Made by a program: the position numbers and the translations under genes. A model generated the notes under the pieces. It searched no databases. It was not told the origin of the DNA and saw only the letters and a program-made list of their open reading frames with translations. From assembly GCA_027297745.1 (NCBI GenBank), contig JAPUHK010000074.1, forward strand, positions 1 through 42,260: a DNA stretch of 42,260 nucleotides, given 5' to 3'. Of this stretch, positions 1-42,260 are shown piece by piece (position 1 is the stretch's first letter; every line of letters begins with the position of its first letter). The stretch comes from Planctomycetota bacterium (lineage in GTDB: Bacteria; Planctomycetota; PLA2).

Positions 1-1
1 G

Positions 2-289
2 GACGACTCCGAGGACACCAAGGCCTTCTACAGGATGATGTTCACCGACCGGAACGTAGGGATGGCGGACAAGGTCGAGGAATACATGAAGGGGGACAAG
101 ACGTGCTTCGTCATCGCCGGCGCAGGCCACATGATCGGCGACGACGGGATCCCGGCGCTCTTGCGCAGCCGCGGCTACAAGGTCGAGCAGTCAGCCGCCA
201 AGGGGCGCAAGAAGGCCGAAGAGACCGGGGAGAAGCCCGCGAAGAAGGCCGAGGAGCAGCCGCTCGAGAAGGCCGGCTCGCCCAAGTAA
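2..289 (+). CDS. TraB/GumN family protein, C-terminal fragment (5' truncated by window edge)
   Basis: Open frame from base 2 (DDSEDTKAFYRMMFTDRNVGMADKVEEYMKGDKTCFVIAGAGHMIGDDGIPALLRSRGYKVEQ); the GAGHMIGDDGIPALLRSRGY block resembles the TraB/GumN C-terminal motif; Lys/Glu-rich tail. Confidence 0.7.
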   Translation, partial: DDSEDTKAFYRMMFTDRNVGMADKVEEYMKGDKTCFVIAGAGHMIGDDGIPALLRSRGYKVEQSAAKGRKKAEETGEKPAKKAEEQPLEKAGSPK

Positions 290-336
290 TAGTTGAAGGC
301 GTTTGGGGGGTGGCGGGGACCCCTTTGCAGAAGCCC

Positions 337-2223
337 ATGTCTCAGGAGCCGGATAAGTCCACGCGGGAGGCGCTCAGCGAGCACACCGCCTTCCTGCAGC
401 GCGTCGCGCGCAGCCTCGTCTTCGACAAGGGGCAGGCGGAGGACGTCGTGCAGGAGGCGATGGTCGTGGCGCTGCAGCAGCAGCCGCGCCAGCGTTCGAA
501 GCTGCGCGCCTGGCTGGCCGGCATCACCCGCAACCTCGCGCTGAAGCGTGTGAGGTCCGAGGGGCGGCGCGCACAACGCGAGCGCGCCTCCGCACGCCCG
601 GAGGGGACGCCGCCCACGTTCGACGTGGTGGCCAAGCTCGAGCTGCAGCAGCGCGTCCTGCAAGAGGTGCGCAATCTCGATGAGCCCTACCGCTCCGCGA
701 TCGTCTACCGCTACTACGACCGGCGCAAGCCGCGCGAGATCGCGCGCGAGCTGGGCATTCCGGTCAAGACCGTGGAGACACGCCTGCGCCGCGCCGTCGA
801 GCAGTTGCGCGCGCGCATGGACGACGCGTACGGCGGCGACCGGCGCTCCTGGTGCCTGGGTCTGGTAACCCTCGTTCCCCTTTCGCGGGCCGCGGAGGCG
901 GCCGTCACTTCGGCGGCCGTCACGACCGGCACGGTAGTGCCCGCGGCCGCAATCGCAAGCGCAGCGGCACAGTCCGCTGCCGCCTTCACCGGAGCCATCA
1001 TGACCGCAAAGACCGCCGCCATCCTCACCGCCACGCTCGTGCTCGCCGCCTTCGGCGCGGGCTGGGTGCTCAAGCCGCAAGACCCGGACGATGCGTCCAC
1101 GCGTCGCGCGCCGACCTCAGCAACGGATCGCGTGGCTCGTGTGCGTTACGACGCTGCGCTCCGCGAGAACGAGGCGTTGAAAGCGCGCGCCGACGACCTG
1201 CAGCGCAAGCTGGAGGCGCTTCAGGCGGGAGCCGAGGAGGCCCCGGCCGCCGGCGAGGCCGCGGCGCAGGACGCACAAGTCGAGGCGCGCGACCCCAAGG
1301 CCCCGGCGTTCCGCTTTGCCGGCATGGAGCAGGCGCTGGACGAGATCGATTGGGAGGCCATGGGCGAGTCCGTGCGCAACCTCGCGCCGCTGCTCGAGAA
1401 GATGGTGGCTGCGATCGAGGAGACCGGCGAGATCGACTTCAAGGACATCGGTGCGATCCAGCAGTGGAACGGCCCGCTCCTGACCGCGGCGCTCAAGCTC
1501 AACGAGCACCCGTTGGCGGGCTCCGGCATGAACGGCAAGTTCACCAACCCCGGCGTGGCGTCCAACATGGTGCACGCCGCCCTGGCCAAATCCGACCAGC
1601 CGCTGAGCGCCGATCAGCGCAGCGCCCTGCGCGAGACGACCGTCGCCTTCCTCCAGGCGGACGGCGAGCGCCTCCACAGCTACTCGGACGACACCGTGGG
1701 CCTCGAGAAGTTCATGGACGAGATGGCGCTCAAGGAGCGCTACTACGCCCGCTTGCATGAGCTGCTCACCCCGGAACAGCAGTCCATCCTGCATCCCGAG
1801 GCGGTGCGCGGACACACGGCGGTGGACCTCTTCTCCTCCGGGATCACCTGGATGACGCAGACGGTGCCCGTCGAGGCCAAGGACCGCGCCGGCCTGCAGG
1901 AGCAGTTCGTCAAGAAGCACATGGGGCACCTCAAGCTCGACGAGTCGGCGCTGCCCGTGTTGGAGCGTCTGGCAGCCGATTGGGTCGCTACGTTGCCCGA
2001 GGACCTGCCCACGGCGCCCACGGGCACCTTCGTCAGGCAGATGCGCTTCATGGAGACCGCGCACGCGGCGGCCTCCGCGAAGCGCTACCTGGAGGTGCGC
2101 AAGGCGATGCTGGCGCAATTGCCGCTGAGCGACCTGCAGCGCAAGAAGCTGCTGGCCGACGCGATGTTCCCGGTGCCGTTCCTGTCCGCACAGAGCCCCG
2201 CCACGGTTCCGGCGCCCGAGTGA
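337..2223 (+). CDS. ECF-type RNA polymerase sigma factor fused to a TM segment and large C-terminal region
   Basis: ATG at 337 in the 103..2223 frame; sigma region 2 (DKGQAEDVVQEAMVVALQ...LRAWLAGITRNLALKRVR) and region 4 (YRYYDRRKPREIARELGIPVKTVETRLRRAVEQLRARM), then hydrophobic AAILTATLVLAAFGAGWVL and about 390 aa without a recognised domain. Confidence 0.85.
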   Translation: MSQEPDKSTREALSEHTAFLQRVARSLVFDKGQAEDVVQEAMVVALQQQPRQRSKLRAWLAGITRNLALKRVRSEGRRAQRERASARPEGTPPTFDVVAKLELQQRVLQEVRNLDEPYRSAIVYRYYDRRKPREIARELGIPVKTVETRLRRAVEQLRARMDDAYGGDRRSWCLGLVTLVPLSRAAEAAVTSAAVTTGTVVPAAAIASAAAQSAAAFTGAIMTAKTAAILTATLVLAAFGAGWVLKPQDPDDASTRRAPTSATDRVARVRYDAALRENEALKARADDLQRKLEALQAGAEEAPAAGEAAAQDAQVEARDPKAPAFRFAGMEQALDEIDWEAMGESVRNLAPLLEKMVAAIEETGEIDFKDIGAIQQWNGPLLTAALKLNEHPLAGSGMNGKFTNPGVASNMVHAALAKSDQPLSADQRSALRETTVAFLQADGERLHSYSDDTVGLEKFMDEMALKERYYARLHELLTPEQQSILHPEAVRGHTAVDLFSSGITWMTQTVPVEAKDRAGLQEQFVKKHMGHLKLDESALPVLERLAADWVATLPEDLPTAPTGTFVRQMRFMETAHAAASAKRYLEVRKAMLAQLPLSDLQRKKLLADAMFPVPFLSAQSPATVPAPE

Positions 2224-2361
2224 TCGGGCCGGCCGTGGCGCGCACGCCGCGCTCTTGATCCCGGGAGTGCCTTTTGGCACCGTGGCGCTCGGTTGGCCGG
2301 CCACGGGGAAGAATGGGACGACCGTCCGCACCCTGCCGGGCCGCGAGCAAATGGAGGCAGT

Positions 2362-3987
2362 GTGGTGGCAAAGAAGAGAAGCTCCGGCAACACGGTTACG
2401 CTCCAGCGCGGCGGTCGCGAAGTGCGCTTGCACAAGTCGCCGCACCTGATCGCCGTCCGCTTCCGCAGCGGTGCGGTGCCGCAGAACCTGACCGGCCCCG
2501 AGGGGCGCGAGTTGGACCGTCTGCGCGGCCGCGCCTCGCTGCGTTTCGTGCGGCGCGTGCCGGGCCGCCGCGTGGCGCTCTTTCGCTGCCGCAGCCCCCG
2601 GGACCGCAGCGACGTCATGGACGAGTTGCGCGCGCACAAATCGATCCAGTACGTCTCGCACGTGCTGCAGCGCTCGGCGGACGACGACGGCGGGAGCGAG
2701 ATCGGGGTCGACGACCGTGTGTTCGTCGAGTTCGGCGGCAAGCCCAGCCGCCGCCGGGTCAAGAGCGTCGAGCGGGAGCACGGCCTGCGCGCGATCTGGC
2801 AGTTTCCCGAGATGCCGGGCGGCGTCGTGTTCCAGGTCACGAGCGACGCCAAAGAGAACCCGATGAAGATCGCGAACAGGTTGCACCACAGCCGCGCCTG
2901 CCGCACGGCCGAGCCGTGCCTCGTCGAGGCCAAGGCGGCACGTGCGGTTCCTTCCGACCCCAGCTTCCGCCGGCAGTGGCACCTGCTCAACACGGGACAG
3001 GGAGGCGGTACGCCGGGCGCGGACTGTAACGCGCCCGCGGCCTGGGACTACACCTGGGGCGATCCGAAGATCACGATCGCGATCATCGACGACGGCTTCG
3101 ACCTCCAGCATCCCGACCTCCGGGGAGCCGACAAGGTGCGCCATCCGTACGACGCGACGGAGCGGGACAATAACCCGTCGCCCGGCGCGTTCAGCGACAA
3201 CCACGGCACCGCCTGCGCCGGCGTGGCGATCGCGTCGCGCGGCGGGGACGGGCTCACGGTAGGCACGGCGCCCGACTGCAGCTGGATGCCGATCCGCCAC
3301 GCCGGGGAGATGGGCGACTTCGAGGAGGCGCTGGCCTTCTACCACGCCTACCGCAACGGCGCGGACGTGATCAGCTGCTCGTGGGGCCCGCCCGACAACG
3401 CCTACAACGAGTTCTGGCCCATGCCCAGCATCACGCGCTACGTGATCGACCTGTGCGTAAAGCGCGGCCGCGGCGGGAAGGGCATCCCCGTGCTGTTCGC
3501 GGCCGGGAACGGCAACGAGCCGCTCGCCCTGGACGGCTACGCGAACTACAAGAACGTGATTGCCGTCGCGGCCAGCACGAATCAGGACGAAAAGGCCTGG
3601 TACAGCGACTACGGCAAGAACGTGTGGGTCTGCGCGCCCTCCAACGGGGGGACGCTCGGGGTCTACACGACCGACCGCACGGGCTACCGCGGGTACAGCT
3701 CGGACTCCGACTACGTCGCCGACTTCGGCGGCACGTCTTCCTCGACGCCGCTCGTGGCCGGCGTGGTGGGCCTCATGCTGGCCGTGAATCCGAAGCTGAC
3801 GGTGTCGAAGATCAAGAGTATCTTGAAGCGCACCGCGGTGAAGATCGGAATCGAGCAGGCCTACGAGTACGAGGACCACTGGGGCGACTGGTACTCGGAC
3901 GAGTACGACAGCCGCGGTCACAGCCAGGTCTTCGGGTGGGGGTGCGTCGACGCGGGCGCCGCCGTTGCCGCCGCGCGGAACGCCTAG
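2362..3987 (+). CDS. S8 family (subtilisin-like) serine peptidase
   Basis: Catalytic triad motifs: ITIAIIDDGFDLQHPDL (Asp), DNHGTACAGVAIA (His), GGTSSSTPLVAGVVGLML (Ser). GTG start at 2362 (or 2365) chosen; upstream in-frame part of the ORF is low confidence. Confidence 0.9.
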   Translation: MVAKKRSSGNTVTLQRGGREVRLHKSPHLIAVRFRSGAVPQNLTGPEGRELDRLRGRASLRFVRRVPGRRVALFRCRSPRDRSDVMDELRAHKSIQYVSHVLQRSADDDGGSEIGVDDRVFVEFGGKPSRRRVKSVEREHGLRAIWQFPEMPGGVVFQVTSDAKENPMKIANRLHHSRACRTAEPCLVEAKAARAVPSDPSFRRQWHLLNTGQGGGTPGADCNAPAAWDYTWGDPKITIAIIDDGFDLQHPDLRGADKVRHPYDATERDNNPSPGAFSDNHGTACAGVAIASRGGDGLTVGTAPDCSWMPIRHAGEMGDFEEALAFYHAYRNGADVISCSWGPPDNAYNEFWPMPSITRYVIDLCVKRGRGGKGIPVLFAAGNGNEPLALDGYANYKNVIAVAASTNQDEKAWYSDYGKNVWVCAPSNGGTLGVYTTDRTGYRGYSSDSDYVADFGGTSSSTPLVAGVVGLMLAVNPKLTVSKIKSILKRTAVKIGIEQAYEYEDHWGDWYSDEYDSRGHSQVFGWGCVDAGAAVAAARNA

Positions 3988-4032
3988 CCCCGAGCCTTCA
4001 AGGATTCGCGGGGAAAGGACGATGGTTGACCT

Positions 4033-5076
4033 ATGGCCCCGACACTCCTGGTCACCGGCGGCGCCGGCTACATCGGCAGCCACACCTGCGTTCAGCTGCT
4101 CGAAGAAGGCCACGACGTGGTCGTGCTCGACAACCTGGAAAACAGTTGCGCCGAGGCGCTGGACCGGGTGCGCGAGATCACCGGCAAGGAGCTCACCTTC
4201 TACCAGGACGACATGCTGGATCCGGCGGCGCTCGAGACCATCTTCCGGACCCACTCCTTCGACGCGGTGCTGCACTTCGCCGGGCTCAAGGCGGTGGGGG
4301 AGTCGACGGAGGTGCCGCTGCGCTACTACCACAACAACGTGACGGGCACGCTGCACCTGCTCGACACGATGAAGCGGCACGGGGTGCGCGACATCGTCTT
4401 CAGCTCGTCGGCGACGGTGTACGGGGATCCCGCGTCGGTCCCGATCACCGAGGACTCTCCGCTGGTGGCCGCCAACCCTTACGGCCGCACGAAGCTCATG
4501 ATCGAGGACATCCTGCGCGACCTGTGCGCCGCCGATACCAGCTGGCGCGCGATCCTGCTGCGCTATTTCAATCCCGTGGGCGCGCACCCGAGCGGCCGCA
4601 TCGGCGAGGACCCGCAGGGCATCCCCAACAACCTGATGCCGTTCGTGATGCAGGTTGCGGTGGGCAAGCATCCGCGCGTGCAGGTCTTCGGGGACGACTA
4701 CCCGACGCCCGACGGGACCGGCGTGCGCGACTACATCCACGTGGTCGACCTGGCGCGGGGCCACCTGGCGGCGCTCGACGCGTTGCCCGGGACCGCGGGC
4801 TGCGCGGTTTACAACCTCGGGACCGGCAAGGGCTATTCAGTGCTGGAGATGATCGAGGCCGCGAGTCGCGCCGTGGGGCGCGAGATCCCGCACGACGTGA
4901 CCGCACGGCGCCCCGGCGACATTGCACAGTGCTATGCGGATCCCTCCAAGGCCGCCCGGGTGCTCGGCTGGAGCGCCAAGCTCGGCCTGGACGAGATGTG
5001 CGCGGACGCCTGGCGCTGGCAGAAGGCCAACCCGCACGGTTACGGCGTCTCCCGCGGCGTGGTGCACGCCGGCTAA
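4033..5076 (+). CDS. galE: UDP-glucose 4-epimerase
   Basis: N-terminal [47 protein letters not shown] (YxxxK), [29 protein letters not shown] typical of GalE. Confidence 0.95.
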
Positions 5077-5151
5077 GGCTCGAGCGCGTGCTGCCGATAC
5101 TGCGCCCGGGTCGGGCGTGCGCAAGCACAGCCCGCCAACGGGAGGACCGCC

Positions 5152-5505
5152 ATGAGGCAAGCGGTGGGCAACGGTTTCGATCTTTCCGAGGCTCTTGCGC
5201 GAACGGACGGCGACCTCGAGCTTCTGCAGGAAATGGGACAGAGGTTCCTGCAAGAGCTCGATGACCTGCTCGACGACATGCGTTGGGCCATTTCCGGCGC
5301 GAACTCCGCTGCGCTGAGCGTCGCCGCCGGCGATCTCAGGGGATCGGCCTCGACCTTCGGGGCGCACGCCGCGGCCGCCGCCGCCCTGCGACTCGAGCAG
5401 ATGGGGGAGAGCGGCGTGTTCGACGGCGCGGACCGCGTTCTGGCGGAGCTCGAGTCCAGCTTGGCGCGCCTGCGCCCCGCGCTCGAGTCGCTCGCCGACT
5501 CCTAG
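5152..5505 (+). CDS. Hpt-domain-like small helical protein (degenerate phosphotransfer site)
   Basis: 117 aa; LQEMGQRFLQELDDLLDDMRWAISGANSAALSVAAGDLRGSASTFGAHAAAAAALRLEQMGESG has the Hpt layout (AHxLKGxAxxFGA) but GDLRG in place of HxLKG. Confidence 0.65.
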   Translation: MRQAVGNGFDLSEALARTDGDLELLQEMGQRFLQELDDLLDDMRWAISGANSAALSVAAGDLRGSASTFGAHAAAAAALRLEQMGESGVFDGADRVLAELESSLARLRPALESLADS

Positions 5506-5561
5506 AGGCGCCGAGCCCGAGGTCCGAGCGAGAGCCCGACACCCGAGCCCGTGTGCATCTT

Positions 5562-5607
5562 CATCTCCGTGCCGTCTCTGTGATCTCAGTCGTCTCTGTG
5601 GTGAACC
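5562..5607. repeat. Intergenic short-period (about 9 nt) repeat of the ...GTCTCTGTGATCTCAGTCGTCTCTGTGGTGAACC type
   Basis: GTCTCTGTG occurs at 5574-5582 and 5592-5600 with ATCTCAGTC between; minus-strand translation gives FTTETTEITET. Confidence 0.6.
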
Positions 5608-5704
5608 ACCACCGTCCGTTTGCGTGCGTGAGGCCAAGGCCACGGCTGAGGCCAAGCAGGGGAGGAAGACAGCGCGGTGACGCTGCGCGTATAGTCACCC
5701 GCCC

Positions 5705-6721
5705 GTGAAAGCGCTCGTCGTCGCGGGGGCCCGTCCCCAATTCGTGAAGGCTGCGGCCTTGCTGCCCGCGTTGCGCCGGCGTGGGGAGGCGCTCCTGGTG
5801 CACACCGGCCAGCACACCGACGCGGCCATGGTGCAGGCGCACTTCCTGGACCTCGGCCTCGGCGAGCCCGACGTGCATCTCGAGGTGACAGAGACCAATC
5901 GCGGGCGCCGCGTGGCGGCTATGGTGCAGGCCCTGGTCGAGGTCATCGAGCAGCAGCGGCCCACGCACGTGCTGGCGCTCGGCGACACCGACTCCGCCCT
6001 GGCGGCGGGTTTGGGCGGGGCGCTCGCCGGCGCGGTGGTGGCGCACGTCGAAGCGGGTGCGCGCAGCGGCGACCGGTCCATGCCGGAGGAGCTCAACCGC
6101 ATCACCGTGGACGAGTGGAGCCGGCTCTTGTTCTGCTCCACCGAGGCGCACGCTGCGGAGCTCAGTGGACGCGATGGCGTGCACGTGGTGGGCGACGTCA
6201 TGGCCGACGTGCTGTTGCGACACGAAGCGGCGATCCGCGCCTGCGTCCCCGCGCGGGAGGCGCCCTACGCCGTGCTGACATTGCACCGCGCTGCTACCGC
6301 GGATGATGCGGCGGCGCTGGAGAGAGTGCTGCAGGCGGTGGGGCGCGCCGGCCTGCCGACGCTCTTCCCCGTGCACCCCCGGACGCGGCCGAACCTGCCG
6401 TCCGTGCCCGCGAACGTGGAGCTCATGGAGCCGCTTCCCTACGTGCAGTTCCTCGCGCACGTCGCCGCCGCCGCTTGCGTGCTCACGGACTCGGGCGGCG
6501 TGCAAAAGGAGGCCTACTTGCTGGGCGTGCCCTGCGTGACGTTGCGCGGCTGCACCGAGTGGGCGGAGACGGTGGATCAGGGGTGGAATGTCCTGGTGGC
6601 GACCAATCCGGAGCGCATCGCCGCCGCGCTGCGCGATCCGCCGCGCGGCAGCGAACGGCCGCCGCTCTACGGCGACGGGAACGCCGCGTCACGCATCGCT
6701 GCCGTCCTGGCTACCGACTAG
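5705..6721 (+). CDS. wecB: UDP-N-acetylglucosamine 2-epimerase (non-hydrolysing type)
   Basis: VVAGARPQFVKAAALLPALRRRGEALLVHTGQHTD..., HVEAGARSGDRSMPEELNRITVDEWSRLLFCST, LTDSGGVQKEAYLLGVPCVTLRGCTEWAETV. GTG start. Confidence 0.93.
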   Translation: MKALVVAGARPQFVKAAALLPALRRRGEALLVHTGQHTDAAMVQAHFLDLGLGEPDVHLEVTETNRGRRVAAMVQALVEVIEQQRPTHVLALGDTDSALAAGLGGALAGAVVAHVEAGARSGDRSMPEELNRITVDEWSRLLFCSTEAHAAELSGRDGVHVVGDVMADVLLRHEAAIRACVPAREAPYAVLTLHRAATADDAAALERVLQAVGRAGLPTLFPVHPRTRPNLPSVPANVELMEPLPYVQFLAHVAAAACVLTDSGGVQKEAYLLGVPCVTLRGCTEWAETVDQGWNVLVATNPERIAAALRDPPRGSERPPLYGDGNAASRIAAVLATD

Positions 6722-7640
6722 CGCGTTCTCTGCGGTGCAGCTTGCGCTCGGAGCGCAAGACCAGCACCACAAGCACCGCCAGCGGCAAGAGGGCCACGGC
6801 CTTGCCGGTCATCGGCAGCGGCAGGGACAGCACCGCCATCAGCATCAGGAAGCCGCAAAAGCAGGCCCAATGCGAGCTGGGCAGCAGGTCGGTCTTGGTG
6901 TGCCGCGCGATCGCCAGGGAAGAGCCGAGGAAGAGCAGCGTCTCCGCCGCCACGATCGACCAGGCGGCGCCGAGCGCGCCGTACTCCGGCACTACGACGG
7001 CGAGAAGCCCGATGTGACACAGCATCACGGCCCACCACAAGGTGCGCCGCTCGGTCGGCGTCATCAGCTCGCACACGAGGCCGCGCAGCGACAACGGGAA
7101 CAGCGCGACCCCGAGCACGCGCAGCTCGGGCACCTCGGCCAGGAGCAGCGCGGCGAGGCCGACGGTCAGCCCGGCCGCCCCGTGACGCAGTGAGCCCTTG
7201 CGCACGACGCGCCGGAAGATCCACGGCAGCCGGCCCGCCAAGGGGACCATCGAGGGGCGCGAGTACGTGGCAGCGAAGCGCGTGGCCAGTGCGAACAGCA
7301 TGAAGCCCGCGGCCAGCGGCGCGAAGGCGCCGGCGGTCGCCCACCCGGCGCTGACGGCCAGGGCGATGATCCCCGCGCCGCCCTGAACGGTCCATCCCAG
7401 GTGGACCCAGTCGCGCGCGCGCACGAACCACACGGCCAGCAGCGCAACCGCCACGCACGCGATCTGGCCGGCAAGCGTTGTGGACATCCACGACGTCAGG
7501 CCCGTTCCCAGCGCCAGGCCCACAGCCGAAAAGGCGGCCGGCGCGCGCCAACGATCCCTCAGGCGCTTGAGACGGATCGGGTCGGGGCGCGGGACCTTCC
7601 GGACCTCCTCCACAGGGTTGCCTTCCGCGAGAGCTGCCAC
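6711..7640 (-). CDS. Multi-pass membrane protein of unknown function
   Basis: 309 aa ORF with multiple hydrophobic segments (GLALGTGLTSWMSTTLAGQIACVAVALLAVWFV, LTVGLAALLLAEVPELRVLGVALFPLSL, CFCGFLMLMAVLSLPLPMTGKAVALLPLAVLVVLVL); 3' end overlaps wecB by 11 nt (convergent). Confidence 0.7.
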   Translation of the reverse strand: MAALAEGNPVEEVRKVPRPDPIRLKRLRDRWRAPAAFSAVGLALGTGLTSWMSTTLAGQIACVAVALLAVWFVRARDWVHLGWTVQGGAGIIALAVSAGWATAGAFAPLAAGFMLFALATRFAATYSRPSMVPLAGRLPWIFRRVVRKGSLRHGAAGLTVGLAALLLAEVPELRVLGVALFPLSLRGLVCELMTPTERRTLWWAVMLCHIGLLAVVVPEYGALGAAWSIVAAETLLFLGSSLAIARHTKTDLLPSSHWACFCGFLMLMAVLSLPLPMTGKAVALLPLAVLVVLVLRSERKLHRRERASR

Positions 7641-7741
7641 TCCGGCTCCCTTATCGACCGGCGCGCAACGCGGGCTTAGCTGGTCGAGAGGCGCCGAGCG
7701 CCTTTGCGCTTCGCGCCTCGGAGTCTCTGCGGCGCTACCCG

Positions 7742-8266
7742 CTAGATCTCAACGAGAGCGCGGAAAGGGCGGCCTGCTAGCTTTTCACGGCCATGTAGCG
7801 CCGTCAGCTCGATGACCACACAGACGCCCGTCAGCGCGGCGCCGAGCCTTTCCACCAGCGCGCAGGCCGCCGCCGCCGTGCCGCCGGTGGCCAGCAGGTC
7901 GTCCACGACCAGCACACGCGCGCCGGGGCCGAAGGCGTCGGCGTGGATCTCCAGCGCGTCCTGGCCGTACTCCAGATCATAGGTGACCCGTTCCGTGCGC
8001 CAGGGCAGCTTGCCGGGCTTGCGCGCGGGAACGAAGCCCGCACTGAGCCGGTGCGCGACCGGCGTTCCGAACAGGAAGCCGCGGCTCTCGATTCCCAGCA
8101 CGTGTGTCACCGACGCGCCGCTGAAACGCTCGACCATCCAGTCGCAGATGTCCTCGAACAGGGCGCCGTCCGCGAGCAGCGGCGTGATGTCCTTGAACAC
8201 GACGCCCGGCTTGGGAAAGTCGGAAACGTCACGAATGGCCGCGCGCGCTCGCTCCGAGAGGCTCAC
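7742..8266 (-). CDS. apt: Adenine phosphoribosyltransferase
   Basis: IRDVSDFPKPGVVFKDITPLLADGALF, GIESRGFLFGTPVAHRLSAGFVPARKPGKLPW, VLVVDDLLATGGTAAAA (PRPP loop). GTG start at 8266 overlaps the argS stop (ATGTGA). Confidence 0.95.
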   Translation of the reverse strand: MSLSERARAAIRDVSDFPKPGVVFKDITPLLADGALFEDICDWMVERFSGASVTHVLGIESRGFLFGTPVAHRLSAGFVPARKPGKLPWRTERVTYDLEYGQDALEIHADAFGPGARVLVVDDLLATGGTAAAACALVERLGAALTGVCVVIELTALHGREKLAGRPFRALVEI

Positions 8267-9954
8267 ATCTCCTCCAAGGGCTCGAGGCCCAGCAGCTCCA
8301 GCCCGATGCGCAGCGTGGCGCGCACGCCCGCCACGAGCCGCAGCCGTGCGGCGCGCAGGCCGTCGTCGTCGCACAGCACGCGCAGCGCGCGATCCTTGCC
8401 GCCCGCCGCATGGTAGGCGCGGAACTCGCGCGCCAGCTCGTACAGGAAGGCCGCCACGATGGACGGCTCCCGGTCCGTGCAGGCGCGCTCCACCTCGTTC
8501 GGGAACTCCGTCATGCGGCGCACCAGCTCCCATTCCGGCGCGGCCTGGAGCAGGCTCGCGTCGCCCCTTACCGGTTCGCCTCCCTTGCGCAGGATGGAGC
8601 AGGCCGACGCATGCGCGTACTGCAGGTAGGGGCCGGTGCGGCCGTCGAAGCTGAGCACCTGTTCCCACTCGAAGTCCACGTTGCGGCGGATCTGGGTGCC
8701 GAGATCCGAGAAGATCACGGCGCCCACGCCGACCGCCTCCGCCACGCGCTCGCGATCCGCGAGGTCGGGGTTCTTCTCGGCGATGATCGCGTCGGCGCGG
8801 CGCACGGCTTCGTCCAGGACCTCTTCGAGCAACACGCCCCGGCCCTCGCGCGTGGCCGTGCGGCGGCCGCCCATGAGCACCTGCCCGAAGGCGACGTGCA
8901 TGCAACGTTCCGCCCACGCGTACCCGAGTGCCTCGAGGCCGCTGAACAGCTGCTTGAAGTGCAACTCCTGCGCGACGTCGACGACATAGTTCATGGAGGC
9001 GAAGCCGTACTGCTCGTGGCGGTCGATGGCCGCCACCAGGTCGCGGGTCTGATAGAGCGTCGTGCCGTCGCTCTTGCGCAGAACGACCACGCCCAGCGAC
9101 TCGTCCGCAGGGTCCAGCACCACGGCACCCTCGGAAACGCGCGCCCGGCGCTGGGTCAGCAACCGCTCCACGAACGCCTGCGCGCGCTTGACGTACATCT
9201 GCTCGCCGTCGACCTTGTCGTAGCGCACCCCGAGCCGGTCGTACACGCGCCGGAACCCCGCCAGCGAGATCTCGCGCGCCTCGGTCCACAGGCGCACGGC
9301 TTCCGCATCCTCCTGCTCGAGCCGCTTGGCCCAGGCACGGGCACGGTCCATGCGCTCCGGATCGTCCGCGCACAGCTTCGAGGCCTCGACGTAGGTTCGA
9401 TTCAGAGCGTCCGCGTCCTTGGCCTCGCCGAGCTCCTCGATGCCCACCATGAGCTTGCCGAAGGCCGTCCCGACGTCCCCGAGGAAGTTGAGGCTGACCA
9501 CCTGGTGGCCGCGGTGGCGCATCAGGTTGGCCAGCGCCTGCCCGATCACCGACGAGCGCAGGTGATGGAACAGCAGCGGCTTGGCGATGTTGGGCGAGCC
9601 GTACTCCACGACCACGGGCTCTGCCGCGGCGGCGTCCGTTCCGCCCCAGGCCTCGCCTTCCGTCTCGAGGCGCTCGAGGAGCTCCGCCGCCCATGCGCTG
9701 CGGTTGACGCGGAAGTTCACGAACGGCCCCGCGGCCTCGGCGGCTTCGAGCCGGTCCGTCGGCGCGAACGCGGCGGCGACCTCGGCCGCGATCGCGGCGG
9801 GAGACTTGCGCATGGCCTTGGCGAACGTGAAGCAAGGCAGGCTCAGATCGGCCCGCTCGCGCTCGCGCGGAACGGTTACCGCGGCGCACGCTTCGTCCTC
9901 CGGGATCCCGGCGGCTGCGGCGGTTTTTGCGATGGCTTTGCGGAAGCTAAGCAA
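8263..9954 (-). CDS. argS: Arginyl-tRNA synthetase
   Basis: VVVEYGSPNIAKPLLFHHLRSSVIGQALANLMRHRGHQVVSLNFLGDVGTAFGKLMVG; C-terminal anticodon-binding DALR-like region (RTGPYLQYAHASACSILRK...LRLVAGVRATLRIGLELLGLEPLEEM). Confidence 0.92.
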   Translation of the reverse strand: MLSFRKAIAKTAAAAGIPEDEACAAVTVPRERERADLSLPCFTFAKAMRKSPAAIAAEVAAAFAPTDRLEAAEAAGPFVNFRVNRSAWAAELLERLETEGEAWGGTDAAAAEPVVVEYGSPNIAKPLLFHHLRSSVIGQALANLMRHRGHQVVSLNFLGDVGTAFGKLMVGIEELGEAKDADALNRTYVEASKLCADDPERMDRARAWAKRLEQEDAEAVRLWTEAREISLAGFRRVYDRLGVRYDKVDGEQMYVKRAQAFVERLLTQRRARVSEGAVVLDPADESLGVVVLRKSDGTTLYQTRDLVAAIDRHEQYGFASMNYVVDVAQELHFKQLFSGLEALGYAWAERCMHVAFGQVLMGGRRTATREGRGVLLEEVLDEAVRRADAIIAEKNPDLADRERVAEAVGVGAVIFSDLGTQIRRNVDFEWEQVLSFDGRTGPYLQYAHASACSILRKGGEPVRGDASLLQAAPEWELVRRMTEFPNEVERACTDREPSIVAAFLYELAREFRAYHAAGGKDRALRVLCDDDGLRAARLRLVAGVRATLRIGLELLGLEPLEEM

Positions 9955-10084
9955 GGCTCGTAGATCCTACTGGGGGAGGCTTGAAAACCCCACCTGCGGC
10001 GGCGCGTTGCCGGGGAGCCGCACGCTTGCCGTGGTACCTTGACCGGGCGGCACGCCACTGCGCGGGCCGCGGAGGATCGTGAGG

Positions 10085-10429
10085 ATGCAGAAGGTTCCTT
10101 TTCTGGATCGGAACGTCGTGTTGCGGATCGTGAAGCCGTATCCGCAGGCGCGCAACCACGTCTACACGGGACGTGTGGTGGACTACGACGGCAACTTCGT
10201 CGTCGTCGACGGGTGCGTGCTGCACTTCGGACGCCCGAGCGCCGAGGATCCCGCCGGCGGCCTGACCACGTCGCCGCGCGCCGTGCGCTGGATTGCGTTG
10301 CAACGCGTGGAGTACATCCGCGAGCTCCCGGAGGAGATGGACCCCTACGATGTCACCAAGCTCAAGGTCTCGGCCGACGGCAGCATCGAGTACCCGGCCC
10401 TGGACCGTCCGGACCTGCTCCCCGACTAG
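10085..10429 (+). CDS. Conserved hypothetical protein (small beta-rich; Sm/LSm-like fold is a guess)
   Basis: About 114 aa from ATG 10085 (GTG at 10079 possible): MQKVPFLDRNVVLRIVKPYPQARNHVYTGRVVDYDGNFVVVDGCVLHFGRPSAEDPAGG...RAVRWIALQRVEYIRELPEEMDPYD. Confidence 0.7.
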   Translation: MQKVPFLDRNVVLRIVKPYPQARNHVYTGRVVDYDGNFVVVDGCVLHFGRPSAEDPAGGLTTSPRAVRWIALQRVEYIRELPEEMDPYDVTKLKVSADGSIEYPALDRPDLLPD

Positions 10430-10479
10430 GGTGAGTCCGAGGGCCTACGCCGCGGCGCGAACTCGGTTGTCGCCGTCCG

Positions 10480-10562
10480 CCTCTACGTCTGCCCCTTTCC
10501 TCTTCCTTGGTTGCTGGAGAAGGGGGGAGGGGGGAGAGGTAAAGGTAGGGTAAGGGTAGAGG
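10480..10562. repeat. Purine-rich short-period repeat (GGTAGGGTAAGGGTAGAGGTAGGGG) with an opposed pyrimidine-rich arm; possible hairpin between convergent genes
   Basis: CCTCTAC (10480-10486) is complementary to GTAGAGG (10556-10562); CCCCTTTCCTCTTCC faces GGAGAAGGGGGGAGG. Confidence 0.45.
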
Positions 10563-10572
10563 TAGGGGTCCG

Positions 10573-11568
10573 CTACGCGATGCCGAGCAGGTCGTAGACC
10601 TTGCGCCCGGTGGCTTCCTCGAACACGGCGCGCAAGCCCTCCACGCGGGCGGCGTTGCGCCGGAAGAAATCGGCGGGGCCGTAACGCTGCTCGAGGTCGT
10701 GGAGGCGCGCGTCGATCGTGGCGCGCTCGCCGCCGATGGCCAGGAAGTCGGCCAACGCGATCCAGCGCTCTTCGTCCGAGAGCGCCTCCAGCTGGAGCAC
10801 GCCGGCCATCTCGGCGATCAGCGCGGCGTCGGCGTTGTGATCCCGGCGCAGCTCCTCGACGTCGGCACCCTTCGTGGCGTGCGTGATGCAGGCGGGCGCG
10901 TAACCTGCGTGCCCGGCGTCGACTACGACGCGGAAGCCCTCGATCGGGTGGCGCGCACCGTGGGTCCGCGATCGGCCGATATCATGCACCCAGGCCATCG
11001 CTTCCGCGGCGTCGGCATCAAGGCCGCCCCAGGCCTCTGCCAACATGCGCGCGATCTCCGCCACGCAACGGCTGTGCTCCAGCACGGGCTGGCCGGGGCC
11101 CATGCGCTCCATGAGCAGCGCCCGCGCCTGCGCCGGGTCGAAGCCGCCGCGCAGGGCGGGGTCGCGCAGGAAGGCGGCGGCGTCGCGCAGCACGTTCCGC
11201 AGATCGGTGTGCACGATGCGCGTCGACGCCGCGTCGAAGTCGTCCCAAGAGCCACTCGAGTGTTCGGGGGACAGCCGGACCTGCTCTTGGGAAGTCTCGG
11301 CCAGGTAGTAGAAGACCTCTTTGGGGCTCTTCGCTACTTCGTACCGGATGCGGCGGCGAAAGAAAGGAAAGACGCGCAGCGCGTCCTTGCCGAGACCGCA
11401 CTCCTCCTCGGTCTCGCGGTAGGCCGTCTCCAGGAGGTTCTCGCCCTCGTCCACCTTTCCCTTCGGGACGCCGACCGTCCCGTGCCGGGCGCTCGTGAGC
11501 GTGAGATACAGGAGGCGGGAGCCTTCGCGGCGGAATACCACGAAGCCGCTTGCCCTCACCAACGCCAT
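10573..11568 (-). CDS. NUDIX hydrolase fused to HD-domain phosphohydrolase
   Basis: Full NUDIX box GKVDEGENLLETAYRETEEECGL (GX5EX7REUXEEXGU), then an HD motif AEAMAWVHDIGRSRTHGARHPIEGF; 331 aa from ATG at 11568. Confidence 0.88.
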   Translation of the reverse strand: MALVRASGFVVFRREGSRLLYLTLTSARHGTVGVPKGKVDEGENLLETAYRETEEECGLGKDALRVFPFFRRRIRYEVAKSPKEVFYYLAETSQEQVRLSPEHSSGSWDDFDAASTRIVHTDLRNVLRDAAAFLRDPALRGGFDPAQARALLMERMGPGQPVLEHSRCVAEIARMLAEAWGGLDADAAEAMAWVHDIGRSRTHGARHPIEGFRVVVDAGHAGYAPACITHATKGADVEELRRDHNADAALIAEMAGVLQLEALSDEERWIALADFLAIGGERATIDARLHDLEQRYGPADFFRRNAARVEGLRAVFEEATGRKVYDLLGIA

Positions 11569-11647
11569 CCCGGGCGATTCTACGGGGGGTACCGGACGGG
11601 GGTGCGGTGCAGGTCCGGGCCGGGCTAGAATGCCCGGCGGGGCAGTG

Positions 11648-12172
11648 ATGGAGCAGACGCTACGCAACCTGGGCCGGATTCTGCGGGCGGTCCCGGAGGA
11701 CGCGACCCTGGCGCTCGAGCGCAAGCTGGTCGAGTGCCGGCGCGTCTTCGTCTACGGGCTCGGCCGCTCGGGTCTGATCGCGCGCACGTTCGGCATGCGG
11801 CTGGTGCATCTCGGGCGCGACGCGACCATCGTGGGAGACACGACCACCCCGGCCGTCCGCGCGGGCGACCTGCTCGTGGTCTGCTCCCGCACGGGCATGA
11901 GCCCCATCCTGCGTCACGCCGTGGGCCTCGCTCACGGACAGGGGGCCTCCGCCGTGACCATCGTCGGGGACACCGGCACTCCGCTCGCCGCTGAGGCGGA
12001 CCTGGTCGTGCGGCTACCCCTCGAGGCGGCGGAAGAGGCGGACGAGCAGCCCATGGGCTCGCTCTTCGAGCAGGCGCTGCTCTTGTACCTGGACTCCGTC
12101 GTGCTGCGGCTGATGGCGCGGCTCGAGAAGAGCGCGGGCGAGATGGAGCGCGTGCACTCCAACCTCCCTTAG
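11648..12172 (+). CDS. SIS-domain protein, 6-phospho-3-hexuloisomerase-like
   Basis: [62 protein letters not shown] ... [22 protein letters not shown] resembles HxlB. Confidence 0.8.
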
Positions 12173-12411
12173 GGGTCTGTCTGAGCACTCCTCTGGATTG
12201 GCCGGCTGCGCAGACGGAGTTGACTGCACCCTGGCCGTGTCGCGCCCGCACAGGCGGTGTTTCGAAGATCACCTGGATTCCTCGCCGGGACCCGCCGGGG
12301 GGCTTCCGGGCCCGCTTACACTATTCCCCCGGGAGGTCGCCGCGGTCGCCCCGGGGAGGGGATTCGGGTCCCGCGGCACCGTCCGAGCCCGGTACACATG
12401 GGAGACCCGCG

Positions 12412-13587
12412 ATGAAGCAAGCTGTGATTGTCGGGGCGGCTCGAACCGCCATCGGCAAGTTCAACGGGAGCCTGTCGCGCTTCAGCGCCCCCCAGCTGGG
12501 TTCGTTGGCCGTGAGCGCTGCCCTCGAGCGCGCCGGCGTCGACTCCGGCGCGATCGACGAGGTGATCCTGGGCAACGCGCTGCAAGCGGGCGTCGGCCAG
12601 AACCCCGCGCGGCAGGCGGCGCTCGGCGCGGGCTTCGATCCCTCGATCGCCGCCTTCACCGTCAACAAGGTGTGCGGCTCCGGCTTGAAGTCGGTGGCGC
12701 TGGCCGCGCAGGCCATCCGCGCCGGCGACTCCGAGCTGCTCGTGGCCGGCGGCATGGAGTCCATGACCAACGCGCCCTACTTGATTCGCAAGGCGCGCGG
12801 CGGCCTGCGGCTCGGCCACGGCGAGCTGACCGACTCCATGGTGGCCGACGGTCTGTGGGAGGCGTTCGAGGACTACCACATGGGCAACACCGCCGAGCTG
12901 GTCGCGGAGAAGTACGACGTGCCGCGCCCGCGCCAGGATGCGTACGCCGCCGAGAGCCACCAGCGCGCGGCGGCGGCGGCCGGAAAGTTCGAGCGCGAGA
13001 TCGTTCCCGTCGAGGTTCCGCAGCGCAAGGGCGACCCGATCCAGTTCAAGTACGACGAGGGCGTGCGGCCCGACACGACCGGCGAGGAGCTGGCCAAATT
13101 GCGCCCCGCGTTCCGCAAGGACGGCTCGGTCACCGCCGGCAACGCCTCGCAGATCTCCGACGGCGGCGCGGCGGTCGTGGTGGCCGAGGAGGAGCGCGCA
13201 AAGGCGCTCGGGCTGAAGCCGTTGGCGCGCATCAAGGGCTACGCGATCGGCGGCGTCGAGCCCAAGTGGGTCATGATGGCCCCGGTCGATGCCGTGAACA
13301 AGCGCAACGCCAAGCTCGGCACCAGCATCGACGACTTCGACCTGATCCAGCTCAACGAGGCCTTCAGCTCGCAGGCCTGCGCCGTGATGGGCGAGCTCAA
13401 GATGGATCCGGCCAAGGTCAACGTGAACGGCGGCGCGGTCGCGCTGGGGCATCCCATCGGGGCGTCCGGCTGCCGCATCCTGGTCACGCTGCTGTACGCC
13501 ATGATGGACCGCGGCGCCGCGACGGGACTGGCCACTTTGTGCCTGGGAGGCGGCAACGCCGTCGCCCTGGCCGTGGAGCGGCTGTAA
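12412..13587 (+). CDS. Acetyl-CoA C-acetyltransferase (thiolase)
   Basis: [37 protein letters not shown] (active-site Cys), [41 protein letters not shown]. Confidence 0.95.
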
Positions 13588-14423
13588 TGCTGGGCGTCGT
13601 CGGCGCGGGCACGATGGGCAACGGCATCGCGCAGGTCTTTGCGACCTACGGTCATGACGTAGTGCTCTCGGATCTCGACGAGGGGATCCTGCAGAAGGCG
13701 CACGGCACGATCGAGAAGAGTCTGAGCCGCTTCGTGAAGAAGGAGAGGCTGACGGCCGACGAGGCCGCGGCGATCCTCGGGCGCATCCGCACCTCGACGG
13801 CGCTGGGCAGCCTCGCCGACGCAGAGTTGGTTGTCGAGGCCGTGGTCGAACGCCACGAGGTGAAGGACCGGCTCTTCCGCGAGCTCGAGGAGGTCGTGCA
13901 GCCCGACGGCATCCTGGCCTCGAACACGTCGTCGATCTGGATCACGCAGATCGCGTCCGCGACGAAGCGCCCCGACAAGGTGATCGGGATGCACTTCATG
14001 AATCCCGTGCCGCTGATGAAGCTGGTCGAGGTGATCCGCGGGCACGACACCAGCGACGAGACGACCGAGCGCGTGCTCGAGCTCGCGCGGAGCATGGACA
14101 AGGTGCCCGTCGAGGTCAACGACTCGCCGGGGTTCGTAAGCAACCGCGTGCTCCTGCCCATGATCAACGAGGCCATCTACTGTCTGCATGAGGGCGTGGC
14201 CGACGCTGACGCCATCGACACCGTCATGAAGCTCGGGATGGCGCACCCCATGGGTCCGCTCGCGCTCGCGGACTTTATCGGCCTCGACGTGTGCGAGGCC
14301 ATCATGGAGGTGCTGCACCGCGACCTGGGCGACGACAAATACCGGCCCTGCCCGCTCTTGCGCAAGATGGTGATGGCAGGGCACCTCGGCCGCAAGACCG
14401 GCCGCGGCTTCTACGAGTATTGA
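13587..14423 (+). CDS. 3-hydroxybutyryl-CoA dehydrogenase
   Basis: [98 protein letters not shown] overlap with the thiolase. Confidence 0.95.
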
Positions 14424-14426
14424 GCC

Positions 14427-15566
14427 ATGGACTTCCAGCTCACCGAAGATCAGATCGCGATCCGGGACCTGGCGCGCAGCTTCGCGACGGAGGTGTGCGC
14501 CCCGACCGCGGCCGAGCGCGACCGCAAGGAGGAGTTCCCTGCCGCGGAGTTCCGCAAGGCGGCCGAGCTCGGTCTAGCGGGGCTGCTGATTCCCGAACAG
14601 TACGGCGGCGCGGGCCTCGGCAACTTGGAATTGTCGCTCGCGCTGATCGAGATCAACCAGGCGGACGCTTCCGTCGGCGTCACACTGTCCGTGCACAACT
14701 CGCTCGTCAGCTCGCTGATCAACTGCTGGGGCAGCGAGGAGATCAAGACCCGGTACCTGCCGCGGCTGGCTTCCGGCGAGTGGATCGGCGCGTACGCCCT
14801 GTCGGAAACCGGGTCCGGCTCCGACGCCGGCAGCCTGACGTGCAAGGCGCAGCGCAACGGGGACGACTTCGTGATCACCGGGAGCAAGGCCTGGATCACG
14901 AGCGGCGACCAGGCGGGCCTGTTCGTGCTCTTCGCGCGCACCGGCCCCGACGGCAACAAGGGCATCAGCGCGTTCGTCGTGGAAGCGGGCCTGCCCGGCA
15001 TCCAGGTGGGCAAGAAGGAGCCCAAGATGGGCATCCGCTCGTCGTCCACCGTGCAGCTGCACCTGGACGGCGTGCGCATTCCGGCGGCCAACCTGCTCGG
15101 CGAGCTCAACGCGGGGTTCAAGGTCGCGCTACACACGCTCGACGGCGGACGCATCGGCATCGCCTGCCAGGGGCTCGGCATCATGCAGGCGTGCCTCGCC
15201 TCTTCGCTCAAGTACGCCCGCGAGCGCGAGCAGTTCGGCAAGCCGATCGCCGAGTTCCAACCCATCCAGTGGAAGCTGGCGGAGATGGAGGTGCGCATCC
15301 AGTCGGCGCGGCTCCTGATCTACCGCGCGGCGGTGCTGAAGGACGCTGGCCAGCAGCACTGCAGCGCGGCGGCGCTGGCCAAGCTCGTGGCGTCGCGCGG
15401 CGCCAACTGGTGCGGGCGCGAGGCCATCCAGATTCACGGTGGCGCCGGCTACTGCACCGATTTCCCCGTGGAGCGCTTCTTCCGGGACGCGCGCATCACC
15501 GAGATCTACGAGGGCACGACCGAGATCCAGAAGCTGGTGATCGCGCGCTCGCTGTTGGCGGAATGA
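14427..15566 (+). CDS. Acyl-CoA dehydrogenase (short-chain/butyryl-CoA type)
   Basis: MDFQLTEDQIAIRDLARSFATEV, YALSETGSGSDAGSLTCKA, REREQFGKPIAEFQPIQWKLAEM, EIYEGTTEIQKLVIARSLL. Confidence 0.94.
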   Translation: MDFQLTEDQIAIRDLARSFATEVCAPTAAERDRKEEFPAAEFRKAAELGLAGLLIPEQYGGAGLGNLELSLALIEINQADASVGVTLSVHNSLVSSLINCWGSEEIKTRYLPRLASGEWIGAYALSETGSGSDAGSLTCKAQRNGDDFVITGSKAWITSGDQAGLFVLFARTGPDGNKGISAFVVEAGLPGIQVGKKEPKMGIRSSSTVQLHLDGVRIPAANLLGELNAGFKVALHTLDGGRIGIACQGLGIMQACLASSLKYAREREQFGKPIAEFQPIQWKLAEMEVRIQSARLLIYRAAVLKDAGQQHCSAAALAKLVASRGANWCGREAIQIHGGAGYCTDFPVERFFRDARITEIYEGTTEIQKLVIARSLLAE

Positions 15567-16498
15567 GCGAAGCCGGTTTGCCCCCGCTGCCCGACCTCGA
15601 GGGGGACCGCGGGGCGCTGGCGCGCGCCGTCTCACGCGTGGAGGCCGGCGGCGACGAGGCCCGCACGCTGCTCGACGCGGCCTGGAAAAAGACCGGCCGC
15701 GCCCGCCGCATCGGCCTTACCGGACCGCCGGGCGCCGGCAAGTCGACGCTGCTGGCGACGTTGGTGCCCCTGCTGCGCGGCGAGGGCAAGACGGTGGGCG
15801 TCGTGGCCGTCGATCCGAGCAGCCCGTACACGGGCGGCGCGCTGCTCGGCGACCGCCACCGCATGGCCCGGAGCGCGGCCGACGACGGCGTCTTCGTGCG
15901 CTCCGTCGCCAGCCGCGGCGCCGCGGGCGGGTTGGCTCGTGCCGTCCCAGCGGTGCTGGACCTGCTCGACGCCGCCGGGTTCGACGTGCTGTGCGTGGAG
16001 ACCGTGGGCGTGGGTCAGACGGAGATGGACATCGCGGCGCTCGCGGACACCGTCGTGGTCGTGTTGAGCCCCGAGTCCGGGGACGGCGTGCAGGCCATGA
16101 AGGCGGGGCTGTTGGAGATCGCCGACGTCCTGTGCGTGAACAAGGCCGACCGGCCCGACGCGGCCACGCTCGCGTCGGAGCTGGAGCAGATGTTCGACCG
16201 CGGCGGCGAGCGCGCCTGGCGGCCGCCCGTCGTCTGCACGGAAGGCCGGCGCGAAGTGGGCCCGCTGCGCGAGGCCCTTGAGGCGCACGCAGCCTGGCTT
16301 GGTCAAGACGACCGCCTGCAAGAACGGCGGCGGCGCGGGCTGGAGCAAAGGCTCCAGCGGCTCTTCGTCAGCCGCGTGGCCGACCACCTTCTGGAGCGGG
16401 CCGGCGAACGCCTGAAGGCAGAGGCCGCCGAGGTCGCCGCGGGCGGCATCTCGGTGGAGACGGCAGCCGCCCGTCTGGCCAAGGAGTTCGAGGCGTGA
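15563..16498 (+). CDS. meaB: Methylmalonyl-CoA mutase-associated GTPase (MeaB/ArgK family)
   Basis: [108 protein letters not shown] overlap with the upstream gene. Confidence 0.95.
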
Positions 16499-16929
16499 GC
16501 GATCCGCCGATCCGCATACTGATCGCCAAGCCGGGGCTCGACGGGCACGACCGCGGGGCGAAGGTCGTGGCGCAGGGCCTGCGCGACGCCGGCATGGAGG
16601 TGATCTACACCGGTCTGCGCCAGACGGCGGAACAGATCGTCAAGGCCGCGTTGGAAGAGGACGTGGACGCCGTCGGCCTTTCGCTGCACTCCGGCGCGCA
16701 CATGACCTTCTTCCCGCGCATCCGGGAGCTGCTGGACGCGGCGGGGCTCGGCCACGTGCTCTTGACCGGCGGCGGCATCATCCCCGAGGAGGACAAGCGG
16801 GAGCTGCGCCGGCTCGGCGCCGGCATGCTTTTCGGCCCGGGGACCCCCATCGCTTCGCTGGTCGACTACATTCGTAAGGAAGTAGCACGGCGCCGCCCGG
16901 CGCGGGACGCCGCCGGAGAACCGGAATGA
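16495..16929 (+). CDS. B12-binding small subunit/domain of an acyl-CoA mutase (methylmalonyl-CoA mutase C-terminal type)
   Basis: [65 protein letters not shown]...[12 protein letters not shown]: DxHxxG cobalamin motif (LDGHDRG); 144 aa stand-alone. Confidence 0.93.
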
Positions 16930-18107
16930 CGACGACAGCAGACACCACTCGCAAGGACCCGTTCCCGTTCTTCCAGGAGCACCACTACGACATTCGCGAC
17001 ATGGTGTCACGCTACGCCGCGGAGAAGCTGGCGCCGCGCGCGCGCATGCTCGACGAGACGAAGGAGTTTCCGCACCAGACGATCGCCGAGCTCAAGGAGA
17101 TGGGGCTTTTGGGCGTGCCCTTCCCCGAGGAATGGGGCGGCGCGGGCTTGGACTACCTCAGCTACGTGATCACCATCGGGGAGCTGGCCCGTGCGTGCGG
17201 CACGACCGCCCTCACGGTCGCCGCGCATACGTCGCTCGGCTCCAACCCCATCTACGTGTTCGGCACCGAACTGCAGAAGGAGAAGTACCTGCGCCGGCTG
17301 GCCTCCGGCGAGATCCTCGGCGCCTTCGCGTTGACCGAACCCGGCGCGGGCTCCGATGCGGGCGCCACGAAGACGACCGCCGTGCGGGACGGCGACGAGT
17401 GGGTGCTGAACGGCGTCAAGATCTACTGCACGAACGGGACCCACGCGGGGACGGTGATTCTGACTGCGCGCACCGGCGGCGAAGGCGGCACGAACGGCAT
17501 CACGGCCTTCATCGTCGAGCGCGACTCGCCGGGCATCAAGCTCGGCACGCTCGAGGACAAGCTCGGGCTGCGTGCCTCCGACACGCGTGAGTTGGTGTTC
17601 GAGAACGTGCGCGTTCCGGACGAGAACCGTCTCGGCGAGCTCGGATCCGGCTTCAAGAAGTTCATGCAGACGCTCGACGCCGGCCGCATCTCGATCGGCG
17701 CCATGGCCACGGGCCTGGCCCAGGGCGCCCTGGACGTCGCCTTGCCGTACGCGGCCGAACGCAGCCAGTTCGGCCGGAAGATCTCGGCCTTCGGAGCGAT
17801 CCAGGAACGGCTGGCCAACGCCGCCATGGAGATCCATACCTCCCGCCTGGCCTGCTACCACGCGGCGGTGCTGAAGGACCAGGGCCACAACGTGAACTTC
17901 GTGGCCTCGCTGGCCAAGCTGCACGCCTCCGAAGCCGCGATGCGCGTGATCGACAGCTGCCTGCAGATTCTCGGCGGCAACGGCTTCAGCCGCGAGTACC
18001 CCATCGAGCGCATGCTGCGCGACGCCAAGCTGTGCGAGATCGGTGAGGGCACGTCGGAGATTCAGCGCATCGTCATCGCCCGCGCGATGCTGAAATCCCT
18101 CGGCTAG
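16926..18107 (+). CDS. Acyl-CoA dehydrogenase
   Basis: [111 protein letters not shown] overlap with the upstream gene. Confidence 0.94.
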
Positions 18108-18118
18108 CGTCGAGGGAC

Positions 18119-18217
18119 GGGAGGGGGAGCGGGAACGAGGGTTCTGGCTTCCGCACGAGGGTTCCTGGCTCCGGTGCGATCGACCCCAGTGAAGACTACG
18201 CTCCCGCTCCCGCTCCC
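18119..18217. repeat. Imperfect inverted repeat of hexameric GGGAGC/GGGAAC units, with a 20-bp tandem direct repeat in the loop, between convergent genes
   Basis: Left arm GGGAGGGGGAGCGGGAACG (18119-18137) versus right arm CGCTCCCGCTCCCGCTCCC (18199-18217), 17/19 complementary; ACGAGGGTTCTGGCTTCCGC / ACGAGGGTTCCTGGCTCCGG at 18135-18174. Confidence 0.7.
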
Positions 18218-18232
18218 TTTCCCGCCGCGAGT

Positions 18233-19597
18233 CTACGAGCGGAAGAAGATCCAGGACACGACGATGAACAGCGGGACCAGGATCGGCAGTGAGAAGCGCA
18301 CGAAGTAGCCGAAGAAGCTCGGCATGCGCACGCCGGACTCCTCGGCGATAGCCTTCACCATGAAGTTCGGGCCGTTGCCGATGTAGGTGTTCGCGCCCAT
18401 GAACACGGCGCCGACGGAGATCGCCGCGAGCTTCGTCTCCGCGTTCGTGACCAGCAAGCCGAAGCCGTCGTCCGCGACCTGTGCGTGCACGACCTCCGGC
18501 GGGATTCCCGATTCGATCATGCGCTGCACGGTGTCGGACATCGCGGTCTGGCCGAAGACGAGATAGGTGGGCGCGTTGTCCAGGAAGCTCGAAAGGCCGC
18601 CCGTCACCCAGAAGTAGTGCACGGGGGAGGTGAGGCCCAGATCGGCGCCCTTGACGTTGAGGATCGCCAGCGCCGGGACCATCACGGTGAAGATGCCGCT
18701 GAACAGGATCGCGACCTCGAGGATCGGGCCCCAACTGTAGTGGTTTTTACGCCGCACTTCCGTTGGGGTGATCCGCATGGAGACGGCGGCCATCACCGCC
18801 ATCAGCAACTCCTGGGGGCCGAAGGGCCACTTGAAGATGCCCTTGCACAGGACCGCGGCGACGACGCCCAGCAGAAGCACGATGTTGCGCTTGCCCTCGA
18901 TCCCGAAGGAAGCCTCTTCCCCGGACGCCTGCGGGCGGTCCCCGGCCGGCTCCTTGCGGAAGTTCAGGGCGTCCCAGACGAGGAAGATCAGCAGCACACT
19001 GCCCACGCCGAACAGCCACTCCGGCCACAGCTTCAGCGTCCACTCGAAAGGGACCCCCTTGAGGAAGCCCAGGAACAGCGGCGGGTCGCCCAGGGGCGTG
19101 AGGCAGCCGCCCATGTTGCTGACCGTGAAGATGAAGAAGACCACGGTGACCACGCGCGACTTCATGGGCCGGTGTTCGTTCGCCTTCAGGTAGGGGCGGA
19201 TCAGCAGCATCGATGCGCCGGTCGTGCCGATCAGGTTCGCGAGCACCGCGCCGATGGCGCAGACGGCCACGTTGACGCCCGGCTTGCCGCGCAGGTCGGC
19301 GCGCAGGAAGATCCCGCCCGACGCGACGTACAAGGACCCCAACAGCAAGATGAACGAGATGTACTGCTGCCACTCGTGCAGCAGATTGCCCCAGCCGTAG
19401 CTCACGACCCACCAGACGGCGGTAGGCACCGCGATGCCCCAGACGAAGATCGCCCGGTTGCGGTTGCTCTCCCACCAGTGGGGCGCGACGAGCGGCAGAA
19501 CGGCGATGCCCAGCAGCGTCAACACGAACGGCGCTACGCTCCATAGGGGGGGCAGCACGTCGGAACCTGCGGCCAGTAGCACGGGTACGGCGGGCAT
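18233..19597 (-). CDS. Sodium:proton antiporter, NhaD/ArsB-type ion transporter superfamily
   Basis: 454 aa multi-TM; LGSLYVASGGIFLRADLRGKPGVNVAVCAIGAVLANLIGTTGASMLLIRPYLKAN and FTVSNMGGCLTPLGDPPLFLGFLKGVPFEW are typical of this family. Confidence 0.85.
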   Translation of the reverse strand: MPAVPVLLAAGSDVLPPLWSVAPFVLTLLGIAVLPLVAPHWWESNRNRAIFVWGIAVPTAVWWVVSYGWGNLLHEWQQYISFILLLGSLYVASGGIFLRADLRGKPGVNVAVCAIGAVLANLIGTTGASMLLIRPYLKANEHRPMKSRVVTVVFFIFTVSNMGGCLTPLGDPPLFLGFLKGVPFEWTLKLWPEWLFGVGSVLLIFLVWDALNFRKEPAGDRPQASGEEASFGIEGKRNIVLLLGVVAAVLCKGIFKWPFGPQELLMAVMAAVSMRITPTEVRRKNHYSWGPILEVAILFSGIFTVMVPALAILNVKGADLGLTSPVHYFWVTGGLSSFLDNAPTYLVFGQTAMSDTVQRMIESGIPPEVVHAQVADDGFGLLVTNAETKLAAISVGAVFMGANTYIGNGPNFMVKAIAEESGVRMPSFFGYFVRFSLPILVPLFIVVSWIFFRS

Positions 19598-20164
19598 GAG
19601 GGGGAGCGAGGTTCATAACCCGCGGACCCTGCCTCGGTCAAGCAAGCGCAAGATCTTGGGTGCACGGCCCCCTTGACCACTTGATGTCGTAGATGATTAC
19701 CAATTAGGCCCCCACGGCTTGCGCCTGACTGACGATTTTTACTTGACGCGGAGGGAAGCCCCCGGTCCACTGTTTTCACTTTTGGGTTTCCCGCCAAAGC
19801 GCCCTCGGCGCAGCGGCGGGGCGGCGGGAGCAAATCGCTCTCTCCCTCTCTGCTCTGGGGGAAGGCCCCGGAAGGGGAGGAACATGGACGGTGCTACGGC
19901 GACTCTCCGAAGCGCTTCGTGGCCCTTGCGGGCCGAGCCGGGCTTTGGGCTCTCCCGGGCGCGGGACATCCGGCGCCGGGCTGGGCCCGCGGCCGTACCG
20001 TGCCCCGGTCCGTGGCCCACACTCCACCCATACCCCGCGCACTCCGCGGCTCCGCGCCGCGTTTTCCCCTCGTGCCGTCTCGCACGCGCGCACGAACAGG
20101 ATCCCCCCACGAAGGAGGCCATCCGCCTCGGACCGCCGCAACACGTCTCTGGAGGCTGAGACAA

Positions 20165-20929
20165 ATGAAGGTCGAAACCCTGAAGCTGTGGGAGGAGTTC
20201 CGCCGCACGCGCGACTCCGAGATCCGCAACCGGCTCGTCGAGAAGTACCTCTACATCGTGAAGTACGTCGCCGACCGGCTGAGTCAGCGGCTCCCGCGGT
20301 CCATCCCCAACGAGGACATCCGCTCCGCGGCGTCCTACGGGCTGATCCGGGCAGTCGAGAACTTCGACCACCGGCGGGGGACGCGTTTCGAATCCTACTG
20401 TGCCACACGCGTCCGGGGAGCCATTCTGGACGAGCTGCGGGCCCGGGACTGGGTACCCCGCATGATCCGGAACAACACCGCCAAGGTGAACATGGTGCGC
20501 GAGGGGATGCGGCGTGAGATGGGGCGTGAGCCGACGTCCGACGAGCTGGCGGTAGGCCTGGACGTTTCCCGCGAGAAGGTCGAGACGATGATCCGCGAGT
20601 GCAACTTCATCTCGATGTTCAGCTTCTCGCGCTGTGAGGAGGAGGCGCAGCGGGGCGAGCCCGATGACCGCATGCTGCTCTACGAGGACAAGAACTCGGA
20701 GGCGCCCTTCGAGCGCATCTTCCTCAAGGACCTGTCCGACCACCTGATGAAGTGCCTGACCCACCGCGAGAAGATGGTGATCCTGCTCTACTACGTCGAG
20801 GAGCTCTCGATGAAGGAGATCGGGAAGCTGCTGCACATCTCCGAGTCCCGCGTGAGCCAGATCCGGACCAGCTCGCTCGGCAAGCTGCGCGTGCGCGTCG
20901 ATGAGGTGCAAGTACTGCTCGAGCGCTAG
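20165..20929 (+). CDS. FliA/WhiG-type (sigma-28 family) RNA polymerase sigma factor
   Basis: LWEEFRRTRDSEIRNRLVEKYLYIVKYVADRLSQRLPRSIPNEDIRSAASYGLIRAVENFDHRRGTRFESYCATRVRGAILDELRARDWVPR; region 4 LLYYVEELSMKEIGKLLHISESRVSQIRTSSLGKLR; GGAGG upstream of ATG 20165. Confidence 0.95.
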   Translation: MKVETLKLWEEFRRTRDSEIRNRLVEKYLYIVKYVADRLSQRLPRSIPNEDIRSAASYGLIRAVENFDHRRGTRFESYCATRVRGAILDELRARDWVPRMIRNNTAKVNMVREGMRREMGREPTSDELAVGLDVSREKVETMIRECNFISMFSFSRCEEEAQRGEPDDRMLLYEDKNSEAPFERIFLKDLSDHLMKCLTHREKMVILLYYVEELSMKEIGKLLHISESRVSQIRTSSLGKLRVRVDEVQVLLER

Positions 20930-20962
20930 CGCGTTCGAATCGCGGGCTGCCGTCCATCGCGG

Positions 20963-21094
20963 TCGGCTATCGGCTCGACTCGGGTAGGACTGCGTCCGCC
21001 TCCGGATCCGGGGGATGAGGAGGTCGCGCGCAGTCCGCGGAAGCCCACGCATGCCCACGGCGAGCTCACGGCTGAAAGCTGATAGCCGAAAGCT
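20963..21094. repeat. Heptameric GCTGAAA/GCTGATA/GCCGAAA repeat and an opposed copy in the sigma-lysA intergenic gap
   Basis: GCTGAAAGCTGATAGCCGAAAGCT at 21071-21094 (7-nt period); TCGGCTATCGGC (20963-20974) is 11/12 complementary to GCTGATAGCCGA (21078-21089). Confidence 0.65.
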
Positions 21095-21119
21095 TCCCTG
21101 CTAACTTGGTCGTCTTGCC

Positions 21120-22381
<1,262 letters not shown>

Positions 22382-22385
<4 letters not shown>

Positions 22386-23176
22386 ACCTGTTCGCCGACG
22401 GGAAGCTGCTGCTGGTGTGCGGCCCTTGCGTCGTGGAAGGGCGCGACGTCGTGCTGAGCATCGCGGAGCGGCTGTGCGAGGTGGCTTCCTCGCGTGCGGT
22501 CACGATGGTCTTCAAGGCTTCCTACGACAAGGCGAACCGTTCCTCGGTGGAGTCCTTCCGCGGACCCGGCCGGGCCGAGGCGCTGCAGATCCTCGCCGAC
22601 GTGAAGCGCGAGACCGGCCTGCCGGTCAACACCGATGTGCACGAGCCCGGCCACGTCCCCGAGGTGGCGGAGGTGGCGGACACGCTGCAGATCCCCGCCT
22701 TCCTGTGCCGGCAGACGGACCTGCTGCTCGCCGCGGCGGCCACGGGAAAGCCGGTGCTGATCAAGAAGGGCCAGTTCATGGCCCCCGAAGACATGCGGCA
22801 CGCGGTGGCGAAGGTGGAGTCGGTCGCGGGGCACGGCCCTGTGGCGCTGATCGAGCGCGGCACGACGTTCGGCTACCACAACCTGGTGGTCGACTTCCGC
22901 TCGTTGCCGACCATGCGCGCCTTCGCGCCGGTGATCTTCGACGGCACGCATTCGGTCCAACGACCGGGCGGGCTCGGGCACGCGTCGGGGGGAGACGCCT
23001 CCATGATTCCCACGCTGGTGCGGGCGGCGGCTGCGGTGGGCATCGACGGGCTCTTCCTCGAGACCCACGTCGACCCGTCCCAGGCGTTGAGCGACGGGCC
23101 CAACATGATTGCGCTGGACGATCTGCCGGGGCTCATCGACGAAGTCCTCGCGATCCGCGCCGTTTCCGGTGCTTAG
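22382..23176 (+). CDS. kdsA: 3-deoxy-8-phosphooctulonate (Kdo-8-P) synthase
   Basis: LLVCGPCVVEGRD, VFKASYDKANRSSVESFRGPG, PVNTDVHEPGHV, LCRQTDLLLAAAATGKPVLIKKGQFMAPEDM, FDGTHSVQRPGG; GTG start at 22382 overlapping the lysA stop. Confidence 0.95.
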
Positions 23177-23301
23177 CGCCGCCGGGGCGGGCCTTCCTCG
23201 GCCTTTGCCTTGCGAACCACCGATGGCCCACGTACGGAGGCTAGGGCTGAGTGTGGGGCCCGGGTTGCATTGACAGCCCAGGGCTCGTAGGTTGCTGCGC
23301 G

Positions 23302-23724
23302 ATGCAGACCCTGGCGGACGGCGACCTGCTGCTCGTTTCGCTCTCCGCGGGCGAGGAGATCCTCGACAGCCTCAAGGACGCCTGCGCGGCGCACGGGGTC
23401 CGCGCCGGCTTCATCAGCGGCCTGGGCGCGCTGAGCGAGGTCGAGCTGGCCTTCTTCGACCCCGAGAAGAAGGAGTACCTCTCGCGCACCTTCCAGGAGA
23501 CGCTCGAGATCGGCAACCTGGTGGGCAACGTCTCGCGCATGGACGACGAGACCTTCATCCACGTGCACCTGACGGTCGCCGGTCCGGAGCTTCTGGCGTT
23601 CACGGGTCACCTGAAGCGGGGCATCGTCGGGATCGCCTGCGAGATCTACATCCGCAAGATCTCCAAGGAGGTCCAGCGCGTCCGCGACCCAGAAGGCGGC
23701 TTCAACCCGCTGAAGCTGTCGTGA
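23302..23724 (+). CDS. Stand-alone PPC/DUF296 domain protein
   Basis: RAGFISGLGALSEVELAFFDPEKKEYLSRTFQETLEIGNLVGNVSRMDDETFIHVHLTVAGPELLAFTGHLKRGIVGIACEIYIRKI matches the DUF296 pattern. Confidence 0.88.
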   Translation: MQTLADGDLLLVSLSAGEEILDSLKDACAAHGVRAGFISGLGALSEVELAFFDPEKKEYLSRTFQETLEIGNLVGNVSRMDDETFIHVHLTVAGPELLAFTGHLKRGIVGIACEIYIRKISKEVQRVRDPEGGFNPLKLS

Positions 23725-23862
23725 CGCGCTAGCGTCACGCCTTCGCCTTAGCCTCGCGAACGGGCAGCGGGCGATGAGCACCGGGCAACGGGAGAGAGTT
23801 GTTGCACCCGCAAGGTAAAGTCCGCAACCATCGGACGTTCTGCGAATAGTCCCCCCCTCGTA

Positions 23863-24996
23863 GTGCTCGTGCTGGCGGGCTCAGCGGAGCGCGCCGCGTG
23901 CGCCGCCGCCGAGTCGCCGTTGGCGCTCGCAGCTACGCCCCAGCTGGACCGCCTGGCGGAGCGGGGGCGCGTCTTCCCGGTGCGTCTGACGGACGAGGGC
24001 TCGGATCCCGCCTCGGCCGCTCCGCTCCTGGCGTTGGTGGGCCTGGACCCGCGGCGGCGCGCCTGCGCCCGCGCCGCGCACCTTGCGCTCTTGTACGACG
24101 TCGAGCTGAAGCCCGGCGAGTACTTCGCGAGCGCCAACTTCGTGGCGCTGTTCCGTGACACGATCGCGGACGTCATCCCGGGGCCGTTCAGCAAGGCTGA
24201 GCTCGAGGTGCTGTTCGAGGCCGTCGCCGGGGCCGCGCACAGCGTGGGGTTTCGCTTGCTCCCTGGAACGGGTACCGAGCACTTGACTGTTGCGCCGGCC
24301 GGGGCGCTCGATCCGCGCGTCCCGTGCCCCGAGGGGCACGCGGGTGAGCGCACGGCCGCCTTCGAGCCTGCGTGCGCCCCGCACGCCTTGTTCCACCGCC
24401 TGACGCGCGAGGCGCTCGACGGCCACGAGATCAATCAGGTGCGGCGCGAGCTCGGAGAGAACGGCGCTGACATGGTCTGGGTGTGGGGACCGGCGGAGGC
24501 CATCGACCCCGCTTCCAAAGGGCCCGAGAGCACGGCCGCCGTCGGCCGCGATCCCCTGTGGCAAGGGGTCTGCCGTGCAGCCGGCATTCCCGTCAAGGAG
24601 CCCAAGGCCCCGGATCCTGCGGCGCTCGTGCGCACCGTTCAAGCCCTGTTGCGCAAGGGCACGCGGACGGTGTTCGTTCACAGCGCGCGGGGCACGCGCG
24701 ACGCGCTGTGCCGCAGCCGCGAGCTGCGCGCCGAGGGGGCCGCGGCGCTGGACGAGCTGCTCGTGGGACCGCTGGCCCGCGCGGTGGAGAAGGCGGGCGG
24801 GCGCCTGCTGGTGATCTCGGAAGTGGCCCGCGACAGCGAGACCGGGCGCGCGCTCTCGGATCCGGTCCCCGCGCTGCTGTGGGGTGCGGGCGTCGAGCCG
24901 TTGCGCCCCGCCCCCTTCACGGAGGCTGGGGCGGCCGGCGCCGGACGTCCGCTGGAACCGGGCAGCGGTCTGCTCGCCTACGTCCGGCACTTGTAG
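23863..24996 (+). CDS. Degenerate archaeal-type cofactor-independent phosphoglycerate mutase (aPGM) homologue, probable pseudoenzyme
   Basis: Fold-level motifs retained (TPQLDRLAERG, LLALVGLDP, DVELKPGEYFASANFVALFRDTIADVIPG, FRLLPGTGTEHLTV, HEINQVRRELGENGADMVWVWGP, DPVPALLWG) while expected metal-ligand motifs are absent. GTG start uncertain. Confidence 0.75.
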   Translation: MLVLAGSAERAACAAAESPLALAATPQLDRLAERGRVFPVRLTDEGSDPASAAPLLALVGLDPRRRACARAAHLALLYDVELKPGEYFASANFVALFRDTIADVIPGPFSKAELEVLFEAVAGAAHSVGFRLLPGTGTEHLTVAPAGALDPRVPCPEGHAGERTAAFEPACAPHALFHRLTREALDGHEINQVRRELGENGADMVWVWGPAEAIDPASKGPESTAAVGRDPLWQGVCRAAGIPVKEPKAPDPAALVRTVQALLRKGTRTVFVHSARGTRDALCRSRELRAEGAAALDELLVGPLARAVEKAGGRLLVISEVARDSETGRALSDPVPALLWGAGVEPLRPAPFTEAGAAGAGRPLEPGSGLLAYVRHL

Positions 24997-25018
24997 TTGC
25001 TCGCAAGCTCGCAACAGG

Positions 25019-25064
25019 AACGGGAACGGGAGCGGAGCGCAGGATTCCCCTTCCCGTTCCCGTT
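25019..25064. repeat. Perfect 12-bp inverted repeat AACGGGAACGGG ... CCCGTTCCCGTT immediately upstream of valS
   Basis: 25019-25030 versus 25053-25064; hexameric GGGAAC units; 17 nt before valS ATG; no U-tract. Confidence 0.8.
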
Positions 25065-25081
25065 ATTCTGTCCGGTTCGCC

Positions 25082-27691
25082 ATGAGCGAGCTGCCCAAGA
25101 CCTACGACGCGCCCGCTGCCGAGAAGCGCTGGACCGCTTTCTGGCAAGAGCAGCAGCTTTTCAGGGCCGGGCTGCGCCCGGACGCCGAGACCTACACGAT
25201 CATGTTGCCGCCGCCCAACGTCACGGGCGTCTTGCACATGGGCCACGCGCTCAACGGCGTGATCCAGGACGTGCTGGCACGCTTCAAGCGCATGCAGGGC
25301 TTCGACGTGCTGTGGATGCCGGGCGTCGACCATGCGGGCATCGCGACGCAAGCGGTGGTGGAGCGCAAGCTCTACCAGGAAGAAGGGCTCAAACGCGAGG
25401 AGATGGGCCGCGAGGCCTTCCTCGATCGGGTCTGGCAATGGAACGACGAGCACGCCGGCGCCATCCGCCGGCAGTACGACCGGCTCGGCGCGTCCTGCGA
25501 CTGGTCGCGCGAGGCCTACACCATGGACGAAAACCTCTCGCGCGGAGTGCGCGAGGCGTTCGTGCGCCTGTGGGAAAAAGACCTCATCTACCGCGGCGCG
25601 CGCATGGTCAATTGGGACTGCGAGCTGCAGACCGCGGTCGGCGACGACGAGATCGAGGACAAGAAGACGCACGGCCACCTCTGGTATCTGCGCTATCCGC
25701 GGCTCGACGGCGAGGGCTACGTCGTGGTTGCGACCACACGCCCCGAGACGATGCTCGGCGACACCGGCGTCGCGGTACATCCCGACGACGAACGATACAG
25801 GGACCTCGTGGGCAAGAGCGTGCGCCTACCGCTGATGGAGCGCGAGATCCCCGTCGTGGCCGACGACAGCGTCGATCCCGCTTTCGGGACCGGTGCCGTC
25901 AAGGTCACACCGGGCCACGATCCCGCGGACTACGAGCGCGGAGCGCGGCACGGCCTGCCGATCGTCAGCATCCTCAACAAGGACGGCACGCTGAACGAGA
26001 ACGCCGGCGCCTACACCGGTCTCGACCGCAAGGTGGCGCGCAAGAAGGTCGTGGCCGACCTCGAGGCGCTGGGGCTGCTCGACAAGGTCGAGGACTACGT
26101 CTTCAACGTGCCGCTCAGCGACCGCAGCAAGTCGCCCATCGAGCCGATCGTGTCCGAGCAGTGGTTCGTGAGGATGGAAGAGCTCGCGCAGCCCGCCATC
26201 CGCGCCGTCGGCGACGGATCGCTGCGCATCATTCCCGAGCGCCACACCAAGGTCTATCTCGACTGGCTGCTGAACGTGCGCGACTGGTGCATCAGCCGCC
26301 AGCTGTGGTGGGGGCACCGGATCCCCGTCTGGTACGACGAGGACGAAACGCCGGTCGCCTCGCGCGAGGACCTCGAGCTGGGCACCCCGCACCCGAAGAC
26401 CGGCAAGCCCATCGTGCGCCGCGACCCCGACGTGCTCGACACATGGGCCTCGTCGTACCTGTGGCCCGTCTCGACGCTGGGCTGGCCCGACGAGAGCGCG
26501 CCGGACTTGCAGCGCTACTACCCCACCCAGTTGCTGAGCACAGCGCGCGAGATCATCTACCTGTGGGTCGCGCGCATGGTCATGGCGGGCTACGAGTTCA
26601 TGGGGCAGTGCCCCTTCTCGGACTGCTACATCCACGCCACGATCAACGATGCGAAGGGCCGGCGCATGTCGAAGTCGGCCGGCAACGGCATCGATCCGAT
26701 CGAGATGATCGAGAAGTACGGCGCCGACGCCGTGCGTTACACGCTGATGATCCTGACCACCGAGGGCCAGGACGTGCGGCTGGCGGAGACCAAGTTCGAG
26801 CTAGGCAGCAACTTCATGAACAAGATCTGGAACGCCGCGCGCTTCGTGCTGACAAGCGTCCCCGAGGGCAGCGCGGAGGCACAGCCGGGCGACGAGCGTG
26901 CCGACCGCTGGATCCGCTCGCGCGGCGCCGCGGCGGTCGGTGCCGTGCAAGCGGCGCTGCTCGACTACAAGTTCCACGACGCCGCGCAGGCGCTGTACCG
27001 CTTCGTGTGGGACGACTTCTGCGACTGGTATCTGGAGTCGTCGAAGGCGCGCCTGCGCGCGGGCGACGTGCGCTGCGGCGCGACGCTGCTGCAGACGCTC
27101 GACACGATCACGCACGTGTTGCAGCCCTTCGCCCCTTTCCTGAGTTCCGAGCTGCATGAGCAGCTGGGCGGAAAGACGCCGCTGGCGCTGGATGCGTGGC
27201 CGCAAGCCGGGGAGCGCGACGAAGCCGCGGAAACGGAGTTCCGGCGCGTGCAGGAGGTCGTCAAGGCCGTGCGCAAGCTGCGCAACGAAAACCGCGTGCC
27301 CGAAAAGGCGCAGGTGGCGGTCGTCGTGCGCACCGACGCGCCGGACGTCTTGCTGCAAGAGCAGGGGACGATCTGCGCGCTGTCGCGCGCCGCCTCGCTC
27401 GAGGCCGGGCCCGGCGTGGAGCGGCCCGCTGCCGCAGTGACCGAAGTGCTCGGGGACGCCGAGGTGCACCTGAGCCTGGAGGGGCTCGTGGACCTCGCGG
27501 CGGAGCGCGAGCGGAAGGCCAAGGAGCTCGAAAAGGCCCGCGGCCTCCTGCGCTCGATCGAGAAAAAGCTGCAGAACGAGCAGTTCGTGACCCGCGCCAA
27601 GCCCGAGGTGGTGGAGCTCGAGCGGGGGCGGCTGGCCGCCGCGCAGGAGCGCATCGAAAGGCTCGAAGAAGCCCTCAGAAGTCTGGGATAG
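25082..27691 (+). CDS. valS: Valyl-tRNA synthetase
   Basis: MLPPPNVTGVLHMGHALNGVIQDVLARFKRMQGFDVLWMPGVDHAGIATQ, ATTRPETMLGDTGVAVHPDDERY, GRRMSKSAGNGIDP, C-terminal coiled coil. Confidence 0.97.
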   Translation: MSELPKTYDAPAAEKRWTAFWQEQQLFRAGLRPDAETYTIMLPPPNVTGVLHMGHALNGVIQDVLARFKRMQGFDVLWMPGVDHAGIATQAVVERKLYQEEGLKREEMGREAFLDRVWQWNDEHAGAIRRQYDRLGASCDWSREAYTMDENLSRGVREAFVRLWEKDLIYRGARMVNWDCELQTAVGDDEIEDKKTHGHLWYLRYPRLDGEGYVVVATTRPETMLGDTGVAVHPDDERYRDLVGKSVRLPLMEREIPVVADDSVDPAFGTGAVKVTPGHDPADYERGARHGLPIVSILNKDGTLNENAGAYTGLDRKVARKKVVADLEALGLLDKVEDYVFNVPLSDRSKSPIEPIVSEQWFVRMEELAQPAIRAVGDGSLRIIPERHTKVYLDWLLNVRDWCISRQLWWGHRIPVWYDEDETPVASREDLELGTPHPKTGKPIVRRDPDVLDTWASSYLWPVSTLGWPDESAPDLQRYYPTQLLSTAREIIYLWVARMVMAGYEFMGQCPFSDCYIHATINDAKGRRMSKSAGNGIDPIEMIEKYGADAVRYTLMILTTEGQDVRLAETKFELGSNFMNKIWNAARFVLTSVPEGSAEAQPGDERADRWIRSRGAAAVGAVQAALLDYKFHDAAQALYRFVWDDFCDWYLESSKARLRAGDVRCGATLLQTLDTITHVLQPFAPFLSSELHEQLGGKTPLALDAWPQAGERDEAAETEFRRVQEVVKAVRKLRNENRVPEKAQVAVVVRTDAPDVLLQEQGTICALSRAASLEAGPGVERPAAAVTEVLGDAEVHLSLEGLVDLAAERERKAKELEKARGLLRSIEKKLQNEQFVTRAKPEVVELERGRLAAAQERIERLEEALRSLG

Positions 27692-27745
27692 GGTTCAATA
27701 AGGGAGCGTCCGGGGCCGGCGGGGACCCGGACGAACGGATCCGCG

Positions 27746-30649
27746 ATGGCGCAGCTGAAAATCGAGTTCCAGGGCACCTCGACCTTCGTCCATCTGGGCA
27801 AGGAGCCGGTGACCGTGGGGCGCAGTAACCGCTGCACCGTCTGGCTCCCCGATCCCGGCCTGGACGACACGCACTTCCGCATCGACCGCAAGCAGAAGGG
27901 GCTGCGCATCAAGGACTCCGGGTCGCGGACCGGCACCAGGCTCAACGGCAAGACCGTGGTCTCGAGTCGCCTCAAGCACGGCGACGTGATCGAGGCGGGC
28001 GGGTTGCGCTGCACTTATCTCGAGCACGCGGAAGAGACCGCGCCGGCGGCGCGCCCCGCGCACCCGCCGAATCGCGAGCCTCCCCCGCCCCCTGCCGCGC
28101 CGCGCAGTCCGCGCGCCGCAGGGCGGCGCAAGAGCCCGGCGGTCGCGGTCGGCGTTTTCGCGGTCGTGGCTCTCGTGGGCGTGCTCGTCTTCCTGATGAA
28201 GGGTGAGCCGGGCGAGGATCCCGGAGCGCGGGAGCTGTTGGACCGGGCGCACAGCACGTTGCGCGTGGCGCGCAAGGAGCAACAAGATTCCGAGCATTAT
28301 TACCGCAACGCGCGCGCCGCCCTGACGCGCCTGATGCGCGACTACCCGGGCACGCAGGCCGCGCTCTCCGGGACGTTCCTGATCAAGGACGTCGACCGCG
28401 CGTTGAAGCAGTTCAGCGCGCTTCGCGAAGCCGAAAAGGCGGTGCGCGAGTCACAAGACATCCGGCGTCTCGAAGAGACCAGGGGCTTGCTCGCCCGCCT
28501 GAACCGAAACGCGCACCAGGCCATCCTGGTGCGCGTCGCAGCCCTGCGCACCGAGTGCGACACCAAGCTGCGCGAGCTCAAGGACAGCATCTGGAAGACG
28601 GCCTCGGAGGCCGCGGGCGCCTTCCTCGAGGACCACCGCTTCGGGCCGGCGCTGCGCGTGTGGCGCACCTTCCGCGTGCGCCAGCCCGCGATGTCGGCGC
28701 GTGCAGACAAGGTCATCGCGTCGCTGGAGCAGACCTCCTCCCGACGCTACGAGAACCTGTTGGCCGCCGCCAAGCGCACGAAGGACCCGGACGCGCGCAT
28801 CCTCTTCCTGGAGGCGGCGCGGCCGACCTATCGTGGCACACGGCAGGCCGATGACCTCGAAGTGCGCATTTCCGGCCTCAGGGCGCGCCGCTATCAGAAG
28901 CTGCTGCCCCCGCTCGTGCTCAGGCGGGATCCGGGGCAGAAAGAGCCCGCGACCGCGAAGGGCCCGACCGGCCGTCCGCCCACGCCGCAGGAGACCGGTC
29001 CGTACGTCGATCCGAAGGCCGTGGCGGGGCTCGTGGCGGCGCGCCGCTTCGCGAAGGCGGCCGCGGAGTTGCCGAAGCTCAGCCGCCATCCCCTCGTGCC
29101 CGTGCGGCGCGCGGAGCTGGAGCTGCTGGCGGGCTTGAAGCGATCGCTGGTCGACGCTGTCGCCTTCCGCCCCGAGGAGTTCACGAGCTTGAGCCTCCCC
29201 GGCGGCGTGCGCGGCGACGCTTCCGGCGCGGACGAGACCTTCCTGCGCGTCGGCACCGGCGCCGACGAGGTGCGCGTGAAGTGGGGGGCGCTGCCCCCGC
29301 AGAGTTTCGTGCGTCTATTCCGCATGGCGGGCCTGAATCGGCCGCCGCGTCTGGCCGTGGCTTTGTTCTACGACGAGTACGGACTCAAGAAGCGCGCGGA
29401 GCAGGCCTACGTGGCGTACTTCAAGGACGCCGAGGACAAACAGCTCTTCCATCACATCTACGCGCGCCGGCGCGGCATCGATCCGCCGCCGGGCGGATTC
29501 CTCCTGCACGACAAGCAGCTGGTCACGCCCGCCCAGCGCGACTACCTGCTCCTGCAGCGAAGGCTGCGCAAGCTGGAGCGGGACGCCGGCGTCGCGGACA
29601 CGCGCCGCCGCGAGGCGGCCTGGGCGGAGCTGAAGGCGCTCGGCGAGCCCGGGCGCGAGATCCTGCACGCATCCATCAAGCGCCGCCAGAACCAGGTGGC
29701 GGAGGGGCTGAGCGCCTCCAAGGCCTTCAGCCGTACGCGGGCGCTCAACACGTTGGGCCGCAGTCTCGACGCCGCGCGCGACCACGCTCTGAAGATGATC
29801 ATGGACCCCAAGGCTTATCCGTACCCGAGCAAGGTTCCGGCGGCGCAGCAGGAAGTCGACGCGCGGGTCAACAAGGTGCGGCAGATCTACGAGCGCCCGT
29901 ACGAGCTCCTGCTCGAGAAGTCGGAGCAGGCCGGAGAACTGGCTGCGGAGCTACGCGAACTCGACGAGCGCCTGGCCCGCATGGATCCCGACGAGGAGCC
30001 AGATCCACTGTACCCGCGCGTCGTGGAGCGCATCCAGAAGACGCTGGACATGAAGACGTTGGCGCTCGACGGGTCCGACCAGAAGCGCATCAGCTACAAC
30101 GAGCGGGTGATGGAGTACAACCGCACGCTCGAGTTCAAGACCATCGAGCTGCATGAAGAGGAGCGCGCCAACGTCCGCTCCGTGAACGAGTACCGCTGGA
30201 TGATGGGGCTCAGGTGCGTGAAGATCGACGAGCGCCTCGTGCGCGCGGCGCGCAAGCACTCGATCGAGATGCGCCAGCTCGGCTACTTCGCGCATCCGAG
30301 CCCCACGGCAAGCCTGAGGTCGCCCGGCCTGCGCGCGCGACGCGAAGGCTACGGCGGCGGCGTGTCGGAGAACATCGCGCAGGGCCCGGCCAGCGGCCAC
30401 GCAGCCTTCGAAGGGTGGTACGGCTCGTCCGGCCACCACCGCAACATGTGCCAGCCGAACCACACCGAGCTCGGTTGCGGCCAGGACCGCCTGCACTGGT
30501 GGACGCAGAAATTCGGTTCGGCGACGGGGCGCAGCCTCGATGCGCCGAAGGTCGCTCCCGATCCCGACCCGCCCGGCGAGTCGGGCAACGGCAAGGCTGC
30601 CGACACGGCCAAGGGCAGCCCTCCGCCGCGCCGCGGGACCGCCGGCTAG
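27746..30649 (+). CDS. FHA domain - transmembrane helix - long linker - CAP/SCP domain protein
   Basis: N-term VTVGRSNRCTVWLPDPGLDDTHFRIDRKQKGLRIKDSGSRTGTRLNGKTVV...LKHGDVIEAGG (FHA); KSPAVAVGVFAVVALVGVLVFLMKG (TM); C-term VNEYRWMMGLRCVKIDERLVRAARKHSIEMRQLGYFAHPSP...GVSENIAQG...GWYGSSGHHRNMCQPNHTELGCG (CAP). Confidence 0.88.
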   Translation: MAQLKIEFQGTSTFVHLGKEPVTVGRSNRCTVWLPDPGLDDTHFRIDRKQKGLRIKDSGSRTGTRLNGKTVVSSRLKHGDVIEAGGLRCTYLEHAEETAPAARPAHPPNREPPPPPAAPRSPRAAGRRKSPAVAVGVFAVVALVGVLVFLMKGEPGEDPGARELLDRAHSTLRVARKEQQDSEHYYRNARAALTRLMRDYPGTQAALSGTFLIKDVDRALKQFSALREAEKAVRESQDIRRLEETRGLLARLNRNAHQAILVRVAALRTECDTKLRELKDSIWKTASEAAGAFLEDHRFGPALRVWRTFRVRQPAMSARADKVIASLEQTSSRRYENLLAAAKRTKDPDARILFLEAARPTYRGTRQADDLEVRISGLRARRYQKLLPPLVLRRDPGQKEPATAKGPTGRPPTPQETGPYVDPKAVAGLVAARRFAKAAAELPKLSRHPLVPVRRAELELLAGLKRSLVDAVAFRPEEFTSLSLPGGVRGDASGADETFLRVGTGADEVRVKWGALPPQSFVRLFRMAGLNRPPRLAVALFYDEYGLKKRAEQAYVAYFKDAEDKQLFHHIYARRRGIDPPPGGFLLHDKQLVTPAQRDYLLLQRRLRKLERDAGVADTRRREAAWAELKALGEPGREILHASIKRRQNQVAEGLSASKAFSRTRALNTLGRSLDAARDHALKMIMDPKAYPYPSKVPAAQQEVDARVNKVRQIYERPYELLLEKSEQAGELAAELRELDERLARMDPDEEPDPLYPRVVERIQKTLDMKTLALDGSDQKRISYNERVMEYNRTLEFKTIELHEEERANVRSVNEYRWMMGLRCVKIDERLVRAARKHSIEMRQLGYFAHPSPTASLRSPGLRARREGYGGGVSENIAQGPASGHAAFEGWYGSSGHHRNMCQPNHTELGCGQDRLHWWTQKFGSATGRSLDAPKVAPDPDPPGESGNGKAADTAKGSPPPRRGTAG

Positions 30650-30656
30650 GGTGCGG

Positions 30657-30678
30657 GGGCGGCCCCATGCGGCCGCCC
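30657..30678. terminator. GC-rich hairpin between convergent genes (possible bidirectional terminator, no U-tract)
   Basis: GGGCGGCC-ccatgc-GGCCGCCC, perfect 8-bp stem. Confidence 0.5.
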
Positions 30679-30713
30679 TCCCGTTCGAACAATTGCTTCT
30701 GCGAACGTAGCTG

Positions 30714-31547
30714 CTATTTCGGCACGAAGACCGCTTCGTACTCCGGGTAGCGGCCGTCTTCCTTGTCGATGCGCACGAACTGCACCGCCGAGCCGCTCTC
30801 CGTGTTGAGCACGAAGGTGAACTCGCCGGGCAACAGGCCGCGAATCACGAGCGTACCCTCCCTGCCGATGTTGTAGCGCCGCGTGCGCAGGCCCTTGCCT
30901 TCGATGCGCAGCACTCCTTCTTTGGCCTGCACGCGCACGCGGGCCCCGGTCGGGATGTCGATGTCCACGCCCTTCGCGCCGGCCGACGCTTGCACCGGGG
31001 GCGCCGCCGCCTGGGCGATGTACGCACCCTCCGCGTCGCGCAGGTCGGGCGGGAGTTGCACGCTGACGTCGTACACGCCGGGCTTGAGCCCGCCCACGAG
31101 GTACTTCCCGTCGGCGTCGGACCAGCCGGTCTCGGTCAGCCCTCCGTCTTGCGGCGTAGCCTCCACCACGGCTCCTTCGACGGAGCGGCCCTCGAAGCGG
31201 ATCAGCCCGGTGATCGTGCGGGTCGCGAGCAGGGTCAGGATGTGTGGGCCGGCCTGCCCGGCGCGCACGGTGATGCGCCTGCGCGCCGGGAGACGGCCGC
31301 TGGCTCCGCTCTCGAGATAGGCGGGTCCGTACGGCACGCGTTCGAAGCGATACTTGCCGTCCTTATCCGTCCGCGCGTGCCGCTTCCAGGTGGTGGGATC
31401 GCGCAGCGTCACCACCACGTTCGCCAGCGGCTTGCCTTTCTCGTCGAGGACCGCGCCGGTGATGACGCCGTTGCTCTCGACCGGTTCGGGGGTGGAACCG
31501 CATGCGGCCAGCATTACGGCCCCGAGGAGCGTGGCGAGTGAGCGCAT
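30714..31547 (-). CDS. Predicted lipoprotein with carboxypeptidase-regulatory-like (CarboxypepD_reg) repeats
   Basis: MRSLATLLGAVMLAACGSTPEP (lipobox LAAC); ITGAVLDEKGKPLANVVVTLRDPTTWKRHARTDKDGKYRFERVPYG and ITGLIRFEGRSVEGAVVEATPQDGGLTETGWSDADGKYLVGGLKPGVYDV. Confidence 0.82.
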   Translation of the reverse strand: MRSLATLLGAVMLAACGSTPEPVESNGVITGAVLDEKGKPLANVVVTLRDPTTWKRHARTDKDGKYRFERVPYGPAYLESGASGRLPARRRITVRAGQAGPHILTLLATRTITGLIRFEGRSVEGAVVEATPQDGGLTETGWSDADGKYLVGGLKPGVYDVSVQLPPDLRDAEGAYIAQAAAPPVQASAGAKGVDIDIPTGARVRVQAKEGVLRIEGKGLRTRRYNIGREGTLVIRGLLPGEFTFVLNTESGSAVQFVRIDKEDGRYPEYEAVFVPK

Positions 31548-31609
31548 AGGGGCAAGATACCTTCTCGGGCGCCGGTCGGCGTCCCTTGGAGCTACTACGC
31601 TGGTCCCCT

Positions 31610-32500
31610 ATGCCGAGCGCCTACGAGGATCTGCCCACCGAGAGCGTGGATCCCAGCGCCCCGGACCTGGACCGTCTGGACCCCGCCGAGATCGCGCGGC
31701 GGCTGCAGTGGGCGGAGGTGCAGGCGGGGCGCGGCGTGGAGCAGGCGCTGGGGCCCATCGGCGAGGCTTGCCGGGCCGCCGCGGCCGCGCTCGCCGGGGG
31801 CGGGCGCATCGTCTACGCCGGCGCCGGCACCAGTGGCCGGCTCGGAGTCCTGGACGCCGCGGAGATGGAGCCCACGTTCGGCGCGCAGCCGGGTCGCGTC
31901 GTGGCCCTGTTGGCCGGCGGTCCGCCCGCCCTGACGCGCAGCGTGGAAGGGGCCGAGGACGACCAGCAGGCGGGCCGTAAGGAAGCGCGCGGGCTCAGCC
32001 TGGGCCCCCCAGACCTGGTGGTCGGGATCTCCATGTCCGGCACGGCCGCGTACGTGGGCGGCGTGCTGGAGGAGGCGGCCGAGGCCGGTGCGGTCACCGT
32101 GCTGCTGACGGCCTGCGCCTCCTCTCCCTTGCGCGCGCGCCTGCGTATCGTGCTCGAGCTCGGTCCCGAGCTGGTGGCGGGCTCGACGCGGCTCAAGGGC
32201 GGCAGCGCGACCAAGGCTGTGCTGAACATGATCTCGACCGCCGCCATGGCCGGCTCCGGCGCGGTGTACCGCAACCTGATGGTGCGAGTGCGGCCGACCA
32301 ACCGCAAGCTGCGCGACCGCGCGGAGCGCATCATCATGAACGTTGCCGAAGTGCCGCGCGAGCGCGCGGCGAAGCTGCTCAACGCGGCCGAGGACGAGGT
32401 GCCGGTGGCGATCGTGATGCATCGGCGCGGACTCAGCCGGGCGGAAGCCCAAAGGCGGCTCGACGATTGCGGCGGCTCTCTCAGGGAGGCGCTTGGTTGA
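31610..32500 (+). CDS. murQ: N-acetylmuramic acid 6-phosphate etherase
   Basis: YAGAGTSGRLGVLDAAEMEPTFG, EGAEDDQQAG, GISMSGTAAYVGGVLEEA, TRLKGGSATKAVLNMISTAAM, LNAAEDEVPVAIVMHRRGLSRAEAQRRLDDCGGSLREAL. Confidence 0.94.
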   Translation: MPSAYEDLPTESVDPSAPDLDRLDPAEIARRLQWAEVQAGRGVEQALGPIGEACRAAAAALAGGGRIVYAGAGTSGRLGVLDAAEMEPTFGAQPGRVVALLAGGPPALTRSVEGAEDDQQAGRKEARGLSLGPPDLVVGISMSGTAAYVGGVLEEAAEAGAVTVLLTACASSPLRARLRIVLELGPELVAGSTRLKGGSATKAVLNMISTAAMAGSGAVYRNLMVRVRPTNRKLRDRAERIIMNVAEVPRERAAKLLNAAEDEVPVAIVMHRRGLSRAEAQRRLDDCGGSLREALG

Positions 32501-33675
32501 AGCGCCTGGAGGAGATCCTGCGCAAGGACGCGCGGTTGGTCGCCGGAGTGCTCAGCGGGACCTCGGCGGACGGCATCGACGCCGCGCTCGTGCGCGTGCG
32601 GGGCCACGGCCTGGACACGGACGTCGAGTTGCTGCACTTCCACTCGACGCCCTTCTCGGACGTGATGCGGCAGGCGCTGTTGCAGATGGGCACGGGCAAG
32701 GTGGCGGACCTGTGCCGGCTCAACTTCGAGTTGGGGGAGCGCTTCGCCGATGCCTGCCTGCACCTGTTCCACAGCGCCGCCGTGGCGCCGGACGAGGTGG
32801 ACCTGATCGGCTCCCACGGGCAGACCGTCTACCACGTGCCCCGCAGCACGCACCCGCACGGGTCAGGCTCGACGTTGCAGATCGGCGAGGCCTCGGTGAT
32901 CGCCGAGCGTACGGGCCGCATGGTCGTCTCCGACTTCCGCACGCGCGACATCGCGGCGGGCGGCGAAGGCGCGCCCTTGAGCGCGTACGTGGACTACCTG
33001 CTGTACCGGCCCGCGCCGGACGGGCCCCCGCGCGCGCTGCTCAACCTCGGCGGCATCGCCAACGTGACGCTCGTGGCGCGCGACCTGGATGAGGTCTTCG
33101 CCTTCGACACGGGGCCCGCCAACATGCCGCTGGACGAAGCGATGCGCGCCATGAGCGGCGGGGAGCGGACCTACGACCGGGAGGGGCGCACGGCGGCGCA
33201 GGGCCGCGTCGACGAAAACCTGCTCAACAAGCTGCTCGAGCATCCATATTTCAGGCAGCCGATTCCCAAGAGCACCGGCCGCGAGACCTTCGGTCGCGAG
33301 TTCGTGCTGCCGCTGCTGCGCGGCAAAGGCCAGAACCGCGCCGTGGATGTGCTGGCCACGCTGACAGCCTTCGTGGCGCAGTCCATTCGCACCGCGTTCG
33401 ACGACTTCGTGCTGCCGCGGCTAAAGCCGGTTGAGGTCGTGGTCAGCGGCGGCGGTGTCCACAACCTCACCCTGATGGGCCACTTGCGCCGCCTGTTCGG
33501 GGGGCTCAGAGTACGCAGCCTGGATCAGATCGGGGAGCTCGGGCTCAACCCCGACGCCAAGGAGGCGGTGATCTTCGCCGTGCTCGCCAACGAGACGGTG
33601 CACGGCCTGCCGAACAACCTGCCGGGCGCCACGGGGGCTCGCTGGCCCGTCGTGCTGGGAAAGATCACGCCGTAA
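32497..33675 (+). CDS. anmK: Anhydro-N-acetylmuramic acid kinase
   Basis: LVAGVLSGTSADGIDAALVRV, DLIGSHGQTVYHVP, LQIGEASVIAERTGRMVVSDFRTRDIAAGGEGAPLSAYVDYLLYR, LNLGGIANVTLV, FDTGPANMPLDEAM, VSGGGVHN; TTG start overlapping murQ stop (TTGA). Confidence 0.94.
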   Translation: MKRLEEILRKDARLVAGVLSGTSADGIDAALVRVRGHGLDTDVELLHFHSTPFSDVMRQALLQMGTGKVADLCRLNFELGERFADACLHLFHSAAVAPDEVDLIGSHGQTVYHVPRSTHPHGSGSTLQIGEASVIAERTGRMVVSDFRTRDIAAGGEGAPLSAYVDYLLYRPAPDGPPRALLNLGGIANVTLVARDLDEVFAFDTGPANMPLDEAMRAMSGGERTYDREGRTAAQGRVDENLLNKLLEHPYFRQPIPKSTGRETFGREFVLPLLRGKGQNRAVDVLATLTAFVAQSIRTAFDDFVLPRLKPVEVVVSGGGVHNLTLMGHLRRLFGGLRVRSLDQIGELGLNPDAKEAVIFAVLANETVHGLPNNLPGATGARWPVVLGKITP

Positions 33676-33678
33676 GCC

Positions 33679-35043
33679 ATGCGCACTCCTGCCGCGCGTC
33701 TGGTCATCCCGATCCTGCAGTACGAGGCGGCGCGCCTCACGCTGGATCCGTTCCTGCGGTGGGCGGAAGCCGGAGTGGGCGGCTTTTGCATCTTCGGTGC
33801 CGGCAAGCACCTGCCGGCCGTGCTCGCTCGGCTGCAGGAGGCCGCGCCGCATCCGCTCCTGTTCGTGGCCGACCTCGAACACGGCGCCGGGCAGCAGCTG
33901 CACGGCGGCACACACCATCCGCCCGCGGCCGCGTTGGATCAGGAGGCGGCGGCCGCCGCGGCCGCGCTGACCGCGCTCGAGGCGCGCGCGCAGGGCGTGA
34001 CGATGACCTTCGCCCCTGTCTGCGACGTGCTTACCGAGCCGCGCAACCCGATTCTCAACGCGCGCTGCTTCAGCGATCCGGTGGCCACGGCGCCGGTGTT
34101 TTGCCGCGCGGCGCGACGCACCGGCTTGCGCACGTGCGCCAAGCACTTCCCCGGTCACGGCGGCACGCGCGCGGACAGCCACAACGTCCTGCCGCACGTC
34201 GCCGACGACGCGGCCACGTGGGCCAAGCGCGACCTGCCTCCGTTCCAGGCGTGCTTCGATGCCGGCGTGGACGCCGTCATGAGCGCCCACATCGACATGC
34301 CGGCGCTGACGGGACAGCCCGGCCTGCCGGCCACGCTGTCCTCGCGCGTGATGACGGAGATCCTGCGCGAGGAGCTCGGCTTTGCCGGCACCGTCTTCAG
34401 CGACGCGTTGCTGATGGACGGTGTGCGCGGGAAGAGGGATGAAGGGGAGGTGGCCCTGGCCGCCTTCGCCGCGGGCTGCGACGTCTTGTTGGGGCCCCAC
34501 AAGCCGGGGGCCGTGCTGCGCGCCATCGAGGGGCTGCGCGGCCCGGGCCTCGAAAGCGCGTTGGCGCGCATCGACGCGCTTGCGAAACCGTTGGAGCCGG
34601 AGGTCGACCTGCCGCACGACGAGCTCGTGCCCGTGTTGCAGGCGGCCGCGGAGCGCTCCATCACCGCTTCGGGCGGCGTCGAAGCCGTGGGTCCGGGCCG
34701 CTACGCGCTGCGCATCCTCGACCTGCATGGAGAGGGCCGCGTGCTCGGCGAACGCAGCGGGTTCGCCTGGCGGAGCTACGGCCTCGACGGCCGGCTGTTG
34801 GAGGAGGAAGACCAGGGGCCCGGCCTCGGCGGGATCGTCTTGTGCGTGGCGCGGCGCGATAAGGCCTCGGGTGGACCCGTTGAGATCCCGTCCACGATCC
34901 GGCGTGTGATGCAGGACGCGGACCTGACACTCTTGTTTGGTCCGTCCTGGCTCGCCGAGGACGCCTCTGCCCCGTACTTGCATGCTCCAGGTGAGGACCC
35001 CTTCACCGTTGCCGCCATGCTGCGCCGGGCGCACGGCGCATGA
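33679..35043 (+). CDS. Glycoside hydrolase family 3 beta-N-acetylhexosaminidase (NagZ-like)
   Basis: CAKHFPGHGGTRADSHNVLPHV (GH3 NagZ His/Asp dyad loop), FAGTVFSDALLMDGVR (nucleophile region), VMSAHIDMPAL. Confidence 0.88.
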   Translation: MRTPAARLVIPILQYEAARLTLDPFLRWAEAGVGGFCIFGAGKHLPAVLARLQEAAPHPLLFVADLEHGAGQQLHGGTHHPPAAALDQEAAAAAAALTALEARAQGVTMTFAPVCDVLTEPRNPILNARCFSDPVATAPVFCRAARRTGLRTCAKHFPGHGGTRADSHNVLPHVADDAATWAKRDLPPFQACFDAGVDAVMSAHIDMPALTGQPGLPATLSSRVMTEILREELGFAGTVFSDALLMDGVRGKRDEGEVALAAFAAGCDVLLGPHKPGAVLRAIEGLRGPGLESALARIDALAKPLEPEVDLPHDELVPVLQAAAERSITASGGVEAVGPGRYALRILDLHGEGRVLGERSGFAWRSYGLDGRLLEEEDQGPGLGGIVLCVARRDKASGGPVEIPSTIRRVMQDADLTLLFGPSWLAEDASAPYLHAPGEDPFTVAAMLRRAHGA

Positions 35044-36788
35044 GCGACGTCGACTGGATCATCGTCGGCTTCTACATCGTGCTCGTCTGGGCTATCGGGT
35101 TCTGGCTCTCGCGCCGGGCCACGCGCTCGACGGCCGAGTTCTTCGCGTCCGGCCGGGGCCTGCCGTGGTGGTTGATCGGCACCTCGATGGCGGCCTCCGC
35201 GTTTTCTTCGGATACGCCGCACTACGTGGCGCGGCTGGCGCGCGAGTCCGGCGTGGCCCGCAACTGGGAGTGGTGGGGCGTCGGGATCGGCGGCGTGCTG
35301 GTGGCCTTCATCATCGCGCCGCTCTGGCGCCGCGTCGGCGTGCTGACGGACCTCGAGTTGATCGAGTTGCGCTACGGCGGCAAGGCGGCCGCCGCCCTGC
35401 GCGGGTTCCGCGCCGTGCACACGGGCCTCCTGTTCAACGTGCTGACCATGGCGGCACCGCTGGCCGGCATGCTGCTGGTGGTCGAAGCCGTGGTCCCGGA
35501 GTTCCCCGTGCAGGCGCTGCAGTTCGAGCTCGGAACGGCGCTCGTGCTGGCCACGGTCCTGTACTCTTTCTTCGGCGGCTTTTGGGGCGTCGTCGTCACC
35601 GATTTTCTGCAGTTCGTGATCGCCATGGTTGCGGCGGTCGTGCTGGCTGTGGTCGCCGTGGACCACGCCGGCGGCCTCGACCGAGTGCTGGAGGTGGCCG
35701 CCCGGAACGTGGAGCTGCAAGCCTTCGACTTCAGCGTGTCTTCTCCGGACCCGTGGACGGAGGGCCTGCTGCCCTTCCTGGTCTTCGCGCTGGTCCAGTG
35801 GTGGGCCTTCATGAACGCCGACGGCGGGGGCAAGCTCGTGCAGCGCATGGTGGCCGCCAAGAACGAGCGGCACGCCGTGTGGGGCACGCTGTGGTTCAAC
35901 GTCACGCATTACGCCCTGCGCACCTGGCCGTGGGTCATCGTGGGGCTCAGCTCGCTCGTGCTGCTGCCCGATATCGAGCCGCGCCTAGCCTACGCCGGCA
36001 CGGCCGCGCACGTGCTGCCCGCCGGCCTGCTAGGACTGTTCGTGGCCTCTTTCGTCGCGGCCTACATGTCGACGGTGGACACCCAGCTGAACTGGGGCTC
36101 CAGCTACCTGGTCCACGACCTCTACAGGCGCTTCCTCGTGCGCGGCCGCACGGAGAGCCACTACGTTGGAGTAGCACGTCTGTTCACGTTGCTCCTGGGC
36201 CTGGGCGCCGTGGGCATGCTCGCCCTCGGAGACAAGGAAGGCGGCGTCACGCAATACCTGCGGTTGGCCATGCGCATCGGCAGCGGCTACGGCATCGCCT
36301 TGCTCGCGCGCTGGTTCTGGTGGCGCGCCACCGCAGTGTCGGAGATCGTCGCCCTGGCCACGGCGTTTGCGGTGACCGTCGCCTATCACCCGAGGATTGG
36401 GCTCATGCCGGCCGGGCACGCGTACGCGTTGAAATTGCTCGTCACGGCCGGCATCACGGGCGCCGCCTGGTTGCTGAGCGTGCTGCTGTTGCGTGTGCGG
36501 GCGCCGGACGGCCTGGTCGACTTCTACAGGCGGGCGCGCCCGCCGGGCTGGTGGGGGCCCGTGGCGGCGCTCGCGCCGGACGTGCAGCGGCGCCGCTTGG
36601 ACGGTTGGCGCGCGGGCGTGTGCGGGCTGCTTCTGGTCTTCGGGCTCACTCTGGGGCTGGGCGGCTGGCTGCTGGGGGCGGCGGGAACTGGGGTGTGGGC
36701 CTGGCTGGCGGTGGCAGCTGCGGGAGGCCTCGGCGTGGCGTTTTCTGCTCGCGGTATCGGCCCGCAACAGGGCGCGGCAGGCCCGTAG
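35040..36788 (+). CDS. Sodium:solute symporter (SSS) family transporter
   Basis: About 13 hydrophobic segments; DVDWIIVGFYIVLVWAIGFWLSRRATRSTAEFFASGRGLPWWLIGTSMAASAFSSDTPHYVARLAR is typical of the SSS N-terminus; ATGA overlap with the GH3 gene. Confidence 0.9.
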   Translation: MSDVDWIIVGFYIVLVWAIGFWLSRRATRSTAEFFASGRGLPWWLIGTSMAASAFSSDTPHYVARLARESGVARNWEWWGVGIGGVLVAFIIAPLWRRVGVLTDLELIELRYGGKAAAALRGFRAVHTGLLFNVLTMAAPLAGMLLVVEAVVPEFPVQALQFELGTALVLATVLYSFFGGFWGVVVTDFLQFVIAMVAAVVLAVVAVDHAGGLDRVLEVAARNVELQAFDFSVSSPDPWTEGLLPFLVFALVQWWAFMNADGGGKLVQRMVAAKNERHAVWGTLWFNVTHYALRTWPWVIVGLSSLVLLPDIEPRLAYAGTAAHVLPAGLLGLFVASFVAAYMSTVDTQLNWGSSYLVHDLYRRFLVRGRTESHYVGVARLFTLLLGLGAVGMLALGDKEGGVTQYLRLAMRIGSGYGIALLARWFWWRATAVSEIVALATAFAVTVAYHPRIGLMPAGHAYALKLLVTAGITGAAWLLSVLLLRVRAPDGLVDFYRRARPPGWWGPVAALAPDVQRRRLDGWRAGVCGLLLVFGLTLGLGGWLLGAAGTGVWAWLAVAAAGGLGVAFSARGIGPQQGAAGP

Positions 36789-36842
36789 GGAGCACCCAGG
36801 CGGATCTGTCTCACCTCCTGGCCTCGGGGCCCGAGATCTGCC

Positions 36843-36872
36843 TTGCAAAGGGCCCCTCGTTGTTCTTAGATA
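36843..36872 (+). promoter_or_regulatory. Weak sigma-70-like promoter candidate upstream of the secreted HEAT protein
   Basis: TTGCAA - 18 nt - TAGATA; only a partial match at -10; strong SD AAGGAGGAACCC precedes ATG 36969. Confidence 0.25.
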
Positions 36873-36968
36873 CCGGGCCTGCCCGGATTCCGTAAACCCT
36901 GGGCAAGGCAGAGAATAGCGCGGCCGAGGGCCCGCAGCGAAGACCCTTAAGCGAGCAAGGAGGAACCC

Positions 36969-39224
36969 ATGGCGACAGCTAGAAAGCCCCTGGGCAGGGT
37001 TTGTGTGCTGATCGCGCTAGTGGCCACGGCATTCTGTCTCCAGACCAGCGCAGACGCGCAAGGAGACGAATTCGAGGCCGTCCTGAAGGACGGGCTCCGC
37101 CAGGTGCGGGCGGGTAACTATGAGGAGGGCATTCGCAAGCTGCGTCAGGCCCTCGCCATGGACCCGACCAGCGACCAGGTCATTGCCGCTCTCGGGCGCG
37201 CCGAATACGAAGCGATGTTGTCGGTTCTGGCCGCGGGCCGGCCCGCCGCCAACATCATGCGCGAGATTCTGGACCGCGCGGATCCCGTCCTGCCGGACAG
37301 GAAGTTCGACTGGGATGAGCTGAAGCGCCTGGTGATTACGACCGTCACCTCCGAGAGCTACGAAGAGCGCTTCGACGCCGGTCTGACACTCGGCCGCGTG
37401 TACGGCGAATACGCCGTGCCGGGGCTGGTCGCCTATCTCGGCTCCAGCAACACCGACCATAAGGTCAATGCGCAAATCACCCTGATGCAGCGCATCGGCA
37501 ACCAAGCGGTGCTGCCGTTGAACGAGGCGCTGCGCAGCAGCAACCCGAACGTGCGCCGCCTCGTGGCCGCCGCGCTGCAGAGGATCGGCGACATCCGCTC
37601 GTTGCCGGCGCTGGCCGGCGCCAGTGAGACGGACACGAACGAGAGCGCCCGCCGCGCCTCGACCCGTGCGCTCGAGTCGCTGACCCAGAAGTTCCCGGAG
37701 GCCGCCGGCCGCCGCGCCGCCGACCTCTACTTGTGGCTGTCGAACGGCTACTACAGCGATCTCTACCGCGTGAGGAGCTTCACCGACAAGCCGCTCGCGG
37801 TCTGGCACTGGAAGGACGGGCTCAAGTACACGCCGGCCCCGCGCCACATGTACACGATCGAGCTGGCGGAGGAGGCGGTCTACGACTCCCTGCGTCTCGA
37901 CCCGTCCAGCGCGGCTGCGCGCTCCTTGCTGGCGCGCGTGCTCGTGAGCGGCCACGCCGCTGCCGTCGCGGGCGCCGCGTTGACCGACGACGAGTCGGCG
38001 GCCAAGGCGAAGGCCGACAGCGCCTGGGTGCCCGGCGTCGTAGCGAGCCTCGGTTGGAACACACTCGGCCGCGCGCTGTCCGACAGCCTCGAGAGCGACG
38101 ACCACCAGGTCGCCGCCGCGCTGCTCGGCATCATGCCGGAGGTGTACGGCTCGGCCGACTTCAACGCGGAGAACCCCGTGGTGCGCGCCATGTACAACAA
38201 CGCGAACGTCGTGCGCTACTCGGCGGCGAACGCGGTGCTGCGCTTCAACGGCCACCGGCGCATCAGCGCCTTCCCCGATCCCGACGGCTTCCTGACGCTG
38301 GTCGGCGAGAGCATCGGGGCGGCCGTGCCGCGGCAGATCCTGGTCATCGACGCCGGCGACGTGCGGCGCAACAAGGTCCTGAACGAGCTGCAGAAGAACG
38401 GCTACATCTCTTACGACGCGCGCAGCGCCACGAGCGGCATCGTGCGGGCCGTCCGCTTCCAGGGCCTCGATCTGATCGTCCTGGCCGCCGAGCTGCCGGA
38501 CATGGAGGTGCTGGGCGCCATCGACCGGCTCAAGAAGGACGTGCGCACCAAGCACATCCCCATCGTGTTGCTGGCCGGTGCTGACCAGGCGGCGGACGAG
38601 GGCTGGCGCACCACCTATGAAGGCAAGGTCGACGGGATCACCTCGGTGCCGGAGGGCGTCGGCCTGCCCGCCGAAGCCTTCATGCGCACCATCATGGGTG
38701 CCTTCGGAGGGGCGCGGCCGGACGCGCAGGCGCGTTACGCGATCAGTGCCACCACGCTGACGTCTCTGGCCGGCACGGACACGGAGAACAGCCTGTTCGG
38801 CTGGGCCGCGTTGACCGAGACCGTGGCGAACGTCGTGGGCAGCGAGGCGCCGGCCGACGTCCAGCTCGCGGCCGTCAACGCGCTCGGCAACCTGGGCGAC
38901 GCGAGCGCGGTCGCCAAGCTGGGTGAGGTCTTCGGGAAGGGTGGCGACGCCGGCATGCGTGCGGCGGCTGGCAACGCGATCGCGGGCATCTGCCGTCGCG
39001 GCCAGGTCGTGCTCGATGACGCGACCTTCGGCGTGCTCTTGCGCGGCACGTCGGACAGTAACGCCGACGTGCGCATGGCGGCCTTCACGGCGCTGGGCTC
39101 GGCCGACCTGTCGGCCGCCCAGTCGATGAACGTGGCGCGCGCCAACCGTCCCGGCGAGGGCGGGGGTGCGGCCGTCGCCGAGGGCTGCGGTTGCGGTTGC
39201 GGCTGCGGTTGCGGCATGGAATAG
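36969..39224 (+). CDS. Predicted secreted TPR/HEAT-repeat protein with receiver-like (pseudo-REC) domain and C-terminal (Gly-Cys)5 tail
   Basis: Signal peptide MATARKPLGRVCVLIALVATAFCLQTSADAQG; TPR-like LRQVRAGNYEEGIRKLRQALAMDP; HEAT-like blocks; REC-like RQILVIDAGDVRRNKVLNELQKNGYISYDARSATSGIVRAVRFQGLDLIVLAAELPDMEVLGAIDRLKKDVRTKHIPIVLLAG; C-term EGCGCGCGCGCGME. Confidence 0.85.
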   Translation: MATARKPLGRVCVLIALVATAFCLQTSADAQGDEFEAVLKDGLRQVRAGNYEEGIRKLRQALAMDPTSDQVIAALGRAEYEAMLSVLAAGRPAANIMREILDRADPVLPDRKFDWDELKRLVITTVTSESYEERFDAGLTLGRVYGEYAVPGLVAYLGSSNTDHKVNAQITLMQRIGNQAVLPLNEALRSSNPNVRRLVAAALQRIGDIRSLPALAGASETDTNESARRASTRALESLTQKFPEAAGRRAADLYLWLSNGYYSDLYRVRSFTDKPLAVWHWKDGLKYTPAPRHMYTIELAEEAVYDSLRLDPSSAAARSLLARVLVSGHAAAVAGAALTDDESAAKAKADSAWVPGVVASLGWNTLGRALSDSLESDDHQVAAALLGIMPEVYGSADFNAENPVVRAMYNNANVVRYSAANAVLRFNGHRRISAFPDPDGFLTLVGESIGAAVPRQILVIDAGDVRRNKVLNELQKNGYISYDARSATSGIVRAVRFQGLDLIVLAAELPDMEVLGAIDRLKKDVRTKHIPIVLLAGADQAADEGWRTTYEGKVDGITSVPEGVGLPAEAFMRTIMGAFGGARPDAQARYAISATTLTSLAGTDTENSLFGWAALTETVANVVGSEAPADVQLAAVNALGNLGDASAVAKLGEVFGKGGDAGMRAAAGNAIAGICRRGQVVLDDATFGVLLRGTSDSNADVRMAAFTALGSADLSAAQSMNVARANRPGEGGGAAVAEGCGCGCGCGCGME

Positions 39225-39245
39225 CCGCCACAGGCTTTGGAGTGC

Positions 39246-39278
39246 AAAACCCCCGGTCGTCATGGCCGGGGGTTTTTT
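39246..39278 (+). terminator. Rho-independent terminator after the HEAT/pseudo-REC gene
   Basis: AAAACCCCCGG-tcgtcatgg-CCGGGGGTTTTTT: 11-bp stem followed by a T-tract. Confidence 0.9.
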
Positions 39279-39376
39279 CGTGGCAGCGGATGCGAACACG
39301 AACCCGCGGACGGAAGCAACAGATGGTTCGAACGGTAGGGCGGTGCCTCTATCTGTTGCTGCCGCCCTCGTGCTCG

Positions 39377-39751
39377 CTACCGTTCGGCGATCGCGACGGC
39401 AGCCGCGGTCGAGCGCGAGTGGGTGATGCTGATGTGCCAGCGCTCGATACCCAACTCCTGCGCGCGCTCGGCGGTCTTGCCCTCGAGCTCCACGAACGGC
39501 GCTCCGCCGGGCCCGCGCAACACCGCGATCTCGCCGAAGGCCGCTCCGGCCATGCCCGTGCCCAACGCCTTCATCACGGCCTCTTTGGCCGCGAACTGCC
39601 CGGATACGTAGGCCGGGCCCTCCGCGGTGCGGGCCCGCGCCGCATCCTCGTCCGCGTGCAGGATGCGCCGCAGGAAGCTCTCGGCGCTGCGCTCCAGGAT
39701 CGCGGCCACGCGCGCCACATCCACGACGTCCAGGCCTAGGCCGACGATCAC
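39377..39751 (-). CDS. acpS: Holo-[acyl-carrier-protein] synthase
   Basis: MIVGLGLDVVDVARVAAILER, YVSGQFAAKEAVMKALGTGM, WHISITHSRSTAAAVAIAER. Confidence 0.93.
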   Translation of the reverse strand: MIVGLGLDVVDVARVAAILERSAESFLRRILHADEDAARARTAEGPAYVSGQFAAKEAVMKALGTGMAGAAFGEIAVLRGPGGAPFVELEGKTAERAQELGIERWHISITHSRSTAAAVAIAER

Positions 39752-40182
39752 CGGGGGCCCTCGGACACCTTGATCAGCGCGCCGGAGAGATCGGCGCCGT
39801 CCAGCTTGGCGTCCGTAAGGTCCGCACCCTGCAGGTTCGCGTCGCGCAAGACCGCGTTTCGCAGGTCCGCGCCGTGCAGGTTGGCCACCGCCAGGTTGGC
39901 CCTGCGGAAATCCGCCCCGGCCGCCTTGACGCCGGTCAGGTTGGCGCCGAACAGGTCCGCCTCGCTCAGGTCCGCGCCCTCCAGCCGCGCGAACGAGAGG
40001 TTCGCGTCGGTCAGCTGCGCGGCGAACAACAACGCGTCGCGCAGGTCCGCCTCCCTCAGGTCGGCCCCCTTGAGCACGGCCAGGGAGAGGTTGACCTCGG
40101 TCAGCTTCTTCAGGCTCAGGTCAGCACCCGCCAGCCTTGCACGGACCAGGTTGTCGCCGGGGCCGATCGCGCGTTCCGTCAT
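39748..40182 (-). CDS. Pentapeptide repeat protein
   Basis: Runs of A(D/N)LXX: GADLSLKKLTEVNLSLAVLKGADLREADLRDALLFAAQLTDANLSFARLEGADLSEADLFGANLTG...ANLHGADLRNAVLRDANLQGADLTDAKLDGADLSGA; 4-nt overlap with acpS. Confidence 0.93.
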   Translation of the reverse strand: MTERAIGPGDNLVRARLAGADLSLKKLTEVNLSLAVLKGADLREADLRDALLFAAQLTDANLSFARLEGADLSEADLFGANLTGVKAAGADFRRANLAVANLHGADLRNAVLRDANLQGADLTDAKLDGADLSGALIKVSEGPR

Positions 40183-40661
40183 TGCGTCAGGTATCCCTTG
40201 ACGATGTCGTATGCGTCGCGCGCGCGCCGGTCGCTACGGTCTACCGGCGCCCCGGGCGCGAAGCGCACCTCTATCGGCTGGATGGCCTCGAGGCCCAGGA
40301 GATCGCGCAGCGTGCGGCTGCGGTCCAGGCCGTCCGTGTACTCGCGGCGGAGCTCCATCAGGTTGGCGCGCCGGTCCACGATCTGCCTGGCGTGGGCCAG
40401 CATCTCCTGTTGGGAGTCCTCGACGCGGTCTGCCAGGCGCGCCAGCAACGATCCTTCCAGGTAATCGAGGTAGGCCTCGAGCTGTTCCCGGTCGGTGCTG
40501 TGGATCTCCTCCCGCAGCTGCTCGACCAGCTTGGCATAGGCCTGCCGGCGGGCCTCGGGGGCTTTCTCCCGCTCGGTCTCGTGGTGGCGCCGGCGCGCCT
40601 TGCGGAGCAGGTTCTCCAGGCCCACGAGCCTCCGGACGGGGTCGCTCAGATGGTGCGACAT
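40179..40661 (-). CDS. Hypothetical charged, predicted coiled-coil protein
   Basis: 160 aa, rich in Arg/Glu/Leu heptad-like segments (AYAKLVEQLREEIHSTDREQLEAYLDYLEGSLLARLADRVEDSQQEML); 4-nt overlap with the pentapeptide gene. Confidence 0.7.
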   Translation of the reverse strand: MSHHLSDPVRRLVGLENLLRKARRRHHETEREKAPEARRQAYAKLVEQLREEIHSTDREQLEAYLDYLEGSLLARLADRVEDSQQEMLAHARQIVDRRANLMELRREYTDGLDRSRTLRDLLGLEAIQPIEVRFAPGAPVDRSDRRARDAYDIVKGYLTQ

Positions 40662-40816
40662 CGACCCAACTCCTTATGGAAAAGGACTGTACGGCGCACT
40701 ACCCCCGGGTTCAAGAGTGGCTCGGCTTGAGCCGATCTGTGATCCCTAGTGGTCGGGGTCCAATCCGGGTGAACCCTCGATCCCTGGTAGAATCCCCCGG
40801 CCGCCGCAGGCTACGC

Positions 40817-40996
40817 ATGGGCAAGAAGAAAGACTGCTTCGGAAGCGAGACGTACGTCTGCATGACGCCCAACTGCCCCTACGCCGCCGAGTGCATCAAG
40901 GTGGTGTGGGGAAAGAAGTTGGAGCGCATCCTGGCCGGCAAGAACAAGCCGGCCCGCCCCCGTCTCAAGCGCAGCCGCCTCACCGTGGACGGCTGA
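40817..40996 (+). CDS. Small Cys-containing basic protein
   Basis: 59 aa: MGKKKDCFGSETYVCMTPNCPYAAECIKVVWGKKLERILAGKNKPARPRLKRSRLTVDG; four Cys in a CX7CX4CX5C arrangement. Confidence 0.6.
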   Translation: MGKKKDCFGSETYVCMTPNCPYAAECIKVVWGKKLERILAGKNKPARPRLKRSRLTVDG

Positions 40997-41627
40997 TTCC
41001 GGCCGCCCGCCGGACGGCCTCGACCCCCTCCCCGAGCTCGCCCTTCCAGCGTTGCCCCATGAGCTCCTTCAGGCTCGCAGGCTCCGGCCTGCGACCCAGG
41101 GGGATCTCGAGGCCCAGCCAGAGGTCGAAGCGCTCGGCGCCCCCCGCCTGGTAGCCGCATGCCAGCACAGCCGCGCGCCGTACCACCTGGGAGCGGTCCT
41201 TCAAGGCGCTCAGCAACTCGGGGCCGTCGGGGTGGTGGACCCCGGCTGCCAGCACGAGCAGCGCGCGGACACGTGGGTTCGTGTCGGCGCGCGCCTCCCG
41301 TGACAGCACCTGCCGGGCGTCGGGCGCCAGGGCGGCCGAGACGCGCAACCACTCCTCGCTCAGCGGCGGCGTGCCGTGGGCCAGGGCGTCGCGCAGGTCT
41401 TCGGTTAGCGTGTCGATCGTCTCGTAGGGCCTGAGCGCGACCGCGTCTTGAGCGGTCGCGTAGCCCGGAAGCCCCGACTCCCCGTCCGCGTCTCCCGTCG
41501 CGGCGACCGCGGCAGGCCTGTCGGGCCCCGCGTCCGGGCGCGGACCGCTGTCCCCGAGAAGGTACAGCGCAGCGCCGGTCACGGCCGCCGCGACCGCCAG
41601 CAGCAGGGCGATGGCTCCGCTCTTCAC
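40980..41627 (-). CDS. Membrane-anchored hypothetical protein with HEAT-like segment
   Basis: N-terminal signal/anchor MKSGAIALLLAVAAAVTGAALYLLG; C-terminal NPRVRALLVLAAGVHHPDGPELLSALKDRSQVVRRAAVLACGYQAGG is HEAT-like. Confidence 0.7.
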   Translation of the reverse strand: MKSGAIALLLAVAAAVTGAALYLLGDSGPRPDAGPDRPAAVAATGDADGESGLPGYATAQDAVALRPYETIDTLTEDLRDALAHGTPPLSEEWLRVSAALAPDARQVLSREARADTNPRVRALLVLAAGVHHPDGPELLSALKDRSQVVRRAAVLACGYQAGGAERFDLWLGLEIPLGRRPEPASLKELMGQRWKGELGEGVEAVRRAAGISRPR

Positions 41628-42259
41628 CGCGGCGCCCGGACTACGCGGAAGCCGCGGTAGATGCGGTCCAGCCGCCAGTTGGCGAACGGCTCGGTGACGT
41701 ACTCGTAGTCCGCCGTCATGACCGAGCCAGGCGGAGGGGGCGTCTTGGCGACAAAGGAGCGCTCGTTGGTCTGGGCGGACTCCAACGGGATGGGCACCCC
41801 GTCGGCGTAGAGCACCGCCTTTGCATTGGGGAGCGGGTAGTCCGGCGGCTGCTCCTCTGCCGGCGATTCCTCTTCGGGCGCCTCGTCTTCGGGCGCTAGC
41901 GGGGGAAGTGGAAAGACGCGCTGGTCGGTGCCGGACAGGCCTAGGGGCACGCCCTTGTGGAAGCGCGGCTCATCCGTCAGCAGGTTGAGCTGCACGAACT
42001 GCACCTCCCCGTCCGGGCCTTCGGCGGGCAGGAAGGAGTCGAGCGTGCAGTACTCGGCGGGAAGCTCGTAGCAGCCGCCCGCCAACAGCACGCTGTCGCG
42101 CGTCGTGACGTACTCCTGAACGTTGCCGGCCAGGCCCGCCGGCTGGCCGGCCTGGTCGCCGTACCGGCCCCACAGAGAGATCGGCCGCGCCTGCCACGCG
42201 CGGCTGTTCGAGTACTCGCGGGAGTTCATGCCCAGGTCGTTGGCGCTCTTGCCCCAAGG
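41624..42259 (-). CDS. Formylglycine-generating enzyme/SUMF1-like domain protein, C-terminal part (5' truncated by window edge)
   Basis: AGLAGNVQEYVTTRDSVLLAGGCYELP and terminal YRGFRVVRAPR resemble the FGE-sulfatase family; frame stays open to the window edge (PWGKSANDLGMNSREYSNSRAW). Confidence 0.65.
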   Translation of the reverse strand, partial: PWGKSANDLGMNSREYSNSRAWQARPISLWGRYGDQAGQPAGLAGNVQEYVTTRDSVLLAGGCYELPAEYCTLDSFLPAEGPDGEVQFVQLNLLTDEPRFHKGVPLGLSGTDQRVFPLPPLAPEDEAPEEESPAEEQPPDYPLPNAKAVLYADGVPIPLESAQTNERSFVAKTPPPPGSVMTADYEYVTEPFANWRLDRIYRGFRVVRAPR

Positions 42260-42260
42260 G

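Follow-up and report, generated by a model that had tools for sequence, protein, structure and literature searches.

The window, as we call the whole 42,260-nucleotide stretch of planctomycete DNA analysed here, carries at 36969-39224 on the plus strand a single ORF of 751 amino acids with an ATG start, predicted to encode an exported protein of HEAT repeats and a pseudo-receiver (HEAT/REC hereafter). The third-position GC content of this gene stays at 0.74-1.0 from end to end, the block for the C-terminus included, and since it is high along the whole length we take the reading frame to be real throughout. The gene is single-copy in its own genome. Directly upstream on the same strand lie four genes that the original prediction did not mention: the N-acetylmuramic acid 6-phosphate etherase MurQ (31586-32500; NCBIfam 9e-98), the anhydro-N-acetylmuramic acid kinase AnmK (32467-33675; PF03702 1e-99), a NagZ-like beta-N-acetylhexosaminidase of family GH3 with no obvious signal peptide (33679-35043; PF00933 4e-54, and NCBIfam 9e-41, below the cut-off of that model), and a sodium:solute symporter (SSF; 35040-36788; PF00474 2e-32).

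The HEAT/REC gene is flanked by expression signals of its own. A Shine-Dalgarno sequence, AAGGAGG, stands at 36957-36963 (+), with GGGAGGA or a similar motif kept in relatives, and a 13-bp intrinsic terminator hairpin at 39246-39276 (+; -24 kcal/mol, z -3.5) follows the stop; both the strong ribosome-binding site and the terminator had been predicted and are borne out. The plausible upstream promoter of that prediction has partial support. A promoter-like TTGCAA-N18-TAGATA at 36843-36872 (+), ~100 nt before the start codon, falls in a block that aligns in 5/5 members of the family group, all five fitting a TTGNAA...TTANNTA-like consensus, but a sigma-70 pattern scan found no promoter; the same scan also missed the terminator hairpin. 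An Rfam search of 30000-42260 gave no matches. Since both a terminator and promoter-like elements belong to the gene itself, cotranscription with the upstream genes is not required, and it seems able to be transcribed alone. We also observed a near-invariant promoter-like element in the sister family f2, CTTGACAC...CGTA-ACTCC, also written TTCTTGACACC...CGTA(C/G)ACTCC, roughly 110-150 nt before the start codon in 11/11 genomes (L010-L012, L015, L017-L020, L023, L027 and L029).

Using an alignment of 69 members extracted from related genomes and covering 36 planctomycete families (each written as f with a number), we were able to separate shared features of the protein from local ones. A predicted Sec signal peptide (residues 1-30; 36969-37058) is followed by TPR-like helices at residues 36-102 (37074-37274), which are helical in the structure model and match Pfam TPR_19 at 2.5e-4, below its cut-off. 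Residues 115-452 (37311-38324) make up an N-terminal HEAT solenoid and a following helical region, with HEAT_2 at 150-236 (1e-18) and helices in the model. The pseudo-receiver occupies residues 455-580 (38331-38708), C-terminal HEAT repeats occupy residues 584-725 (38718-39143; HEAT 3.7e-10, HEAT_PBS 1e-4, and the model), and the protein ends in a short tail, EGCGCGCGCGCGME (39180-39221). The TPR/HEAT-like repeats of the original prediction are thereby confirmed, the HEAT part well above Pfam gathering scores (67.5 bits against 27.7 for HEAT_2 and 39.5 against 23.5 for HEAT). HEAT_2 was detected in 25/25 family members, and the whole-protein AlphaFold2 model, built from a 25-member alignment, has a mean pLDDT of 85.

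Searches with the whole protein say little about function. Foldseek of the full-length model returned just loose matches to HEAT/ARM solenoids (TMq 0.12-0.24) and named no function, and the best PDB sequence matches are alphaRep proteins, covering the repeats only. With bacterial HEAT proteins (HEAT_2, PBS lyase HEAT and alphaRep) the protein has HEAT_2 in common at 1e-18, and these matches span only the repeats. We found no enzyme or sugar-binding signature in it. Two identities were tried and rejected on NCBIfam scores far below the cut-offs: phycobilin lyase (the CpcE/CpcF models) and a PleD or PhoB equivalog.

By inspection, the N-terminus of the window protein, MATARKPLGRVCVLIALVATAFCLQTSADA followed by Q, is a type-I signal peptide with an n-region RKPLGR, a hydrophobic stretch and an ADA-Q cleavage site, as had been predicted. 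Inspection showed no lipobox Cys at the cleavage site of this N-terminus, so the protein is not classed as a lipoprotein. In the homologues, hydropathy and charge patterns reveal a signal-type N-terminal hydrophobic segment in 69/69 members, weak in one (L079), and no further membrane segment in any of the 69. A positively charged n-region such as RKPLGR puts the body of the protein outside, under the positive-inside rule. By this heuristic export is predicted to be a trait of the whole HEAT/REC family, and we infer that the protein would be soluble and periplasmic.

The central domain has a REC fold, as structure models and a profile match confirm. The whole-protein model has five strands with alternating helices at residues 456-579, and the isolated domain, modelled by AlphaFold2 with 29 homologous domains, reached a pLDDT of 91.6 and a pTM of 0.87. 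Foldseek of this isolated domain found PhoB, CheY, DivK and RpaA at TM 0.75-0.82 with an rmsd of mostly 1.6-2.8 A, and the best matches listed are receivers or response regulators. A profile of the family domain retrieved PleD (1.5e-19), PhoB (6e-13) and a CheY (7e-12), with FrzS also among the matches. Pfam Response_reg matches weakly, under its gathering score, at 1e-3 for the whole protein and 5e-5 for the isolated domain; 15/25 family members match it at E<0.1. In family f41, helix 1 of the domain is missing in the alignment.

The active site of this domain has largely gone. In the window protein the phospho-acceptor is Ala506, the second acid is Ala462, the Thr/Ser position is Ala536 and the Lys position is Val560, leaving D461 as the one residue retained. 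Across the 69 members, 7 retain the phospho-Asp, 30 the second acid, 19 the Thr/Ser and 10 the Lys, and none has the full set of five. Since all four residues are gone in the window protein and the full set is found in 0/69, the domain is best called a pseudo-receiver and, from its sequence, is not expected to work as a receiver. The receiver-like domain of the original prediction thus holds as to fold and falls short as to function. Of the three findings named beforehand as refuting that prediction, two (homologues lacking a signal peptide, and a central region not folding as REC) were looked for and the outcome favoured the prediction. When the REC columns are left out of the tree, the state of Asp506 needs at least 5 changes on it; the structural Asp501 at the start of strand 3 is kept in 68/69 members. 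A fold retained while its chemistry decays suggests a structural or binding role.

We considered whether the domain might still be a live phospho-acceptor in some lineages, acting as a cytoplasmic or membrane-tethered two-component partner, e.g. of an adjacent NtrC-type regulator. The phospho-Asp of seven members could be read in this way, as could the four of five positions in L077 (f64) and the divergent NtrC-type regulators that lie nearby in f9, f17, f31, f45 and f62. We regard this as very improbable, given that the window protein has lost phospho-Asp, second acid, Thr/Ser and Lys, that no member has all five residues, and that members keeping Asp506 carry signal segments too. We know of no periplasmic phosphodonor kinase. 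The best-kept active site, that of L077 (genome G125), has Asp, Asp, Thr and Lys and misses only the second acid, despite a signal peptide; it may preserve the ancestral state. The NtrC-type regulators, which are divergently transcribed, were seen next to AnmK or the HEAT/REC gene at L053, L070-L072, L044, L054, L075, L080 and L079; in f45, where no AnmK was found, the regulator directly faces the HEAT/REC gene.

Set beside the PF00072 receivers (PleD, PhoB, DivK and CheY), the pseudo-receiver has in common the (beta-alpha)5 fold, the PleD profile match at 1.5e-19 and the structural Asp with which beta3 begins. It differs from them in the loss of phosphorylation residues in nearly all members and in its place inside an exported repeat protein rather than a cytoplasmic regulator. 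The receiver of FrzS, a cytoplasmic protein, is a REC fold used without phosphorylation. Both are thus pseudo-receivers, whereas the one in HEAT/REC is set among HEAT repeats, with a predicted place beyond the cytoplasmic membrane.

The C-terminal tail is a (Gly-Cys)5 repeat with five Cys within 11 residues; it is predicted to be disordered (pLDDT <50 for residues 731-751) and is lineage-specific. The original prediction had presented an exported receiver with a Cys-Gly tail as an architecture, and here the comparison goes against it. A weaker version, GEGCGEGCGEGEG, occurs in G001 of the same family; the tail is absent from the same-family genomes G002 and G003, and the G004 protein is cut off by a contig end. 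Among members with a known end, other families included, all the rest carry at most one Cys in the final 40 residues. The suggested search for homologues with signal peptide, pseudo-REC and CG repeat together came out divided, with the signal and the degenerate REC common and the tail not. By this comparison the tail is not part of the shared family architecture. Its coding sequence is a hexamer, GGYTGC, repeated almost perfectly, and the genome has no second instance of the (GC)4 codon pattern; the tail looks like a recent low-complexity extension of this lineage. A disulfide or metal role for the tail is possible, and nothing supports a conserved one. That the tail is instead the functional core of an exported metal-binding or disulfide-forming protein seems to us highly unlikely: the five closely spaced Cys, the uniqueness of the repeat in the genome and the version in G001 would fit, but a core would not be expected to be missing from G002, G003 and all other members with a known end, to be disordered, or to be encoded by the kind of hexamer repeat that slippage produces.

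The close relatives of the window protein are from Planctomycetota MAGs, and a scan of a genome collection with four close members matched only the four same-family MAGs. In the tree without REC columns, 12 of the 13 GTDB families with at least 2 members form one branch each, and because of this we read inheritance as mostly vertical. The HEAT/REC family is widespread across Planctomycetota and, from this branching, probably old. The components are known (HEAT repeats, the REC fold and pseudo-receivers). Their union in exported proteins that are spread widely through a single phylum did not turn up in the open literature on exported receivers and planctomycete HEAT proteins, which takes in few subscription journals.

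We then used gene order in relatives to ask how far the neighbourhood of the window gene is shared. The position of the best homologue was compared with that of AnmK in 149 related genomes, 57 of which have both genes. In 20 of the 57, belonging to 10 families, AnmK precedes the HEAT/REC gene on the same strand at no more than 3.3 kb, and in nine of these the gap is <0.5 kb. Strand and order are identical in 20/20 linked cases, often with a NagZ-like GH3 or an SSF in between. Counted from coordinates, a NagZ-like GH3 adjoins the HEAT/REC gene in 18 genomes of 4 families, and MurQ is also near in f1, f28 and f69. All linked genomes fall within a single half of the family tree, which means that the 10 families do not represent 10 independent events. 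The two genes are unlinked in 37/57 genomes, some possibly through short contigs alone, and neighbours in the remaining half have no common theme. Linkage to the murein-recycling cluster is thus a conserved feature, but of the first half alone.

This pattern bears on whether the HEAT/REC protein is a general structural protein of the planctomycete envelope, with no special tie to peptidoglycan and an AnmK order inherited by chance. The half of the tree without AnmK linkage agrees with that explanation, as do the gene's own promoter-like elements and terminator and the many genomes that have a family member without AnmK, or AnmK without a family member. However, the window neighbours that were tested in relatives (MurQ, GH3, SSF, acpS, the pentapeptide gene, FHA-CAP, ValS and others) do not persist together. 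In f9, f17, f26 and f31, AnmK is the sole one still beside the gene, and the acpS, pentapeptide and FHA-CAP genes were not detected there. Simple leftover synteny is disfavoured because AnmK alone persists in these four families, and the uniform strand and order of the 20 linked cases also argue against a chance arrangement. We consider the general-envelope explanation rather unlikely, while giving it more weight than any other alternative discussed here.

Several other neighbours were observed. Upstream of MurQ-AnmK, the window encodes a protein of 967 aa (27746-30649) that combines FHA in its N-terminal part with CAP/SCP in its C-terminal part, and its relatives are found close to HEAT/REC in f1, f2 and f69; as FHA is a cytoplasmic phosphopeptide-binding domain and CAP/SCP is normally exported, the arrangement would be membrane-spanning. 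Beyond the terminator, a convergent acpS and a pentapeptide-repeat gene lie at 39377-40182 (-), with acpS keeping its place in f1 and part of f2, while the pentapeptide gene does so in f1 and some of f28. Within the half of the tree without AnmK linkage, some members have a gene for a nickel-insertion protein (PF01969) or for a pseudouridine synthase as their neighbour (L082, L083 and related neighbour ORFs, and L081).

The symporter offers a further alternative, in which the HEAT/REC protein would bind ligands for the SSF in the periplasm, or serve it as an accessory protein, passing it a cell-wall sugar or another solute, with the pseudo-receiver as the ligand-responsive part. An SSF is directly upstream in f1, f2 and f41, and these involve two SSF subfamilies. 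In f41 it holds that place in 4 genomes and is the reciprocal best match of the window SSF, with neither AnmK nor GH3 near. A pocket-bearing alpha/beta fold retained after loss of the catalytic residues would also suit a ligand-binding part. On the other hand, the adjacency is limited to these three families, and to part of f1, and solenoids of the HEAT/TPR type usually bind proteins. To our knowledge, known SSF transporters generally do not need binding proteins. We therefore find an SSF-accessory role unlikely. The second SSF subfamily (~30% identity) occupies the same upstream place in G001, G006 and G007, and one of the two subfamilies could be a cell-wall sugar importer in these planctomycetes.

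From the export signal, the domain fold, the loss of the active site, the vertical inheritance and the linkage to AnmK, GH3 and SSF, we propose that the HEAT/REC protein may be a solenoid that acts as a scaffold in the periplasm, in connection with peptidoglycan turnover. This is the reading we favour, at somewhat less than even confidence. The TPR/HEAT repeats, with the pseudo-receiver as a docking module, would hold envelope partners, for which murein-cleaving enzymes or the neighbouring SSF transporter are candidates. In the cytoplasm the NagZ-like GH3, AnmK and MurQ would salvage the sugars of anhydro-muropeptides. Because these three enzymes are expected to be cytoplasmic, any functional link to the HEAT/REC protein would cross the membrane and be indirect, and the biochemical step that it might serve is stated here only as part of this proposal. 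A more specific form, which we think improbable, is that of a phylum-wide family of extracytoplasmic pseudo-receivers, in which a REC fold moved to the periplasm as part of a HEAT solenoid and ceased to be phosphorylated. It would now be a sensor or organiser of cell-wall turnover, with a muropeptide or a cell-wall enzyme as a conceivable binding partner, and would act alongside an SSF that may replace AmpG in the peptidoglycan recycling of planctomycetes.

Known periplasmic proteins provide partial likenesses to the proposed scaffold. LpoA, the periplasmic activator of PBP1A, is a lipoprotein with a helical-repeat part and an alpha/beta domain that is not a REC fold. By general description, helical repeats and an alpha/beta domain are common to LpoA and the HEAT/REC protein, which differ in that LpoA is a lipoprotein and its domain non-REC. 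NlpI is an E. coli outer-membrane TPR lipoprotein that scaffolds peptidoglycan hydrolases (PMC7049810). Like NlpI, the HEAT/REC protein would be a periplasmic helical-repeat scaffold for cell-wall enzymes, a role that is proposed for the latter; NlpI is, however, a TPR lipoprotein that lacks a REC-like domain, and the likeness is one of proposed role only, with no homology shown.

Because relatives in many species adjoin cell-wall recycling genes, the locus may encode a helper protein for cell-wall turnover that has so far gone undescribed. The planctomycete cell wall was long disputed, and we found no planctomycete peptidoglycan recycling pathway in the open literature, with most subscription journals outside the scope of that search. 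In textbooks the receiver domain is the cytoplasmic phospho-switch. A widespread and mostly vertically inherited family that exports the REC fold, its chemistry lost, would be a case of REC taken up again beyond the cell membrane, for structure or for binding. Should the linkage with AnmK, NagZ and SSF prove functional, it would name testable components of planctomycete peptidoglycan recycling.
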